A stretch of 64,000 bases of DNA. Origin: Chthonomonas calidirosea T49 (GTDB lineage Bacteria > Armatimonadota > Chthonomonadetes > Chthonomonadales > Chthonomonadaceae). Location: NCBI RefSeq assembly GCF_000427095.1, contig NC_021487.1, positions 2,961,241-3,025,240 on the forward strand. Reading direction: 5' to 3'. Both the position numbers and the translations under genes were made by a program. Positions 1 through 64,000 of the stretch are shown piece after piece. The notes below the pieces were generated by a model. That model saw nothing but the letters and a program-made list of their open reading frames with translations, was not told the origin of the DNA and made no database searches. Each line of letters begins with the position of its first letter. The stretch's first letter is position 1.

Positions 1-699
1 TTTGATGCGGGGCGCGGGGAGGAGGTGATAGCGCAGTATCCATCTGCGGATGGTCGTTCTTTGCTGCAGAAGACGAAGTCGGTATTAGACCTTATGACAC
101 CCCCATTACCGATGTGCAATCCCTATTTTGACGAAGCTTACTGCGAGTATCATTTAGGGGAGTATGCCAAAGCGATGGAGACGTTTTGTGCGGGTTTGGA
201 AGAGTACGGTATGATGACCCTGTATCCTCTGTACTATGCGCGTTTCAAGAAGACGCCGCAGCTGGTAGGTCCGAAGGAGTTAGGGGCGGTGTTGGCCTTG
301 ATGGAGAGCGGGAATGTGACTATGGATGATGGAGCAAGTTCTTTGCCATTTAGAATACCTCCCGACCCTCGTTACTCGTACAACTGGGACAAGGCGTTAA
401 AGTATGCAGAGGAGGGCTACAAACTGATGCCAAATAACCTGGATTTGGCTCAGCAGTATTATGTGCTACTGTGTACATTCAAACGCTATCAAGAGGCGAT
501 AGAGGTGTGGCGGCACATGTATGCCTTAGCGCAGAAAGGGCCTTCGGCTTATGAGACAGTGGATCCTTGCCTAATGCAGGATCTATGGGGTTGCCTTGTA
601 CTCGTGCCTGATACGGAGTGGGAGGCGTGGAAGCGTGCTCATGGCGGTCGAGATGCCTATCCGATCCCTGTCATTAATAGCCTTCCTTCGAAGCACTAG
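1..699 (+). CDS. TPR-like protein, 5' end outside the window
   Basis: The frame is open from the first base, so the gene very probably starts upstream. An internal GTG at 25 exists but is not needed as the start. The visible part (about 230 residues) is helical with aromatic and Ala-rich pairs typical of tetratricopeptide repeats: one around residues 35-65 (DEAYCEYHLGEYAKAMETF) and another around 130-170 (ALKYAEEGYKLMPNN followed by YYVLLCTFKRYQEAIEVW). TPRs mediate protein-protein contacts. No enzyme motif, signal peptide or membrane segment is visible. The following gene is 1 kb away beyond a repeat array, so no operon partner can be named. The specific role is unknown. Confidence 0.7.
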   Translation, partial: FDAGRGEEVIAQYPSADGRSLLQKTKSVLDLMTPPLPMCNPYFDEAYCEYHLGEYAKAMETFCAGLEEYGMMTLYPLYYARFKKTPQLVGPKELGAVLALMESGNVTMDDGASSLPFRIPPDPRYSYNWDKALKYAEEGYKLMPNNLDLAQQYYVLLCTFKRYQEAIEVWRHMYALAQKGPSAYETVDPCLMQDLWGCLVLVPDTEWEAWKRAHGGRDAYPIPVINSLPSKH

Positions 700-726
700 G
701 GTAGGAGTGAGCAAGGAGACAAGGGA

Positions 727-775
727 GGGAAGACAGGTGTCTTCCCTCACCCTTACTCCTCTCCTGCGGGAGAGG
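727..775 (+). terminator. Two hairpins after the TPR gene, possible terminator
   Basis: There is a perfect 8-bp stem (GGGAAGAC, loop AGGT, GTCTTCCC) at 727-746 and a 7-bp stem (CCTCTCC, loop TGCG, GGAGAGG) at 758-775, both shortly after the TPR stop codon. Neither is followed by a U-tract, so intrinsic termination is uncertain. They may instead be further members of the local palindromic repeats. Confidence 0.35.
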
Positions 776-802
776 GGAATAAGGAATAATGGATTCACCC
801 AT

Positions 803-943
803 CTATGGCGACTCCCTATGGTCGCCCTAATTTTGGTGGACACGTTGTCAAAACGGACAGGCACGTGTGTGAAACGGGCAGGCACAGGGGGTGAAACGGG
901 CAGGCACAGGGGCACACGGGCAGGCACAGGGGCCTGCCCCTAC
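803..943. repeat. Intergenic repeat element, copy 1 (diverged left end)
   Basis: This matches copy 4 almost base for base over the stretch containing TGGTGGACACGTTGTC and the iterated 'aaacgggcaggcac' segment, and it ends in CCTGCCCCTAC like the other copies. The left terminus (ctatggcgactcc) is a degraded version of GTAGGGGCGACCCC. It holds three internal iterations of the GGGCAGGCAC motif. It carries no plausible gene. Confidence 0.85.
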
Positions 944-985
944 CCAACATTCACACCTTCCCTCTAGGGAGAGGGGTATTGGATT

Positions 986-1132
986 GTAGGGGCGACCCCC
1001 TGTGGTCGCCCTAATAGGAAACCCCCATGGTCGCCCTGATTTTTGTGGACACGTTATCACAACGGACAGGCACAGGGGCGAAACGGGCAGACACGGGGGG
1101 TGAAACGGGCAGGCACGGGGGCCTGCCCCTAC
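986..1132. repeat. Intergenic repeat element, copy 2
   Basis: A 147-bp unit that begins GTAGGGGC and ends GCCCCTAC, an 8-bp terminal inverted repeat. Inside are two hairpins, GGGCGACC/GGTCGCCC near the left end and a GGCAGGC/GCCTGCC type palindrome at the right end. It shares the core with copies 1 and 4 (TGGACACGTT, ACGGACAGGCAC) with scattered substitutions. It has the form of a non-autonomous MITE- or REP-like sequence. No transposase lies nearby. Confidence 0.88.
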
Positions 1133-1201
1133 AATCGGTGGATGTTTTATGTGGGTGGGTTTTGTACGGGTGGCCAGATTGGTAGATAGACACACAAAAC
1201 T
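1133..1201. repeat. 69-bp linker, first copy
   Basis: The 69 bases between repeat copies 2 and 3 (starting AATCGGTGGATG) recur between copies 3 and 4 with about three substitutions and identical length. Element plus linker was therefore duplicated in tandem here. No coding or RNA signal is visible. Confidence 0.9.
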
Positions 1202-1382
1202 GTGGGGGGCGACCCCCTGTGGTCGCCCAATAACCCCCATGACCACCCGATTTCGGGGAAAACCATGGTCACATGGGCACACGGGGTGAAACGAACAGGC
1301 ACATGGGCACACACGGGCAGGCACGGGATAAAATGGACAGGCACAGGGGGTGAAACGGGCAGGCACGGGGGCCTGCCCCTAC
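1202..1382. repeat. Intergenic repeat element, copy 3 (longest)
   Basis: A 181-bp unit with the left end GTGGGGGGC (one change from GTAGGGGC) and right end GCCCCTAC. The middle is the most diverged copy, with extra iterations of the CACAGGGGGTGAAACGGGCA type, which suggests expansion by slippage or unequal recombination. It is flanked by the two linker copies. Confidence 0.85.
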
Positions 1383-1451
1383 AATCGGTGGATGTTTTAT
1401 GTGGGTGGGTTTTGTACGGGTGGCGAGATTGGTAGATAGACACACAAAATT
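1383..1451. repeat. 69-bp linker, second copy
   Basis: Same length and nearly the same sequence as the stretch at 1133-1201. The differences are a c/g change in GTGGC(C/G)AGATT and small changes at the end. This supports a recent tandem duplication of element plus linker. Confidence 0.9.
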
Positions 1452-1596
1452 GTAGGGGCGACCCCTGTGGTCGCCCTAATAGGAAACCCCCGTGGTCGCC
1501 CTAATTTTGGTGGACACGTTGTCAAAACGGACAGGCACGTGTGTAAAACGGGCAGGCACGTGTGTAAAACGGGCAGGCACAGGGGCCTGCCCCTAC
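1452..1596. repeat. Intergenic repeat element, copy 4
   Basis: A 145-bp unit with perfect GTAGGGGC/GCCCCTAC ends. It is very similar to copy 2 at its left end and to copy 1 in the centre (TGGTGGACACGTTGTC). Its last base is directly followed by TTGACA, the apparent -35 box of the next gene, so the element abuts a promoter. Confidence 0.88.
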
Positions 1597-1625
1597 TTGA
1601 CAAATCTCTGATTTTTCGATATACC
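1597..1625 (+). promoter_or_regulatory. Predicted sigma-70 promoter of the glycosidase-like gene
   Basis: TTGACA at 1597-1602, a 17-base spacer and TATACC at 1620-1625. The -35 is consensus and the -10 matches four of six. It starts flush with the end of repeat copy 4, and transcription would begin about 75 bases before the gene. Confidence 0.5.
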
Positions 1626-1708
1626 AAAACTCGCATTTCTTGGAGCTACGTCCCGCCAGGGAAAACGGAATAAAAACCAAAACCACCCTTAGCTTATCAG
1701 TTAAAACG

Positions 1709-2983
1709 ATGGAACTACCCACCCCACATGCCACGGCTTTGCGCGCAACCTGCGTGCTTGAAACTCCCGACCCTCTCATTAACTATGCCTTTCAGTATGC
1801 CAAAGACAACATCGCCCGATGCATGCGCTACTACACGCTGGGCTGGGGAATGAGCAACTGCCCCCATGCTACCACCATTGTGGTGGGGCGCGACACCGGC
1901 TGGATGTGTCTGGGCACCGACTATGTGGCGCCTTGGTTTGCCCCCGAAGCGCTTCGTGTTTTTAGACGCCGGCAAAAACCGAATGGGCAGATCATCGAGT
2001 ATGTAGACCTGGAGAGCGGCGCTCAGTCCGACTATAACCTCAACGTCAGCGACAATACGCCCCTCTACCTCTGGGCGTTGGCGCATCATTGGCAGATGCA
2101 TCCCGATGAGGCGTTTCGAGAGGAGTTTGCGGCCTCTGCCCAAATGGCCTGCGAGCATCTGCTGGCTGAGCGCGGTCCGTCCGGCCTGCTGGTGGGCGTC
2201 CCGGCGGGTACAGGCTCCTTTGGCACATGCGGTTGGCGCAACATCATCGAGGGCTATGTGCAGGCCGGGGAGGTCACCGAGATCAACGCGCTTGCGGCAA
2301 TGGCGCTTCGGCAGATGGCCGATTTTCTTCATGAGCCGCGCTACCTGCAGGAGGCCCAGTGCCTTCAGGAGGCTATCAACACGCATCTTTGGACGGGCAG
2401 TTTGTATCTGCTAAACCGGTTTGAAGGAAAGCCGAACCCGCAAGTAACGGGCGACATGGTGTTTCCAGTGCTTTGTGGAGTGGCTTCGGACGAGCAGGCT
2501 CGCGCCGTGTTGACTCGGCTGTCCCAGCCAGATTTTTGGAGCGTGCGAGGCATGCGCACTCTACCGAACACCGATCCCCAGTATCATCCGGAGCGAGCTT
2601 ATGGGCTTTTAGGGGGAAGCTGGCCGAACCTCACGCTGTGGTATGCGGCGGCAGTGGCTCCCCACGATCCGGACACCGCCCTAAATGCCCTTCGACTTGT
2701 GGCGCAGCCGGTTGTGGAGGCGATGCCGCCGGAGGTGAACGTGCATCGTGGTGAGTTTGCTGAGTTTTTTCATGGCGAGACCGGCGTAAATTTGGGGATG
2801 CACCTCTCGCCTTGGGTGGCCCCTACCTTTATTTGGGCGGTACTTGAAGGGCTGTTGGGACTGAAATGGCAGGGTGGTGAGGCCACTTTTGCGCCCCATT
2901 GGCCTTACGAGTGGCGCGAGGTAACCCTGCGCAACGTTCCTACAACAAAAGGCCCTAAAGACTACGTGCTGAAGCGTGAATAA
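1709..2983 (+). CDS. Glycoside hydrolase of the (alpha/alpha)6 toroid type, amylo-1,6-glucosidase-like
   Basis: A 424-residue protein resembling the catalytic toroid of glycogen-debranching and related glucosidases (GH13-C/GH63/GH78-like superfamily). Visible landmarks are GRDTGWMCLGTDY near residue 60, SDNTPLYLWALAHHW near 115, GDMVFPVLCGVAS near 250, GGSWPNLTLWYAAAV near 310 and GMHLSPWVAPTFIWAVLE near 370. The alternating aromatic helices are typical of this fold. Such enzymes hydrolyse alpha-linked oligosaccharides; the actual substrate cannot be read from sequence. There is no signal peptide, so it probably acts in the cytoplasm. I chose the ATG at 1709 because the upstream in-frame TTG at 1640 adds a non-homologous tail; no strong Shine-Dalgarno site is seen. 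Transcribed alone and followed by a terminator. Confidence 0.72.
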   Translation: MELPTPHATALRATCVLETPDPLINYAFQYAKDNIARCMRYYTLGWGMSNCPHATTIVVGRDTGWMCLGTDYVAPWFAPEALRVFRRRQKPNGQIIEYVDLESGAQSDYNLNVSDNTPLYLWALAHHWQMHPDEAFREEFAASAQMACEHLLAERGPSGLLVGVPAGTGSFGTCGWRNIIEGYVQAGEVTEINALAAMALRQMADFLHEPRYLQEAQCLQEAINTHLWTGSLYLLNRFEGKPNPQVTGDMVFPVLCGVASDEQARAVLTRLSQPDFWSVRGMRTLPNTDPQYHPERAYGLLGGSWPNLTLWYAAAVAPHDPDTALNALRLVAQPVVEAMPPEVNVHRGEFAEFFHGETGVNLGMHLSPWVAPTFIWAVLEGLLGLKWQGGEATFAPHWPYEWREVTLRNVPTTKGPKDYVLKRE

Positions 2984-3073
2984 ACCGAATTCCATATTGC
3001 GATCGGGACGTCTCCAGGCTTGAGGCAGAAAACTTCCTAGGTCCCCACTCAACTTCACACGAAGAAATCCTTT

Positions 3074-3102
3074 GCGGCAGGGACGTTGCCCTGCCGCTTT
3101 TT
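3074..3102 (+). terminator. Rho-independent terminator
   Basis: A 9-bp perfect stem (GCGGCAGGG / CCCTGCCGC) with a 6-base loop followed by TTTTT. It lies 90 bases after the glycosidase-like gene and just before the promoter of the AAA+ operon. Confidence 0.88.
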
Positions 3103-3119
3103 ATGCGTGCGATCGCTTG

Positions 3120-3149
3120 TTGCAAGGGAAAACCCTCAGGGTGTATAAT
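3120..3149 (+). promoter_or_regulatory. Predicted sigma-70 promoter of the AAA+/NHL/TPR operon
   Basis: TTGCAA at 3120-3125, an 18-base spacer and a consensus TATAAT at 3144-3149, about 50 bases before the TTG start. The TTGCAA form of the -35 recurs at two other predicted promoters in this window. Confidence 0.7.
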
Positions 3150-3196
3150 GACATCGTTGCTAAAGCAGATTGTTGCGAGAGTGAGGAGCAGCGAGA

Positions 3197-4786
3197 TTGT
3201 CATCGGCACAGGTTGATCGTGAATTAGAGATACTGATCCGGGCCCGGTACCCCATCATTTACATCGTGTCTTGGGAGGAGCAGAGGGTCGAAGACGCCCT
3301 GCGACGCATTGCCCAAGAGCGCGGAAAAAAGCTGTTTGTGTGGACGGTGACTCAGGGGATGGTGACAAACCCCAACCACCGAGATAACGCCACCCGTGAC
3401 CCTCTGGCCGCCCTCGATGCCGTCAACGATTCGCGCGATCAGGCCATCTTCCTTCTGAAAGACTTCCATGCCTTCATCAACGACGTGACGGTGACACGAA
3501 GACTGCGCGACCTCGCTCTTGTCCTCAAAACATCGCATAAATCGCTGATCATCCTTGCCCCGTTTCTAAAACTGCCTCCTGAACTTGAGAAAGATATCGC
3601 CGTTGTGGACTATGCCTTGCCGGACTACGAAGACCTCGACCTCATCCTGGAGCGCGTGATCCAGGCGGTGAAGGATAACCCCAAAGTCAACTGTAACCTC
3701 AGCGAGCTGGAGCGTGACCAGGTTTTAAAGGCCGCGCAGGGGCTAACGGCCATGGAGGCGGAGAACGTGTTCGCCCGATCGCTCATCGAGCGCAACCGCT
3801 TCGACGTGGATGTGATCCTCGGTGAGAAGGAGCAGATCATCCGAAAATCCGGCATTCTTGAGTACTACCCCTTCAATGAGGGCATTCAGGACGTCGGTGG
3901 CCTCGACCTACTAAAAGATTGGATGCAAAAACGCACCGTAGCCTTCTCCGAGAAGGCGAAGGCATTTGGGCTGCCCGACCCGCGGGGCGTGCTGCTGCTT
4001 GGGGTGCAGGGGTGCGGTAAAAGCCTCTCTGCAAAAGTCATCGGCTCGCTGTGGCGTTTGCCCATTCTGCGCCTCGATGTGGGCCGCATCTTTGCCGGCC
4101 TTGTGGGAGCCTCCGAAGAGAACATGCGGAAAGCGATCCGAGTGGCCGAATCGGTGGCCCCCTGCGTCCTTTGGCTCGATGAACTCGAAAAGGGGTTCTC
4201 CGGAACACAAAGCTCCAGCTACTCCGATGGAGGCACCACAAGCCGTGTCTTTGGCACCTTCCTCACCTGGATGCAAGATAAAAAGGCGCCCGCTTTCGTT
4301 GTGGCCACCTCAAACGATGTCACCGCCCTTCCACCGGAACTTTTACGGAAAGGCCGCTTCGACGAGATCTTCTTTATAGACCTGCCTGCCCACAAGGAGC
4401 GCAAAGAGATCTTCCGTATCCACTTGCAGAAAAGGCACCGCAACCCCGAAAACTTTGACCTCGACCTGCTTGCCTCCGTGACCCCCGGCTTCTCCGGAGC
4501 GGAGATCGAGGCCTTGGTGGTGGAGGCCCTCTACGATGCTTTTGATAAAAACGGCGATCTTACCACCGACGCCATCGTCCAAGCCGCCACCCACACCGTG
4601 CCTCTATCCATGACGATGCGTGAGCGCATCGAGGAGCTGAGGGACTGGGCTCGCACCCGAGCGCGCGCGGCCTCGAGCGCTCATACCGAAACGATGGAGG
4701 AGATCACCGAGCAGCTGATGTTGGCGAAGTCGGGTAAGTTTGACCTGCTTGTGGAAGAAAAACAGCAGGCGACGGGCACAAACTAG
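3197..4786 (+). CDS. Ycf46-like AAA+ ATPase
   Basis: A 529-residue AAA+ protein. The first 240 residues match the characteristic N-domain of the cyanobacterial/plastid Ycf46 family (ELEILIRARYPIIYIVSWEE at residue 8), which resembles an inactive ATPase fold. The second half is an active AAA+ module: Walker A GVQGCGKS near 275, Walker B CVLWLDELEK near 325, sensor-1 VVATSNDV near 370 and an arginine-finger region LPPELLRKGRFDE. Ycf46 proteins are ring ATPases of poorly known function, linked to carbon-limitation responses in cyanobacteria. The TTG start is supported by GAGGAG eight bases upstream. It is first gene of a three-gene operon with NHL and propeller-TPR proteins. Confidence 0.88.
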   Translation: MSSAQVDRELEILIRARYPIIYIVSWEEQRVEDALRRIAQERGKKLFVWTVTQGMVTNPNHRDNATRDPLAALDAVNDSRDQAIFLLKDFHAFINDVTVTRRLRDLALVLKTSHKSLIILAPFLKLPPELEKDIAVVDYALPDYEDLDLILERVIQAVKDNPKVNCNLSELERDQVLKAAQGLTAMEAENVFARSLIERNRFDVDVILGEKEQIIRKSGILEYYPFNEGIQDVGGLDLLKDWMQKRTVAFSEKAKAFGLPDPRGVLLLGVQGCGKSLSAKVIGSLWRLPILRLDVGRIFAGLVGASEENMRKAIRVAESVAPCVLWLDELEKGFSGTQSSSYSDGGTTSRVFGTFLTWMQDKKAPAFVVATSNDVTALPPELLRKGRFDEIFFIDLPAHKERKEIFRIHLQKRHRNPENFDLDLLASVTPGFSGAEIEALVVEALYDAFDKNGDLTTDAIVQAATHTVPLSMTMRERIEELRDWARTRARAASSAHTETMEEITEQLMLAKSGKFDLLVEEKQQATGTN

Positions 4787-4796
4787 AGATAAAACG

Positions 4797-5729
4797 GTGG
4801 AATTCGATCGCTTCCGCTTTTTGGAGTTTGAAGATCAACCGACCTCAACGCCCATCCCCGATGAGGGTGCCAGTTTGGAGGAGACCGCTGCGAACCCCTC
4901 CGGCGCTTCCCCCAGAGAAACGGTGGAGTTGCAGGTTGTGGAAGTTATCGGCGCACCGGGCATGGAGGTGGGGGAGTTTCGCTGCCCAAAAGGCTTAGCC
5001 ATAGATGCCGATGGCGCCCTTTATGTGGCCGATAGCCTCAATAAGCGGGTACAGCGTATCGCCCTTAATGGTGATGTGGTGCGCTTCGAGCCTTTCTTAG
5101 AGCCGCAGGCAGTGGCTGTGCATCCACAGGGACAGGGGCTCTTTGTGGCCGACCTCGGCGACCATTGCGTTTATGGCTTGGATAGAACGGGGCGTCGTTT
5201 CCGTAGACTCTCCGGCTTTGTTAATCCTCTCGATATCGTGTTCGACGTGGAAGGGTTTTTGTGGGTCGCCGATACCGGCAACGGCCGAATAGTGCGACTG
5301 CATCCCTACACCGGCGACTGCATAGTGAGCATAGGACGCGAGAGAGGGCTTGTGCATCCCGTTGCCCTCGCTTTCGATAGCACTGGAGCCCTCTATGTTG
5401 CCGACGACTACCTTGGTACCATCGTGCGCTTTACGGCCAACACCCCGCCCGTCTCCGTTCTCACGGGAGTCCACCGCATCCGAGAAAAAGGCCAGTTTGC
5501 CCTCGACCTGCAAGGCCGAATCTATCTTGCCGATCCGGCGAACGATAGAGTCGTTGTGTTCAGTTCCCAAGGGGAAGCCCTGGCCACGCTGCGGCTACTT
5601 CCGGGGCGGCTAGGCACTCTCCATGCGCCTACCGGACTGGTGTTAGAGCCAAATTATCAAGGGTTTTACGTTAGCGATACCCAAAACCACCGTCTCCTAC
5701 GAGTTGTACTACAGCCATCGCGCCCATGA
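4797..5729 (+). CDS. NHL-repeat beta-propeller protein
   Basis: About 310 residues. After an acidic Pro/Ser-rich N-terminal tail of about 40 residues come at least six NHL-type blades, each with the pattern 'P.G(L/I)A.D..G.LYVAD..N.RV' (for example KGLAIDADGALYVADSLNKR and GLVHPVALAFDSTGALYVAD). NHL propellers bind protein, RNA or carbohydrate. No signal peptide is seen, so it is probably cytoplasmic. The GTG at 4797 lies ten bases after the AAA+ stop; a longer frame from 4740 would overlap that gene by 47 bases. The downstream gene starts within its stop codon (ATGA), so the three are surely co-translated. Partner or adaptor role for the ATPase is inference. Confidence 0.8.
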   Translation: MEFDRFRFLEFEDQPTSTPIPDEGASLEETAANPSGASPRETVELQVVEVIGAPGMEVGEFRCPKGLAIDADGALYVADSLNKRVQRIALNGDVVRFEPFLEPQAVAVHPQGQGLFVADLGDHCVYGLDRTGRRFRRLSGFVNPLDIVFDVEGFLWVADTGNGRIVRLHPYTGDCIVSIGRERGLVHPVALAFDSTGALYVADDYLGTIVRFTANTPPVSVLTGVHRIREKGQFALDLQGRIYLADPANDRVVVFSSQGEALATLRLLPGRLGTLHAPTGLVLEPNYQGFYVSDTQNHRLLRVVLQPSRP

Positions 5730-7432
5730 GAACCGTGCGTACCCTCCAACTTGAATGGCAGCAGCGCCTCCGCGGAGCCTATCCGTTACGGGGCTACCCG
5801 CTGGACGATCAAGGTTCCCTCACGCTTGCGCGGCCACATTCCATTGAACCGCGCACTTATGAGGTCATTCGCATAACCGATCCGCAGAACCAGACAGCGG
5901 TGGCACGTTTTTCTGCCGAAATCCTCCAGAAGCTGCTACTTAGCGCCGTCACGGAATCGTTCTTAGGTATGCGACCGGACGAGGTCTACCTGTTTGCCGA
6001 GGGCACAAAACGCCGACTCACCATGGAAAAGCGCGTTATCTACCTCGATGCAAGCATGGATGTAGGGGGCTCGCGCGTGGCTGCCGTCTACTCCGACATC
6101 TCCGGCCAAAACTTTGCCCTTGTGTATGGAACCTTTGTCGGCACAGGGCTTTGGAATATGGAGCTAGAAGCGGCGGCCAACAGTGTCGTCCTACTGCAAG
6201 AGGGGCGGCGCATGGCAACCGCCTATGAGAATGGGCTGATCCTGCTATTCGATGCGAACATGCGGGAGTGGTGGCGATTCGATACGGAAGAGCCGGTTAC
6301 GCTGCTCGCGTGCGCCACAGAGGGTGAGGAGCTGGCCTATGGGACGCAGACGGGATGGATCGGCATGCTTGATGCAGAGGGTGCGCGCCGTTGGCAGACG
6401 AAAGTAGCAGGGCCTGTACACGCTCTCGCCATGGCCAAAGAGGGGCAGCTTACGGTAGCCCTTTGCGGTTCCGAAGAGAACCCACGCGCGCCCACAACGC
6501 TGATCTGTCTCGACCAGGCCGGTCAGCCCGTTTGGGAGTATGAGGGCGATGTTCCTTTTACCGGTCTTGCCTGTTCGCCCGGTGGCGAGTACATCGCTAC
6601 CTCGGCTCAGGGGAGTCGCTTCAGCTTGTATCGAGTGGTCAGCACAACGGTGGAGGCTCTCTCGGTAAGCCGGAAGGATTGGAGAGCCTATTTACCGCTT
6701 GTGCCGGAAAAGGGCGCCATGAAGACGGCGCTTCAGAGCCTCTATGCCTATCTAGAAGAGTGCCCAGATGATGTGGAGTGCTGGCAGCAGTTTGAAGAGC
6801 TGAAGGCCCAGTGGATGGCCGACGTTCAGTGGGAGCTGGCGCATCTTCAGGCCGACGGAGAGTGGGAGGCGGCCCTCACGCTCCTGCAAGAGGCGCTCGC
6901 CTTAGCGCCCTATGACGTGGCGCTGTTTCAACAATATGTCGAGCTAAGACAACGCTTCGCCGAAGCGCTGCTACAGCAAGCGAAGAGCTTGCTTCAGGAG
7001 GGCCAAGCGGACACCGTGGAGCCGCTGTTGCGCAAGGCGATCCATCTCATGCCCGATCTCTTCGAGGCGCGTCAACGGCTGCAAGAGTTTCGTGCCGGCA
7101 GAGCGCAAGAGGCCGATAAAGAGGCGAAGGAGCGACTCGAACGTGGCGAACTGCAGGAGGCGCTGGCTTGCTACGAGCGCGCTCAGGCGTTCGCTCCCAC
7201 CGCTGAGCGAGCACAGACCATGGCGGCTCTTCAGGTTCAGATAGACTTTGAGCTTGGCAAGCAGGCCTACGATCGCTCGCGCTATGCCGAGGCCATCTTT
7301 CAATTTCGGAAAGTCCTGCAGCGCGAGCCAAACCATGCCGAAGCTAAGCGTTATTTGGAGTTCGCCCAACGCTTCGAGCAAGATACGCTTTCCGATGTGG
7401 TAAGCGATCGGTTTCGGAACCTTGAAGAGTAA
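5726..7432 (+). CDS. Propeller-TPR protein
   Basis: A 568-residue two-part protein. Residues about 90-320 form repeated beta segments like WD/PQQ propeller blades (for example LLACATEGEELAYGTQTGWI and GLACSPGGEYIATSAQG). Residues about 335-560 are tetratricopeptide repeats with the canonical Ala/Gly/Tyr pattern (AEAIFQFRKVLQREPNHAEA). The ATG overlaps the NHL stop by four bases, so translation is coupled. Last gene of the operon. No membrane segment or enzymatic motif is visible. Its architecture is that of a scaffold; a complex with the upstream AAA+ and NHL proteins is an inference from gene order. Confidence 0.75.
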   Translation: MRTVRTLQLEWQQRLRGAYPLRGYPLDDQGSLTLARPHSIEPRTYEVIRITDPQNQTAVARFSAEILQKLLLSAVTESFLGMRPDEVYLFAEGTKRRLTMEKRVIYLDASMDVGGSRVAAVYSDISGQNFALVYGTFVGTGLWNMELEAAANSVVLLQEGRRMATAYENGLILLFDANMREWWRFDTEEPVTLLACATEGEELAYGTQTGWIGMLDAEGARRWQTKVAGPVHALAMAKEGQLTVALCGSEENPRAPTTLICLDQAGQPVWEYEGDVPFTGLACSPGGEYIATSAQGSRFSLYRVVSTTVEALSVSRKDWRAYLPLVPEKGAMKTALQSLYAYLEECPDDVECWQQFEELKAQWMADVQWELAHLQADGEWEAALTLLQEALALAPYDVALFQQYVELRQRFAEALLQQAKSLLQEGQADTVEPLLRKAIHLMPDLFEARQRLQEFRAGRAQEADKEAKERLERGELQEALACYERAQAFAPTAERAQTMAALQVQIDFELGKQAYDRSRYAEAIFQFRKVLQREPNHAEAKRYLEFAQRFEQDTLSDVVSDRFRNLEE

Positions 7433-7736
7433 AAATACCTCCACTAACTTCCTTAAAAGTTCCTCGCAATAGGCCACAACCACTATCCCCGCGCGCTCAC
7501 GGCCCGGAAGAGGATTGGCGTCTATAGGAAACGCCCGATCCTGGCAATAATCTGTATGCCTTGCCCGTCCAAGGCCATCTACGTTGATAACTCTATAATT
7601 TTTGATTCTGAGGGAAAGGCGGAATAAGAGCGAATCGCGCATTGATGGGCTAACGACGAAACGCTCTCTTGTGGTAAGGATGACGCAGCAAAAGAACGAA
7701 CAAACGAACAAAACGTACCTATGGAGAGATAACCCC
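7433..7736. other. 304-bp intergenic region before the sigma-GGDEF gene
   Basis: No coding signal of its own. It contains a consensus TATAAT at 7594-7599 without a recognisable -35 at 17 bases, so the promoter, if there, may be used by an alternative sigma factor or need an activator. Two upstream in-frame starts (7602 and 7680) would extend the sigma gene into this stretch, but neither has a well-spaced Shine-Dalgarno site. Confidence 0.5.
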
Positions 7737-9050
7737 ATGCGACGCTACTCGGAGGAGGAGATACTTGAGCTGCTTGCAGCCTATCGGCAGCAACAAGACC
7801 TTCGTCTGCGCGATCGCATTGTATTAAACTACACCAACTTAGTGGAGAGCATTGCCCGACGCTTTTCCGGGGCTTCGGAGCCAATGGAAGACCTGGCACA
7901 GGAGGGCTATATTGGTCTCATCACGGCTATCGAGCTCTACGATCCCAAGAAGAATGTGAAATTCTCTACCTACGCGACCCACTTCATCATCGGCCAGATC
8001 AAACACTATCTGCGTGACCGTGGCAAGATCATCAAGGAGCCTGCCTGGCTTCAGGAACTAAACCTGCGCCTGAACCGCATCAGTGATGCGCTAACGCAAC
8101 AGCTCGGCCGAACCCCTACCTATGGTGAGATAGCCGAAAAGATGGGGATGCGTGAGGAGGAGGTAGCCGAACTCATGACCACGCGTGAGGTGTTTCGGGT
8201 AACCTCGATAGATGGCTTCCGCGAAAATGAGGATGGCTCTGCTCATAGCTATGGCGAGCGACACGATATTGCCGATCAAGCGGTGGCTTTTCAGCTTCCC
8301 ATCGAAGACCGCATTATGCTGGAAACCGCTATGAAAAAGCTGAAAGCTTTAGAGCAACAGGTGCTTGTAGAGTTCTACTTTAAGGACTTAAACCAGACGG
8401 AGATCGCCCAAAAGCTGGGCATCTCCTGCAACTACGTTTCTCATCTTATTCGCAACTCCACCCGCAAGCTGCGCAAAATCCTGACCACCGAGGATCTGCG
8501 CACGACCCAGGTTCAGCTCGCCCAGCTGCGCCAGGAGTTTGACATGGCGCTTTGCGAAGACCCCTCCGTCATCGTAGATCCACTTACCAAGCTCTATAAT
8601 CGCCACTATTTTGATATGCGGCTTCAGGAAGAGCTAAATCGCGCCCGCCGCATTAACTCGGAAGTGGCCGTGATCCTGTTGCGAATGGAAGGGCTGCAGG
8701 CCTTCACTCACTACCATGGTACGCTTTGGGGAGATGAGGCGGTGCAGCTAAGCGCTCAGCTCCTACGTCAAACCGTGCGTCGCTCCGACATCGTAACCCG
8801 CTATGCGACCGACACTTTCGCCGTGATCCTTCCCTACACAGGGAGCACTGCCAGCGCGGTGTTGCAACGTATCAGGGCTACGTTTGAGGACTTGCTGAAG
8901 GAAAAGGGATGGAATAGGGGCCACTCACCGCTCTGTTTTGCCTATAGCGTCGCTTGGTTTCCAATGGAAGCGAACCATCCGGCCACGTTATTACGCCTCT
9001 TAGAGGAGCGTCTCCAGCCGCCCTCTTCCTCCTTACAAAAGGCGGCTTAG
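7737..9050 (+). CDS. Sigma-70 family factor fused to a degenerate GGDEF domain
   Basis: A 437-residue fusion. Residues 10-105 are sigma region 2 (DLAQEGYIGLITAIELYDP, then KFSTYATHFIIGQIKHYLRD), 105-165 region 3, and 205-260 region 4 with its helix-turn-helix (LNQTEIAQKLGISCNYVSHL). From about 283 to the end is a diguanylate-cyclase fold: it begins VDPLTKLYNRHYFD, a normal GGDEF N-terminus. The catalytic motif reads ATDTF instead of GGDEF, so the domain should not make c-di-GMP. RRSD sits exactly five residues before it, the position of the inhibitory RxxD site. A receptor role is therefore likely, by inference. The ATG at 7737 follows GGAGAG by eight bases. Transcribed alone. Confidence 0.88.
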   Translation: MRRYSEEEILELLAAYRQQQDLRLRDRIVLNYTNLVESIARRFSGASEPMEDLAQEGYIGLITAIELYDPKKNVKFSTYATHFIIGQIKHYLRDRGKIIKEPAWLQELNLRLNRISDALTQQLGRTPTYGEIAEKMGMREEEVAELMTTREVFRVTSIDGFRENEDGSAHSYGERHDIADQAVAFQLPIEDRIMLETAMKKLKALEQQVLVEFYFKDLNQTEIAQKLGISCNYVSHLIRNSTRKLRKILTTEDLRTTQVQLAQLRQEFDMALCEDPSVIVDPLTKLYNRHYFDMRLQEELNRARRINSEVAVILLRMEGLQAFTHYHGTLWGDEAVQLSAQLLRQTVRRSDIVTRYATDTFAVILPYTGSTASAVLQRIRATFEDLLKEKGWNRGHSPLCFAYSVAWFPMEANHPATLLRLLEERLQPPSSSLQKAA

Positions 9051-9191
9051 CCGGCAGAGGCCCTGAAAACCTTCCAAGATTGAGCTGTACGGTTCACAAA
9101 TCCACCACACGTGACTGTCGGCCCTACATGAAAGGCGGTAACGTGCTACACTAAGTCATCATAGGGTGTTTCAAAGAGGAAGGGCATTGGA

Positions 9192-10400
9192 GTGGAGAGC
9201 CCGCAGGTTGGTGAAACGAATCGCATTCATCTTAATTTTCTTGACGGGATGAGAGGGCTTGCCGCCCTCTACGTCATGCTTTACCATTGCTATCAGTTTT
9301 ATCATGAAATAGCCATCCACTACCGGCCGAATGCCCTCCAAAAAGGGCTTTCCTATCTGCTGTTTTTGTGCCCCTTCGGCTATTTCGCGGTCACCGTATT
9401 TCTCGTGCTTTCTGGCTACTCGCTCATGATCCCCGTTGCACGCAATCCAAAGGGGGAAATGGCGGTGGGTAGCTATTTTTGGCGTCGTGCCTGGCGCATT
9501 TTGCCTCCCTACTACGGTGCCCTCGCGCTATGGACTCTCTTTCTTGCGCCTCTCTTTCATCCGGGAATCGCGTTGCCTGCGGCGTCGTTTTGGGCACGGT
9601 TACGGCCAACGGTGAACGGTTCCACCCTGTTTTCCCATCTGCTTTTAATACATAACTTTAGTCCCCATTGGTCTCATCAGATTGACGCCCCCATGTGGAG
9701 CATCGCTACTGAGTGGCAGATCTACTTCTTTCTTCCTTTCTTTATTTTGCCCCTTTGGCATCGCTATGGGATTCCCAAGATGGTATTTGCGGCCATGGTG
9801 TTGGGGTTTTTGCCCTGCCTGTGGTTTCATAGGGATATTCCGGAAGGTTTCTGGATGTTGGGGATTTTTGCGCTTGGTGTGGCCGGTGCCATCGTGAACT
9901 GGTCTCCTACGGATAGGTGGGCGGCGCGATGTCGCACCTGGCGCTGGCCGGCTGTCGTTGGGGCACTCGGTATCGCAATGGTCGTACTGTTTGCCCTTTG
10001 GCCTCCCACCCAGGCCGGCATCCAGGTTTTTCACGCGCCATTACGGTTGCCCGATGTTTTGGTGGCCCTTTTCGCAACCAGCTTCATTGTAAGCTGTGTG
10101 CAGAATCCGCGGGCGATGCGATGGCCCCTGCGTTGCCTACAGTCGCCTCCGGTACGGCTGCTCGGCGATTTCTCCTACAGTCTCTACCTCATTCACTATC
10201 CTGTCCTCAACGAACTGGCCCATGCGCTTCGCGTGCATCGTGTAGGGCCTGCTGTCTCTTGTCTCGTTCTCTTTGGGATCGGAGCGCCGATAGCGGTGTT
10301 GGCGGCCTATCTCTTCTATCTAGCAGTGGAACGCCCTACGCTGCGTTATCGGCGGCGGTTGGGGACAAAACAGAGTACCCCCTCCTCCATAACGACCTAA
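9192..10400 (+). CDS. Acyltransferase 3 family membrane protein (OafA-like)
   Basis: A 402-residue integral membrane protein with about ten hydrophobic segments. The N-terminus has the family signature LDGMRGLAALYVMLYHCYQF, whose Arg and His are essential in characterised members, and MWSIATEWQIYFFLPFF follows at about 170. These enzymes move acetyl or other acyl groups onto exported polysaccharides, lipids or peptidoglycan. The GTG start follows GAGGAAGG with usual spacing. No neighbouring glycan gene fixes the substrate. Confidence 0.85.
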   Translation: MESPQVGETNRIHLNFLDGMRGLAALYVMLYHCYQFYHEIAIHYRPNALQKGLSYLLFLCPFGYFAVTVFLVLSGYSLMIPVARNPKGEMAVGSYFWRRAWRILPPYYGALALWTLFLAPLFHPGIALPAASFWARLRPTVNGSTLFSHLLLIHNFSPHWSHQIDAPMWSIATEWQIYFFLPFFILPLWHRYGIPKMVFAAMVLGFLPCLWFHRDIPEGFWMLGIFALGVAGAIVNWSPTDRWAARCRTWRWPAVVGALGIAMVVLFALWPPTQAGIQVFHAPLRLPDVLVALFATSFIVSCVQNPRAMRWPLRCLQSPPVRLLGDFSYSLYLIHYPVLNELAHALRVHRVGPAVSCLVLFGIGAPIAVLAAYLFYLAVERPTLRYRRRLGTKQSTPSSITT

Positions 10401-10418
10401 AGCCGCCCTGCCATGCGC

Positions 10419-10468
10419 TATAATAATAGCTCTAAGAGCGCCTCACCGTCTCTGCAGCGTCGGTGAGG
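10419..10468 (+). promoter_or_regulatory. -10 element and leader hairpin of the aroF-tyrA operon
   Basis: TATAAT at 10419-10424 with no good -35. About 15 bases further on is a perfect 8-bp inverted repeat (CCTCACCG at 10441-10448, CGGTGAGG at 10461-10468), which would sit near the 5' end of the mRNA and 40 bases before the start. There is no U-tract, so it is not a simple attenuator. It may stabilise the message or act as a control element. Confidence 0.4.
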
Positions 10469-10508
10469 AGAGATAGAGAATTGGACGAGGATAAATGGAG
10501 GATTGTAA

Positions 10509-11531
10509 GTGATTATCGTTTTGCAGCCGGATGCAACGGAGGAACAGCAAGAGGCACTGTTGGCCGATCTCAAAGCCCGTGGTTATGGCGTTCACTGTTC
10601 GCGCGGCGTAGAGCGCACCATTGTTGGGGTTATCGGGACGCCGGAACGGGATAAAGACGGATTGATCGAGCATTTCGAATCGCTGCCCTATGTGGAGCGC
10701 GTCATCCCTATCCTCAAGCCCTATAAGCTGGTTGGCAAAGCTTTCCGCCCAGAAGGAACCGTTTTGAACGTACGGGGTGTGCAGATTGGCGGCGGCACCC
10801 TCTGCGTTATGGCGGGTCCGTGCACGGTGGAGTCGGCGGAGATGTTGTTGGAGACAGCCCGCTTTGTGAAGAAAATGGGCGCGCACATCCTGCGTGGCGG
10901 GGCGTTTAAGCCCTCCACATCGCCCTACTCCTTCCACGGACTCGGGGAGGAGGGGTTGAAAATCCTTCAGGAGGCGAGTTTAGAGACCGGTTTGCCCATC
11001 ATCACCGAGGTCATGGATACGCGCGATGTGGAGCTAGTGGGGCGCTACACCGACATCTTTCAGATCGGCACGCGCAATATGACCAACTTCAGCCTTCTGC
11101 GGGAGGTGGGGAATACGCGCAAACCCGTGATGCTGAAACGCGGTTGGGCCAGCACCATCGAGGAGTGGCTCCAGGCCGCAGAGTACATCGCAAGTCAAGG
11201 GAACTACGAGATCATTCTCTGTGAACGCGGCATCCGCACCTTTGAAACCTATACGCGCAATACCTTTGACCTGAACGCCATTCCTGCGATAAAGGAGCTA
11301 TCGCATCTGCCCATCTTTGCCGATCCCTCTCATGCCACAGGCAAACGCAGTTTGGTGCCGGCAATAACCTTAGGGGCCGTGGCCGCGGGGGTAGATGGGC
11401 TTATTATTGAGGTGCATCCCAACCCCGAAAAGGCCGTGAAAGACGGGCCGCAGTCGCTTTCGTTTGAGCAGTTTGGGCAGCTGATGCAGGCGGTGAGGCC
11501 TGTGGCGGAGGCTGTTGGTAAGCGCTTATGA
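10509..11531 (+). CDS. aroF: 3-deoxy-7-phosphoheptulonate synthase (DAHP synthase, type I-beta)
   Basis: A 340-residue enzyme that condenses phosphoenolpyruvate and erythrose 4-phosphate, the first step of the shikimate pathway. Residues 1-70 form the ferredoxin-like domain typical of the Thermotoga/Bacillus-type enzymes (start [13 protein letters not shown]), which carries feedback control there. The TIM-barrel core has MAGPCTVES near 100, [19 protein letters not shown] near 120, [19 protein letters not shown] near 215 and [11 protein letters not shown] near 275, with metal- and substrate-binding residues in place. The GTG start has GGAGG seven bases upstream. tyrA begins inside its stop codon. 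Confidence 0.94.
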
Positions 11532-12355
11532 GGGCATCTGAAGAGCGGGTTTGCCCTGTTCTCTTCAGTCAGGTGGCCATCCTCGGCATGGGCCTCATGG
11601 GCACCTCCTTGGGGATGGCCCTACGTCAGCAAGGGCTTGCGCAAACGGTGGTCGGCTATGATGTTCAGCCAAGCCATCTGCATATGGCCTCTAAGCAAGG
11701 TGCCTTAGATAAGGTTGTAGGGACACCTGTGGAGGCGCTTGCAGATGCCGATCTCGTGGTGTTTGCCGTGCCCCCTTATGCCATCATCGAGCAGCTGACG
11801 TGCTTGGCCCCTTACATTCCCGCGCGAGCTCTTGTGACCGACCTCGGCAGCGTGAAGGGGGCGATTGTGCAACGCGGTGAGGAGCTTTTGGGGGCGCGAT
11901 TTGTGGGGGGGCATCCCATGGCGGGAGGAACGCAATCGGGGCCACAGGCCGCACAACCCGATCTTTTTCGTGAGGCCGCATGGGCCATCGTCCGCTCAAA
12001 GCCCTTCACGTTGAAAAATGACCCTTGGGCGCTACGGCTAGCAGCATTTGTCGAAGCGTTAGGGGCGCATCCTCTGCCGATGGAGGCGGCGCAACATGAC
12101 CATCTAGCGGCTCTCGTCAGCCACCTGCCCCATCTGCTTTCCTTTGCTTTCATGAAAACGGTGGAGGCCGAGCCGGAACGAGAGCTTGCAAAGCAGTTGG
12201 CAGGGGGCAGCTTTCGTGACCTCACACGCATCGCGGCTGCTGACAACGCCCTTTGGAGAGAGATTTTTCTGCAGAATCGAGAGGAACTGCTGCAGGCGCT
12301 TGCCGCTTTTGAAAGTCAACTAGCGCTTTTACGCAAAGAGATAGAGCAGAATTAG
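11528..12355 (+). CDS. tyrA: Prephenate dehydrogenase
   Basis: A 275-residue NAD(P)-dependent enzyme converting prephenate (or arogenate) to 4-hydroxyphenylpyruvate in tyrosine synthesis. The Rossmann nucleotide-binding loop is [10 protein letters not shown] near residue 20. [10 protein letters not shown] and VTDLGSVKG follow near 80-105, and the catalytic histidine region is [12 protein letters not shown] near 125. The helical dimerisation domain carries [16 protein letters not shown]. No ACT domain is present, so feedback control probably rests on AroF. Four-base overlap (ATGA) with aroF indicates translational coupling. Confidence 0.93.
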
Positions 12356-12493
12356 AGGGATGCAGATGGCGATCTCGCCTGTATCGCCTCGTTGAGCTGT
12401 TGCGATAAGGCTCCGTAGTCTCAGCCTCCATTTTTCTCTTGGAAACGCCGATTATAACACCGTGCTAACTGCGCTTTAAGGAGTTTCTGAAAG

Positions 12494-13069
12494 GTGGTAG
12501 AGCCTGCCGTTTACGAGACAGAGGAGGCCGAGAAGAGGATCGCGCCGCCCGACCCACGCCAACGAGGTCGCAAACAGGTTTTTGCTGCAGCCCTCGTGGC
12601 GCTGATCGCCTTCGGGTTTGCGGTTTTCGTGCCCCATCGTCCTAATTCGGCAGCAACCGGCCTGACGGAGGCGAAGCTTCAAGGAAGCTGGGTTTTGCAA
12701 AGCATCGGTAAAACCGCCACCGGCCCGCAAAGTGGCTGCCCTATTTTGGATCAGCAGGTGACTTTCGCGCATGGGGTGGTCACTGGAACAACCCGGCTTT
12801 TAGCCAATACCCCCGATGGCACCACCCAAATGCCCTTCCCAGATAAAAGCGTGCAGCAGGTAAGTTCAGACGATGATGGACAAACCCTCCTTATTCGCTG
12901 GCAGGGCACCTACGAGCTAAAGGGACCCCATCGGTTATGGCTGAAGATCGGCAAGGCCAGCTACCCAATAGATGCTCAAATAGACCCTAAAACGCACGCC
13001 CTTATCTGCAGCCACGATCTCATTCTAACCTATCCAAACGCAACGCGTTATGTCCCTGTAAAACCCTAA
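12494..13069 (+). CDS. Membrane-anchored hypothetical protein
   Basis: 191 residues, family not recognised. A charged N-terminal segment of 28 residues (ending PRQRGRKQ) precedes one hydrophobic helix (FAAALVALIAFGFAVFV, about 31-47). The remaining 140 residues lie outside the membrane and look like a small beta-rich domain: LQGSWVLQSIGKT resembles the start of lipocalin-like 'TCP' domains, and LLIRWQGTYEL and HRLWLKIGKASYPI are strand-like. The GTG start has AAGGAG ten bases upstream. It stands alone between tyrA and a convergent membrane-protein gene. Confidence 0.65.
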   Translation: MVEPAVYETEEAEKRIAPPDPRQRGRKQVFAAALVALIAFGFAVFVPHRPNSAATGLTEAKLQGSWVLQSIGKTATGPQSGCPILDQQVTFAHGVVTGTTRLLANTPDGTTQMPFPDKSVQQVSSDDDGQTLLIRWQGTYELKGPHRLWLKIGKASYPIDAQIDPKTHALICSHDLILTYPNATRYVPVKP

Positions 13070-13083
13070 GATCACCTCTTAGG

Positions 13084-15084
13084 CTATTGCCAGAACTGAT
13101 AGGTTGGTAGGCCTCTTGCGATGCCGTAGATATTCCATAGACTCCCTACCACGAACTGCCCCAACATCAAGCCGATAAAAAAGGGTAGCGCTTTTTGAAA
13201 AGTGCCTCGCCCTCCGTAGCGAAGGATAAGGCCTTTGAATATCCATGCGAGGAAAAGCGGCCCCCATACCAAATTGATCTCCCAAGAGGAGGTGACGGCA
13301 AAAGCCAAAGGATGGAAAGGCCACCATGGGAACCGAACCCGCATCCACTGGAGAAAGAAGGCGATGCCGCATCCCACAAAAATAGACATCAGTTCGCCGA
13401 ACTTGCCACGGGTGGGCGTGTTGAGCCAGGCGGTTAGGTTGTTGTAAGGTTCCGGCCCAAAGGTCAGGACGCTTTTGGCTTCGGCGCCGTAGTGGTACAT
13501 CAACCCCAGCATGTTCCAAAACGCTACAAACACCCCAAAAATACCGAGGAAAAGCATCGCAAAGTACCAGCTTCGATAGCGAGAACGAGTCTGTTCAGCG
13601 AGTTTGAATCCCTCTAACTGATGGGGCATAGGGTGACTACGGTAAGCGCGGTTGAACCAGAAATAGAGGGAGAACACGGTGAGTGTGTTGGCCGAGAAGC
13701 TATCTGTGCCGGCCACGCGTGTCATGATCATCTCTGGGCCGGTAAAGTGGAGGTCATGAACCGGCGTGCCCAGTTCTGCACGCATGCGGGTAATGGCGAT
13801 GGCAAGCATAAAGTACATAAAGAAAAACAGAATGCCTATCCACCAGACCATTCCTAGCCAAGCTGAGAAAGCAACGAGCGAGCCTACACCCACAATAACG
13901 CCCAATACGGCCCAGCGATAGCGAATGGGCTCGGTGCTATCGTCAAGTTCAGAGGGACGTCCTAACGCACAGCGCAGCACCTGCTTAATGTAGTTGCGGC
14001 TAAGCCAAGCCGCATAGAAGAAGAAAGAGAGATAGGCACCAAACGACTGATTTTCGATGTAAGGGAAGCGCGGGTCACGGTCGTAGCCAAGCCACACGAC
14101 GGCGACGCGTTCTAACTTCCAGAACCAGTAGAAAAACCACATAGAGAACAGAAAGTCGAGCGGCATAAACATGCCTAATCCGATCATAAAAGGGTAGAAG
14201 GAAACCGGAGTCCACCCCAAGGCATTCCACGGTTTTGAGGTGAAATATTGGCCTATATCTAAAAAACTTTGGCCGAAACCGGGGGTCAGCACCGTGGGAA
14301 TATTGGGATAGTAGTAGTTAAGACTGTTGATCATATCAATGGAGCCGGCGATGGCGAAGCCGAGCCAGAAGAGCCGGTTTCGGAAAAGCCCATTCGGTGC
14401 AAAAGCCTGCTCTGAAGTGATCTGTAGAGGCAGTTGAATGATGGGGTAGGTTAGGCGTTCGTGTTCGGTCCACTGTTTGCGCAAAATCACATTAATGCAA
14501 AGCATAACAAATAGCAACATGGAGACGAAAGCCGTCCAGATGCACACGACAGGCAGCCAGGCCCGAATGTAGACCCATCGAAAGATGGTATCGTTGCCCA
14601 CATAGTAACCCTTATAGATTTTAGGGTCGCTGATGAAAAGCCCCGGTTTTAGGTGGGGGATAATGAGATGCGCCCAGTTGTTGGAGGAGTTGGCGTGCTT
14701 AAAAGGCCAAGTAAGCATGGGGACGAAGACCTCCAACATGTCGTGTCCGCTGACGGCGGCGGCGATGCAGAGAACGGAGTAGGTGAGAAGCAGCTCTCCG
14801 CGCTCCAGGGCAAGTCGAGGGGCGATGCGTTTAAGGCCTTGATTGGCCACTGTGAGGCAGAGCAGAACAAACACGGTATCGAAAAAAAGGGAGATAGTGG
14901 TGGGATGCGCGGAGTAGCGCACGACCTCCATTTCCACTTGCCAAAAATCGGTTAGGGGAATAAGAATGAGACAAAGGAGGACGACACGCCAGGTGAGAGA
15001 GCGCCCGTAAGGCCGAGGTTGGCTCTCGGATAGAGCCGATGCAAGCTGAGGAAACGGCTTTTTTTGTAGAGGCATATCCGCCAT
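13084..15084 (-). CDS. Large multi-pass membrane protein, DUF6785-like
   Basis: About 667 residues with some twelve or more hydrophobic helices (for example VVLLCLILIPLTDFW, LLFVMLCINVILR and MYFMLAIAITRMRAELGTP). It resembles the DUF6785/DUF6784 proteins common in Armatimonadota and Planctomycetota, distantly like oligopeptide-type transporters; no function is established. A conserved-looking loop TRMRAELGTPVHDLHFTGPE lies around residue 450. I prefer the ATG at 15084, preceded by AGGAG at 11 bases, over the longer in-frame ATG at 15126 that lacks such a site. Divergent from the pseudopilin gene and convergent with the anchored protein. Confidence 0.75.
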   Translation of the reverse strand: MADMPLQKKPFPQLASALSESQPRPYGRSLTWRVVLLCLILIPLTDFWQVEMEVVRYSAHPTTISLFFDTVFVLLCLTVANQGLKRIAPRLALERGELLLTYSVLCIAAAVSGHDMLEVFVPMLTWPFKHANSSNNWAHLIIPHLKPGLFISDPKIYKGYYVGNDTIFRWVYIRAWLPVVCIWTAFVSMLLFVMLCINVILRKQWTEHERLTYPIIQLPLQITSEQAFAPNGLFRNRLFWLGFAIAGSIDMINSLNYYYPNIPTVLTPGFGQSFLDIGQYFTSKPWNALGWTPVSFYPFMIGLGMFMPLDFLFSMWFFYWFWKLERVAVVWLGYDRDPRFPYIENQSFGAYLSFFFYAAWLSRNYIKQVLRCALGRPSELDDSTEPIRYRWAVLGVIVGVGSLVAFSAWLGMVWWIGILFFFMYFMLAIAITRMRAELGTPVHDLHFTGPEMIMTRVAGTDSFSANTLTVFSLYFWFNRAYRSHPMPHQLEGFKLAEQTRSRYRSWYFAMLFLGIFGVFVAFWNMLGLMYHYGAEAKSVLTFGPEPYNNLTAWLNTPTRGKFGELMSIFVGCGIAFFLQWMRVRFPWWPFHPLAFAVTSSWEINLVWGPLFLAWIFKGLILRYGGRGTFQKALPFFIGLMLGQFVVGSLWNIYGIARGLPTYQFWQ

Positions 15085-15270
15085 CGTCCATTCAACTCCT
15101 TTCAAGTGCAGAGGAAATTTCGCCATTCGCCTGCCGTTTCCTGCTAGAACACTGAGATCAGGGGGTGAGCGGACTTCGAAGAGTTGGCTAAGGAAAGTGA
15201 ACCATCTAAAACCTCAGTAATTATCCACAGCTACTCAGCCTACAAGTTGACACTTTTTTGCACAGCCTTC

Positions 15271-15299
15271 TTGATTCCTGACAGGTTCTATGTTATAAT
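15271..15299 (+). promoter_or_regulatory. Predicted sigma-70 promoter of the pseudopilin gene
   Basis: TTGATT at 15271-15276, a 17-base spacer and consensus TATAAT at 15294-15299. The transcript would have a leader of about 70 bases. A second TTGACA at 15247 is 41 bases from the -10 and cannot pair with it. Confidence 0.75.
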
Positions 15300-15377
15300 G
15301 GAGTGCAGCATATCTCAGAGAGACATAGCTCCTTAAAAATCATCTCACTCATTCATTCGCTTCTCGGAGGAAGGATC

Positions 15378-16205
15378 ATGAAAAAACAGCAAGCGTTCAC
15401 ACTCATTGAGTTACTTGTCGTTATCGCCATTATCGCGATTCTTGCGGCGATCCTCTTTCCGGTGTTCGCTCAGGCACGCGAGAAAGCACGGGCCATTAGC
15501 TGCCTCTCAAATATGAAGCAGCTGGCCACGGCTGAGCAGATGTATACGCAAGACTACGATGAGATGCTTGAACGAATACGGGTTGCCTGTAACCCAAGTG
15601 TCTGTACCGGAGACAAGTGGGCGATAGGTGCCCAAGACGAACTGAACCCCTACATTAAAAACAAAGCGATTTGGCACTGTCCCGACGATCCCTATCAACG
15701 CGTCAACTGCATCTCCCGTGCAAACGGCGACCCCGGTGGCCCGATCAGCTACTCCTTTACTCACTATCAAGATGGCTACGATGAAGGCCAAATAGGCGGT
15801 TATACTGCGACGTTTGGCATTCATGCCTACTATGTGGGGCAGGACTCGAAAAGGTTGGCCGGCATCGGCGCTCCCGCCTCGACGATCTCCATTTTCGAGC
15901 TTTGGACTACGGTCAGCATGTGGAATGGCTACGCCTATTGGCGGTGGGACCAACGTAACCTTGCCGATCCAAATTGGCCGACAGCGCCCGATAACTTCAG
16001 CGTGAGTTGGTGCGGAGGACAGGGCTATTTCTCGATGGGCGCCCATAACGGCATGTCAAACTATGCGTTCGTAGACGGCCACGTGAAGACGCTGAAGCGA
16101 ACCTCTATTATGTCGTGGCCATGGACGCCACAAGCTATTGCTCAGCGGGCCGCCGCAGGACAGAAGAACTTTAACCTTGTAAGCTGGGACGACCAGTATA
16201 AATAA
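15378..16205 (+). CDS. Type IV pilin-like protein (H-X9-DG / DUF1559 type)
   Basis: 275 residues. The N-terminus is a prepilin signal: charged MKKQQA, then [19 protein letters not shown], cleaved before Phe by prepilin peptidase with Glu at position 5. [20 protein letters not shown] follows, the signature of the expanded planctomycete/armatimonadete family, and near the C-terminus [18 protein letters not shown] gives the H-X9-DG motif. The ectodomain has paired cysteines ([21 protein letters not shown]). Such proteins are probably minor pilins or extracellular assembly proteins; the individual function is unknown. Start chosen for the GGAGGAAGG just upstream. A small anchored protein follows 15 bases later. 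Confidence 0.9.
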
Positions 16206-16220
16206 ATTCGGAGTGACACG

Positions 16221-16481
16221 ATGGACTCGCAACGGAAGACCGTTCTGGTTATTATCGTAGTGGTCATTGCTGTGGCGCTTGCCATCTGGTCGGCCGTGCG
16301 GACTTTTGGACCCCATGGTCGCACGATAGGCTCGCTTGGCAGCCTCAACGAGTCGAAAACAGCCCCTGGGTTTGGTGGAAACTCTACCAATAGCGCTTTA
16401 CCGAAATCGAATGCTCTTCAAGAAAAAGAGGGTGGCTCTTCCACGCTCTCCGGTGCCCCAGCGGGTATGGGCGGTCCTTAG
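16221..16481 (+). CDS. Small single-pass membrane protein
   Basis: 86 residues. One transmembrane helix near the N-terminus (VLVIIVVVIAVALAIWSAV, residues 8-26) is followed by a Gly/Ser/Asn-rich tail that looks unstructured. GGAG precedes the ATG at good spacing. It lies 15 bases after the pseudopilin gene and before a terminator, so the two form an operon. No family recognised; a helper of the pilin-like protein is only a guess from position. Confidence 0.6.
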   Translation: MDSQRKTVLVIIVVVIAVALAIWSAVRTFGPHGRTIGSLGSLNESKTAPGFGGNSTNSALPKSNALQEKEGGSSTLSGAPAGMGGP

Positions 16482-16519
16482 CGCGTGAATCGACGATTTA
16501 GGTGACGATTTAGGAGTGC

Positions 16520-16550
16520 GCAGCGGAACAGGTTTCCGCTGCCATTTTTT
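16520..16550 (+). terminator. Rho-independent terminator
   Basis: A 9-bp perfect stem (GCAGCGGAA / TTCCGCTGC) with a 5-base loop, then CA and a run of six T. Ends the pseudopilin operon. Confidence 0.88.
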
Positions 16551-16633
16551 ATGGGCTGGGAACAATCCGCGAAATGTTGTAACAGATGGAGCCACTGGTA
16601 CGTCCAAACAGGTATAGTAAAACAAATGGAACG

Positions 16634-19033
16634 ATGATATTATCCCTTTCTTGGCTCTCTTCTAGTTTGTGGCAGCGTTTTTTGGGCATCTCACCCCAAA
16701 CGGCTAGTCACATTCGCTATGCCCACCTGGTGTTTGCAACACCTTGGGTTCTCCCGGTCGCCTTAACGATCCTGATCGTCGCTGCACTTTGGTTCGCTTG
16801 GTGCTACTATCGCGATGGAACACGCCCTTCCTGGCTGGTAAAAACCCCCTTGCTCGTCCTCCGATTGCTGGCTTTTCTCTCCCTTATGATCATGCTGGCA
16901 CAGCCCACCCTTCGCCTACGCGAAGAACAGCACTTGCGCCCCTCCGTAGCGATCCTGGTAGATACCTCGCAGAGTATGGGGCTTACCGACCCCCGCATGC
17001 CCCCGCAGTACGTCGCCAATGAGGCGCAGGCTACCGGCCTATCGCCAGAAGATATCCGCCGCCTTTCTCGTATCGCACGCGTACAGCGCCTACTTGAGCA
17101 TGACCGACTGTTAAAATCGCTCGCTCAACGCTACAATGTTCAGCTCTACAGCTTCGCCTCACAGGCGCATGCGATGGAGTTACCCCACGATAAAAATGGA
17201 GTTCCTACGGCCTTTCCACTCGCTCTCGATAGAGCCGGTGGAGATAGCACCCAGATCGGCACCGCGTTACACCAGGTCGCCCAAGATTTGGCAGGGCGTC
17301 CCGTAGCCGGCCTGCTCGTTATTAGCGACGGTGAGAATAACCAAGGGGAAGACCCGCTCACGGCAGCCATGGATGTGCGTGCGCTTCATACCACCGTGAG
17401 CACGCTCGGAGTGGGCGACCCAACCAAAACCAAAGATGTGGCCGTGCTAAGCGTGCTGACCGACGACAACGTGCGGGTTCACAACGTCGTAAACCTCTAT
17501 GCCGATCTGGAACAGCGCGGCTACGCTGGCAAAACGGTGACGGTTTCTTTGCTGCGAAACGGTCAGCCATTTCAACAACAGACCGTTCGTCTCGCTCCAG
17601 ACGATCAAAAACAGGAGATCGTCTTTACCTATGTGCCCGACCAGCCCGGCCGGTTTGTATACACTGTTCGTGTGCCGCCGCTGCCCGGCGAGATCACGGC
17701 CTCCAACAACGCCCGTTCCGCCGTGCAGAACGTCATTCAAAAGCCCTTAAAGGTGCTGATGGTGGAGGAGCGGCCTCGCTGGGAGTTCCGCTATCTCAAG
17801 AACGCGATCCTCCGGGATACAAGCATCCAGTTCGCCTGCCTTTTGCTAAGTGGTGACGATGTCAACAGCGGAGGAGAAGGCAACATAAAGGTCTATGGTT
17901 TTCCTTCCAGCGAACAAACGCTTTTCGACTACGATATTCTCATTCTTGGCGATGTGCCGCGTTCCTACTTTTCGGACGCGCAACTGCAGCTGATACGCCG
18001 ATTTGTGGAAGACCGCGGGGGAAGCCTTCTACTCATTGCAGGTGAGAATCACATGCCTCAGGAGTATGTGGGAACCGTGCTCGACCCCCTGATGCCCGCG
18101 GTGTTCAGCTCCTCTCCAAACCCAATTACCACCGACGATCCCTTCCAATGGCAGCTAACCCCACAAGGGCAGGAGAGCCCCATTATGCGCCTTGATGACG
18201 ATCCCACCCGTAACTTGCAGATCTGGCAGAGCTTGCCGGGGATGTTTTGGTGTGAAGGGGCCGAGAGGGTTCGACCCGGTGCCGTTGTGTTGGCCGTGAA
18301 CTCGGCGCGAAGCAATGCGTATGGCCCCTATCCGTTGGCGCTCTACCAGAACTTTGGCGCGGGCAAGTGCTACATGGATTTGGCCGATAGCACCTGGCGT
18401 TGGCGCTGGCGTGTGGGCGACCGCTACTTCTATCGCTATTGGGGACAGGTGATTCGGTTCCTTACTCCGCGAGATCTGCCGGGGAACCAACGCTTCGTTC
18501 AGGTTGCCACCGATAGGCCCGGCAGCAGTTATCGGCTTGGACAACAGGTAAGCATTACCGTGCGACTGCTCGACCCCTACTATCACCCGGTGAAGGTCTC
18601 TTCACTTGCGGCCACTATCGTCGGCAATAATGGGGTGCGGCAAACCATCGCGCTTCAGCCCTCCCCGAATGCCCCCGGTCTTTATACGGCACGCTACTTG
18701 CCAAATCTTACCGGCAAATATACCATCTCGGTGACTTCGCCGCAAAACCCGAACGCGAAGGGAACGGCCACCTTTGTGGTGGAAAGCCTAGCGTTGGAGC
18801 TGCAAAAGCCTGAGCTGGATGAGAGGATGTTAAAACGTATTGCGGCTGCCGGTGGAGGCCACTACTATCGTCCTAACCAACTAGATGACTGGCTGCGCTC
18901 CCTTAAAAACCGTCCTTTGGTGGTCACCAGCACACGGGAGACGGAGCTTTGGGACTCGCCGTTTTTCCTTGCCCTGTTCATTGTGCCTTTGGCGATCGAA
19001 TGGCTTGTGCGCAAGCGCAGCGGTCTGTTGTAA
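16634..19033 (+). CDS. VWA-domain membrane protein (BatA/aerotolerance-like)
   Basis: About 799 residues. Two transmembrane helices lie at the N-terminus (WVLPVALTILIVAALWFA and LLVLRLLAFLSLMIMLA), followed by a von Willebrand A domain whose metal site begins ILVDTSQSMG (DxSxS). LLVISDGENNQGEDPLTAA is the later part of that domain. A glutamine-amidotransferase-like segment follows around residue 360-480 (LMVEERPRWEFRYLKNAI, DYDILILGDVPRSYF), and a C-terminal helix (FFLALFIVPLAIEWLV) anchors the end. This layout is common in Planctomycetota and Armatimonadota beside MoxR/DUF58 genes, which are absent here. I prefer the ATG at 16634 to the in-frame ATG at 16586; neither has a strong ribosome site. 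Confidence 0.82.
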   Translation: MILSLSWLSSSLWQRFLGISPQTASHIRYAHLVFATPWVLPVALTILIVAALWFAWCYYRDGTRPSWLVKTPLLVLRLLAFLSLMIMLAQPTLRLREEQHLRPSVAILVDTSQSMGLTDPRMPPQYVANEAQATGLSPEDIRRLSRIARVQRLLEHDRLLKSLAQRYNVQLYSFASQAHAMELPHDKNGVPTAFPLALDRAGGDSTQIGTALHQVAQDLAGRPVAGLLVISDGENNQGEDPLTAAMDVRALHTTVSTLGVGDPTKTKDVAVLSVLTDDNVRVHNVVNLYADLEQRGYAGKTVTVSLLRNGQPFQQQTVRLAPDDQKQEIVFTYVPDQPGRFVYTVRVPPLPGEITASNNARSAVQNVIQKPLKVLMVEERPRWEFRYLKNAILRDTSIQFACLLLSGDDVNSGGEGNIKVYGFPSSEQTLFDYDILILGDVPRSYFSDAQLQLIRRFVEDRGGSLLLIAGENHMPQEYVGTVLDPLMPAVFSSSPNPITTDDPFQWQLTPQGQESPIMRLDDDPTRNLQIWQSLPGMFWCEGAERVRPGAVVLAVNSARSNAYGPYPLALYQNFGAGKCYMDLADSTWRWRWRVGDRYFYRYWGQVIRFLTPRDLPGNQRFVQVATDRPGSSYRLGQQVSITVRLLDPYYHPVKVSSLAATIVGNNGVRQTIALQPSPNAPGLYTARYLPNLTGKYTISVTSPQNPNAKGTATFVVESLALELQKPELDERMLKRIAAAGGGHYYRPNQLDDWLRSLKNRPLVVTSTRETELWDSPFFLALFIVPLAIEWLVRKRSGLL

Positions 19034-19143
19034 ACAAAAACCACTGGCTATCAACGGGGTTTTCTCTTGTTTGCAGGTGCCAACTTGAGGTAATCTTGAC
19101 ACAGCGCTTTTGCCGGGCAAACCGAAAGCGCTAAATAACATCT

Positions 19144-20310
19144 ATGCGTATCGCTCTTTTTTCCGAATGCTATACTCCCGTTTTGAACGGGGTAGTCATC
19201 GCCATTCAAACCCTCCGAGAGACCCTGCGCTCTATGGGGCATGAGGTCTTTATTTTTGCGGCCGGAGATCCCCAGCCAGACGATGAGCAGGTCTATCGTC
19301 TCCCAGCCTTACCGTTTCCGAAACATCCTTATCGTTTTGCTCGTCCGTTTCCCACGCTACCGCTTGACTTTAGCCAGTTGCAGATTGATATCGTGCATTG
19401 TCAACACCCTTTTCCTGTGGGGCGTCTCGGTGCCCGTTTAGCCCGCAAAAACGGCATTCCCTTGGTCTACACGGTGCATTCGCTTTACGATACCATGCTT
19501 TTGCTGGCGAAACCCGCCCTTGTGAGGCGACTCGGGCCGCCGACCATGCGTAACGTCATGCGACGGTTTTGTAATCAGGCTGATGTCGTTATCGCCCCGT
19601 CGCACTATGTCGCCCAAGCGCTTGCCCGCTGCGGGATCGCGGTGCCCATTCAGGTGGTGCCTAGCGGAGTGATACCCCCGCATGTTACACCGGGAGATCG
19701 CGAATCCGTGCGATGCCAAATAGGGATTTCGGAAGAGGTGCCAGTGCTTCTTTACGTGGGACGGCTGGCACCAGAGAAGCGAGTCGATCTTCTGTTGGAG
19801 GCGGTGGCGCTGCTGGAGCAGAGGTCTTTGAAGGGACCGCAAGGCGCTTTTCGTTTGTTGCTGGTTGGCGACGGCCCCTGTCGTGCTCAGCTCGAATGGC
19901 AGGTGCAACGATTAGGAATTCAAGGCCGCGTCGTTTTTGTTGGGGCTCAGCCACATGCAAAGATAGGCGCATGGTATGCGGCTTCCGACATTTTCCTGAT
20001 GCCTTCGCCCATGGAGACCCAGGGATTGGTGGTTATCGAGGCCATGAACTGCGGTCTGCCCTGCATCGCCGTGAGCGAGGGAGGGGCAGGGGAGGCGGTG
20101 ATACCGGAGCAGACGGGGATTTTATGCCCTTTTAGTGCGTCGGCGTTTGCAACCGCTATTGAAATGCTCCTAACCAACCCATACCGTCGAAAGCAGATGG
20201 GGCAGAACGCCTATCGGCATGCGGAAATCTATGCTCCTGCACGCACAGCTCAGAACATTTTGGCCGCCTACACGCAGGCACAAGCGAAACATAAAAGAGA
20301 GCCTATTTAG
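19144..20310 (+). CDS. GT4-family glycosyltransferase
   Basis: A 388-residue GT-B fold retaining glycosyltransferase. The N-terminal domain has FSECYTPVLNGVVIAIQTL, the glycine-containing acceptor loop. The C-terminal domain has VPVLLYVGRLAPEKRVDLLL (sugar-nucleotide binding) near residue 200 and METQGLVVIEAMNCGLPCIA, the E-x7-E motif, near 285. Closest in look to GDP-mannose-dependent alpha-mannosyltransferases (PimB/MgtA type) that elongate glycolipids. Donor and acceptor remain unproved. Transcribed alone. Confidence 0.87.
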   Translation: MRIALFSECYTPVLNGVVIAIQTLRETLRSMGHEVFIFAAGDPQPDDEQVYRLPALPFPKHPYRFARPFPTLPLDFSQLQIDIVHCQHPFPVGRLGARLARKNGIPLVYTVHSLYDTMLLLAKPALVRRLGPPTMRNVMRRFCNQADVVIAPSHYVAQALARCGIAVPIQVVPSGVIPPHVTPGDRESVRCQIGISEEVPVLLYVGRLAPEKRVDLLLEAVALLEQRSLKGPQGAFRLLLVGDGPCRAQLEWQVQRLGIQGRVVFVGAQPHAKIGAWYAASDIFLMPSPMETQGLVVIEAMNCGLPCIAVSEGGAGEAVIPEQTGILCPFSASAFATAIEMLLTNPYRRKQMGQNAYRHAEIYAPARTAQNILAAYTQAQAKHKREPI

Positions 20311-21271
20311 CTTTTTTATGCGGATGATATCTCTGCACGAAGAGGCTCCAGCGGGGGCGCCAATTCAATGCCTGTTGGGTAACGGAGCGCAGACCGGCTT
20401 CCCATAGTTTGGGTTGAATGGCGCTCCACGGTGCTCCCTCTTTTTGGCGAACAAGCCAGTAGGCAATTTGGAACTGAACAAAATAGTTGGGGACGCGGCG
20501 GTCGGCCAACAGACCGTGCAAATGCAGCACCTGCTGCTTCGACTGCCAGTAGGATGGAGCCTTTTGTCTTTGAGTTGCGAAGAGCCAGTCCACTTTTGGA
20601 AGCGGCCTAAAGAACCCGACTCGGGCGGCCAGATCGGCCATCTCCTCTTGGATATCGGCTAATGTGCGTCGGCCTGGGGCGGCTAAAAATTCCTGCCATA
20701 GCACCTCATTTGCCTTCTGTTTTACGTGGGCTGCGCGTAGCAGATCGGCACAGCGGCTCTGATAAAACGCCTCCCATTCACTCTCTATCCAGGCTTTTGC
20801 GCGGTCCGCAAGGGGCGCCAGCCCCCTTTGTTCCAGCTCTTTATCAACCACGCCCCCGCGATGTGGGGCTGCGTAGCGCTGTTTTGAACCGGAACCAAAC
20901 CCATGGGCATAGTGTGCCAATTCATGGGCGATAACCGCCTCCACCACATAAAGAGGAACCGCTGGGTCTGCCAAGAGGCCATTGAGACGAAGGATAGAGG
21001 TATGATTTCGTGCCCCAATCGAGCCAAAACGCCGATGCGCTCTGCGCCCGAAGTGGGCAACAATGGGGTAGGTTTGAACGACATCGGCAAAATAGGTGGT
21101 GCGTATTTGGTTGACTAAGGCGTTGAGCCAGGTATCGTCTCGTGAAGTAACATCGAGCCTATCGGAGATGACCACAGCCTCAGAGATGAGGACTTCTTCA
21201 AGAGGTTCTAAGGGGATGACATCTTTAGATGCTGCCTTTTTCTGGTTAGTTCTACGGCTCTCATCTTCCAT
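20303..21271 (-). CDS. SprT/M48-like zinc-metalloprotease-related protein
   Basis: 322 residues. The motif VVEAVIAHELAHYAHGFG around residue 115 is an HExxH zinc site. The domain resembles SprT/YgjP-type proteins where 'AHELAH' is the usual form. The C-terminal half repeats the same theme (RVPNYFVQFQIAYWLVRQ, matching PAVPLYVVEAVIAHELAHYA in layout) without the histidines, so the protein looks like an internal duplication with one dead half. No signal peptide. GGAGG lies 13 bases before the ATG. The end overlaps the glycosyltransferase end by eight bases, tail to tail. Confidence 0.6.
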   Translation of the reverse strand: MEDESRRTNQKKAASKDVIPLEPLEEVLISEAVVISDRLDVTSRDDTWLNALVNQIRTTYFADVVQTYPIVAHFGRRAHRRFGSIGARNHTSILRLNGLLADPAVPLYVVEAVIAHELAHYAHGFGSGSKQRYAAPHRGGVVDKELEQRGLAPLADRAKAWIESEWEAFYQSRCADLLRAAHVKQKANEVLWQEFLAAPGRRTLADIQEEMADLAARVGFFRPLPKVDWLFATQRQKAPSYWQSKQQVLHLHGLLADRRVPNYFVQFQIAYWLVRQKEGAPWSAIQPKLWEAGLRSVTQQALNWRPRWSLFVQRYHPHKKAK

Positions 21272-21471
21272 TCACTACTACCAACCTCCTCCTTGTGAAG
21301 ACACGCATGTACGACATGTCTAGTATAACCCTGTATCGTAAAATTATCGTGAAATTTTAGCGACAACAGAGCGAGGGACATAGAGCGTGAAGACAAAAAA
21401 GGGGTAACGAGGCCAAGCTTTCGGCCTAAAATCCCCGCTCCGGTCAGAAGGCACTATCACCAATATCTGCT

Positions 21472-22041
21472 TTAACCTTTTGGAACGTAGCTTGTAAAGA
21501 CAAAGTCGCGGTTTTTTACAATAGCGTGGCAGTTAAAGCACTCTTGGGCGAAGCTGGCATTTTGGCCGTAAGGCGTGTATGTTTTCGTTGCGGGGTGGTA
21601 AACGAAGCGAGCGAAGCCCCAGCCACCAGTGCTCTTGAACTTTGGGTCGCGCACCATAAACTCCACACGCTGCAACACGTTCGGCTCGATGGCGCTAGGA
21701 AAAGAGCGGATCGGCTTCAGAGAGTATCCTATCTTCACAAGGATCGCGCCCGTAGGAAAGTTGTGACCGTTTTGTGGGATCCCCTGCCGGTAAGCCTGAA
21801 CGGCCAGGGGGTTGCCAAGAATATAGCGCATCTCCTTCATGTCAGGGCGATAGTGCATGGCCACTACTTCCCAGTGCTCGTAACCCTTAATGAGCCCGAA
21901 ATGGATGCCGTTGGGGGCGCGCAAGCTCCATTTGGCATTTTCTTTGGCGGTTGTTTGTCCCCAGCCTGTTAAGGTAACCGCTAGGACGCCGGCGGCAACG
22001 CCACAGAGTGGAAGAATGCTCCTCTTACCTTTAAGCCACAT
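21472..22041 (-). CDS. Cytochrome P460 family protein
   Basis: 189 residues with an N-terminal signal peptide (KRSILPLCGVAAGVLAVTLT). The C-terminal QECFNCHAIVKNRDFVFTS contains the CxxCH haem-c attachment motif in the place typical of cytochrome P460. GLIKGYEHWEVVAMHYRPD and GAILVKIGYS match the conserved core; the latter includes a lysine in the position that cross-links the haem in characterised members. P460 proteins oxidise hydroxylamine or take part in NO chemistry in nitrifiers; many relatives in other bacteria have unknown roles. Start at 22041 because AAGGAG lies seven bases upstream; a longer frame to 22095 lacks one. Confidence 0.87.
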   Translation of the reverse strand: MWLKGKRSILPLCGVAAGVLAVTLTGWGQTTAKENAKWSLRAPNGIHFGLIKGYEHWEVVAMHYRPDMKEMRYILGNPLAVQAYRQGIPQNGHNFPTGAILVKIGYSLKPIRSFPSAIEPNVLQRVEFMVRDPKFKSTGGWGFARFVYHPATKTYTPYGQNASFAQECFNCHAIVKNRDFVFTSYVPKG

Positions 22042-22118
22042 ATCTATGCTCCTTGCATCAGATATGTGGGGCGTGTAGAAAGACACGTCCCACATAGTTT
22101 GTAGAACTACTGTTATTG

Positions 22119-23228
22119 TTATTGTGACAGCTTCTCGACAGTGTTTTGGTTGTCATTAGTGAAATAGACTACTAGATTACCGTTGCTATCCGTGGTAGCA
22201 ACCACCCCAAAAAGGGCGGAACCTGCTCCCGTAATTGGATTTACGGGGGTTAAATCAACGGGTTTAACCGCGACAACCTGACCAGATGGAGTAAGCTCTA
22301 CCAAGTTATTGTCTTTTTGGTTGGCGACGATGAGGTCTCCATTTAGGGGGTTCAATGTCATCCCCGCTGGCTGGTTTAAGGGGCTGCCTTGGTAAACCAC
22401 CCGACCAGTAGTCATACCTGTAGTAGTGCTGTTAGGAATGGCGATAATGGAATTTGTGGCACCATCGGCCACATAGAGGGTATCGTCGGCCGTATGCACC
22501 ATTCCCTGGGGTCCAACGATATTAGAGGCGTTATTACCGCTATGCCCCAGGTCTGGGGTGATCTGATCAAAGCTAAATGACGGTTTCCCATTGACGATGC
22601 TAATGTTGATGCGCACAACCGTGCCTGCATTGACGTTCACCGTAAAGAAAGCTAGTTTGCCACCATAGCCTCCATTGAAAGCTTGTCCCCAGCCGGCTAC
22701 CACTCGCGGATCGGTGAAAGTTTGGTTAACGATGCCTTTGGGGGTTACGATCTGTACATTTCCATCATTGCCTGTACCGCTAAGGCCATAGTTCGCTATC
22801 CACATATTACCGTTTGGCGCAAAGGCAATAGCCACCGGGCCGGCCGTGCTCACGGTGCCGCCAGAAGCTGTGGGTGCGTTCATCTCATTATAAACGGTTA
22901 CCGGTTTCCCATTACGAATCGCTTCCACGGTGGTGCCAGCTCCATTGACTCCAGAGGCATTGCTGAAGTTAGAAACAATAAGGTCTCCGGGCTGCACATG
23001 GGCTGGATTCCCATCTCCCGTAAAACTGGTAGGCGCAAAAGCAATAGCATAGGGATTCTGATCGCCATTCGTTGGGTCTACCGTACTGGAGACAGTGGTG
23101 ATATGCTGGAGGCTGGCTATCGTGTTTCGTGTGGGGGGATTCGATACAGGACTGCTTGAACTGCCACCGCAACCTACAAGAGCAAACGTAGGAAGAACGA
23201 AGAGAAGATAGCGAAGTGCAAACTTCAT
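22119..23228 (-). CDS. NHL-type beta-propeller lipoprotein
   Basis: 369 residues. A lipoprotein signal ends in LVGCGG (lipid-modified Cys at about residue 20), followed by a Ser-rich linker. The rest is a beta-propeller with blades such as GPVAIAFAPNGNMWIANYG, GPQGMVHTADDTLYVADGA and PAGMTLNPLNGDLIVANQ. Such proteins sit on the membrane and bind polymers or partners; function unknown. GGAGGGAATTTC precedes the ATG. It lies just upstream of the cytochrome P460 gene in the same direction (78 bases apart), so the two may share a transcript. Confidence 0.82.
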   Translation of the reverse strand: MKFALRYLLFVLPTFALVGCGGSSSSPVSNPPTRNTIASLQHITTVSSTVDPTNGDQNPYAIAFAPTSFTGDGNPAHVQPGDLIVSNFSNASGVNGAGTTVEAIRNGKPVTVYNEMNAPTASGGTVSTAGPVAIAFAPNGNMWIANYGLSGTGNDGNVQIVTPKGIVNQTFTDPRVVAGWGQAFNGGYGGKLAFFTVNVNAGTVVRINISIVNGKPSFSFDQITPDLGHSGNNASNIVGPQGMVHTADDTLYVADGATNSIIAIPNSTTTGMTTGRVVYQGSPLNQPAGMTLNPLNGDLIVANQKDNNLVELTPSGQVVAVKPVDLTPVNPITGAGSALFGVVATTDSNGNLVVYFTNDNQNTVEKLSQ

Positions 23229-23309
23229 GAAATTCCCTCCTTAAGTCATATTGTTTTTACGGTACCCAAACCCGCCACAGAAAGAAGAGATGAGTACCGT
23301 TCAACTATT

Positions 23310-24140
23310 TTACGAGGATGGATTCTTCTCTTTGCACAGATTTGCTCGAACTGCCGTTTTTATTGACTGAATGGACGAAGACGGCAGGCGATGATTTTTT
23401 AGGTGGGAGGCCAGCAAAACGGCTCCAGAGCGTGAGGCCTCGATGATGGTGTGATTTTGGTCGCACAGATGAACCTGATAGAGCCTATCCCCATAGTGTA
23501 TGATCTTCTCAATGGCTTCTAAATTAATGATCGCACTGCGTGAGATGCGCAAAAAAGGCATACCTTTCAACCAGTGCTCCAAGTTCAAAAGGGAGTAATA
23601 GGTTGGATACTGCTCTTGTTGCGTATAGATAAAGGTCTTTCTATCGCGGTGTACTGCCGCAAAAATATCCATTTTTGAGAGAAGTTTAATCGTATCGGTA
23701 GCGATGTTTTTTACGACAAGTCTCTCCTCATCAGGACGAAGGTTGGCTATGGTAAAGGTCTCCGGTAGATGGTAATTGCGCAAGCGCTCTTCGAGACGGA
23801 GCACAGTTTGGCGTACTCTGTCGGAATGAAGGGGCTTCAGCAGATAATCCACTGCCGCTAATTCGAAGGCGGCAACGGCCTTATCGGAGTATCCTGTTAC
23901 AAAGACAATGGCAAGTTGAGGCGAGAATCTCCTAAGTTGCTGTGCTAGTGCAAATCCATCTGATCCGGCTAAGCGGAGGTCAATAAAGACCACATCGGGG
24001 TGTAGTTGAGCAAAGAGGGCGAGGCCTTCATCTGCACTTATTGCAGAAGCCACAACCTCTATCTTTTCTGTTTCATGAAGCAGCCGTCGGAGATACTCCT
24101 GAGCGAGCGGTTCGTCTTCTATAAGTAAGGCACGTATCAT
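23310..24140 (-). CDS. LytTR-family response regulator
   Basis: 276 residues. The N-terminal receiver has ALLIEDEPLAQEYLRRLL, the phosphoacceptor in VVFIDLRLAGSDGFALA (Asp near 55) and the conserved Lys in YLLKPLHSDRV near 105. The C-terminal half (about 150-250) is a LytTR DNA-binding domain (FIYTQQEQYPTYYSLLNLE, then FLRISRSAIINLEAIEKI). The ATG is within the stop of the sensor kinase gene (ATGA overlap). A longer frame reaching 24179 would run into the kinase gene and lacks support. Targets are probably direct repeats not identifiable here. Confidence 0.92.
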   Translation of the reverse strand: MIRALLIEDEPLAQEYLRRLLHETEKIEVVASAISADEGLALFAQLHPDVVFIDLRLAGSDGFALAQQLRRFSPQLAIVFVTGYSDKAVAAFELAAVDYLLKPLHSDRVRQTVLRLEERLRNYHLPETFTIANLRPDEERLVVKNIATDTIKLLSKMDIFAAVHRDRKTFIYTQQEQYPTYYSLLNLEHWLKGMPFLRISRSAIINLEAIEKIIHYGDRLYQVHLCDQNHTIIEASRSGAVLLASHLKNHRLPSSSIQSIKTAVRANLCKEKNPSS

Positions 24141-25420
24141 GGTGACAGCTCCGATTCGTCGGTAGCAATGGGAATGCAAATCTTTACATAAGTACCATTG
24201 TTGGGCGTACTCCTAACATCTATTTGCCCCTTTTTACCGTACAATACCTCCAAACGACGTTGTAGAGTGCTAAGTGCGTGAGGCGGATGAATATCTGATG
24301 AGAAGAGCTGTTTAAGACGAATGGGTGGTATCCCGATCCCTGTATCCTCCACCTGAATAGTAAGTTTCTGATGCTCTCGGAATACCTTTATGGAAACAAG
24401 GCCTCCCGCATCTTTTTTGTTTTGGAGGCCATGTTGTACGGCATTTTCTACGATCGGCTGAAGGAGAAAAGGAGGCACAAGAACGGTTTTCGGATCAACT
24501 GTTACTTCCCAGGAGATCTTAAGGCGTTCTCCAAAACGCAGTTTTTCGATATCGAGATAGGCCTCTACCACCTGTATCTCGTCATATAAGGAGACCAAAT
24601 CCTTTTCCCAAAAGGCGCATGAACGCAAGAAAAAAGCCAACCTCTCGATCGCCTGAGGTACCTTTTCAGGGGCAATTTTGGAAAGAGCTGATATGGTATT
24701 AAGAGCGTTATAGAGGAAGTGTGGATTCATGCGCGCAAGCAGCGCCCTGACTTCCAAGTTAGCTGCCGATTGGGCCTGCAGCTTCTGATACTGTATGGTG
24801 GCGATCACAAAAAGAAGTAGAGCCACTCCAAAGCCGTTGATGAGGGCAGTACAAGTTTCGACTACTATGGAAAGCGGCGGTGCAGGCATGGAAGACACAA
24901 GCTGATGTAGCCCCCATGCGATAGGGTAACGTGCCCAGGAGGCTAGGGTGCCAATGACGAAACCGGTTAAAGGACGTTTTGCCCAAAGGGGTTGATATCG
25001 TTGAATTGCGCCCCCAAGCAGACCTCCAAGCAGCATATTGATCCCAAGACCGGCCAGGGAACCTGCCTGAAAGAGCTTCGCTAAGAGAACCGCGCAACAT
25101 CCAATACCAAAGCCAAAACCAGGCCCTTCAAGCAGACCTGCTACACAGCTCGTTACAACACGTGTGTTCATGGGGGTGTGTTGAAGTGCTACGAGCTCTT
25201 CAATAAAAACCATTGCGATATATACAAAAAATCTTTTCCAGCGCTCAGGCCACGACTCTTTGCCTGCATTTTGAGAGCCGTAGAGAGGTTGATATCCAAT
25301 AAACAGTAGTAAAACAGAAAAAGTTGTTATAATTGAAGCCTGTGCAATAGCATAGAACAAGATTGTGAAGTGTATTGGCTTTAAAAATGAAGCTAGCGAG
25401 GGTGGCATGGTAGTATTCAC
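24137..25420 (-). CDS. LytS/YehU-type sensor histidine kinase
   Basis: 427 residues. The first 210 residues are hydrophobic with about six helices, like the 5TM-LYT sensor domain (FGFGIGCCAVLLAKLFQA, GINMLLGGLLGGAIQRY). The His-kinase box is ARMNPHFLYNALNTISALS near 230, with the phospho-His in NPHF. ATP-binding motifs PIVENAVQHGLQNK (N box) and VEDTGIGIPP (G box) follow. It faces the LytTR regulator as one coupled operon. The GTG at 25420 lacks a clear Shine-Dalgarno site; an ATG four codons on is an alternative. The signal is unknown. Confidence 0.9.
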   Translation of the reverse strand: MNTTMPPSLASFLKPIHFTILFYAIAQASIITTFSVLLLFIGYQPLYGSQNAGKESWPERWKRFFVYIAMVFIEELVALQHTPMNTRVVTSCVAGLLEGPGFGFGIGCCAVLLAKLFQAGSLAGLGINMLLGGLLGGAIQRYQPLWAKRPLTGFVIGTLASWARYPIAWGLHQLVSSMPAPPLSIVVETCTALINGFGVALLLFVIATIQYQKLQAQSAANLEVRALLARMNPHFLYNALNTISALSKIAPEKVPQAIERLAFFLRSCAFWEKDLVSLYDEIQVVEAYLDIEKLRFGERLKISWEVTVDPKTVLVPPFLLQPIVENAVQHGLQNKKDAGGLVSIKVFREHQKLTIQVEDTGIGIPPIRLKQLFSSDIHPPHALSTLQRRLEVLYGKKGQIDVRSTPNNGTYVKICIPIATDESELSP

Positions 25421-25534
25421 AATATCTGAAAAAGCGTTTCTTAACCCTGTTTACGTGCGAAGGAAACGGAACTGCACAGAACCACCGCATGTAAGATGGA
25501 GCTGTCCGTAGGCCCTTGAGGTGAGAAAGGACGC

Positions 25535-25564
25535 TTGACAGTAGAGCGCGAAACAATGTATATT
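25535..25564 (+). promoter_or_regulatory. Predicted sigma-70 promoter of tRNA-Arg
   Basis: Consensus TTGACA at 25535-25540, an 18-base spacer and TATATT at 25559-25564, placing the transcription start a few bases before the tRNA. Confidence 0.7.
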
Positions 25565-25575
25565 TCTATCAGCGC

Positions 25576-25648
25576 GCGCCTGTAGCTCAGCGGATAGAGC
25601 GTCTGCCTCCGGAGCAGAAGGTCGCAGGTTCGAGTCCTACCAGGCGCG
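25576..25648 (+). tRNA. tRNA-Arg (CCG anticodon)
   Basis: 73 bases that fold as a cloverleaf. The acceptor stem is GCGCCTG/CAGGCGC with discriminator G. The anticodon loop CTCCGGA lies on a TCTGC/GCAGA stem, and the T-loop is TTCGAGT on GCAGG/CCTAC (one G-T pair). The anticodon CCG reads CGG. CCA is not fully encoded. Confidence 0.95.
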
Positions 25649-25693
25649 CCTTCTTTATGGGTGCTCAGGTATACTATAGAGCGCATGTGCCGT

Positions 25694-25764
25694 TGGGAGG
25701 TCGTCCAATGGCAGGACAGCGGTCTTTGGAGCCGCGAATCGTGGTTCGAATCCACGCCTCCCAG
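25694..25764 (+). tRNA. tRNA-Gln (TTG anticodon)
   Basis: 71 bases. The acceptor stem is TGGGAGG/CCTCCCA with discriminator G, and the D arm is GTCC/GGAC. The anticodon loop CTTTGGA lies on GCGGT/GCCGC, and the T arm is GTGG-TTCGAAT-CCAC. The anticodon TTG reads CAA/CAG. CCA is not encoded. It lies 45 bases after tRNA-Arg, perhaps on the same transcript. Confidence 0.95.
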
Positions 25765-25791
25765 TTCTGTAGTGATAGGGTAAGGTTCTAG

Positions 25792-26154
25792 AAGGGTATT
25801 CGGGGCATCCTCGACGTTCGCTGTCATGCCTACTCGCACAAGTTTGGCTTTTCAGGAAGCCCCTTAAAGAAGTATGCGAAGGCCCTACAACTGCGTTATT
25901 GGCACATTCCTGTGCTGGGCGTGGAACCAGCCCCGCGCAGACATCTTCAGGAGAGGCCCGACTACGACCGACTCTTCATCATCTACGAACGGGGCCTCCA
26001 AGAAAAGCAGGTATTTGTCGAACGTGCATTGAACCTTTTAACGCAACAGCCTGTGGTTCTGCTCTGTTTCGAGGCCGACCCAGCTCTCTGCCATCGGAGC
26101 CGCTTAGCGGCCTGGCTTGCAAAGCAGTGCCCACTTCCTATTCAACATCTGTGA
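25792..26154 (+). pseudogene. DUF488-family gene missing its 5' end
   Basis: The open frame from 25792 encodes about 120 residues matching the body of DUF488 proteins: GILDVRCHAYSHKFGFSGSP, HIPVLGVEP and LLCFEADPALCHRSRLAAWL. Intact members begin about 20 residues earlier with a 'YTIGHS' strand, which is missing: a stop codon (TAG at 25789) and the tRNA-Gln gene lie there. The only normal start in frame is a GTG at 25912, which would lose the DVR motif. The gene appears truncated, with its left end within 30 bases of the tRNA. Expression from an ATT at 25798 is possible but unlikely. Confidence 0.7.
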
Positions 26155-26321
26155 GAACATGCCACGCTAGGAAATGATTTCGTTCGAGAACGTATTCTCA
26201 TTACCGTGAAGACGTACCCGCATCCTTCTAAACGCTATGGTGAACTCGTTTGTACGCCTCTTTAAGAATTGGCCTGGTGGGAACTAGCTAAGAGACTGTT
26301 CTCTCGCTCATGATGCCATTT

Positions 26322-27764
26322 CTATCCCTGGCTTTTAGGCGGAGCTTGGGGGGCGGTCTGTTGCCACCAAGAGAGAAGCTTCTGCTTGGCCGCTTCGCGA
26401 TCGTCCGGCGCTAACCGCCCCTCGATCACCTCGTTGATCAGAAACTCCTTGGCCTGCCCAACCACCGGCCCCGGCTTTACGTTGAGGAGCTGCATAATCG
26501 TTTTGCCATCCAGTGGGCTTTGTAGCGAGCGAACGCTGTCGGCATTGAGCTGGGCGATACGAGCGCGCAACCCCGCAATGTCTGCCCGCGCCTGCTCGGG
26601 TACCACGGTTGCTGCAACGTCGCACTCAGCAAGGGTAAGCAGGTCTTCAAGGTAGGGCCCACACTCTCGGATCAGGCGTTTCACGGCCGCATCGCTCCAA
26701 TCAGGCCGGTATTCGCCAGGTCGCATATGCAGCTTAACCAGTGTGGTTACGCCCTCTATCTCCTCATTGGAAAACTTGAGGCGACGCATCATTTCACGCA
26801 CCATCTCAGCCCCAACCGTTGCATGGTGGTAGAAACGTATCTGTCCCTGGACTTCGGTGCGAGTTCGTGGTTTGCCGATATCGTGCCAAAGCAGGCCTAG
26901 CCTCAGCGTCAGGCTGGCGTTTGGGGGTAAGCACTCTAAGGCCACCAAGGTGTGATCCCACACATCGTAACGGTGCCAACCTCCTTGCTGACAACCCACC
27001 ATCTCCACCATCTCCGGCAGGAACTGATGGAGAAGTTTAAGTTCGAGCAGCATCTGAAGTCCGCGATGGGCTTTGGGGCCATCCAAAAGGACGATCTTCA
27101 CGAACTCATCACGAATGCGCTCATACGATATGGTAGGGGGACTTAAGCGATAGGCTTCTTTCATGATTCCCTCTTTGGTTTTGGGTTCTATTTCAAAATC
27201 GAAGCGCGCGGCAAAGCGCACGGCACGCAGCATGCGCAGGGGGTCGTCGTAAAAGGTGACGGCCGGGTCGAGGGGCGTGCGAATAATTTTTGCGCGCAGA
27301 TCGGCCAAGGCCAGGCCGGTAAGGTCGAGGAGTTCGCCGGTATGAAGGTTTTCTAAGAGCGTGTTGATCGTAAAATCCCTTCGATACACATCCTCACGGA
27401 GGCCGGCGAACTGCACTTCAGGCTTGCGCGACTCGGGGCGGTAGCTCTCCGCCCGTGCCGAAACCAGCTCGACGGTACAGGCAACTCCCTGAGCCGTAGC
27501 CACCGTGATGCGCGCGGTGCCAAAACGAGGGTAGACCACAGGAGCATGCGTTGAAAGCCCTTTTTTATGGAGAAAATAGGCGAGCTCAACGGCATCCCCT
27601 TCGAGAACGATGTCCAGGTCGGGCGAGGAAGGGATGCCCAGCTCCCGATCGCGTAAGAGCCCTCCCACAAGATAGAGCCTGCCTTCATAAGGGGTGCCAC
27701 GGGTGGCCTCACGCAGGCGATGGATTGCATCCTCAATGGCTTCCGATAAGTTCTGAGATGTCAA
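26322..27764 (-). CDS. cca: tRNA nucleotidyltransferase (CCA-adding enzyme) with HD domain
   Basis: 480 residues. The nucleotidyltransferase head has LYLVGGLLRDRELG near residue 28 and SPDLDIVLEGDA, the two-Asp metal site. RRDFTINTLLENLHTGELLD and DDPLRMLRAVRFAARFDFEI are class II poly(A) polymerase/CCA enzyme motifs. The C-terminal part carries an HD-type phosphohydrolase domain (LLWHDIGKPRTRTEV near 285, YHHATVGAEM after). It adds or repairs the CCA end of tRNAs, which fits the adjacent tRNAs lacking encoded CCA. Whether it adds all of CCA or only A or CC cannot be told. Confidence 0.88.
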   Translation of the reverse strand: MTSQNLSEAIEDAIHRLREATRGTPYEGRLYLVGGLLRDRELGIPSSPDLDIVLEGDAVELAYFLHKKGLSTHAPVVYPRFGTARITVATAQGVACTVELVSARAESYRPESRKPEVQFAGLREDVYRRDFTINTLLENLHTGELLDLTGLALADLRAKIIRTPLDPAVTFYDDPLRMLRAVRFAARFDFEIEPKTKEGIMKEAYRLSPPTISYERIRDEFVKIVLLDGPKAHRGLQMLLELKLLHQFLPEMVEMVGCQQGGWHRYDVWDHTLVALECLPPNASLTLRLGLLWHDIGKPRTRTEVQGQIRFYHHATVGAEMVREMMRRLKFSNEEIEGVTTLVKLHMRPGEYRPDWSDAAVKRLIRECGPYLEDLLTLAECDVAATVVPEQARADIAGLRARIAQLNADSVRSLQSPLDGKTIMQLLNVKPGPVVGQAKEFLINEVIEGRLAPDDREAAKQKLLSWWQQTAPQAPPKSQG

Positions 27765-27837
27765 GAGCGTTTACCGTTGCAGGAAAACTGAAACAGACTG
27801 CACAGATAGTCTACCTTGCTCTGCAAAAGACGCCTAT

Positions 27838-29040
27838 CTACATCGTCTCTTCATGCGCTTGAAGCGTCTGTAGGCAGTCGGAGGCAGCCGACTGAACCGC
27901 TGGAGCAAGGTTGGGAAGCAACAAGAGCTGTTGGAGTAGAGGGATGGCGCGCTTATCGCCACATCGTTTGAGATCGTCGAGCACGGCCAGCACCAGCGCT
28001 TGTTCCGTCTCCTTCTCCATGGCAGCGCGTAATAGAACAAGAGCCTCCTGTTCAGGGTCAGTTCGGGCGGGGCGCAAAAGTTCGAGGGTAGAAGAGGAAG
28101 AGTGGGAGGCAACGCGCAACAGGGTCTCTGCCTCCTTCTGCTTGGCAAGACGCTCTTCAATGTGGCGTTGCACGGAGGCCGCCTTCTGCTGAACCGATGG
28201 AAACTTTCCTAGCTTATCTTTCCCATTGGCAAGCTGTCGAATGATGGGTAGCACGCTTTGATCTCCCACCTTTTCAAGAGCCTCCAGCAAGAGGAGGGCC
28301 TTAGCCTCCTCTTCTTCCTCGGAGAGGAGCCATGCCAGACAGGAGAGGGTGCGCGGTGCAACGGTGCCATAGTGTGCGGAGGTCAGCGCGGGCAGAAGGC
28401 TAAACAGAGTGGTAATCTCTATTTTCACCAAAGCACGCATCGAAAGGATGACTCTTGGGGCAAGAGCATCCAGAGCTTCGAGGGCCTTTAGTTGCACCAC
28501 AGCGTGGGAGGCCTCTTCTCGTACCGCATCGGCGTAGGGCACAGGGCCGTTGCACGTAAGTAGAAATGTCGCCAAGGAACTTAACGAAAAGTCAAGAACT
28601 AGCACCATGTCGTGGTACAAACTGAAAACTACTGCTATAAATAGGATCGCGATTGAGCCAATTAGTAGAGCCCGTAGGGCTTTGTTATGCTGGCCTATGA
28701 GCACATGTATGAGGAGCGACACGACCTCTTCGCGGTTCTCCGGCGTAAGAGCCGTATGCACCAGACCCCAGACGGCAAGTTGCTGTTCCGCCCGTCGCCA
28801 TGGCAAGTATTTGGGTGACTTCAGCGCATCTTTAAACGGCTCTATGGGCAACGGCGCATGAGAGGGATCGGCTAAGAAACGCTCTATGGCTTGACGTATG
28901 GGGCTGGAAGCGCGCACTTTCTGAAGAAGCGATTCCACCCGCGATCGCTCGACAGGGTCGAGTTGAGAGGCAGCGTGAGGATAATGTAACGTATCATTTC
29001 GCGATTCAAAAGAAGGCTCTTGGATCTCATTGTGCGACAT
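27838..29040 (-). CDS. HEAT-like repeat membrane protein, function unknown
   Basis: 400 residues. After about 125 mainly helical residues come two adjacent hydrophobic segments (LLIGSIAILFIAVVFSLYH and LDFSLSSLATFLLTC). The remaining 230 residues are paired helices of HEAT/Armadillo type (VVQLKALEALDALAPRVIL, LVLAVLDDLKRCGDKRAIPL), Leu- and Ala-rich with a Glu run (SEEEEEAKALLLLEALEKVG). This suggests a membrane-anchored scaffold. No enzyme motif. Located between cca and tRNA-Val, 73 bases from cca on the same strand. Confidence 0.6.
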   Translation of the reverse strand: MSHNEIQEPSFESRNDTLHYPHAASQLDPVERSRVESLLQKVRASSPIRQAIERFLADPSHAPLPIEPFKDALKSPKYLPWRRAEQQLAVWGLVHTALTPENREEVVSLLIHVLIGQHNKALRALLIGSIAILFIAVVFSLYHDMVLVLDFSLSSLATFLLTCNGPVPYADAVREEASHAVVQLKALEALDALAPRVILSMRALVKIEITTLFSLLPALTSAHYGTVAPRTLSCLAWLLSEEEEEAKALLLLEALEKVGDQSVLPIIRQLANGKDKLGKFPSVQQKAASVQRHIEERLAKQKEAETLLRVASHSSSSTLELLRPARTDPEQEALVLLRAAMEKETEQALVLAVLDDLKRCGDKRAIPLLQQLLLLPNLAPAVQSAASDCLQTLQAHEETM

Positions 29041-29137
29041 GAGTGCGCTCCGAAGTTATTTACCTTCTCTAACGGAGCAGGTCGGCCTACGGTTTCAATT
29101 TTTACAACAAAACGGTACCTTACTTACAATAAAAAAG

Positions 29138-29210
29138 TGGGCGAACAGGGACTTGAACCCCGGACCTCTTCGGTGTAAGCGAAGCGCTCTACCGACTGAG
29201 CTATTCGCCC
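29138..29210 (-). tRNA. tRNA-Val (TAC anticodon)
   Basis: 73 bases on the minus strand. The acceptor stem is GGGCGAA paired with TTCGCCC, with discriminator A. The D arm is GCTC/GAGC. The anticodon loop CTTACAC lies on the stem CTTCG/CGAAG, and the T arm is CCGGG-TTCAAGT-CCCTG. The anticodon TAC reads GTN codons. CCA is not encoded. Confidence 0.95.
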
Positions 29211-29221
29211 ATAGTGGTCTT

Positions 29222-29250
29222 ATTATACCGCAAAGCAGCCCCTGTTGGAA
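29222..29250 (-). promoter_or_regulatory. Predicted promoter of tRNA-Val
   Basis: On the minus strand TTCCAA, a 17-base spacer and consensus TATAAT, 12 bases upstream of the mature tRNA 5' end. The -35 is weak. Confidence 0.5.
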
Positions 29251-29344
29251 AGATATTTTGCCGTCTTTCCGGAGGTTAGGGGGCGCTCGAAGCAGGTATA
29301 ATCCATTTTGATATCCGCTTAGCTCTCCTGTTGAGAAAGTCAAA

Positions 29345-30151
29345 TTGCGTATTCTGCTAACAAATGATGACGGCGTGCAAGCCGCGGGTCTCCATGCGGC
29401 CCGTCGTGCGCTCGGCCGTATCGGGGAGGTCTTTGTTGTTGCGCCCGAACGCCCTCGAAGTGCCGTTGGGCACTCGATAACGCTTCACAAGCCCCTTCGG
29501 CTTACCGCTATCACCTTTCCAGATGGTGCAGAAGGCTTTGCCTGCAACGGTACCCCCGCCGATTGTGTCGCCCTCGGCTACGAGGTTGTTATGAGCGGTC
29601 GCTGCGATCTCGTGGTCTCTGGAATCAACGCGGGCGCCAATTTAGGTTGGGATGTGGTCTACAGCGGTACGGTAGCTGGCGCTCGTGAGGGGGCCGTGCT
29701 CGGCATTCCCTCGCTTGCCGTTTCCCTCTGTCTGCCCGAAAACGTGGCCGCCAACACTATCTCTTTCGAGCCTATCGCGACCTTCATTGGGCAGGTGGCC
29801 GAGCGTATTCAACGCTATGGCCTTCCTCCCCATGTGCTGCTCAACATCAATATTCCCTACAAACCCGATGCATCGGAGCTTCCCATCGCGATCACGCGGC
29901 AGGGGCGGAGGGAGTATGTCAACCGCATCGCGGTGCGTGAAGACCCCTATGGACGACCCTACTACTGGCTTGGGGGCAGTGTGCGACCGGAAGAGCCTGA
30001 ACCTGGCTCGGACGTCTATGCGGTTCAGCACGGAGCCATCTCCATTACCCCCATCCATCTCGATATGACGGCCTATTCGCTGATGGAGGCCCTGCAGGGT
30101 TGGGGCTGGGAGACCTTTCCTATAGAGGAGCGAGACCATGAAGCGACGTGA
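29345..30151 (+). CDS. surE: 5'/3'-nucleotidase SurE
   Basis: 268 residues, the family length. The N-terminal metal site MRILLTNDDGVQAAG holds the two catalytic aspartates, and AVGHSITLHKPLR follows near 40. CNGTPADCVALG and VVSGINAGANLGWDVVYSGT are canonical SurE motifs. The enzyme removes phosphate from nucleoside 5'- and 3'-monophosphates and short polyphosphate. It starts with TTG; only a weak GAGAAAG is seen upstream, and a TATAAT lies at 29297. The end overlaps the next gene by 14 bases. Confidence 0.93.
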   Translation: MRILLTNDDGVQAAGLHAARRALGRIGEVFVVAPERPRSAVGHSITLHKPLRLTAITFPDGAEGFACNGTPADCVALGYEVVMSGRCDLVVSGINAGANLGWDVVYSGTVAGAREGAVLGIPSLAVSLCLPENVAANTISFEPIATFIGQVAERIQRYGLPPHVLLNINIPYKPDASELPIAITRQGRREYVNRIAVREDPYGRPYYWLGGSVRPEEPEPGSDVYAVQHGAISITPIHLDMTAYSLMEALQGWGWETFPIEERDHEAT

Positions 30152-31808
30152 GCTGCTCGGCCTTTCGGGGGCCTTTTTCCTCACGGGAGGAGGCCAAACC
30201 GAAGCGGTAGCAAAGGATCTAGGGTTGGATGTCCGCCGTTTTGGCGCGGTGGGAGATGGGAAGACAAAGAACACCGCTGCCCTTCAGCGCGCAATAGACA
30301 CGGCTTCGGCGGCCGGTGGCGGAACGGTGTACGTGCCCGCCGGCATCTACCTCACAGGTGGCCTTGTGTTGAAGAGCAACACATGTCTCTATCTTGATGC
30401 CGGTGCTACCCTGTTGGGCAGCACCGACCCCGCAGATTATGAAGACCATCCTGGTCCGGCAGCCGGTGGCGATGCCAACACGCGCCATCTCCTCTTTGCC
30501 GAGAACGCCGAAAACATCGCCATCTGCGGTTTAGGAACGGTGGATGGGCAAGGCCCGACCTTTTGGCAGCCTACCCATCGTCCGCCTCCTCGCCCAGAAG
30601 ACCTTTGGCGCGATGTGATCGCCTACGACTATCGGCCCATTCGCCAAGGTGGGAAGCAGATACGTCCCTCCCCAATGTTGGAGTTTGTTCGCTGCCGAAA
30701 CGTCCATATAGAAGGCGTGCTGCTTGCTAACTCGCCAGGATGGACGCTACGCCCCATTCTCTGCGAATCGGTTACCATTCGGGGCATCCGCGTGCGTAAC
30801 CCCGTCTACGGCCCCAACACCGATGGAATGGACATCACCTGTTGCCACAACGTCTTTATTTCCGACTGCGACATCGCCACCGGCGACGATGCCATCTGCC
30901 TTAAAAGCGAGAACCCTTACGGTGGTCCGGTGCAAGCCAACGAAAACATCACGATCACCAACTGTGTGCTTACCACCTGCTGTAACGGTTTTAAGATGGG
31001 CACAGCGACCCATGGCGCCTTTCGAGACATCACGTTCACCAACTCGGTGATCTACAATGCGGATGCCGACCCCATCAATGCACGGGTGATTGCCGGTATC
31101 GCCATCGAGATGGTGGATGGGGGATCGGTGGAGGGCATCGTTATCTCGAATATTGCGATGCGCAACGTGCGTACCCCTCTTTTTGTACGCCTCGGCACAC
31201 GAACAGAGAGCCCGACCACGCCCACCTCGCTTCGAGGCGTCCGAATCAGCCAAATTTATGCCACCGGTTCTCTGCTAACCTCTTCCGTTACAGGGCTACC
31301 GAGCCATCGAGTACAAGAGGTGCAGCTAGAGAATATCTTCATCGAGACCGTGGAGGGAGGCAAGGCCGATTGGGTTGAGCGCACGGTGCCAGAGCAGCCA
31401 AAAGCCTACCCTGAGGCGCGCATGTTTGGAAGGTTGCCCGCCTACGGCTTATACTGTCGCCATGTGGACGATTTGCGGCTCTCACAAATAGAGGTTGTAA
31501 CCAAGGTTCGGGATGAGCGACCCGCCCTGGTTTGTGACGACGTGAAGCACCTCACGCTGAACGGTTTGCAGGCTTCGGCACCCTCCACCGAAATACCATT
31601 GGTGCTGCTAAACGATGCGCAAGGCGTCTTCATCCATGGATGCACGGTACCGCAAGGCGTACAAACCTTTCTAGCGCTATCGGGGCCTCAGACCGCGCGC
31701 GTGCGGCTTGTTGGAAACGATCTCTCAGGAGCCAAACAGGCGTTTACGCTGCGGCCCGATGTGCCAAAGAGGGCCGTGCGAGCTACTGGAAATTTGCAAT
31801 GGGGCTGA
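30138..31808 (+). CDS. GH28-family glycoside hydrolase (polygalacturonase-like)
   Basis: 556 residues. A short hydrophobic N-terminus with twin Arg (MKRRELLGLSGAFFLTGGG) may be a Tat-type signal. The pectate-lyase-3 type entry VRRFGAVGDGKTKNTAALQ opens a right-handed beta-helix. GH28 catalytic motifs are present: GPNTDGMDI (Asn-Thr-Asp), ATGDDAICLKSEN (Asp-Asp) and MGTATHGAFRDI (His-Gly). The family cleaves alpha-1,4-galacturonan or rhamnogalacturonan, so the protein probably acts on pectin outside the cell. The start is inside surE (14-base overlap) with GAGG just upstream. Confidence 0.88.
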   Translation: MKRRELLGLSGAFFLTGGGQTEAVAKDLGLDVRRFGAVGDGKTKNTAALQRAIDTASAAGGGTVYVPAGIYLTGGLVLKSNTCLYLDAGATLLGSTDPADYEDHPGPAAGGDANTRHLLFAENAENIAICGLGTVDGQGPTFWQPTHRPPPRPEDLWRDVIAYDYRPIRQGGKQIRPSPMLEFVRCRNVHIEGVLLANSPGWTLRPILCESVTIRGIRVRNPVYGPNTDGMDITCCHNVFISDCDIATGDDAICLKSENPYGGPVQANENITITNCVLTTCCNGFKMGTATHGAFRDITFTNSVIYNADADPINARVIAGIAIEMVDGGSVEGIVISNIAMRNVRTPLFVRLGTRTESPTTPTSLRGVRISQIYATGSLLTSSVTGLPSHRVQEVQLENIFIETVEGGKADWVERTVPEQPKAYPEARMFGRLPAYGLYCRHVDDLRLSQIEVVTKVRDERPALVCDDVKHLTLNGLQASAPSTEIPLVLLNDAQGVFIHGCTVPQGVQTFLALSGPQTARVRLVGNDLSGAKQAFTLRPDVPKRAVRATGNLQWG

Positions 31809-31879
31809 AAAGGGGGTAAAGTATCTGATAACTTAGAAACCATAAGGAAGCAAAGAAACGCTCCGAAAGCAAATTTGGC

Positions 31880-33367
31880 ATGACATTGCGAAAAACAAAA
31901 ATTGTTTGCACCATCGGGCCAAGTAGCTGTCATCGTAAAACGCTAGAGCGTATGTTGCAAGCTGGCATGGATGTTGCCCGTCTTAACTTTTCCCACGGTG
32001 ACCATGCCTGGCACGCGCAGGTGATCGCCGACCTGCGCGAAATCTCGCAAAAAGTGGGCAAACCTCTCGCCCTTCTGCAAGACCTCTGCGGGCCAAAACT
32101 TCGGCTAGGTGACCTTGGAGCCGACGGTGTGTCGCTGAAAAGAGGTCAGGTGGTGGGCTTCATTGCGCATGATGTCCTGGAACCTCCTGCAAGCCCCTCC
32201 GACAAGCTTCTCCTGCCGCTGCCGGTGCCGGAGCTGCTGGCGGCGCTTCAGCCGGGACGCAAGCTGCTGCTCGATGATGGAAAAATCCTTCTGCGGGTTC
32301 TGCGCACCGAGCCCACAAGGGAGGCGCCAGCCCCCATTGTTTGGGCGCAATGCCTCTCCGGAGGAAAGCTGCTTTCGCGTAAAGGGGTCGCGGCGCCGGG
32401 CACTCCGTTCTCTATTCCCGCTCTCACTGCGCGCGATCTCGATGACCTGCGTTTTGGCCTAAGTCAGGGGGTGGATTGGGTGGCTGTCTCTTTTGTGCGC
32501 CATGCAGAAGACCTTCAACCCATCTTCTCCACCATGCAGCAGCTGGGAGTGCGGGTGCCCGTGATGGCCAAAATAGAGAAGGTCGAGGCGGTTCACCATT
32601 TTGAGGCCATCTTAAAGGTTGTGGATGGGGTGATGGTAGCGCGAGGCGACCTCGGGGTGGAGATGCGCTTTGACGAGGTGCCCATCGTGCAAAAACAGCT
32701 CATTCGCGCCTGTAACCGAGCGGCAAAACCGGTGGTCACGGCCACCCAGATGCTCGAATCGATGATACAGTGTCCGCGCCCAACGCGTGCTGAAGCCGCC
32801 GACGTGGCCAATGCGATCCTCGACGGCACCGACGCCGTTATGCTTTCGGCCGAGACGGCCTCTGGAGCCTATCCTGTGGAGGCCGTGCGCACCATGGCAC
32901 GTATTGCGCTGACAACCGAAAAGGCCTTTTTCCGCAATCGCAGCTATGCGGAGCGCTTGGCGCCTCCGCACCAACTCACCGAGGCCGTCGGCCATGCGGC
33001 CGCCCAGATCGCCTGTGAAATTGGCGCCAAAGCCATCCTCTGTGCTACCTCCACCGGCCGAACCGCTCGCCTGGTGGCCTCGCATCGGCCTCCCGTCCGT
33101 ATTCTTGGGGCCACTCCGAGCCGCGCAACCTATCACGCTCTTGCCATGGTATGGGGGGTGCAACCCTGCCTTGTCGAGGCGGTAAAAGACACCGACTCCA
33201 TGATGCGTGAAACGCTGGATGTGGCTCAGCGATTGCAGCTGGTGCGTCCTGGCGATACGGTGGTGTTGACGGCCGGTGTGCCCGTAAATCGCCCCGGCAC
33301 TACCAACCTTATCCGTGTCCACACCGTGGGGACAACACTAGAAGCTAACCCGCTAGCCCATTCCTAA
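31880..33367 (+). CDS. pyk: Pyruvate kinase
   Basis: 495 residues, catalysing phosphoenolpyruvate plus ADP to pyruvate plus ATP. Signatures in order: KIVCTIGPSS near residue 8, MDVARLNFSHGDH (substrate Arg), LLQDLCGPKLRLG, VMAKIEKVEAVHHFE (catalytic Lys), VMVARGDLGVEM (metal-binding) and TATQMLESMIQCPRPTRAEA. The C-domain ends about residue 470 and lacks the extra PEP-utiliser-like domain found in Bacillus-type enzymes. Convergent with acnA. Confidence 0.95.
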   Translation: MTLRKTKIVCTIGPSSCHRKTLERMLQAGMDVARLNFSHGDHAWHAQVIADLREISQKVGKPLALLQDLCGPKLRLGDLGADGVSLKRGQVVGFIAHDVLEPPASPSDKLLLPLPVPELLAALQPGRKLLLDDGKILLRVLRTEPTREAPAPIVWAQCLSGGKLLSRKGVAAPGTPFSIPALTARDLDDLRFGLSQGVDWVAVSFVRHAEDLQPIFSTMQQLGVRVPVMAKIEKVEAVHHFEAILKVVDGVMVARGDLGVEMRFDEVPIVQKQLIRACNRAAKPVVTATQMLESMIQCPRPTRAEAADVANAILDGTDAVMLSAETASGAYPVEAVRTMARIALTTEKAFFRNRSYAERLAPPHQLTEAVGHAAAQIACEIGAKAILCATSTGRTARLVASHRPPVRILGATPSRATYHALAMVWGVQPCLVEAVKDTDSMMRETLDVAQRLQLVRPGDTVVLTAGVPVNRPGTTNLIRVHTVGTTLEANPLAHS

Positions 33368-33380
33368 ATAGGCTAGCGGG
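33349..33380. terminator. Hairpin between convergent pyk and acnA
   Basis: A perfect 10-bp inverted repeat (CCCGCTAGCC / GGCTAGCGGG) with a 12-base loop that includes the pyk stop codon. Neither strand has a T-run after it, so efficient intrinsic termination is doubtful, but the position fits a shared end for both transcripts. Confidence 0.45.
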
Positions 33381-33421
33381 CATGTGGATGGCCGTCTATC
33401 TCCGCGGCGAATCCTCGCGTT

Positions 33422-36142
33422 CTAAGCGGTTTCGAGCAGCTGCCTCAGCACATATTGGAGGATGCCGCCATGTCGGTAGTATTGCACCTCCTGAGGCGTG
33501 TCTATGCGGGCAATCACCCGAAACTCTTTATGGCCTCCATCCTCTGCGGTAGCCCGTACAGTGAGCTCTCGGCCATGGGCGAAGCCGGTAGCAATGGCTT
33601 CACGCAAACCCAAAATATCGTAGTGCTCTCGACCCGTGAGCCCTAAGCTCGCTGCGCTCTCGTCTTGGCGATACTGGATGGGAAGAATACCCATGCCCAC
33701 GAGGTTGGAGCGATGGATGCGCTCGAAGCTCTCGGCCAACACGGCGCGAACGCCTTGAAGATAGGGGCCTTTGGCGGCCCAGTCGCGGCTCGACCCAGAG
33801 CCATACTCTTTACCGGCAAGCACAATGAGTGGCGTGCCATCCTGCTTATAGCGCATAGCCGCGTCGTAGATGGTCATCACCTCACCGGTGGGGAAGTAGA
33901 TGGTAACGCCTCCCTCGGTGCCAGGCACCAAGAGATTTTTGATGCGTACGTTCGCAAAAGTTCCCCGCACCATGACCTCATCATGACCGCGGCGCGCCCC
34001 ATAAGAGTTGAAATCGGCCGGGTCTACCCCGCGTTCAATCAAATAGCGCCCCGCGGGAGAGGTGGGTTTAATGGAGCCAGCTGGGGAGATGTGATCGGTT
34101 GTGATGCTATCCCCAAACATCGCCAGAACTCTCGCACCGCGGATATCCTCCACCGTTTCCGGTGCCTCGCGCGGCATGTTGTCGAAGTAGGGTGGGTTCT
34201 TGATGTAGGTGGAGTTCGGATCCCAAGAGAAGAGGGCGCCGCGTGGCGAATCGATTCGGTTCCAGTTCTCATCCCCTTTGAAAACATCGGCGTAGTTTTC
34301 TCGGAACATCTCGGCTCGCACCGCCTTCTCTATCGTTTCAGCCACCTCCTGCTGTGTCGGCCAGATATGGCGCAAGAAGACTGGATTGCCCTCCTTATCC
34401 TCGCCTAGTGGGTCGTTGTATGGATCGAAATCCATATGTCCAGCCAGCGCGTAGGCCACAACCAGTGGAGGCGACATCAGGTAGTTCGCACGCACTTCAG
34501 GCTGAATACGTCCCTCAAAGTTGCGATTTCCCGAAAGCACCGAACAGACCACCAGTTTGCCTTCCTCAATAGCACGACTTACCTCGGGCAGCAGCGGCCC
34601 GGAGTTGCCAATGCAGGTGGTGCAACCGTAACCTACCGTAGCGAAACGAAGCTGCTCGAGATAGGGCAGCAGGCCTGCCTGCTCTAGATAACGGGTGACC
34701 ACACGGCTGCCCGGCGCCAAAGAGGTTTTGACCCAAGGCTTAGACTCTAGGCCCAGCTCCACGGCCTTTTTTGCCAAAAGGCCAGCGGCGATCATCACGG
34801 AGGGGTTGGAGGTGTTGGTGCAGCTTGTGATGGCAGCAATAACTACGGAGCCATGGCTCAGCTCGTAGGTGGCCTTGTCCGTCTCCACCTTCACACGGGT
34901 GGCCAGCGCCGTCGCTCCGTTGGAGGCGGTGCCAGGCCCTAATAGCGAGGGGAGAGCCTGCTCCCAGGCCTTTTTTGCATTGGAAAGGGGGATGCGATCT
35001 TGCGGACGGCGTGGGCCGGCAATGGAAGGTTCCACCGTGTTGAGATCGAGCTCTAAGGTCTCGGAGTAGAGGGCTTCGGGCGCGTCGAAGCTGTGGAAAA
35101 GTCCCTGCTCCTTCATGTAGGCCTCTACCAGAGCGATCTGCTCTTCGGAACGCCCTGACATGCGAAGGTAGCGAAGCGATTCCTTGTCTATAGGGAAGAT
35201 GCCGCAGGTGGCCCCGTATTCCGGCGCCATGTTGCCAACCGTTGCGCGGTCTGCAAGGGGAAGCGAGGCCAGGCCCGGGCCGTAAAACTCCACAAATTTG
35301 CCCACCACTCCCTTTTTGCGTAGCATCTCCGTAACGGTCAACACGAGATCGGTGGCGGTAGCGCCTTCCGGCAGGGCGTTAACCAGGCGGAAACCCACCA
35401 CCTGCGGAATCAGCATGGAGACCGGTTGCCCTAACATCGCTGCCTCCGCCTCGATTCCGCCCACGCCCCAGCCCAGCACCCCGAGCCCGTTGATCATGGT
35501 GGTATGCGAGTCGGTGCCGACCAGCGTGTCGGGGTAGGCCATCACGGTGCCGTCCGGACGGGCATCGGCAAAAACCACGCGCGCCAAATACTCCAAATTA
35601 ACCTGGTGCACGATGCCGGTGCTTGGAGGAACGACCTTGAAGTTTTGAAAGGCCGATTGACCCCACTTCAGGAACGCATAGCGCTCTCGGTTGCGCTCGA
35701 ACTCCTTGGCGACGTTCAAGGGCAGCGCGTCTTTTCTGCCAAAATAGTCCACCTGCACCGAGTGGTCAATAACCAACTCCACAGGCAGCAGTGGGTTAAC
35801 CTTTGAGGGATCCCCTCCAAAACGGGCCATGGCCTCTCGCATCGAGGCCAAGTCTACCAGGCAGGGTACCCCTGTGAAATCCTGCAATAGGACTCGGGCG
35901 GGGCGAAAGGCGATCTCCCTTTCGGGCACCGCATCGGGGCGCCAGCGTGCCAGGGCAAGGATGTCTTCCGCAGTTACCGTAATGCCATCCTCATGGCGTA
36001 GCAAGTTCTCTAAAAGGATTTTCAGAGAGTAGGGGAGTTTGGTAAGGTCAATACCGTGCTGTGCAAGGGTTTCAAGACGGTAGTAGGTGTAGGTTCTGTC
36101 GCCCACACGCAGTGTGGTGCGGGCGTTAAAGCTATTTTTCAT
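33422..36142 (-). CDS. acnA: Aconitate hydratase
   Basis: 906 residues, the size of the AcnA/IRP1 class. It interconverts citrate and isocitrate in the TCA cycle. The 4Fe-4S ligands are in [17 protein letters not shown] and in [19 protein letters not shown], the usual three cysteines. The swivelling domain has [16 protein letters not shown] and [20 protein letters not shown], with [17 protein letters not shown] at the end. No sign of damage. Transcribed alone and convergent with pyk. Confidence 0.96.
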
Positions 36143-36306
36143 GAAGGCCTCCTCAGAACTCTTTGATCAGCAGGCGCCTTAAAGGAAAATTCAATGCGAC
36201 ACTGTTGAATCTACGTAGGAATTCTACCACTCTCTGATGAAAGAATACAAACACAGGGCTTCTTGAGGGGAAGCCCTTGAACCGAGAAAAGAAGGAGAGG
36301 CGGTCT

Positions 36307-36858
36307 ATGTCTACAACTCCCTTTGATAGAATGGAGATTGTAGAAGGCGATATTACCCGTTTGCAGGTGGATGCCATCGTGAATGCGGCCAACACTACGC
36401 TGCTGGGAGGTGGTGGCGTGGATGGCGCCATTCACCGTGCCGCTGGCCCGGAGCTTCTCGAGGAGTGCCGAACTCTGGGGGGATGCCCCACAGGGGAGGC
36501 TCGCATTACGAAAGGGTATCGCTTGCCGGCGCGCTATGTGATCCATGCGGTGGGGCCGGTATGGTACGGCGGCGATCGGGGGGAGGATGCCCTGCTGGCG
36601 AGCTGCTATCGTCATAGCCTCCGCCTCGCGAAAGAGCACGGCGTACGCACCATCGCCTTTCCGGCGATCAGCACAGGCGCCTATCGCTTTCCCTTGGAGC
36701 GCGCCACACGCATTGCCCTAAAAGAGGTGGCCGACTTTCTGCAACACAAGCCGCTACCGGAAAAGGTGATCTTCTGCTGCTTTGGCGCAGAGGCCTTTAA
36801 CACCTATAAAGAGGTGCTCCAAGAGCTGCGAGCGACATCGGAGCAACAAGAATCATAG
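36307..36858 (+). CDS. Macrodomain protein, O-acetyl-ADP-ribose deacetylase-like
   Basis: About 183 residues, a single macrodomain of the YmdB/MacroD type. ADP-ribose-binding motifs are [20 protein letters not shown] near residue 20 and [16 protein letters not shown] near 120. MacroD-type enzymes remove acetyl from O-acetyl-ADP-ribose and ADP-ribose from acidic residues; the Asn and Asp of the active site are present. Start at 36307 since GGAG lies nine bases upstream; the longer frame from 36277 begins within that ribosome site. The next gene begins immediately after its stop. Confidence 0.9.
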
Positions 36859-38712
36859 ATGATTATGAAAAGACACCTACGACGTATATTCCTATGGCTC
36901 GGCGTCGGCGGGATGCTAGCAGGAGGAAGTTTCGGCTTGCTTTCAACGGAGGCACAGGTCTACCTCTACGGTGCCCGCCGACAGGCCTCTATTTTGACGG
37001 TGCACCTGCCGCCCAACGCGCCGGAGGCGCTGCAGCAGGCAATAGAGAGTGCCTATAAGGAGGGCTATCGCGGGGTGCGCATCGTGCCAGGAACTTATCC
37101 CATCGAAGGCCCGAACAACGATTTTGCGCTGCGCTTGGTGAACATGAGGGACTTCGAGGTGGATGGTCGTGGGGTGACCCTAGTGCGGCTGAATCCGCGC
37201 CAAGGCGGAATCCACCTCGATCACTGCACTCACGTGACCTTGCGCGGTTTTACCGTTCGCTTGGCGACCACCGTGCGCACTCAGGGCGCCATTGTGGCCA
37301 TAGACCCTCACAGAGAGTGGTTTGACATTGTCGTAGATAAGGGCTATCCCACGGACCTCGACAACCCGGCAGATTTTGACCCTCATCCTACCGCCTATTT
37401 CTTCGACCCAAAAACTCTCCAGTGGAAGCCGGGCGCTTACGATGTTTCCATTAGCCGGGTGGAGCGGCTAGGGCCTAACAAATTCCGGTTCCACGGCAGC
37501 TTTGGTGCTGACCACACCATGGCCGTCGGCGATCTCGTAACCTACCGAAACTACCTCTCCACCGATCTGGAAGTAAGCGATTGTGCCGGCATAAGGGTTG
37601 TAGGCCTCACCTTTGTAGGCCCGACTGGATGGGTCGTGCATGAGGGGGGCGGAGAGGGAGGTAACTTCTATAACTACTCCATTCTCTATCCACCGCCCCC
37701 GCCTGGGGCCACGCGCAGGCCGTTGATGGCGGCCGGGGCGGATGCCTTTCACTCCAGCGGTATTCGGCACGGCCCAACGGTTGAGGGATGCCTTCTGCAG
37801 GGGATGCCCGATGACGGAATCGCGATACATGGCCGCTACGCTATGGTGCAAGAATCCAATGGCAACCATCTCATCGTGCGGGTTCCTTGGGGCAACTTCT
37901 TTCAAGTAGGCGATCGCGTGCGGGTCTATACCAAAGATCTCGTGCCTTTAGGTGAGGCCAAGCTAAATGGAGTTGAAGTTCTCTCTAACTATCAGCCGCA
38001 ACGCCAAACCGATCAAAAGGCCTTTAAAGAGGGGTATGTTTTTGTGTCCCTCACCCTCAATCACGATCTGTCCGCGCCTTTTGAGGGCCTCGTGAGCGAT
38101 CCCGATGAGGATGGAAGCGGGTATGTGCTACGTAATAATATCATTCGCAATAACCGCGCACGCGGCCTGTTGCTAAAGGCCGATGATGGGCTGGTTGAGA
38201 ACAACACGATTGATGGCAGCACCATTGCGGGCATCGTGATCGCGCCGGAGCTGTGGTGGAACGAGGCCGACTATAGCCATCATGTGGTCGTGCGCAACAA
38301 CCACATTCGTCATGTGGGCTACGTCACTTGGCAGGGAACCGACCAAGCGGGCGCCATTTCGGTAATGGCATCGAACGACCACGGCTTCGTGCCCGGCTAT
38401 GGGCACCAGGACATTCAGATTGATGGCAATACCATAGAGAGTTGTGATGGGGTGAACCTCTTGGTGACCTCTGCGGAGAATGTGGATATCCGTAACAACG
38501 TTTTTCGCGATGCGCAGCAGCATCCCTCAAACCGTGGGGCTAACTGGCTTGATCCTAAAGCGCTCATCTACCTGACGGAATGTAAGGGGGTGCACCTGCA
38601 AGGAAACCGAGTGGAGAGGCTAGGGCATGAAAACACTCGTCTGGTAGAGGCCACCAAAACGGCTCTGGAGGTTACTGGTGTGAGCCAGGGTGTGCGTTTA
38701 GCGGCACGATGA
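36859..38712 (+). CDS. Secreted right-handed beta-helix protein
   Basis: 617 residues. Residues 4-32 form a signal peptide (RRIFLWLGVGGMLAGGSFG). The body repeats short turns with Asn ladders typical of parallel beta-helix proteins (YVLRNNIIRNNRARGLLLKA, ENVDIRNNVFRDAQQ), as in pectate lyase or polysaccharide epimerase folds. An early block AYKEGYRGVRIVPGTYPI is the capping region. No catalytic triad could be assigned, so substrate is unknown; a carbohydrate-active role is plausible. The ATG directly follows the macrodomain stop, so the genes are probably co-transcribed. Confidence 0.78.
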   Translation: MIMKRHLRRIFLWLGVGGMLAGGSFGLLSTEAQVYLYGARRQASILTVHLPPNAPEALQQAIESAYKEGYRGVRIVPGTYPIEGPNNDFALRLVNMRDFEVDGRGVTLVRLNPRQGGIHLDHCTHVTLRGFTVRLATTVRTQGAIVAIDPHREWFDIVVDKGYPTDLDNPADFDPHPTAYFFDPKTLQWKPGAYDVSISRVERLGPNKFRFHGSFGADHTMAVGDLVTYRNYLSTDLEVSDCAGIRVVGLTFVGPTGWVVHEGGGEGGNFYNYSILYPPPPPGATRRPLMAAGADAFHSSGIRHGPTVEGCLLQGMPDDGIAIHGRYAMVQESNGNHLIVRVPWGNFFQVGDRVRVYTKDLVPLGEAKLNGVEVLSNYQPQRQTDQKAFKEGYVFVSLTLNHDLSAPFEGLVSDPDEDGSGYVLRNNIIRNNRARGLLLKADDGLVENNTIDGSTIAGIVIAPELWWNEADYSHHVVVRNNHIRHVGYVTWQGTDQAGAISVMASNDHGFVPGYGHQDIQIDGNTIESCDGVNLLVTSAENVDIRNNVFRDAQQHPSNRGANWLDPKALIYLTECKGVHLQGNRVERLGHENTRLVEATKTALEVTGVSQGVRLAAR

Positions 38713-38877
38713 GAGACGTTGGTGGATGAGGGCGAAAGGCAAGCCCGCTGGCCATGGGCAGAGGGGGGAGGTGGAAGGCATCTGAGGCTTGAGGGGAGGT
38801 GCCTGAGGGTTTCGGCAGCTTCTCGGGCGGATCTGGTAGAATATAAATAGCTTTGTCATTGAAATTAGGTATCCATT

Positions 38878-40158
38878 ATGCCCGAACAGGGGGTTGAGAC
38901 TCTTGAAGAGGCGCTTGCAAGAGGAATCCGCTATGCACGCATGGCGGAGTGGGGGCGCGCTGTAGAGGCCTTCCGAAAGGCCGTGGCGCTCGATCCAGAG
39001 AACACGGAGGCGCGGTTTCGTCTTGGATGGGCTTTATGGAATTTGGCCGATACCGATAGGCCGACTTTAGCCGACATGGCTCTGCTCTACGGGGCGCAGC
39101 TCCTTGGGTTCGATCAGACGGTTCGCGATGGCCGTAGGCGCTATCGGGCTTGGCGACAGACTCTGGAGGATGCAGCCTACTATTTGGAATCGGTGGTGGA
39201 GCGCGATCCGAAGCATGCCCGAGCCTACCACTATTTAGCTCGTGTGTTTCATGCGCTCGATCGTCGTGATGAGGCCGAGCAGGCCGCCCGTGCGGCGGTT
39301 CAGTTGGATCCCTCCAATGCGAACTATCGTAACTTTGCCGCCTCGCTGAACGCTCTCTCCAACCGCCGCTACACGACTACCGAATCCGATCTTCCCCAGC
39401 AGAGCGCGCTTACATGGGACGATCTGGTGTTGAACCCGCGCACCAAACGTGAGCTGCGCCAGATGCAGCTCATGCTGGAGCAGCCGGAGCTTGCACGGGA
39501 GCTAGGGGTGCAACCACCCACGGGCATCCTTCTCAAAGGCCCGCCTGGCACCGGAAAAACCACCATCGCGCGCGTGTTGGCCAACGAGGCCAAATGCCAC
39601 TTCTACGCCATTACGCCGGCCGACATCAACCAGATGTATGTGGGAGAGAGCGAGAAAAGGGTTCAGGAGCTGTTTGCTCGCGCACGCGCGAACCCGCCCG
39701 CCATCATCTTTATTGACGAGATAGATGCGCTGCTGCCCATACGCCAGGGCGGGGTGGCCATCCATTCCGACAAAGTGGTGAACCAGTTTCTGCAGGAGAT
39801 GGATGGGCTAACGCCCAACAGCCGTGTCTTCATTATTGGCGCTACCAACCGCCCCGATATGCTCGACCCGGCCGTGCGGCGAGGAGGCCGCCTTTCGCGG
39901 GAGATCGAGATTCCTTTGCCGGACTTTGAGGCGCGTCGGCAGCTGTTCGCGCTGTGTACCCGCAACGCCAATTTAGCGCCCGATGTAGATATTGATGAGC
40001 TCGCCCGTAGAACCGACGGCTATAGCGGGGCCGACATTCGCGCTCTTGTGAACGAGGCGGGGCTGCTGGCCCTAATACGTATTGCTGATCAAGGGCAAGA
40101 TACCCCCCGTGCGCTCACCATGGCCGATTTCGAGGGCGCTCTTGCCAATCTGGGCTAG
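38878..40158 (+). CDS. TPR-AAA+ ATPase (VCP/FtsH-like module)
   Basis: 426 residues. Residues 5-165 hold tetratricopeptide repeats (GRAVEAFRKAVALDPENTEA, HYLARVFHALDRRDEAEQAA). A linker leads to one AAA+ domain: Walker A LLKGPPGTGKTTIARVLA near 220, Walker B PAIIFIDEIDALLP near 280, sensor-1 FIIGATNRPDMLDPA and the arginine-finger region near 330, and second-region YSGADIRALVNEAGLLALIR. Such proteins unfold or remodel partners picked by the TPR part. No protease domain or membrane helix is present. Transcribed alone; a possible -10 (TAGAAT) lies about 40 bases upstream. Confidence 0.85.
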   Translation: MPEQGVETLEEALARGIRYARMAEWGRAVEAFRKAVALDPENTEARFRLGWALWNLADTDRPTLADMALLYGAQLLGFDQTVRDGRRRYRAWRQTLEDAAYYLESVVERDPKHARAYHYLARVFHALDRRDEAEQAARAAVQLDPSNANYRNFAASLNALSNRRYTTTESDLPQQSALTWDDLVLNPRTKRELRQMQLMLEQPELARELGVQPPTGILLKGPPGTGKTTIARVLANEAKCHFYAITPADINQMYVGESEKRVQELFARARANPPAIIFIDEIDALLPIRQGGVAIHSDKVVNQFLQEMDGLTPNSRVFIIGATNRPDMLDPAVRRGGRLSREIEIPLPDFEARRQLFALCTRNANLAPDVDIDELARRTDGYSGADIRALVNEAGLLALIRIADQGQDTPRALTMADFEGALANLG

Positions 40159-40209
40159 ATCTACCGAGGCGAAGAACCCGTGCGATTGGGGGAGCGTCCA
40201 CGAAAAAGC

Positions 40210-40239
40210 TTGACTCGGCACTAAAGGATGTTGTATTCT
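40210..40239 (+). promoter_or_regulatory. Predicted promoter of tig-clpP-clpX
   Basis: TTGACT at 40210-40215, an 18-base spacer and TATTCT at 40234-40239, leaving a leader of about 45 bases before tig. A second TTGACA at 40252 has no matching -10. No CIRCE-like inverted repeat or obvious CtsR site is seen. Confidence 0.6.
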
Positions 40240-40290
40240 ACCCTCGCTAAGTTGACACTATAAGAGACCTATAAGGAAGCACCATTTGTT

Positions 40291-41649
40291 ATGCAGGTAA
40301 AAGTCGAACAAGCGACACCACGTACGGCTACGGTTGAGATCACCGTGGATGAGGAGCAGGTAAGCCGCACCTTCGAGAACGTTTATAAGGAGTTCAATCG
40401 GTACGTCAACGTGCCAGGGTTTCGACCAGGTAAGGCGCCTCTCGCCCTTTTAGAGCGTTACGTAGACCCCGAAAGGGTACGACGACGGGTTTTGGAAAAG
40501 CTTATCGCCGAAACCGGCTCCAAAGCGCTTGAGCAAGAGTCTCTGGAGGTGATGAGCGGCTACAACCCCGAAATTGATGCCCCCGACATCGAAAACAAAA
40601 AGCCGTATACCTATAAGTTGATCGTGCCGCTGGAGCCGGAGGTCACTCTGGGAGCTTATACAGGCCTGACCGTGGAGAAGCCCAAGCGGGTGGTAACCGA
40701 CGAGCTGGTGGAGCAGGAGATAGAGCGGCGCCGCAAGCCTTACGAGCGCCTCGAACGAGTGACCGACAGAGGGGTAGAGCCGGGCGACGTGTTGAGCGTA
40801 GAGATGCGCGTTCAAGAAGAGGGTGAAGAGGAGGACAAGGGGCCGGCACGACGTCGGCTTATCTTTCTCGGAAACAACATCCCCGGCTTTGATGAGGCCT
40901 TGTTGGGCATGCAGATCGGTGAGGAGCGTACCTTCACTCTGCCTTACCCCGACGACTACCCCGAGGAGGCCAAGCGCGGAAAACAGGCCACCTACACCGT
41001 GAAGTTGATCGGAATCAACGTGCGCAAACTGCCGGAGGTCAACGACGCCTTCGCCAAAGAGCTGGGCTATGAAAACGTTGAAACGATGCGTCAGCGGATA
41101 CGCGAGGAGCTGCAAGATTACTTTGAACGACTGGGTAATGAGCTTGCCGAGCAACGGCTCATCGCCGAGATCGTGAAAAACTCCACCGTGAACTTCTCGG
41201 AGATCCTCGTGAAGGAAGAGATGGAATCGCGCCTCGAATCGCTGGCGCGTGAACTGCAACGGCGCAACCTCTCGTATGAGCAGTATCTGGCCGCTATCGG
41301 CAAAACCGCCGAGGAACATCAGAGAGCACTGGCGGAACAGTCCGCCTATCGTATCGCAGCCTTCCTCGTGTTGCGCGCCATCGCTACTCAGGAGGGCCTG
41401 CAGGTTGATCAGGAGGAGATTGATGCGGCTTTCGATGATATGTTAGAAAAAGGTCAAATTACGGAAGAACAGTATGGGGAGTTTCGGCAAAATCCGCGGA
41501 AACGCTTGGAGCTGGCCGATGCGCTGGTGCGACAGCGTCTCCATGACTTTCTGTTTGCAAACAACACCGTGCAAGAGGTAGAGGTGTCCGATCTGCCCGA
41601 AGAGGAGTCGTCGGAGGAGGAGATCGCTACCGTAGAGGGGGGTGAATAA
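40291..41649 (+). CDS. tig: Trigger factor
   Basis: 452 residues. The ribosome-binding tail holds the family signature [20 protein letters not shown] near residue 35 (usual core GFRxGKxP). A PPIase (FKBP-like) domain spans about 150-245 ([20 protein letters not shown]), and the long helical chaperone arms make up the rest. The acidic tail ([16 protein letters not shown]) is common in the family. It folds nascent chains at the ribosome exit. First gene of an operon; its TAA overlaps the clpP ATG by one base. Confidence 0.94.
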
Positions 41650-42260
41650 TGGAACGGAAAATTGAGACACCGCAAAACGTGATTCCCATGGTGGTCGAGC
41701 AGAGCGCCCGAGGAGAACGCGCCTACGATCTCTACTCGCGCCTGCTTCGCGACCGCATCGTGTTTGTGGGAGAGCCGATAACCGACCACCTCGCCAACCT
41801 CGTTATCGCCGAGCTGCTTTTCCTGGAGCGTGAAGACCCCGATGCCGACATCGAGCTGTATATCAACAGCCCTGGCGGAAGCGTCTCGGCTGGACTGGCC
41901 ATGTACGACATCATGCAGATGCTGAAATGCGATGTCGCCACGATCTGCGTGGGGATGGCGGCCTCCATGGCGGCCGTTTTGTTGGCCGGTGGTACCGCCG
42001 GAAAGCGCTATGCGCTCCCCAACTCTCGAATTATGATTCACTCGGTGGCCGGCGGATATGAGGGGCCCGTGCAGGACGCCGAGATTCGCCTGCGCGAGAT
42101 GGTACGTATGCAAGATGTGCTGACCGAAATACTCGCTCGGCATACCCATCAGCCGACCGATAAGGTACGGCGCGACATGGACCGCGACTATTTTATGTCG
42201 CCTCAAGAGGCCCTTGAGTATGGCTTAATAGATAAGATCGTGGATAAGAACGAACGTTAG
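41649..42260 (+). CDS. clpP: ATP-dependent Clp protease proteolytic subunit
   Basis: 203 residues. The catalytic triad is Ser106 (in [14 protein letters not shown]), His131 (in [11 protein letters not shown]) and Asp180 (in [11 protein letters not shown]). [16 protein letters not shown] forms the oxyanion strand. It forms barrels that degrade substrates unfolded by ClpX. One deviation: after the catalytic His most ClpPs have Gln-Pro (HQP), here Ser-Val. The gene overlaps tig by one base, and clpX follows after 34 bases. Confidence 0.95.
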
Positions 42261-42294
42261 AAAAACGGAGCGCTTCCGTTTCAAGGAGAGAGCT

Positions 42295-43587
42295 TTGTCA
42301 AGAGTTTTTGAGAGGTCCGAGAACCGCTGCGTGCTGTGCGGTAAAACACGGGAGCAGGTGGGCAAACTGATAGCGGGGGTGTATGGTGCCGTCTGCTTCC
42401 AGTGTGTCGAACGTTGTAATGAGATCATCGCTCGTGAGGGCCAAGAGGTCGCTCCGGGTGTGGGGCCGGCTTGGGGGTCTATTCCCAAACCGAAAGAGAT
42501 CTACCGCATCCTCAGTCAGTATGTGGTGGGGCAGGAGCGCGCCAAACGCGTGCTCTCGGTGGCGGTCTATAACCACTATAAGCGCATTAACGCGCCGAGC
42601 AACGATGTGGAGCTGCAAAAGTCCAACATTCTCCTCATCGGGCCAACCGGCTCTGGCAAAACGCTGCTAGCCCAAACGCTTGCCCGCATCCTCAACGTTC
42701 CTTTTGCCATCGCCGATGCCACCACCCTTACCGAGGCGGGCTATGTGGGCGAGGACGTAGAAAATATTCTGTTGAAGTTGCTGCAGGCCGCCGAAAACAT
42801 GAACCCTAGTGGCGGCCTTGAGCAGACCATCCGCAACGCACAGCGCGGCATTATCTACATTGATGAAATAGACAAGATCAGCCGTAAAAGCGAAAATCCC
42901 TCCATTACCCGCGACGTGAGCGGAGAGGGGGTGCAGCAGGCCCTGCTGAAAATTCTGGAGGGCACCATCGCCAACGTTCCCCCTCAGGGAGGTCGCAAGC
43001 ACCCTCAGCAAGAGTATGTACAGGTAGATACCACCAATATTCTTTTTATCTGCGGAGGCGCTTTTGAGGGGCTTACCGACATCATCTCACGCCGTATTAA
43101 CAACCGTACCATGGGTATTCGCGCCAACATCGGCGATAAGCAGGATCGAGCCTCGCAAAAAGGAAACCTCTACCAGCACGTGATGCCCGACGACCTGCTA
43201 AAATACGGTCTCATTCCCGAATTTGTGGGGCGCCTGCCCATTGTGGCCACTCTCGACCCGTTGGATGAAGAGGCTCTCATGCGCATTCTCGTAGAGCCTA
43301 AGAACGCCTTGGTCAAACAGTACGCGCGTTTCTTGGAGTATGAGGGAGTGGAGCTGGTGTTTACCGAAGCCGCCCTGCGCGCCATCGCCCGCGAGGCCAT
43401 CCAACGCAGTACCGGCGCCCGCGCCCTACGCACCATTATCGAAGAGGTTATGCTTAACGTAATGTATGAGCTGCCCTCTCAATCCAACGTGAAAAAGTGC
43501 GTGGTGGATGAGGAGACGGTGCTAAAACGAATTGACCCTACGCTCATCACCGACAACGCCGAAGATGCCATGCGTCAGGCCTCCTAA
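42295..43587 (+). CDS. clpX: ATP-dependent protease ATP-binding subunit ClpX
   Basis: 430 residues. The N-terminal zinc-binding domain has [10 protein letters not shown] and VCFQCVERC. The AAA+ core has Walker [18 protein letters not shown] near 120, Walker [19 protein letters not shown] near 185 and the pore-side [34 protein letters not shown], the sensor region and the ClpP-binding loop position ([10 protein letters not shown] nearby) are present. It recognises and unfolds substrates for ClpP. It uses a TTG start with AAGGAG six bases upstream. Last gene of the operon, convergent with the damaged pseudopilin gene. Confidence 0.95.
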
Positions 43588-43589
43588 CG

Positions 43590-44238
43590 CTAGCGAGATG
43601 GCTTTGCGAAATCGGCCGCCGTCACGGGGTTGTAAATAATGCCAAAACCCTTCTGGTGCTCTATGCGCACCCCCTTTCCTAGCCCGAAACGGTCGCTGAC
43701 ATACTCCCGCACTTTATCCGGTAAAACGGCCACCGTCCCTGCCGGCAGTTGGAACACGGAGACGGGGAAGCTCTTTACAAAGCGTGGTGATAACACGATC
43801 GCCATCCCGCGCTACAAGCGTGGAGAACCGGCTGGGTTTTGGTATCATGGGATCATCACTGATAAAAGACCAGGAATAGCTTGATGCTGCCTGTTTTTTC
43901 TCTTGGGGCGATTTGTTGGGGTCGAGCCAGAAGTCGGGGCAGTGGAGCACACGATGGTCTTTCACGTAGGCATTGTCAAAAGTGAATATTCCATCTTGTT
44001 CAGTTGGCAGTCCGAGCTGGGAGACGGTCATGGGGACGCCTTGCAGGGCCTCCTGTCCATCGTAGTCTGAACGGTAGAGCGACAAGGCCACTCCTATCTG
44101 GTGGAGGTTGGAGATACACACGTTCTGGCGTGCCTTCTCGTGTGCAGGGGCGAACACCATCCACAGAATGCCTGCCAGCAACGCGATAATCCCCAGCACC
44201 ACCAACAGCTCTACTAACGTGAAACCTCGATACCGCAT
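43590..44238 (-). pseudogene. Pilin-like gene with an apparent frameshift
   Basis: The 5' part encodes a prepilin (MRYRGFTLVELLVVLGII, then APAHEKARQNVCISNLHQIG), FTLVE being the peptidase site. After SRFSTLVARDGDR, near 43795, that frame loses coding character and stops at 43714. The +1 frame from there continues as a plausible C-terminus (PAGTVAVLPDKVREYVSDRF, then GVRIEHQKGFGII) to a stop at 43590. One indel would join them into about 215 residues. Either a real frameshift mutation or a sequencing error. It follows the redoxin-like gene by 19 bases, in a block with another dead gene. Confidence 0.65.
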
Positions 44239-44257
44239 CTACTTTGCCCTCATTGCT

Positions 44258-44941
44258 TTAAAACGGCTTGGAGTGTGGTGTCTCCAAAGGGGTCGTACTG
44301 CGGCCCAGGAGAACGATCGATCCACGCCACATGCCAGCTCCGATCAAAAAACAGCGTCCTGGCCATAACGCCTTAAGCTGCTTGACCAGATCTCCTTTTA
44401 TGTCGCACACGATGGGCACTTTTAAACCCTGCTGCTTAACAAACGTCTGCGCGATGAAAGAGGGCGCCGTGGTAAACAACACGAAACCGACTCCTCGCGC
44501 CTTTGCCTCTTCCTGCCAGCTCTTCAAGTTCACATTGAGGCACGACGCACAGTTGCCCACATAACCCAGCAGCGTATAACGCACGTGCTTTGGGGCCACT
44601 TGCCGTACTATCTTGCCAATGCCTGTCGGCAGGAACGGCGTGCCGATCTTGGGAGCGTTCTTCATCGCCTCCAAGTAGGGGTCTTGAGACGCGCTAGAGG
44701 CCGAAGAGGAGCGAAGCGGCAACAGGCTGCGATGACGATGGAGTGTCACCTTATCGTGCGGAAGTAGCCACATCAAAATAAGCGCTTCGGTGCCAAAAAG
44801 CATCAGCAACAGAGAACGATAAAGGATACGCGAAGTCCTGGCCGTTTGAGTTTGAACCGCTTCCTCCCTCACCTCAAAAGAAGGATTTGAAGGTTCTTCA
44901 TTCACCGATGCTGTTGCCGAAGGCGACTGGTTTTGATCCAT
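44258..44941 (-). CDS. Membrane-anchored thioredoxin/redoxin-like protein
   Basis: 227 residues. About 36 polar residues precede one transmembrane helix (YRSLLLMLFGTEALILMWLL). The outside part resembles peroxiredoxin/TlpA folds: YTLLGYVGNCASCLNVNLKS carries a CxxC motif (CASC) where the thioredoxin active site sits, followed by GVGFVLFTTAPSFIAQTFVK. It may reduce or form disulfides at the cell surface, by inference. Start at 44941 with GGAGG eleven bases upstream. Downstream is the frameshifted pilin gene, upstream the dead sigma gene, all in one direction, so an ancestral three-gene operon is likely. Confidence 0.7.
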   Translation of the reverse strand: MDQNQSPSATASVNEEPSNPSFEVREEAVQTQTARTSRILYRSLLLMLFGTEALILMWLLPHDKVTLHRHRSLLPLRSSSASSASQDPYLEAMKNAPKIGTPFLPTGIGKIVRQVAPKHVRYTLLGYVGNCASCLNVNLKSWQEEAKARGVGFVLFTTAPSFIAQTFVKQQGLKVPIVCDIKGDLVKQLKALWPGRCFLIGAGMWRGSIVLLGRSTTPLETPHSKPF

Positions 44942-45010
44942 CGTTTGATAGCCCTCCAAGCCGGTCTCAGTGAGCGCCACAGTCCTTGCAGAGAGCAGCT
45001 TTTTTCGCTT

Positions 45011-45625
45011 CTATATATCGGCAGCGCCCCGTTTGATGGCTTCCTTTATGCCCTGCCACAAAGGCTTCTAATCATCTTCCAATCTTCGCTGATGGACCGC
45101 CATATACTCCTTGAAATCCTCTTCAGTTAGCCCATTGGCTCCAGTACGGAGCGCAGATGGGTGATGGCGCGGTGTTAGGCCATACGCACAGCGCCATCAC
45201 TGCGCCCCGTCTGGTTGGCGATTTCAACAAAGCTTTGCTGCTCGATGACATGCGCTTAGATCAGGGCACGTTCCTTTTCGGAAAGAGTGCCTAAAGAGAC
45301 CTCGATCAGGTTGTGAAACTCTTGCCGAAGCAGCAGGTCATCGGGGTCAATTGTCTTAGGGGGTTTGCTGGGCCTCTTGCTTCAGCTGCTCCAGGCACTT
45401 TTGCCTGGCGCGGTAATGACGCAGGTAGTCCACCGCAAAGTTGTGGGCGTAGCGGTTGGGGCGCGCACGGATGGCGGCCAGCTCTTCAGGCGATCGTTTG
45501 AGCAGGTACTCTATGAGCTGTTGGCCGCAATCTTTTACGTTCTCTGCCGGGGGTTGGAAACGGCGGGCTTACATCCGGGCAAGCTTGGCAAGCTTCTGAA
45601 GCTCTTCATCACAGAACGCTTCCAT
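45011..45625 (-). pseudogene. Decayed ECF-type sigma factor gene
   Basis: Reading the minus strand in pieces gives a complete sigma factor of about 204 codons. It starts ATG at 45625. A region-2-like part ends AAIRARPNRYAHNFAVDYL and region 4 reads TLSEKERALI, stop, AHVIEQQSFVEIANQTGRSD, GAVRMA, stop, HRAITHLRSVLE. The tail is GLTEEDFKEYMAVHQRRLED. Lesions are in-frame TAA at 45569-45571, 45256-45258 and 45175-45177, TAG at 45068-45070, and two mutually compensating indels near 45355 and 45138. Replacing the stops by Tyr or Leu would restore family-like sequence (for example VRMALHRA). With so many lesions this is a dead gene, not a sequencing error. Confidence 0.82.
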
Positions 45626-45870
45626 GGGGAAACTCGCTTTCTTAGAAAAGCAAAGCGAACGGCATCGCGGAGCGAGGCGATGCGTGTGAAACGACATCAG
45701 CTATAAAAAAGACTGGGTGTGGAAGACAGAGGTTTCAAAAAAATTTTTGTCGCTCACACTTTTTGGGGAAAAATTCGGGAAACAGAGGCAAACGGAAAAG
45801 GTCCCCCTGGCAAGCATTTCCGCTCGGCGCGAAATGCCGAAACGGTAAAGCCCAGTGATCTGCCTGCCTC
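45626..45870. other. Intergenic stretch upstream of the dead sigma gene
   Basis: 245 bases with no frame that looks coding. An A/T-rich patch (AAAAAAATTTTTGTCGC) at about 45738 may be the old promoter region of the sigma gene. The neighbouring KDG kinase gene ends at its right edge. Nothing else is recognised. Confidence 0.4.
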
Positions 45871-46860
45871 CTACCGGCGGATGGAGGAAGGGGACGTTTG
45901 GTGATGTGCTGTTCTCACCGCCTCGATCTCCTCAAAAGTGCACAGCAAAAGGTCGCCCGGAAGGGTATGTTTGAGAGCGGCCATGGCCATGCCCATCTCT
46001 AGGCCAAGCGATATATTTTGTTGAAGATAGCCGTAGATAACCCCGGCGTCGAAGGCATCGCCGGCGCCCACTCTATCCACCACGTAGGCAATGGGGTAGG
46101 GGGCGGCGAAGTGCTCCCCGGAGGGGCTAAAGGCATAAGCGCCATCGCCTCCACAGGTCACCACTACGGTCTCGATGCCGTAGCGGTCGTGAAGAGCGCG
46201 CGCCATTCGCTCCTTCTCCTCCGTCAGCGCAAACAGCAGTCGTGCCTCTTCATGCGGCGCAATCAGCAGGTCTACGTAGGGGAGCAGCGGCTCGAGGGTG
46301 GTGCGTGCAGCTTCCGGAGACCAGAGGCGCGCACGATAGTTGGTGTCGAAGCAGACCCGCGTGCCCGCCCTTTTGGCGGCCTCGATGGCGTAGCGGACGG
46401 CGGCGGCGCATCGGGCGCTGAGGGCGGGGGTGATGCCGGTAACATGCAGCAGACGCGCCTCGGCGATGCGTTGGGCATCTACATCTTCCGGCCCAATGGC
46501 GCTCGCAGCGGAGGCGGCTCGGTCGTAGTAGACCTCGGTCGCGCGTGGCGCGACGCCAAAATCCAGAAAGTAGAGACCTGTGCGTGCTTTAGGGTCTGAA
46601 TCCCAAATAACGGCCGAAGTATCTACGCCCCAACGCCGCAGCTCGTTTTCAATGCGGCGCCCTAGGGGGGTATTGGGAAGGCGTGACCACCAACAGGCCC
46701 GCAGGCCGAGGCGGCAGAGGGCTACGGCCACATTCGATTCGGCTCCGCCGATTCGCACCTCCAATGAGGTGGCCTCTTCCAGCCGCATGTAGTGCGGCGG
46801 GCTAAGGCGCAGCATGGTCTCTCCAAACGTAATGACATCCCACCTTGTTTCGGAACGCAT
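45871..46860 (-). CDS. PfkB-family sugar kinase, probably 2-keto-3-deoxygluconate kinase
   Basis: 329 residues of the ribokinase fold. DVITFGETMLRLSPPHYMRL at the N-terminus and RIGGAESNVAVALCRLGLRA near 40 bind the sugar. VVDRVGAGDAFDAGVIYGYL near 260 is the PfkB signature with the catalytic Asp. Sequence details (GETMLRLSPP; Arg and Tyr in the sugar pocket) look most like KDG kinases that phosphorylate 2-keto-3-deoxygluconate from pectin or Entner-Doudoroff catabolism. Fructokinase is the main alternative. The role fits the GH28 and PL4 enzymes in the window. Confidence 0.82.
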   Translation of the reverse strand: MRSETRWDVITFGETMLRLSPPHYMRLEEATSLEVRIGGAESNVAVALCRLGLRACWWSRLPNTPLGRRIENELRRWGVDTSAVIWDSDPKARTGLYFLDFGVAPRATEVYYDRAASAASAIGPEDVDAQRIAEARLLHVTGITPALSARCAAAVRYAIEAAKRAGTRVCFDTNYRARLWSPEAARTTLEPLLPYVDLLIAPHEEARLLFALTEEKERMARALHDRYGIETVVVTCGGDGAYAFSPSGEHFAAPYPIAYVVDRVGAGDAFDAGVIYGYLQQNISLGLEMGMAMAALKHTLPGDLLLCTFEEIEAVRTAHHQTSPSSIRR

Positions 46861-46926
46861 CGTGAAACCCTTCCTCTTTTGAAATTAGGTGCACATTTAG
46901 CATACCTGGAACAAAAGGAGAACTAC

Positions 46927-46956
46927 TTGCAATTTAAGGGGGAGATAGGGTACAAT
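46927..46956 (+). promoter_or_regulatory. Predicted promoter upstream of pgl
   Basis: TTGCAA at 46927-46932, an 18-base spacer and TACAAT at 46951-46956. It would leave a 195-base leader before pgl. No riboswitch or hairpin with a U-tract is evident in the leader. Confidence 0.5.
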
Positions 46957-47158
46957 AGAAAATCAATAGGGTGAGGGGAAGCAAGAGGCGTGTTTTTTCT
47001 TCGTGTAACTTAACCGGTTCAGTTTCCACTAACCGCTGCTCCTCTATTGGCCTATGGAGAAAACAAAGCGTTCAGCTCGTTGAGACATCAGCTCAATGCG
47101 CACCAAGCGAAAGGTTTATCTACGCTCCTGTTGCTAGCTGTTTTTCGAGGTATTTGGA

Positions 47159-47926
47159 ATGACCATCTCTGTATGTGAAGACAAAGAGCAGTTGGCGCAA
47201 AAGGCCGCCAATCTCTTTCTTCAAATAGCCCAGCGCGCCATCGAGGAGCGCGGGCGCTTTGTTGCCGCCCTCTCCGGCGGCTCGACCCCCGAACGAACCT
47301 ACACGCTGCTTGCCCAGCCGGAGCGTGCCACACAGCTGGATTGGAATAAAGTCTACCTCTTTTTTGGAGACGAACGCTTTGTGCCTCATGATGACCCGCG
47401 CAGCAACTATCACATGGTGAAGCAGGCCATGCTCGATGCGCTGCCGCTGCCTGCCGGGCACGTTTTGGCGGTGCGCACCGATCTGCCCACCCCAGAGGCC
47501 GCGGCCGAGCACTACGAACAGATGCTGCTGGCCTTCTTTGCCCTGCCCGACCGTCAGACGCTGCCCCGGTTTGACCTCGTGTTTCTAGGCCTCGGCGACG
47601 ATTGCCATACCGCCTCTCTCTTTCCCAGCGCTGCCGCCCTCACCGAAAGAAAGCGCCTGGTGGTCGCTACACCGCCTGGCACGCTGCCACCCCCTGTAGA
47701 CCGCATTACTTTTACCTTCCCGCTCATTAATGCGGCTCGGCAGGTGGTGTTTTTGGTGGCGGGTAGCAATAAGGCGAAAACGTTGTACCGTGCGCTAGTA
47801 GAACGCCCGCCGATCTGGCTTTGCCCCGCTGTGGGCATCCGCCCTGCCGATGGCGAACTGCTATGGCTGGTGGATAAGGAGGCCGCTAGCCTCTTGCCGC
47901 CTGAACAGCTTAACCCACAGCGGTGA
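47159..47926 (+). CDS. pgl: 6-phosphogluconolactonase
   Basis: 255 residues of the NagB/SugE-like fold. Motifs are VAALSGGSTPERTYTLLA near 40, VYLFFGDERFVPHDDPRSNY near 70 and FLGLGDDCHTASLFPSAA near 150, where the catalytic His is found. The usual 'GxDGHTASL' reads GDDCHTASL here, a small change (Gly to Cys before His). It hydrolyses 6-phosphogluconolactone in the oxidative pentose phosphate path. zwf and gnd are not in the window. The ATG at 47159 has GAGG about ten bases upstream. Confidence 0.9.
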   Translation: MTISVCEDKEQLAQKAANLFLQIAQRAIEERGRFVAALSGGSTPERTYTLLAQPERATQLDWNKVYLFFGDERFVPHDDPRSNYHMVKQAMLDALPLPAGHVLAVRTDLPTPEAAAEHYEQMLLAFFALPDRQTLPRFDLVFLGLGDDCHTASLFPSAAALTERKRLVVATPPGTLPPPVDRITFTFPLINAARQVVFLVAGSNKAKTLYRALVERPPIWLCPAVGIRPADGELLWLVDKEAASLLPPEQLNPQR

Positions 47927-48064
47927 AAAACACCTAGATCTCGTTCGTGGCTTTTCCTCCTCTCAGGCAGAGTGCCTTACTTGCGGTAAAATAATCTTTA
48001 GCGTCCGGATGTCGCCTTAAGCCTCTTTTGGATGGTGGGCGGGAGAGCCTAACGCAAAGAACAG

Positions 48065-48090
48065 ACAGACCGCTTGGAGCGGTGTCTGTC
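48065..48090 (+). promoter_or_regulatory. Leader hairpin before the 86-residue gene
   Basis: ACAGAC-CGC, loop TTGGA, GCG-GTGTCTGT forms a stem with a short bulge, ending about ten bases before the ribosome site of the next gene. No U-tract. May influence translation of the small gene. Confidence 0.3.
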
Positions 48091-48109
48091 GTCGTTGAGA
48101 GGAGAGCGC

Positions 48110-48370
48110 ATGAAAGCCCAAATACTCGGAATGCGTCCTGGAGAACCGTGTGTGTTGGATGAGGAAGGCAGACGGGTTGGATTGATCTTACGCATCGTGC
48201 CGGAGACCCCAGAAGAAGTTGCCGAGCTGAAGCGGTTTTGCCGTCTTACCGAGGCGTTCACGTTTGTGATTGACGAGGAGTATCGCCTCAATCAAAGCCA
48301 ATGCACGCCGGTATACGGCGAGCGCAGCTTCGCACTGGTCTCCACGCACGGGTTGGAAGAGCTTGTTTAA
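48110..48370 (+). CDS. Small hypothetical protein
   Basis: 86 residues. Charged and soluble with no membrane segment: MKAQILGMRPGEPCVLDEEG at the start and a basic-acidic alternation after. LILRIVPETPEEVAELKRFC suggests a strand followed by a helix. No family recognised. GAGGAG precedes the ATG by six to seven bases. It lies 75 bases before tpiA in the same direction, so the two may be co-transcribed. Confidence 0.6.
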   Translation: MKAQILGMRPGEPCVLDEEGRRVGLILRIVPETPEEVAELKRFCRLTEAFTFVIDEEYRLNQSQCTPVYGERSFALVSTHGLEELV

Positions 48371-48445
48371 CCCCCTATCGTCCTCTCTGGGATACGGGGT
48401 AGAGCGACAATAAATAAATAGAATGAAGAGAACGAAGGAGTAAGA

Positions 48446-49252
48446 ATGCGCAGAGGAGTGATCGCTGGCAACTGGAAGATGCACTGCACTTTGGAGGAGA
48501 CGCGCCGCCTGTTAGAGGAGTTGCTGCATCGTCTGGAAAGCCAGCCAGCTTGCGAGGTGGTTGTCTGCCCGCCGTTTACGGCTTTAAGCACCGCGGCCGC
48601 ATTGTTGCACAACACCCCTGTGAAACTTGGCGCTCAAGACCTTTTTTGGAAGGAAAAGGGAGCCTATACCGGCCAGATCGCCCCGGGGATGCTGGTGGAT
48701 GTGGGGTGCGAATATGTGATTATCGGGCATTCGGAGCGCCGCGGGCGCTTCGGCGTGCCCGAGCCGGATTTCGATGCAACGATTCTGGCCTATTTTGGGG
48801 AGAGCGATGCCACAGTGAACCGAAAGCTGCGGGCGGCTCTCGCCGCTGGCCTCACGCCCATCTGCTGTGTGGGCGAGACGTTGACAGAACGGCAAGCCGG
48901 CCAGACCGATGCGGTCATCAGAAGGCAAACGCGCGCGGCTTTGGAGGGCATCAGCGAGGGGGATGCGCGGAAAATCGTTTTCGCCTATGAGCCGGTTTGG
49001 GCGATCGGCACGGGCGAGGTGTGCGCTGCTGGGGAAGCCAACCGTGTATGTGGGCTTATTCGCACTGCCGTGGGCGAGGTGGCCGGATCCGATGCCGCGG
49101 CTGCCGTGCGCGTGCAGTATGGCGGCAGCGTGAAACCGGAGAACGCCGCCGATCTCCTCGTGCAGCCGGAAATAGATGGTGCTCTTGTTGGTGGGGCCAG
49201 CTTAAAGGCGGCCGATTTCCTTGCGATTCTTCACGCCTACCCTGCATCCTAG
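48446..49252 (+). CDS. tpiA: Triosephosphate isomerase
   Basis: 268 residues. The catalytic residues are visible: Asn and Lys in VIAGNWKMHCTLEE, His in YVIIGHSERRGRFG near 100, and Glu in FAYEPVWAIGTGEV near 180 where loop 6 closes. VRVQYGGSVKPENAADLL and GALVGGASLKAADF bind phosphate. It interconverts dihydroxyacetone phosphate and glyceraldehyde 3-phosphate. Slightly longer than the usual 250 because of an insertion (FGVPEPDFDATILAYFGES) between the catalytic His and the next helix. Confidence 0.95.
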   Translation: MRRGVIAGNWKMHCTLEETRRLLEELLHRLESQPACEVVVCPPFTALSTAAALLHNTPVKLGAQDLFWKEKGAYTGQIAPGMLVDVGCEYVIIGHSERRGRFGVPEPDFDATILAYFGESDATVNRKLRAALAAGLTPICCVGETLTERQAGQTDAVIRRQTRAALEGISEGDARKIVFAYEPVWAIGTGEVCAAGEANRVCGLIRTAVGEVAGSDAAAAVRVQYGGSVKPENAADLLVQPEIDGALVGGASLKAADFLAILHAYPAS

Positions 49253-49413
49253 CTTCCTTGCTGATACGCGAAGTGGGCACTGTTGGGCTGATCGGCGATC
49301 CCGCTTCTATCTAGGTGCGTCTCCGGATAGTTTGTGGCTAACGTTTGGTGGCAGGAGAAAGAGGCTCTTTTATTAAATATAAAAGACCAAAAAACTTTGA
49401 GTGCAGGAGCCTG

Positions 49414-52230
49414 ATGATGAAGGTTCAGAAAGCTCTCGTCCTGCTACCCCTTGCGGTAGCCCTTTCCCTTCCGAGTCCCGCGTTCGCCACGCACAGAGCG
49501 CGGGCCGAATCGCCTTTTGGGGAACGACAGAAAATCCTCTTCGACGCCAATTGGCGTTTCTTCCGCGAGCCCACACCGCATTTGGAGAAAACCGTTCCGA
49601 TTACGGATTGGGTCTACCTTCCCATAGAGGAAGGGGCCGGCGACGCAAGGGTGCTGGCGGATCCCAATCTAGATACCTCGGCAGGTGGCTGGAAGCCCGT
49701 CAAAACCGGCACCGATGTGTTCGAGGGGAGGGTGGGCTTTGCCTGGTTTCGCACCACGCTGCCCCCTATCGCGCCGCCACCGAAAGGCTACTCTCTCTAT
49801 CTTCTCTTTGAGAACGTAGATGATAACGGCACGGTGTACCTAAACGGCAAGAAGCTCTACTACCATGAGGGCTATGGAGAGCCTTTTGTCGTTCCGCTGG
49901 CCGAAGCGTGGCGCTCAAACGGCCCGAATCTGCTGGCTGTACAGGTGGATAACGCTGGGGGCGGCCCGGGCGGAATTTTGGGCGATGTGTTTTTAGGCTA
50001 TGCCAAAGGCGCTGACATAGGGAGCGGTGCCGCGCAACCCGATTTTAACGATAGCTCCTGGCGCATTGTGCATTTGCCTCACGATTATGTCATCGAGGGA
50101 CGTTTTGACCCCAAGGCGAGCGTCTCTCACGGTTTTCTTCCCACGCCACCAGCTTGGTATCGCAAAACCTTCTATCTGCCAGCGTCCGATCGAGGCAAAA
50201 GCCTTTGGCTCTACTTCGAGGGCGTCTTCCGAGATAGCGACGTCTGGCTCAACGGCAAATTTCTCGGAAACCATCCGAGCGGCTACACAAGCTTTTTCTA
50301 CAACATCGCGAAGGCCGCTCACTTTGGCGGCAAAAACGTGTTGGCCGTGCATGTAGACCCCGGCAACTACGAGGGATGGTGGTATGAAGGGGGCGGAATC
50401 TATCGACATGTGTGGCTCATCGTTACGAACCCCGTGCATATCGCGCAGTGGACGACCTTTGTGAACCCGCAGGTGGTTGGGGACGATGTGGAACACCCCG
50501 CTATGGCGCAGGTGAATGTGCACACCACTGTGGAGAACGACACCGATGCCGAGGCTGCGTGTCGCCTGCAGTTTCGTGTGCTTGATGCGGAGAACCACCT
50601 CGTTGCCCAGACGGACAGCACGGTGAGTATTCCGCCCAACGGCACACGCAAAGTGGCCGTTCTCCTGCCGCTTCATGCGCCTCATCTTTGGTCTTTAGAG
50701 AGCCCCTATCTTTATAAGTTGCAGATAAGCGTTTTGCGAGATGGACGCATCGTAGATGGCAACGAAACCAACTTCGGAGTGCGTACCATTCGGTTTGACC
50801 CCAACCAAGGCTTTTTCTTGAACGGCAAGCATGTGGAGCTACAGGGCACCTGCAACCATCAAGATTTTGCGGGTGTGGGGATCGGCATGCCCGACTCGTT
50901 GCTGGAGTGGCGCATTCGTAAACTGAAAGAGATGGGCAGCAACGCCTATCGCTGTTCGCACAACCCTCCTGCTCCAGAACTGCTCGACGCTTGTGATAGA
51001 ATAGGCATGTTGGTAATGGACGAAAACCGGCACCTCGGCGACGTCTACACGCCAAAGACGCCCCCGAATGCTCCCTACTCCGATCTCTCCGACCTCGCCT
51101 CCATGGTACGTCGCGATCGCAACCACCCCTGCATCATTCTCTGGTCGCTCTGCAATGAAGAGGGCATTCAGGGCACGCCGGCAGGGGAGCGTATGGGCGC
51201 GGCCATGAAGAAAGTCGTGGAATCGCTCGACCCTACTCGCCCCGTCACTGCGGCGATGAACGGAGGATGGGGCTATGGCCTGTCGCATGTGCTGGATGTG
51301 CAGGGCATCAACTACTCCTATGGGGTGTACGACTCCTTTCACCAGTCACATCCCGATTTTCCCATCGTCGGCAGTGAGATCGGCAGCGATGTGAGCGATC
51401 GGGGTATTTATGCCAACGACCCCGCGAAGGGCTATGTCAGCGCCTACAACAACGCCGAGAACACCTGGAAAAGCGTGGCCACCCATCCCTTTGTGGCCGG
51501 TGGGTTCGTGTGGACGGGATTCGACTACAAAGGGGAACCCTCGCCCTATGGCTGGCCCTGTGTCAACTCCCATTTTGGCCTGATGGACCTGTGTGGCTTC
51601 CCAAAAGACGACTACTATTACTATAAGGCCTGGTGGGACCAAGAGCATCCCCTCGTCCATCTGTTTCCACATTGGAACTGGCAGGGTAAAGAGGGACAGC
51701 CTATAGACGTGTGGTGTTACAGCAACTGCGATGCGGTGGAGCTGTTCTTAAATGGGAAGAGCTTGGGCAAAAAAGAGATGCCAAAATATTGGCATGTGGA
51801 ATGGCACGTGCCCTATTCACCGGGCGTTCTAGAGGCAAGAGGCTATCGAAATGGCCAGGTCGTTGCGACGGATCGTGTAGAGACCACAGGGCCGCCTGCG
51901 GCCATTCGGCTTACGACGTCTACACCCACGATAAAGGCGGATGGTGAAGAGGTCGGCATCGTGGAGGTCGCGATTGTGGATGCGCAGGGGCGGGTTGTTC
52001 CTACGGCCGATAACCTGGTTCATTTTCGGGTGCGCGGGGCCGGCAGCATCGCCGGAGTGGGAAACGGTGACCCAAGCGACCACGAGCCGGATCAGGCCAA
52101 CTATCGTCATGCGTTCAACGGCCTGTGCTTGTTGGTGGTGCGTGCCGGCAACCGACCTGGGAGCATTGAGGTAGAGGCGACCTCCGAAGGGCTGCGTTCA
52201 GCGCATCTCCGCCTGGAGGCGGTGCGCTAA
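49414..52230 (+). CDS. Secreted GH2-family glycoside hydrolase (beta-galactosidase-like)
   Basis: 938 residues. A signal peptide occupies the first 25 residues (ALVLLPLAVALSLPSPAFA). The sugar-binding domain follows, with two jelly-roll-like segments (WFRTTLPPIAPPPKGYSLYL and WYRKTFYLPASDRGKSLWLY). Then come the immunoglobulin-like domain and the TIM barrel with FDPNQGFFLNGKHVELQGTC and the GH2 acid/base motif IILWSLCNEEG. The nucleophile is probably the Glu of PIVGSEIGSD. C-terminal Ig-like domains follow. Substrate could be beta-galactoside, glucuronide or mannoside. Start at 49414 because CAGGAG lies upstream. Confidence 0.87.
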   Translation: MMKVQKALVLLPLAVALSLPSPAFATHRARAESPFGERQKILFDANWRFFREPTPHLEKTVPITDWVYLPIEEGAGDARVLADPNLDTSAGGWKPVKTGTDVFEGRVGFAWFRTTLPPIAPPPKGYSLYLLFENVDDNGTVYLNGKKLYYHEGYGEPFVVPLAEAWRSNGPNLLAVQVDNAGGGPGGILGDVFLGYAKGADIGSGAAQPDFNDSSWRIVHLPHDYVIEGRFDPKASVSHGFLPTPPAWYRKTFYLPASDRGKSLWLYFEGVFRDSDVWLNGKFLGNHPSGYTSFFYNIAKAAHFGGKNVLAVHVDPGNYEGWWYEGGGIYRHVWLIVTNPVHIAQWTTFVNPQVVGDDVEHPAMAQVNVHTTVENDTDAEAACRLQFRVLDAENHLVAQTDSTVSIPPNGTRKVAVLLPLHAPHLWSLESPYLYKLQISVLRDGRIVDGNETNFGVRTIRFDPNQGFFLNGKHVELQGTCNHQDFAGVGIGMPDSLLEWRIRKLKEMGSNAYRCSHNPPAPELLDACDRIGMLVMDENRHLGDVYTPKTPPNAPYSDLSDLASMVRRDRNHPCIILWSLCNEEGIQGTPAGERMGAAMKKVVESLDPTRPVTAAMNGGWGYGLSHVLDVQGINYSYGVYDSFHQSHPDFPIVGSEIGSDVSDRGIYANDPAKGYVSAYNNAENTWKSVATHPFVAGGFVWTGFDYKGEPSPYGWPCVNSHFGLMDLCGFPKDDYYYYKAWWDQEHPLVHLFPHWNWQGKEGQPIDVWCYSNCDAVELFLNGKSLGKKEMPKYWHVEWHVPYSPGVLEARGYRNGQVVATDRVETTGPPAAIRLTTSTPTIKADGEEVGIVEVAIVDAQGRVVPTADNLVHFRVRGAGSIAGVGNGDPSDHEPDQANYRHAFNGLCLLVVRAGNRPGSIEVEATSEGLRSAHLRLEAVR

Positions 52231-52236
52231 GCTAAT

Positions 52237-52270
52237 AAGAGGAAAGGCTCATCATGGAGCCTTTCCTCTT
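52237..52270. terminator. Bidirectional terminator between GH2 and cheX
   Basis: A perfect 14-bp inverted repeat (AAGAGGAAAGGCTC / GAGCCTTTCCTCTT) with a 6-base loop, between the convergent GH2 and che transcripts. Only a weak U-tract (TTATT on the minus strand, CTTGGG on plus), but the stem is strong and the place is right for both ends. Confidence 0.7.
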
Positions 52271-52304
52271 GGGTAGGCACTCGAAAAAAGTGGAAGGGTC
52301 GAGG

Positions 52305-52766
52305 CTAGCTTTCTTGTAAGCTTACCGTGATCTCGATCTCGCCGAAATCGGTGCAGAGAGGCACCACAAGGGCGGGGATATCGAGAGTGGTCATCTTCAC
52401 ATTGGTGCCTCGCACAATGGTTGGGGGGGTGATGTTGCACGGAAAACCGGCTTCCGCGAGGAGGGTAGCTGCGTTGCCGGTAACCATGTTGCCTAGCTCG
52501 GCGATGGCGCTTGCTGCGAGTTGATCAAACGTCCTTACAGGCTGGCCTAGCATGTGCGAGGCGATCTTGTCCGCCGTGATAAGGCTCATACCGTAGATCA
52601 CCTGTCCCTCTACCTTTCCGGTCACCCCGGTGATGATGTTGCACTGTTGGCTTGTGAAGATGGAGGGACGCATAGAAAGCGTGCCTTTCGCGGGTTTGCT
52701 GCCCAGCACCATCTCCAGCACTTGGAAGGCCGCCGATATAAAGGGGTTGATATATTGAACTTTCAT
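52305..52766 (-). CDS. CheX-like chemotaxis phosphatase
   Basis: 153 residues, the size of CheX. The CheC/CheX/FliY active-site helix is ASAIAELGNMVTGNAATLLA with Glu and Asn correctly spaced, present once as in CheX. The rest forms the alternating beta-sheet typical of the family (GKVEGQVIYGMSLITADKI, EIEITVSL). The enzyme dephosphorylates CheY-P. Last gene of the che cluster, 41 bases after cheY. A CheC-like reading is excluded by the single motif. Confidence 0.87.
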   Translation of the reverse strand: MKVQYINPFISAAFQVLEMVLGSKPAKGTLSMRPSIFTSQQCNIITGVTGKVEGQVIYGMSLITADKIASHMLGQPVRTFDQLAASAIAELGNMVTGNAATLLAEAGFPCNITPPTIVRGTNVKMTTLDIPALVVPLCTDFGEIEITVSLQES

Positions 52767-52807
52767 GGTCTGTTTTTTCTCCGTTCGGTTAGTTGAGTTC
52801 TTAGGGT

Positions 52808-53173
52808 TTAGACACCAATGATCTTTTGTACGGCCTCCAGTACCTTATCGGGTTGGAACGGCTTGACAATAAAGTCTTTCGCGCCAGCCGCAACCGCTTC
52901 GAGCACCATCTGCTTCTGGCCCATGGCCGTACACATGATGATATTGGCCTGAGGATCGATCTTCTTGAGTTCGCGAACGGCGGTTATTCCATCCATCTCT
53001 GGCATGGTGATATCCATGGTCACGAGGTCGGGCTTTGTTTTCTGGTAAAGGTCCAACGATTCCAGCCCGTTGGAGGCCTCGGCAACGACCTGGTAGCCGT
53101 TTTTTTCTAAGATGTTTTTAAGGGTAACGCGCATAAAGAGCGCATCGTCGGCAATCAATATCTTCTTAGCCAT
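52808..53173 (-). CDS. cheY: CheY response regulator
   Basis: 121 residues, a stand-alone receiver domain. Acidic pocket KILIADDALFMRVTLKNIL, phosphoacceptor Asp in LVTMDITMPEMDGITAVREL, Thr in IIMCTAMGQKQMV and Lys in DFIVKPFQPDKV are all in place. CheY-P binds the flagellar switch or, with pili, a motor adaptor. GGAG precedes the start. It lies between cheR and cheX in the operon. Confidence 0.93.
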   Translation of the reverse strand: MAKKILIADDALFMRVTLKNILEKNGYQVVAEASNGLESLDLYQKTKPDLVTMDITMPEMDGITAVRELKKIDPQANIIMCTAMGQKQMVLEAVAAGAKDFIVKPFQPDKVLEAVQKIIGV

Positions 53174-53180
53174 CGTATTC

Positions 53181-54092
53181 CTATCTCCTTAACTTGCTGT
53201 AGGTTCGTTCTAGGGGTTTCTGGTGGGGCGTTTCCCCAGTTTTTCGATAAAAGAAAGGCAGAGGGGAATCGAAACCGATCTCGCGATAGCGAAAAATTCG
53301 TTCCGATCCGCCTACAAAAAGGTATCCGCCGGGCTTCAAGGCCTCGTAGAAGCGTTGATAAAGCGCCTCTTTGGCCTCTTCGGTGAAGTAGATCACCACG
53401 TTGCGACAGCAGATAAGGTCAAAATCCTTTTCGAAAGGGTCACAGAGGAGGTTATGCGCGCGAAATGTGACCCGTTCTCGAATGCGAGGACATAGGGTAT
53501 AGCAGGCGTCTGTATCGGCTGGGAGGCTGGTGTTTGGCGTGCCCTGGAAATAGCGCTGCAGAATAGAGGGATCCACGTGGCGCACATCGGCGCGTGTAAA
53601 CCGCCCTTGCTGCGCCTTCTTTAAAATGGAGCGGTCTAAGTCGGTCGCGAGTATTTTATGCGGCCTCTCTGGGGCAAGTTGATCGAGCAGAATGGCCAAC
53701 GAATACGGCTCGGCACCGTAGGAGCAGCCAGCGCTCCATACGCGGAGAGGGCCTCCCTTCGCCAAAAGCTCGGGCAATATATGGGTTCGGAGCTCCTCCC
53801 ATTTCTCCGGGTTTCTAAAGAGCTCCGACACGTTGATCGTCAGTCGGTCGAGAAACAGGGCGTACTCTTGCGGATCGTGTTCGAGCAGGGCGTAATACTC
53901 CATAAAGCTCTTCTTGCCAGCGCGTTCCACCAGGCCCCAAAGCCTGCGGTGCATCTGCTGCTGTCGGTAGAGGTTCAGGTCAATGCCGGTTTTCCGAAGG
54001 ATGTGCGCTTTAAACTGGCTATAGTCTGCGGTTTCCAGGTAACGCGCATCCGTCTCTTCATTTTCTTGCAGGTAAGTCTTTGCAATCGCCAT
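53181..54092 (-). CDS. cheR: CheR methyltransferase
   Basis: 303 residues. The N-terminal helical domain has DYSQFKAHILRKTGIDLNLY and RRLWGLVERAGKKSFMEYYA. The SAM-binding domain has VWSAGCSYGAEPYSLAILL near 115, ILATDLDRSILKKAQQGRF, and DFDLICCRNVVIYFTEE near 235. The CheR beta-subdomain is short. It methylates receptor glutamates with S-adenosylmethionine. The opposing methylesterase CheB is not in the window. cheY starts eight bases after its stop. Confidence 0.93.
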   Translation of the reverse strand: MAIAKTYLQENEETDARYLETADYSQFKAHILRKTGIDLNLYRQQQMHRRLWGLVERAGKKSFMEYYALLEHDPQEYALFLDRLTINVSELFRNPEKWEELRTHILPELLAKGGPLRVWSAGCSYGAEPYSLAILLDQLAPERPHKILATDLDRSILKKAQQGRFTRADVRHVDPSILQRYFQGTPNTSLPADTDACYTLCPRIRERVTFRAHNLLCDPFEKDFDLICCRNVVIYFTEEAKEALYQRFYEALKPGGYLFVGGSERIFRYREIGFDSPLPFFYRKTGETPHQKPLERTYSKLRR

Positions 54093-54107
54093 TTCACAGC
54101 CTCCTTT

Positions 54108-54674
54108 TTACGCTGCCTTTGCCAGTGAGGACGGGTTTATAGATTTCCATCGTGGCGCTTTCTCCGCAGCTCCGAGGGCAGCAAGCAACCGCTCCGCTTG
54201 TCCTGGAATCCGCACATAGACGCGCCCATCGCCATAAAAGAGAAGCGTCCTGCCCACATTTCCTCCTAGGTCTGCCGCCACAATGGGCAGTCCAAAGCGG
54301 GCTAGCTCCTGCTGCACGGCCTCCACATTGCGCGGCCCGATGTCAAGTTTGCTGATGGTGCCAAACCCTTTAAAGATCTGCCCACCGCCGGCCAGAGCCA
54401 CTCGCATTCGGGAGCGGAGGGCCCCTTCTTTCTGTAGCTTTTCAATGAGTTGAGGAACCGCGATGTCGGCGTAACGCGGGTCGTCGTCCTCCGGATTTGT
54501 GCGGTTGGGTAAAACCACATGGGCCATGCCGGCCAGAGACAAGACCGGATCGTAGATGCAGACGCCGACACAGCTGCCTAAGCCCAAAGCGATCAAGAGC
54601 GAGTTTTCTGAGCGGCATATTTTGACCTCAGCCATTCCAACCGTTATCTTTTCACTCAATGGGGCGCTCTCCAT
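54108..54674 (-). CDS. cheD: CheD chemoreceptor glutamine deamidase
   Basis: 188 residues. The catalytic Cys lies in LGLGSCVGVCIYDPVL, the His in LAGMAHVVLPNR, and the Thr-containing loop follows; the core ALAGGGQIFKGFG and GPRNVEAVQQELARFGLPIV are typical. CheD deamidates receptor glutamines and binds CheC. The assigned ATG overlaps cheC by 23 bases. A second ATG 13 codons on (54635) is an alternative, but homologues usually keep the 'ITVGMAEV' strand that precedes it. Confidence 0.92.
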   Translation of the reverse strand: MESAPLSEKITVGMAEVKICRSENSLLIALGLGSCVGVCIYDPVLSLAGMAHVVLPNRTNPEDDDPRYADIAVPQLIEKLQKEGALRSRMRVALAGGGQIFKGFGTISKLDIGPRNVEAVQQELARFGLPIVAADLGGNVGRTLLFYGDGRVYVRIPGQAERLLAALGAAEKAPRWKSINPSSLAKAA

Positions 54675-55290
54675 AGAGGGCGTTTAAAAAGATAGACAAA
54701 CTATTCGATTCCGGAATGTACAAAAAGAAACCTTCTAAGTCGGTCTCGCGCTGTTCCATGTTGGTAACAATGGTCAGTGCGTCTGTTTGTAGGGTGCCAG
54801 TAGCTGCCAGCATCGAGGCAAGGCTTGAGAGAATGCTGGCGGTGACGTCGCAGGCGAAAGCCGGTGGGGTGGTGAACAGGGTTAGGCCGGTAAGTTCGCT
54901 GATGGCCATAAGGAACGAGGAGACGATGATGTTCCCCAGCTCCATGAGGGCGGAGCACTCTAATTCTCCTAACACCTTTGTGGTGCCAAGCGGCTGTCCT
55001 AAAAGCCTGTCGGCCGTTTTGAGAGCCCCTTCTTGAGAAAGAAGAAAGGCAACGTGTCCCGGAGCATCGCCCTCCACCGCTAAGTAGATGCCGATGGCCT
55101 CGTCCTCCGGTCTGCACAGGATCTCAAGGAAATGAGAAAGCGGCACGATATCCACACACGGCACATGCATGCCGATGCGCCAATCGGTGAGCGTCGCCAG
55201 TGCCGTTACCGCGTGCCCTGTTCCGATATTGGCGATCTCGCGGATGGCATCGAGCTGTTCTGATGTTAGTTTTAGGCAAGTTGTGTTCAT
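54652..55290 (-). CDS. cheC: CheC chemotaxis phosphatase
   Basis: 212 residues with two active-site helices, AIREIANIGTGHAVTALATL near 17 and SALMELGNIIVSSFLMAISE near 120, the hallmark of CheC rather than CheX. It dephosphorylates CheY-P and is stimulated by CheD, the next gene, with which it overlaps. GGAG lies eight bases before the ATG at 55290. A frame running far upstream to 55875 is only coincidental extension. First gene of the cheC-D-R-Y-X operon. Confidence 0.9.
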   Translation of the reverse strand: MNTTCLKLTSEQLDAIREIANIGTGHAVTALATLTDWRIGMHVPCVDIVPLSHFLEILCRPEDEAIGIYLAVEGDAPGHVAFLLSQEGALKTADRLLGQPLGTTKVLGELECSALMELGNIIVSSFLMAISELTGLTLFTTPPAFACDVTASILSSLASMLAATGTLQTDALTIVTNMEQRETDLEGFFLYIPESNSLSIFLNALYGERPIE

Positions 55291-55551
55291 GGCGCTGACT
55301 CCGGCGAAATTTTCGGCCCAAGCTGTCCTCTCATTGAGGGTGTTTGGACGAGGAAACCGGATTTTTGGCCAAAATCCGGTAGCTTTGCGAGGAATAGTGA
55401 AGAGGATGTTAGAAAAAAGCTCTTTGCTATAGGGTCGGAAGGAAAGTCGGCGCAATGGAAAGAACAAAAAGAACAAAACCATTACGAACCTCTTGCAGCG
55501 AAAAACGTCTCTATAGGCAGGAGAAGACATTTTTTCAAAAGGAATGTAAGA

Positions 55552-57498
55552 ATGTTTCTTCAGTATCCTCGGCAAAAACCCCGTCGAACTGTGCGCGTGG
55601 GAGCGACAGTGGCTTTGATAGGGTGGCTGGCATATCCTGTATGGGCCCGACAGGCTCCTCCGGTTACCCTTTCTGAAACGCCGCGGGCATTTGTCCTCTC
55701 TAACGGTATCCTTACAGTGCAGATCGATAAGTACAGCGGCAACATCACCTCCTGGAAGTATAAAGGCCTGGAGCTGATGAGCCGTGAGCAGGGCTACTGG
55801 TCGCAGGTGGGAAGCACCCGCCATTTTGGAGCTAAACGGATGGCATTGGTGCGCGTCAGCCCTGCTGCCTCGCACGGCGCCGAAGTTGAAGTGGCCGTGC
55901 GCGCCCTATATGACGCGCACAACCCCTCCGATCAGTTGCCAGTGGATGTGGAGTGGCGCTACACCCTGTTTCGAGAAGCTTCCTGGCTTTACGCAAGCGC
56001 CCTGTGGCATCATCCGCCAAGCTACCCTTCTTTCTCGGTGGGTGAGGCGAGGATGTGTCTTAAGCTCAACCCCGCCGTTTTCGACTATTTGGTGGTGGAT
56101 GCCCAGCGCCAGCAAAAGATGGCTACTGGTTACGATTGGGATCATGGTATACAGTTGAACCTGAAAGAGGCACGGCGCCTAACGACCGGTGTGCGAGCTG
56201 GTGAGGTGGAACATAAGTACGACTATGCCGCCGTGCTCTACCAGACGCCGGCTTACGGCTGGACAAGCACACACGATGGAGTGGGCTTTTGGATGATCAA
56301 TCCGAGCTTTGAATACCTTAGTGGGGGGCCGACACGACCGGAGCTGACAGGGCACGTAGACACGGTGTTGTTGAATATGTGGCTTAGTAGCCACTACGGA
56401 GGAAGCTGGCTCGCCATAGACAAAGGGGAGGATTGGACGAAGTTTGTAGGGCCTTTTGTGCTGTATGTGAATAGTGGTTCGACCCCACAGGCGATGTGGC
56501 ACGATGCACTCCATCGGGCGGCCTTGGAGAAGGCGAAGTGGCCCTATCCATGGGTAGACGATCCGAACTATCCTTCCGCCTCTCACCGCGGCACCGCTGA
56601 CGGCCAGATCCTTGTGCACGATCCCTACCATCCCCATTTAGAAGTTCGAGATATGTGGGTCGGGCTCACCGCTCCGGACTATCCCGCGCATCAGCCGGTC
56701 GGTTTCCCACCCATGGTGGATTGGCAGCGCGATGCAGCCCACTATCAGTTCTGGGTTCAGGCAAACCGCGACGGCTCCTTTCGTATACCAAACATTCGGC
56801 CTGGCCACTATACCCTCCACGCGTTTGCAACCGGAGTGCTCGGAGAGTTTGAGAAAACGGACATCTCCATTAACGCGGGAGAGACGCTCCATCTGGGCCG
56901 GTTGATCTGGATTCCAAAGTATTATGGGAAGCCTTTGTGGGAGATAGGCGTGCCTGACCGAACGGCGAGAGAGTTTCGGCATGGAGATCACTACTGGCAG
57001 TGGGGCCTGTACTATCTCTACCCTAAGGAGTTTCCTCATGGAGTTCAGTTTGTTATAGGGAAAAGCGACTGGCACCGCGATTGGAACTACTGTCAACCGC
57101 CCATCATCTATGGTGACCCAGAGTGGGGCACGGTATGGCAGGTGGCCGACAGCATATGGTCTATCTACTTTACGCTGCCGAAAGCGCTTGCAGGAAAGGC
57201 CTACCTACGGTTGGCTTTTTGCGGTAGCCGCCAGGGAACGCATATTACCGTGCTCGTCAATGGAAGGGTTGTAGGAGACACTGGCCCGCTTCCTGATTCG
57301 GGAGTGATGCATCGAGATGGGATACAGGGCTACTGGTGCGAGCGCGACGTTGCATTCGACGCCTCTCTCCTGAAGGCTGGCCAGAACGTTATTCAACTGA
57401 AACTGGAAGCCCACGATTGGCCGCAAGGCGTGCTTTACGACTATCTGCGGTTGGAGGTCTCTCCAACCACTTCAATCCTCACCGGCGCAAGAGAGTAA
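55552..57498 (+). CDS. Secreted rhamnogalacturonan lyase (PL4-like)
   Basis: 648 residues. A signal peptide (VGATVALIGWLAYPVWA) is followed by a beta-sandwich catalytic domain (FVLSNGILTVQIDKYSGNI near 44, EWRYTLFREASWLYASAL near 135, then EHKYDYAAVLYQTPAYGW). A middle fn3-like domain has QFWVQANRDGSFRIPNIRPG, and the C-terminal CBM-like domain runs from GDPEWGTVWQVADSIWSIYF to the end. This three-domain order is that of PL4 rhamnogalacturonate lyases, which split pectin backbone by beta-elimination. AAGGAATGTAAGA precedes the ATG. Divergent from cheC. Confidence 0.88.
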   Translation: MFLQYPRQKPRRTVRVGATVALIGWLAYPVWARQAPPVTLSETPRAFVLSNGILTVQIDKYSGNITSWKYKGLELMSREQGYWSQVGSTRHFGAKRMALVRVSPAASHGAEVEVAVRALYDAHNPSDQLPVDVEWRYTLFREASWLYASALWHHPPSYPSFSVGEARMCLKLNPAVFDYLVVDAQRQQKMATGYDWDHGIQLNLKEARRLTTGVRAGEVEHKYDYAAVLYQTPAYGWTSTHDGVGFWMINPSFEYLSGGPTRPELTGHVDTVLLNMWLSSHYGGSWLAIDKGEDWTKFVGPFVLYVNSGSTPQAMWHDALHRAALEKAKWPYPWVDDPNYPSASHRGTADGQILVHDPYHPHLEVRDMWVGLTAPDYPAHQPVGFPPMVDWQRDAAHYQFWVQANRDGSFRIPNIRPGHYTLHAFATGVLGEFEKTDISINAGETLHLGRLIWIPKYYGKPLWEIGVPDRTAREFRHGDHYWQWGLYYLYPKEFPHGVQFVIGKSDWHRDWNYCQPPIIYGDPEWGTVWQVADSIWSIYFTLPKALAGKAYLRLAFCGSRQGTHITVLVNGRVVGDTGPLPDSGVMHRDGIQGYWCERDVAFDASLLKAGQNVIQLKLEAHDWPQGVLYDYLRLEVSPTTSILTGARE

Positions 57499-57608
57499 TG
57501 CCATTCACACCACTATTTCACACGATAGTCTTGCCTTTACGGTCTCAACCCTTACCGAGCCTTCTTGGCCCTCTGTCTGCCTATCTCCTTAACTTACTTT
57601 GAGTTCCT

Positions 57609-58367
57609 TTAGAGGTTGGGGGGAGTCGGGTTTGGATCGGGAGTGGGCTTGCCGCCGTTGGAGAGCGGTAACGTCGTTGTTGGCGGGTTTGGGGTGGTAT
57701 CGGAGGGTACTGTGGCCGTAATGGATTGCGGCGTGATGTTGGCGGCAGCGCCCGCCACGGTGAAGGTTCCATCTGCGTTGACCGTAGCGACCCCTCCATC
57801 TAAAATAAGCGTAGGAAAGATGGCGAGGAGGTTGCCTTGGGCATCGTAGACCTGGGCTTTGTAGAGGGGTGCGTTTCCAGATGGATTCGACACTTGGGTA
57901 ATGGCGATTTTGGCCACGTTGGCCGCATTAAAGTTGGCCGGTAGGAGGGCGATAACGACCTGGGTGGGGCGATTGTTGGCCAGTAAGAAGGAGAAGTGTT
58001 GGCTTTGCAGCGACGTGTCGTTGGGCTGTACCTGGATGGTGACTGGGCTTTCGACGCTGCCGGTCGGAATGCCGTTGATGGCGAACTGCCCGTTGGAATC
58101 GGTATAGACGCGATAAGAGAGAAACTGTCCGTTTGGCGTTGAGGTAGTGATGGTGACCGTGGCGTCGGGCACAGGCGCTGTGGGGTTGGCCGCCTGAATC
58201 ACCTGGCCAAGCACGGCACTGCGCCCTGGTGGAATGCCTCCGCCGGTGAACGAGCTAATGCCTCCGCCACAGCCATCGAGCAGAAAGGCGATCACGCTCC
58301 ATATCAGTGCCAATAGCACCTTGCTGCTTTTCCATATCCTGTTTTGTTGGACACCGGCGGGGGTCAT
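57609..58367 (-). CDS. Lipoprotein with carboxypeptidase-regulatory-like domain
   Basis: 252 residues. A signal helix (LLALIWSVIAFLLDGCGGG) ends in a lipobox LLDGC. Residues 50-130 resemble a CarboxypepD_reg beta-sandwich (VPDATVTITTSTPNGQFLSY, then TDSNGQFAINGIPTGSV). The end is Pro-Thr-Asn-rich (TPDPNPTPPNL), like a flexible tail. Surface-attached, function unknown. AAGGA precedes the ATG, and the stop of the XRE-TPR gene is 13 bases upstream, so the two are co-transcribed. Confidence 0.75.
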   Translation of the reverse strand: MTPAGVQQNRIWKSSKVLLALIWSVIAFLLDGCGGGISSFTGGGIPPGRSAVLGQVIQAANPTAPVPDATVTITTSTPNGQFLSYRVYTDSNGQFAINGIPTGSVESPVTIQVQPNDTSLQSQHFSFLLANNRPTQVVIALLPANFNAANVAKIAITQVSNPSGNAPLYKAQVYDAQGNLLAIFPTLILDGGVATVNADGTFTVAGAAANITPQSITATVPSDTTPNPPTTTLPLSNGGKPTPDPNPTPPNL

Positions 58368-58380
58368 CGTCCAAATCCTT

Positions 58381-60171
58381 CTAACGCTCTACACGATCCA
58401 ACAGGGGAGGCCAGCTCGTCTGTTCCAGAAAGGCTTCTCGTTCCTGACGACGATTTTGACTTAGTAGCAGATTGGCGTAGCCAGCGTACACGGCCAGGCA
58501 GTCCTCATTTTCGAGAAGGGTATCGGGCAGTTGAGCCTCCTGAAGGGCGCTGCGCAACTGGTTAAGCAGGCGGATGGCCTGATTCCAGTGATTTTCGACC
58601 TCTTGGAGGTTAGGGGCGGCACGATCGAGGCCAAGAAGTCCGAGGAGATGATGGGCCCGCCACGCCGCCTCTAGAAAGCCGGTCTCTTGGGCGAGGGCGA
58701 GGGCGCGCTCGCCCTGTTCTTGCGCTTGAGTCAGCGTCTGAGGATCTTTACTTTGCAGGCGTAGCGCCTCTGCCAAGCGAACACGCGCTAAGGCTTCGAG
58801 ATGGCGCGCACCGAGTTTGGAGGCGTCGTTCAAAGCTTGTTGGGCGGCTTCTCTTGCAGCGCTCGCTTGTCCCTCAGCGAGGTAGAGCCGTGTGGAGCGG
58901 AGCTGGCATTCGATGCTTGAACCGGCATAGCGTACCGAGGCAGCGACGGCATGGGCCTGCGCAGCATGATAGCGTGCCTCCGGAAGCCGTCCAGAAAGCC
59001 CTAGGTAGGCGTCGGTGAGGGCTAGCTGTGCGTAGAGCTCTGCTTGCCGGTCTCCTCGGGAGAGCGCTTGCGCCAACGCGTCCTTGCCGTGTTGAATCGC
59101 CGTATTAAAGTCGCCGGCTGCTGCAAAGAAGAGGCCGAGCCAGGCTCGACTCAGGGTCTCCCTCCGCTGGTCGCCGAGAAAGCGGGCAAGTTGCAGGGTG
59201 GCCGTCCAGCCGGTATGGGCTTCCTTCCATCGGCCGGTGGCAAAGTCTATCCACGCGAGGTCGAAACGCGCTTCCAGGTGTTGATCGGCGTTCCCCAGTT
59301 GTTCTGCTTCGTAGAGACAGGCTTCGGCGAGGGCGCGGGCGTTGGCGAAGTCGCCACAGGCCATATAGACGTTGCGTTGGTTTGTGTTCACATAGAGGCG
59401 GCCTATGCGCGCCTCAGAGCCATCGTCCTGTTCCAGAGCGTCGAGAACGCTGTTTGCCTCCTCAAAAAGACGCATGGCCTCGGCAAACTCTCCAAACTGT
59501 TCGTGCAGGCTGCCTAGGGCCAAAAGTCCGCGCCAACGTGCGGAAGGGAGGGTGCTGTTGGCAACGATAGAAAACTGCGCGCGAGCCTCCTCAATGCGCC
59601 CCAAGCCCCAAAGCGCTTTTCCTAAGCTCTGACGAGCGGCCAGCTCGGTTTGGATATCGCCAAGCTCAGAGGCTAGTGCAACGGCCCGGGTGAGGGCATC
59701 GGCGGCGCGAAGGTTCTCACCGCAGGCAAGAAGCGCGTTGCCAAGTTGCTCTTGAGCGCGCACTTGGGCTGCTCTGTCGCCAAGCTGGTCAGTGAGGGAG
59801 ACAATGCGTTCACAGGTGAGGACAAGAGCACGTTGATCGGGAGGGCCCGCCTGTGCTGTCGCTAGCTCTTGTAGAGCGCGAAGGCTTTCTGCAAGCCGTG
59901 TGGCGATAGGCTCCTGAGCCGATTCGGGCTTCTCTTCTGGGGCCTCTACCGTATCGGCGTAAAAGTAGGTAAGGGGCACGTTGCAGATGGCCGCAATCTG
60001 CTGAAGCCGATCGGGTTGAGCTAAGGTGCTACCGGATACATATTGGTAGATGAGCGCGCGCGAACAACCCAAACGGTTGGCCAACTCCTCCACCGTTAGC
60101 CCCGCACGTTCTACGGCCTGCTGTAGGCGTTTGCCCTGTTCGCGTCTACCCTCGCGTGTTCTTAAGTCCAT
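58381..60171 (-). CDS. XRE-type helix-turn-helix regulator with TPR domain
   Basis: 596 residues. The N-terminal HTH is LTVEELANRLGCSRALIYQY near residue 24, followed by an XRE-like end (ICNVPLTYFYADTVEAPEEK). The remaining 490 residues are tetratricopeptide-like repeats (VAQLGDRAAQVRAQEQLGNAL in style, for example LEARFDLAWIDFATGRWKEA), as in peptide-binding RRNPPA regulators. Ligand and targets are unknown. Start at 60171 because GAAGG lies six bases upstream; the longer frame to 60204 lacks a site. Followed by the lipoprotein gene, a possible effector. Confidence 0.82.
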   Translation of the reverse strand: MDLRTREGRREQGKRLQQAVERAGLTVEELANRLGCSRALIYQYVSGSTLAQPDRLQQIAAICNVPLTYFYADTVEAPEEKPESAQEPIATRLAESLRALQELATAQAGPPDQRALVLTCERIVSLTDQLGDRAAQVRAQEQLGNALLACGENLRAADALTRAVALASELGDIQTELAARQSLGKALWGLGRIEEARAQFSIVANSTLPSARWRGLLALGSLHEQFGEFAEAMRLFEEANSVLDALEQDDGSEARIGRLYVNTNQRNVYMACGDFANARALAEACLYEAEQLGNADQHLEARFDLAWIDFATGRWKEAHTGWTATLQLARFLGDQRRETLSRAWLGLFFAAAGDFNTAIQHGKDALAQALSRGDRQAELYAQLALTDAYLGLSGRLPEARYHAAQAHAVAASVRYAGSSIECQLRSTRLYLAEGQASAAREAAQQALNDASKLGARHLEALARVRLAEALRLQSKDPQTLTQAQEQGERALALAQETGFLEAAWRAHHLLGLLGLDRAAPNLQEVENHWNQAIRLLNQLRSALQEAQLPDTLLENEDCLAVYAGYANLLLSQNRRQEREAFLEQTSWPPLLDRVER

Positions 60172-60311
60172 ACCAAGCCTTCGATTCACAAGGCCAGGGG
60201 GCAAGGGGGGCTAGTTGGCTATCGAAAAAATCGGCAACTCGTGCTACACTTAGGGAGAAATCACTAACGTACGTATTATAACACGAACAGGCCCTCGCCG
60301 TCAACGGAGCG

Positions 60312-60359
60312 TAAAATAAAAAGGCCGCCTCCGCACAACGTTCCAGGGCTACGGAGGCG
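60312..60359 (-). terminator. Rho-independent terminator of the translin gene
   Basis: On the minus strand CGCCTCCG, an 18-base loop and CGGAGGCG, then GCC and TTTTTATTTT. Placed 50 bases after the translin-like gene and before the XRE-TPR gene. Confidence 0.82.
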
Positions 60360-60409
60360 ACTTGCCAAACGGCTAACACTTCAGAAAGGAGATCACGCAC
60401 TTTCTTTGA

Positions 60410-61069
60410 CTACGTTTCCGTTGATTGTGTTCCAAGCCCGTTTTGCAGAGACTGTTCTAGGGAGCTGCGAAGACGATTCTGGATGAAGGTGAGCGTAAGA
60501 TCGGCTCGACTTCGTTCAAGTACGGCGCGAAGGTTATCTACGGCGCGACGTAAACCCTCGGTCAGCGCGTCGGGGAAGTCGAAGGTGATGAGCAAGTCAT
60601 AGATGGCCTCCATCGAGTCGAGCACGCGGCTGGCAATGTCGAGCTGGTCTCGGCGAAGGCTATCGAGCAGATACCGCCGACTCTCACTGGCGGCCTCCGC
60701 GAGGCCGTGAAGATAGGCTGCCGATTCTACACCAAGCTCTTCAGGAGTGGGAAGTGGGGCTTCCATCACAATGGCGAGCATGGCCTCGGCCTCAACGTAC
60801 TCCTTTTGCGCATCGTGAATATAGCCGGAATAGAAGAGGTCGGGATAGGGCTTGAGAAGGGCATGCGCGGCGAAAAGCTTCTCGCGCGCCTCCTGAATAA
60901 GCTGTTTGGTGACGTCGAACTCCTTCCGATGGACGGCTCGGGTTGCGCGCGACGTGTATTGGATGATCTCTCGACATAAGCGCAACGTCTCTTCACGAGC
61001 CTGATTCTTTGCCTCGAAGTCGGCGCGCAGTCGTTGACCTACCGTTTCTAGCAAGGCCGAATAGTCCAT
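60410..61069 (-). CDS. Translin-family protein
   Basis: 219 residues, nearly all helical. Family marks include QAREETLRLCREIIQYTSRA near 20, AREKLFAAHALLKPYPDLFY near 55, SGYIHDAQKEYVEAEAMLAI near 75, PLPTPEELGVESAAYLHGLA near 105 and DSMEAIYDLLITFDFPDALT near 150. Translin forms ring oligomers that bind or cut single-stranded RNA in eukaryotes and archaea; bacterial members are unstudied. Start at 61069 (AAGGA nine bases upstream); a longer frame to 61210 has no such support. It is divergent from the PhyH gene. Some databases call this family 'haloacid dehalogenase' wrongly. Confidence 0.87.
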   Translation of the reverse strand: MDYSALLETVGQRLRADFEAKNQAREETLRLCREIIQYTSRATRAVHRKEFDVTKQLIQEAREKLFAAHALLKPYPDLFYSGYIHDAQKEYVEAEAMLAIVMEAPLPTPEELGVESAAYLHGLAEAASESRRYLLDSLRRDQLDIASRVLDSMEAIYDLLITFDFPDALTEGLRRAVDNLRAVLERSRADLTLTFIQNRLRSSLEQSLQNGLGTQSTET

Positions 61070-61223
61070 TTTCTTCTGTCCTTTTCTAAAAAAGTATTTT
61101 ACCTGGCTGTTTTGAAGGGCGATGCCGCCGATCTCAAGGCCCACGTCAGGAGCCTTCAAGAAAAAGCAGGATATCGTAAACCAAACGCGAAATCTACAAC
61201 ACAAAACCATGGGGGGTGCCGAG

Positions 61224-62021
61224 ATGAGCTACTTCCGTGTGGATGCAGACCAGGTAGCACGATTTGCAAGAGACGGCTACTTAATCGTTCACCAGCTGCT
61301 CGACGCCGAGGAGACGGAGCTGCTGCGTAAAATCGCCAAAGCGGATAGGGAGATTTTGGAGAAGCGTAGCGGAAGGCAAGATGCAGAAGGAAAAAAGGCC
61401 TTAATTATCTTGCATACCGATCTCCGAGACGATATCTACGGTGCCATTGTGCGTTCGCGGCGTATCGTAGACACAATGGAGCAGCTTTTGGGCGGCGAGG
61501 TCTACCATTGGCACCATAAGATGACCATGAAAGAGCCGTTTGAAGGTGGGGCCTGGGAGTGGCATCAGGACTACGGGTATTGGTACAACGACAACTGCCT
61601 TTTTCCCTACATGGCCAGCGTGCAGATCGCCGTGGACGCCTGCACCAAAGAGAACGGTTGCCTGCAGGTTATTCGAGGCTCCCATCTATTAGGGCGGCTC
61701 GATCACGGTCGGGTTGGTGACCAGACAGGGGCGGATAGAGAGCGGGTTGAGGCCGCATTGCAGCGCCTTGAGCTTGTCTACTGCGAGCTGGAGCCAGGGG
61801 ATGGGGTGTTCTTCCATTGTAACCTCCTCCATCGTTCCGATGCCAATAGAAGCCCACATCCTCGGTGGACTTTTCTCTGCTGCTACAACGCGGCCCGTAA
61901 CGATCCGTTCAAACCAGGGTGGTATCCCAACTATTCCCCCCTTGAAAAGTGGGACGATTCGCGCGTTAAGGAGGTGGGGCGTCGCCAGTGGGAGACCATG
62001 GTGGCGGCAACCACGGCTTAA
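61224..62021 (+). CDS. Phytanoyl-CoA dioxygenase family protein
   Basis: About 265 residues of the Fe(II)/2-oxoglutarate oxygenase fold. The iron ligands are His and Asp in GAWEWHQDYGYWYN near 115 and the distal His in GVFFHCNLLHRSDANRSPH near 200, followed by the Arg that binds 2-oxoglutarate. The family hydroxylates diverse small molecules. The substrate is unknown. Start at 61224; the ATG at 61209 (with GGGGGG after) is an alternative. It is followed by an SDR oxidoreductase in the same direction, 119 bases away. Confidence 0.85.
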   Translation: MSYFRVDADQVARFARDGYLIVHQLLDAEETELLRKIAKADREILEKRSGRQDAEGKKALIILHTDLRDDIYGAIVRSRRIVDTMEQLLGGEVYHWHHKMTMKEPFEGGAWEWHQDYGYWYNDNCLFPYMASVQIAVDACTKENGCLQVIRGSHLLGRLDHGRVGDQTGADRERVEAALQRLELVYCELEPGDGVFFHCNLLHRSDANRSPHPRWTFLCCYNAARNDPFKPGWYPNYSPLEKWDDSRVKEVGRRQWETMVAATTA

Positions 62022-62140
62022 TGTCGTTGTGCGTTTCCGAACACACGCTTGCCTTTAATAGAGGAAAGAAGCAAGAGGCGTTTCGTTGTGGCGTAGAACG
62101 CCTGAGGCATGGTTTGTAGAATGGGAATGGAGGCGAACGG

Positions 62141-62932
62141 TTGAGGCTAAGAAAGGAGAGACCACCCTCTTTGTTTCGACTCGATAACAAAGTAGCCGTG
62201 ATCACGGGGGCTGGATCGGGCATTGGAGAGCAGATAGCCGTCCTCTTTGCGCAGCAGGGCGCACACGTTGTGGTGGCCGATCGGGATGAGACGAACGGCC
62301 GTCGAGTTGTGGAACGCATAGGAGCCCAGGCGCTTTTCCTGCCGATGGACGTAACGGTCTCTCGAAGCGTGAAAACGGGTTTGGAGCAGATATTCGAGCG
62401 CTTCGGCCAACTCGATATACTGGTTAACAACGCTGGTGTCGGGTTTGTGGGCAGCGTAGAGGAGACGCCTGAGGAGGAGTTTGCACACCTGATGGGGGTG
62501 AATGTGGCAGGCGTCTTCCACGGTTGCAAGCATGCAGCTCCTTTAATGCTGCGGCAGGGCAAAGGAAACATCATTAACATCGCCTCGGTGGCAGGCCTGG
62601 TGGGCATCCCTCGACGCTTCGCCTACTGCGCTACCAAAGGTGCCGTGATCGCCATGACACGCCAAATGGCCGTGGACTACGCCAAGAAGGGCCTTCGGGT
62701 GAATGCGATTGCGCCCGGCACTGTGGAAACCCCCTTTGTGGAGAGCTACCTGCAGCGTTTCCATGCCGGGGAGATCGAGCAGACACGTGCCCAACTTCAT
62801 GCGCGCCAACCCATTGGACGTATGGGACGCCCAGAGGAGATCGCCTTAATGGCGCTCTATCTAGCTGCCGACGAATCGGAGTTCGTAACCGGTTCGGTGC
62901 TCGTTATTGATGGAGGCTGGACGGCGGCATAG
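62141..62932 (+). CDS. SDR-family oxidoreductase
   Basis: 263 residues of the classical short-chain dehydrogenase type. The NAD(P) loop is ITGAGSGIGEQIAVLFAQQG near 21, and NNAGVG follows near 97. The catalytic Ser lies in INIASVAGLVG and Tyr-Lys in YCATKGAV near 165. The end VTGSVLVIDGGWTAA is typical. Acidic Asp after the second strand (VVADRDE) suggests NAD rather than NADP. It could act on sugars or alcohols. The TTG start has GGAGG seven bases upstream. Possible partner of the preceding PhyH enzyme. Confidence 0.88.
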   Translation: MRLRKERPPSLFRLDNKVAVITGAGSGIGEQIAVLFAQQGAHVVVADRDETNGRRVVERIGAQALFLPMDVTVSRSVKTGLEQIFERFGQLDILVNNAGVGFVGSVEETPEEEFAHLMGVNVAGVFHGCKHAAPLMLRQGKGNIINIASVAGLVGIPRRFAYCATKGAVIAMTRQMAVDYAKKGLRVNAIAPGTVETPFVESYLQRFHAGEIEQTRAQLHARQPIGRMGRPEEIALMALYLAADESEFVTGSVLVIDGGWTAA

Positions 62933-63047
62933 CTGCCCTAAAAACGAAACCACCCGGCAAAGTTCCTCGTCAACCACTGCAGAAGGAGATGAAAAAGACT
63001 CTCAAGAATTAACTACCTGAGAGAAACGTTATCGAGAGGGAACGGGT

Positions 63048-63293
63048 ATGGGGGCAGCATCCTTGTTACAGTGGCAAACACTGATTTTCCTTTTGCCCTT
63101 TTCGATTTCCGCTCTGCTGCTATTGCTGGCTTCTCTGAGGTTAGGGCATCATGGAGGGCATCATGCCGGTGGTCATGCAACATTAGGGCATGCTCATGAT
63201 GTTGGCACTGCGATGGGGCATCAGGCGGTAGGGCCTGATGCTGGTGGGCACACGGTCAGTCATCAAGCGGAAAAGACGGCCCATGCGCCCTAA
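63048..63293 (+). CDS. His-rich single-pass membrane peptide
   Basis: 81 residues. The N-terminal half is a membrane helix (TLIFLLPFSISALLLLLASL) and the rest is rich in His and Gly (GHHGGHHAGGHATLGHAHDV, 14 His in 45 residues), able to bind metals. The layout resembles the N-terminus of YqiJ/OB-fold (NfeD-like) proteins, which have the same helix and His tail before further membrane segments, so it could be a shortened member. Start has GGAACGGGT upstream. No partner gene. Confidence 0.55.
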   Translation: MGAASLLQWQTLIFLLPFSISALLLLLASLRLGHHGGHHAGGHATLGHAHDVGTAMGHQAVGPDAGGHTVSHQAEKTAHAP

Positions 63294-63408
63294 AGACGGT
63301 CCGTCCCCTTAGGTTGCCGATCGGTTCGTCTATCTGATAGGCTTTCTCAAGAAACGAGGGTGGGTTAGAATTGCCTTCAAAGCGTTGAAAAACTCCTCCA
63401 AATGGGAG

Positions 63409-63437
63409 TTGCAATTTTCTGTAGATTGTGATACAAT
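63409..63437 (+). promoter_or_regulatory. Predicted promoter of tRNA-Ser
   Basis: TTGCAA at 63409-63414, a 17-base spacer and TACAAT at 63432-63437, 14 bases before the tRNA 5' end. Same -35 as at 3120 and 46927. Confidence 0.75.
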
Positions 63438-63451
63438 AGAAAAGCACGTAC

Positions 63452-63543
63452 GGAGAGATGGCTGAGTGGTCGAAAGCGGCTGACTGCTAATCAGTTGTAG
63501 GGGCGTATTGCCCCTACCCCGGGTTCGAATCCCGGTCTCTCCG
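63452..63543 (+). tRNA. tRNA-Ser (GCT anticodon)
   Basis: 92 bases, class II. The acceptor stem is GGAGAGA/TCTCTCC with discriminator G. The anticodon loop CTGCTAA gives GCT, reading AGC/AGU. The long variable arm GTAGGGGC-GTATT-GCCCCTAC forms an 8-bp stem, and the T arm is CCGGG-TTCGAAT-CCCGG. CCA is not encoded. Confidence 0.96.
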
Positions 63544-63560
63544 CTTTAGAACGGTTTCCG

Positions 63561-63592
63561 CGGCACAGTTTATCCGCTGTGCCGTTTCCCTT
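63561..63592 (+). terminator. Terminator of tRNA-Ser
   Basis: CGGCACAG at 63561-63568 and CTGTGCCG at 63577-63584, an 8-bp stem with an 8-base loop, then TTTCCCTTTT. Located 18 bases after the tRNA. Confidence 0.75.
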
Positions 63593-63621
63593 TTAAGGAA
63601 GCCTGCCCGGAACAACGGACG

Positions 63622-64000
63622 ATGCCACCAAGAAAAACGTTTCTCCTTGTGCTTCTATGGGTCGGCTGGAGCGGCCTTTTGAGCCTTCAAAGCGCCCAAG
63701 CCAGCGATGGAGCCCACTACCTGCTTTTGCGTGCTCGTGCCCACTACAATCCCTCGCTAAGCCCAAAACAGGTCGAAGCCGATCCTGCCCGCTATGAGGG
63801 CAGTGCACTGGAGGTGCAGGGCAAAGTAATGGGGTGGGCTGGCGGTGGCGATAACGTTACAGTGCTGCTTTTGCCAACAAACGATTTGAACGACCCCCTC
63901 TCGCTGAGTGTGCCTGCCACCGAGAGGAGTTTTTTTAACGCGCTACAAGATATGGGCGGTGCAGCCACCATTCGCGTGCTTTTGCGAGTGGAGGCTCTCG
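63622..64000 (+). CDS. Secreted protein of unknown function, 3' end outside the window
   Basis: The frame from the ATG is open to the last base (126 codons). A signal peptide is clear: MPPRKTFLLVLLWVGWSGLL with a likely cleavage after SAQA. The mature part (SDGAHYLLLRARAHYNPSLS, GSALEVQGKVMGWAGGGDN) has strands and resembles an OB-like fold in exported proteins, but no family is recognised. Follows tRNA-Ser and its terminator. No strong ribosome site is visible. Confidence 0.7.
   Translation, partial: MPPRKTFLLVLLWVGWSGLLSLQSAQASDGAHYLLLRARAHYNPSLSPKQVEADPARYEGSALEVQGKVMGWAGGGDNVTVLLLPTNDLNDPLSLSVPATERSFFNALQDMGGAATIRVLLRVEAL

Follow-up and report, generated by a model that had tools for sequence, protein, structure and literature searches.

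A putative c-di-GMP receptor domain carried by an alternative sigma factor of Armatimonadota

Introduction

Can a sigma factor itself be the receptor of a second messenger? The question is raised by a gene of Chthonomonas calidirosea T49 in which a sigma-70 factor appears to be continuous with a GGDEF domain that has lost its catalytic signature and kept its allosteric site. Here we examine this gene within the window, by which we mean the whole stretch of 64,000 nucleotides that was analysed, taken from a genome that consists of a single contig of 3,437,861 bases, together with its relatives in other genomes. We found no description of a sigma-GGDEF fusion in the open-access literature, a coverage that leaves most subscription papers outside.

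Results

A single frame encodes a SigB/SigF/SigG-like sigma factor and a GGDEF fold

The gene, its likely ribosome-binding site and its sigma regions are located as follows.

7737 to 9050, + strand: sigma-GGDEF fusion gene, 437 amino acids (translation, Pfam, homologous fusions)
7723 to 7728, + strand: likely ribosome-binding site GGAGAG, 8 nt before the ATG at 7737 (sequence)
7824 to 8027, + strand: sigma region 2, residues 30-97 (Pfam PF04542, 6e-19)
8058 to 8225, + strand: sigma region 3, residues 108-163 (Pfam PF04539, 2e-12)
8328 to 8477, + strand: sigma region 4, residues 198-247 (Pfam PF04545, 6e-12)

Translation of the frame gave 437 residues with zero internal stops, and together with the Pfam matches this bears out the original prediction of one open frame that encodes sigma regions 2, 3 and 4 followed by a GGDEF fold. 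An alternative in-frame start, TTG, lies further upstream at 7602; we prefer the ATG at 7737 because GGAGAG sits 8 nt ahead of it.

The best family for residues 23-248 was SigB/SigF/SigG (TIGR02980), at 194.4 bits and thus under the NCBIfam cut-off of 234.35 bits, for which reason we call the protein SigB/SigF/SigG-like and do not file it as a member. Region 2 contains residues that are invariant in the fusion family, namely the core-binding residues D52, L53, Q55, E56, G57, G60 and L61. Judged by its sequence, the fusion protein is an alternative sigma-70 family factor of the SigB/SigF/SigG-like kind, with regions 2, 3 and 4 in one polypeptide.

The GGDEF domain has lost its active site and kept its I-site

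The C-terminal half holds the following features.

8571 to 9011, + strand: degenerate GGDEF domain, residues 279-425 (Pfam PF00990, 7e-26, 91 bits, cut-off 23.8; Foldseek)
8805 to 8819, + strand: ATDTF at the GGDEF position, residues 357-361 (translation, family alignment)
8778 to 8789, + strand: RxxD motif RRSD, residues 348-351, with R348 and D351 equivalent to PleD R359 and D362 (R in 86/86 fusions, D in 85/86)
8640 to 8642, + strand: R302, equivalent to PleD R313, the I-site residue that comes from the partner subunit (86/86 fusions; mapping from 2wb4; role from PMC7288161)
8868 to 8870, + strand: R378, equivalent to PleD R390 (85/85 readable fusions)

The translation agrees with what had been read from the letters, as ATDTF occupies the catalytic position and RRSD precedes it by exactly five residues (IVTRY). 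The loss of catalysis that this was taken to imply proved to have a broader basis than ATDTF, since the equivalents of PleD D327, F330 and N335 are lost too. We aligned 86 distinct fusion C-domains, which have a mean pairwise identity of 0.30, with 26 intact cyclases of Armatimonadota. An intact GG[DE]EF motif was present in 0/86 fusions, and the metal- and GTP-binding residues, comprising the D327, F330 and N335 equivalents and the motif that follows, were scrambled. The GG[DE]EF motif and the metal- and GTP-binding residues that mark an active diguanylate cyclase are therefore both missing. The pentamers at the A-site vary by lineage, with dozens of different ones among 62 rows, and the alignment revealed no conserved new A-site pattern in the fusions; the I-site alone is conserved.

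In PleD the I-site consists of R313, R359, D362 and R390, of which R313 is contributed by the adjacent subunit and the other three by a single one (PMC7288161). With these residues located from the ranges aligned to PleD chain 2wb4, the complete quartet was found in 84/86 fusions, and one of the exceptions is a masked residue. The same quartet is complete in only 14/26 live cyclases of the phylum (Fisher p 1.5e-7, a value that shared descent makes too optimistic, and the cyclases sampled are skewed towards the highest scores). Taken singly, the I-site residues of the live cyclases are common (R348 in 25/26, R378 in 24/26 and R302 in 23/26), and the clearest difference is at D351, which is present in 20/26 cyclases compared with 85/86 fusions. 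Among the columns that are conserved in live cyclases, most catalytic ones fall to 0-22% identity in the fusions, whereas the I-site ones remain at 98-100%. On these alignments the constraint on the I-site is at least as strong in the fusions as in the enzymes, and the direction of the difference is plain. Some of this conservation may nevertheless be inherited or structural, as the I-site is common in live cyclases too. Three further positions outside the quartet, E299, R305 and D281, are also nearly invariant.

Two of the findings that had been named in advance as speaking against a receptor role are homologues with an intact GGDEF and loss of RxxD in most relatives. Neither was encountered; the former occurs in 0/86 sequences, and RxxD is kept in 85/86 and lost in 1/86. 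The combination of a degenerate A-site and an intact RxxD that characterizes receptors of the PopA/SgmT type is thus present in 85/86 fusions, and the further I-site arginines accompany it (the R390 equivalent in 85/85 readable sequences and the R313 equivalent in 86/86). The proposal that sensor and sigma factor share one polypeptide is accordingly supported as a reading of these sequences, with GGDEF intact in none of the 86, RxxD lost in one and all four PleD I-site residues kept.

A predicted helix joins the two halves

The AlphaFold2 model had a mean pLDDT of 84.5, with the sigma domains and the GGDEF fold modelled confidently; the placement of the domains relative to each other is unreliable (pTM 0.42). 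The model contains a connection between the two halves.

8427 to 8549, + strand: one continuous predicted helix, residues 231-271, in which the recognition helix of sigma region 4 passes over into the GGDEF stalk (AlphaFold2)

The pLDDT drops to about 62-75 at residues 251-280. Foldseek matched the first half of the model to SigB and WhiG complexes, and the GGDEF half to WspR and, at 2.6 A over 154 columns, to the T. maritima cyclase 4urs (entries 4urs, 3bre and 3i5c). The RRSD motif is identical in the T. maritima cyclase (4urg/4urs).

The fusion is an old family of Armatimonadota

The same two-part protein recurs in about 58/101 related genomes, spanning Chthonomonadia, Fimbriimonadia and many unnamed families, which places the fusion far beyond chance. 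In a tree of the sigma part, 45 fusions formed one clade with 100/99 support, and the FliA/WhiG sigmas formed a clade apart from them. Four unfused orthologues, all of family f23 (G053, G066, G076 and G085; L179-L181 and L188), were nested inside the fusion clade, so f23 seems to have lost its C-terminal GGDEF domain secondarily. The fusion is an ancient and essentially vertically inherited Armatimonadota family.

A scan of 84,980 species genomes returned fusions in Armatimonadota only, among the 80 loci listed; the scan used patterns from the sigma part, and an unrelated sigma-GGDEF fusion could escape it. A search of plasmids turned up no true fusion. The sole plasmid record covering >80% of the query, NZ_CP071045.1 of Streptomyces sp. 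CA-256286 (L039:4779-6404), contains a sigma gene of the SigF type and, behind it in the same frame, a disrupted GGDEF; we rejected it as a fusion given that stop codons part the sigma factor from the GGDEF. This locus yields a false fusion match in tblastn.

Linkage to type IV pilus genes

In at least 35 of 85 loci the fusion gene immediately follows pilC (T2SSF) in the same orientation, and in four of them (L209, L210, L211 and L215) it closes a full pilM-N-O-(P)-Q-B-T-C operon. PilB in these operons carries an MshEN domain, the type of domain by which MshE senses c-di-GMP. The control of MshE by c-di-GMP is cited in PMC8325347.

The window's own genome has a different arrangement, in which pilB-pilT-pilC is located elsewhere without the sigma gene and the fusion gene is not near pilus genes. 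The target genes are less certain in this genome, as the fusion gene has left the pilus operon there. Its neighbours in the window are little informative (an AAA ATPase, an NHL protein, a TPR/PQQ protein and an acyltransferase-like protein), and no anti-sigma or anti-anti-sigma gene was recognised adjoining it. The AAA ATPase, NHL-repeat and TPR/PQQ genes are consecutive at 3197-7432, just upstream of the fusion gene; in a small number of further loci from Chthonomonadaceae, including L043, L051 and L052, the sigma gene is likewise preceded by this trio, which there stands where the pilus genes would be. At a distance from these, the end of a reading frame at 54652-55875 (- strand) reads like a CheC-type chemotaxis phosphatase.

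A promoter element ahead of pilM

An earlier, wider motif scan found no enrichment (22 matches versus 20 in the shuffle). Upstream of pilM, the element GMCRATAAT occurs in 17/54 loci; shuffled sequences gave 0.29 and the reverse strand 0. It usually has CTACAGTT or CTAGTT 12-14 bases ahead, often as CTACAGTT-N12-TGACGATAAT, and the element and its variants are found within 400 bp in L220-L226, L250-L252, L254-L257, L267 and L278. It resembles the -10 element of FliA/WhiG, and true FliA/WhiG sigma factors are also encoded in these genomes; with both present, the element is not assignable to the fusion sigma. On these grounds, and in view of the few genome-wide matches to the motif, we set that assignment aside and regard the element as a lead.

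The window's genome encodes two FliA/WhiG-type sigmas besides the fusion (G000:C1:1155824-1156495, L323, and 879491-880153, L332). The same genome has AGTT-N13-GCCAATAAT at L310:13000-13060 (G000:C1:1463026-1463051), directly upstream of a gene that starts like FlgB (flagellar rod); flagellar and pilus genes may therefore share a promoter class in Armatimonadota. At the fusion gene itself no consensus sigma-A promoter was found, and a single candidate was noted.

7522 to 7551, + strand: weak putative promoter CTATAG-N15-GGCAATAAT, similar by eye to the element that relatives have ahead of pilM (sequence)

Co-occurrence with c-di-GMP signalling

Besides the fusion, the C. calidirosea genome has 9 other GGDEF hits, 2 EAL, 5 HD-GYP and 4 PilZ domains, which makes it very likely that c-di-GMP is made, degraded and sensed there. 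Across genomes that carry the fusion, the median number of other GGDEF hits was 9 and the minimum 2, and the fusion was absent from 8/8 genomes without any GGDEF. Nine families include genomes with and without the fusion; in eight of them other GGDEFs are more numerous in the carriers, and the ninth is a tie. The f23 genomes, in which the sigma factor is kept and the C-domain lost, have 1-2 GGDEF proteins. This co-occurrence is partly confounded, since several genomes that lost the fusion appear to have lost the pilus protein PilM as well. We rejected PilM as a marker of pilus loss because its Pfam model also matches FtsA-like proteins; the overlap between losing pili and losing c-di-GMP is thus visible and not separable.

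Discussion

The best explanation for these results, and in our assessment a likely one, is that a SigB/SigF/SigG-type alternative sigma factor uses its own dead GGDEF domain, at the C terminus, as a c-di-GMP receptor by means of a complete allosteric I-site. That c-di-GMP switches the sigma factor directly is probable on comparative grounds, as the dead domain has kept only the c-di-GMP binding site and the gene often ends a pilus operon.

The competing explanations differ in how they account for the retained residues. The dead GGDEF might be a protein-protein or dimerisation module, with for example an active cyclase or a pilus-base protein near PilC as partner, in which the I-site is kept for the fold or the interface. 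GGDEF domains are known to serve as interaction modules; the same I-site positions (R348, R378 and R302) are often conserved in live cyclases, and the near invariance of E299, R305 and D281 extends beyond the I-site. Yet the four I-site residues survive together more often in the dead fusions than in the live enzymes, most visibly at D351, despite a domain identity of about 30%, and an interface alone leaves unexplained why exactly the ligand-binding residues of both subunits were retained. We regard this scenario as unlikely, albeit the strongest of the alternatives.

The remaining two have less in their favour. Sensing of another nucleotide, such as GTP, c-di-AMP, cGAMP or ppGpp, in a pocket that has been reshaped would fit an A-site that has been scrambled lineage by lineage; the absence of any conserved new pattern at that site, the conservation of the I-site alone and the absence of the fusion from all genomes without GGDEF proteins make it improbable. 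One may also postulate that the GGDEF part is a functionless, decaying remnant and that the sigma factor is controlled otherwise, for example through partner switching by an RsbW-like anti-sigma factor. All members have indeed lost the active site, and the nested f23 lineage has lost the entire domain. However, the fold and the I-site are retained phylum-wide at about 30% identity, and four dispersed residues would not have survived random decay; a remnant is hard to reconcile with this and appears very improbable.

Returning to the sigma factor as c-di-GMP receptor, a mechanism can be proposed. Dimers of c-di-GMP would bind R348, D351 and R378 of one copy and R302 of another, and two sigma factors would thereby be tied together as in product-inhibited cyclases. 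Given that the stalk helix continues the sigma-4 recognition helix, pairing of the C-domains could reposition sigma region 4, alter binding to the -35 element or to RNA polymerase, and so turn initiation on or off. The regulon would include type IV pilus genes. The inhibited cyclase dimer and RsiG-WhiG serve as analogies here and incline us slightly towards the view that c-di-GMP switches the sigma factor off rather than on. On balance we favour the fuller proposal, with somewhat less assurance than the receptor role itself, that this is the first family in which the sigma factor itself is the second-messenger receptor, and that c-di-GMP probably pairs two copies through their -35-helix stalks and so switches initiation of the type IV pilus programme phylum-wide.

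So far c-di-GMP is known to act on a sigma factor only by way of a distinct anti-sigma protein, in RsiG-WhiG. If this proposal is correct, a receptor-bearing sigma factor would link second messenger to promoter choice by the shortest route possible, and it would offer a compact element for placing transcription under c-di-GMP control. Armatimonadota would then provide an independent second case, beside RsiG-WhiG in a different phylum, of a c-di-GMP-linked sigma factor associated with type IV pili, and this would point to convergent evolution.

Comparison with known systems

Among known sigma factors, the SigB/SigF/SigG family (TIGR02980) shares complete regions 2, 3 and 4 with the fusion and is its best match; the fusion differs in its sub-cut-off score and in its putative C-terminal receptor domain. 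The GGDEF half shares its fold, stalk helix and I-site residues with the product-inhibited cyclases PleD, WspR and that of T. maritima (4urs), the last of which also has RRSD; unlike these, it is without catalytic residues, and cyclase activity is not expected.

A degenerate A-site with an intact I-site is a recognised receptor pattern, represented by PopA and SgmT, and I-site-dependent binding of c-di-GMP has been shown for SgmT (PMC3509222). PelD, which the original prediction gave as an example, is a less suitable precedent than PopA and SgmT (PMC3509222). As in these two, a dead GGDEF with RxxD kept forms the C-terminal receptor domain of a signalling protein, putatively so in the fusion, and SgmT comes from a species whose motility depends on type IV pili, to which the fusion is linked as well. 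Their outputs are a response regulator or a histidine kinase, whereas that of the fusion is a sigma factor.

RsiG-WhiG of Actinobacteria is described as the only known sigma/anti-sigma complex targeted by c-di-GMP; the ligand is bound by the anti-sigma factor, a separate coiled-coil protein that carries E(X)3S(X)2R(X)3Q(X)3D motifs, and in Rubrobacter the system controls type IV pili (PMC8325347). Both systems involve a non-housekeeping sigma factor under c-di-GMP control, putatively in the case of the fusion, and both have a link to type IV pili. The putative receptor of the fusion, however, is a dead GGDEF inside a SigB/SigF/SigG-like sigma factor, while WhiG is of the FliA/WhiG type. The fusion may thus work like RsiG-WhiG, yet it is not RsiG-WhiG, as its receptor is in the same polypeptide and its sigma factor falls outside the FliA/WhiG clade; the family joins the idea of RsiG-WhiG and that of PopA and SgmT in one polypeptide.
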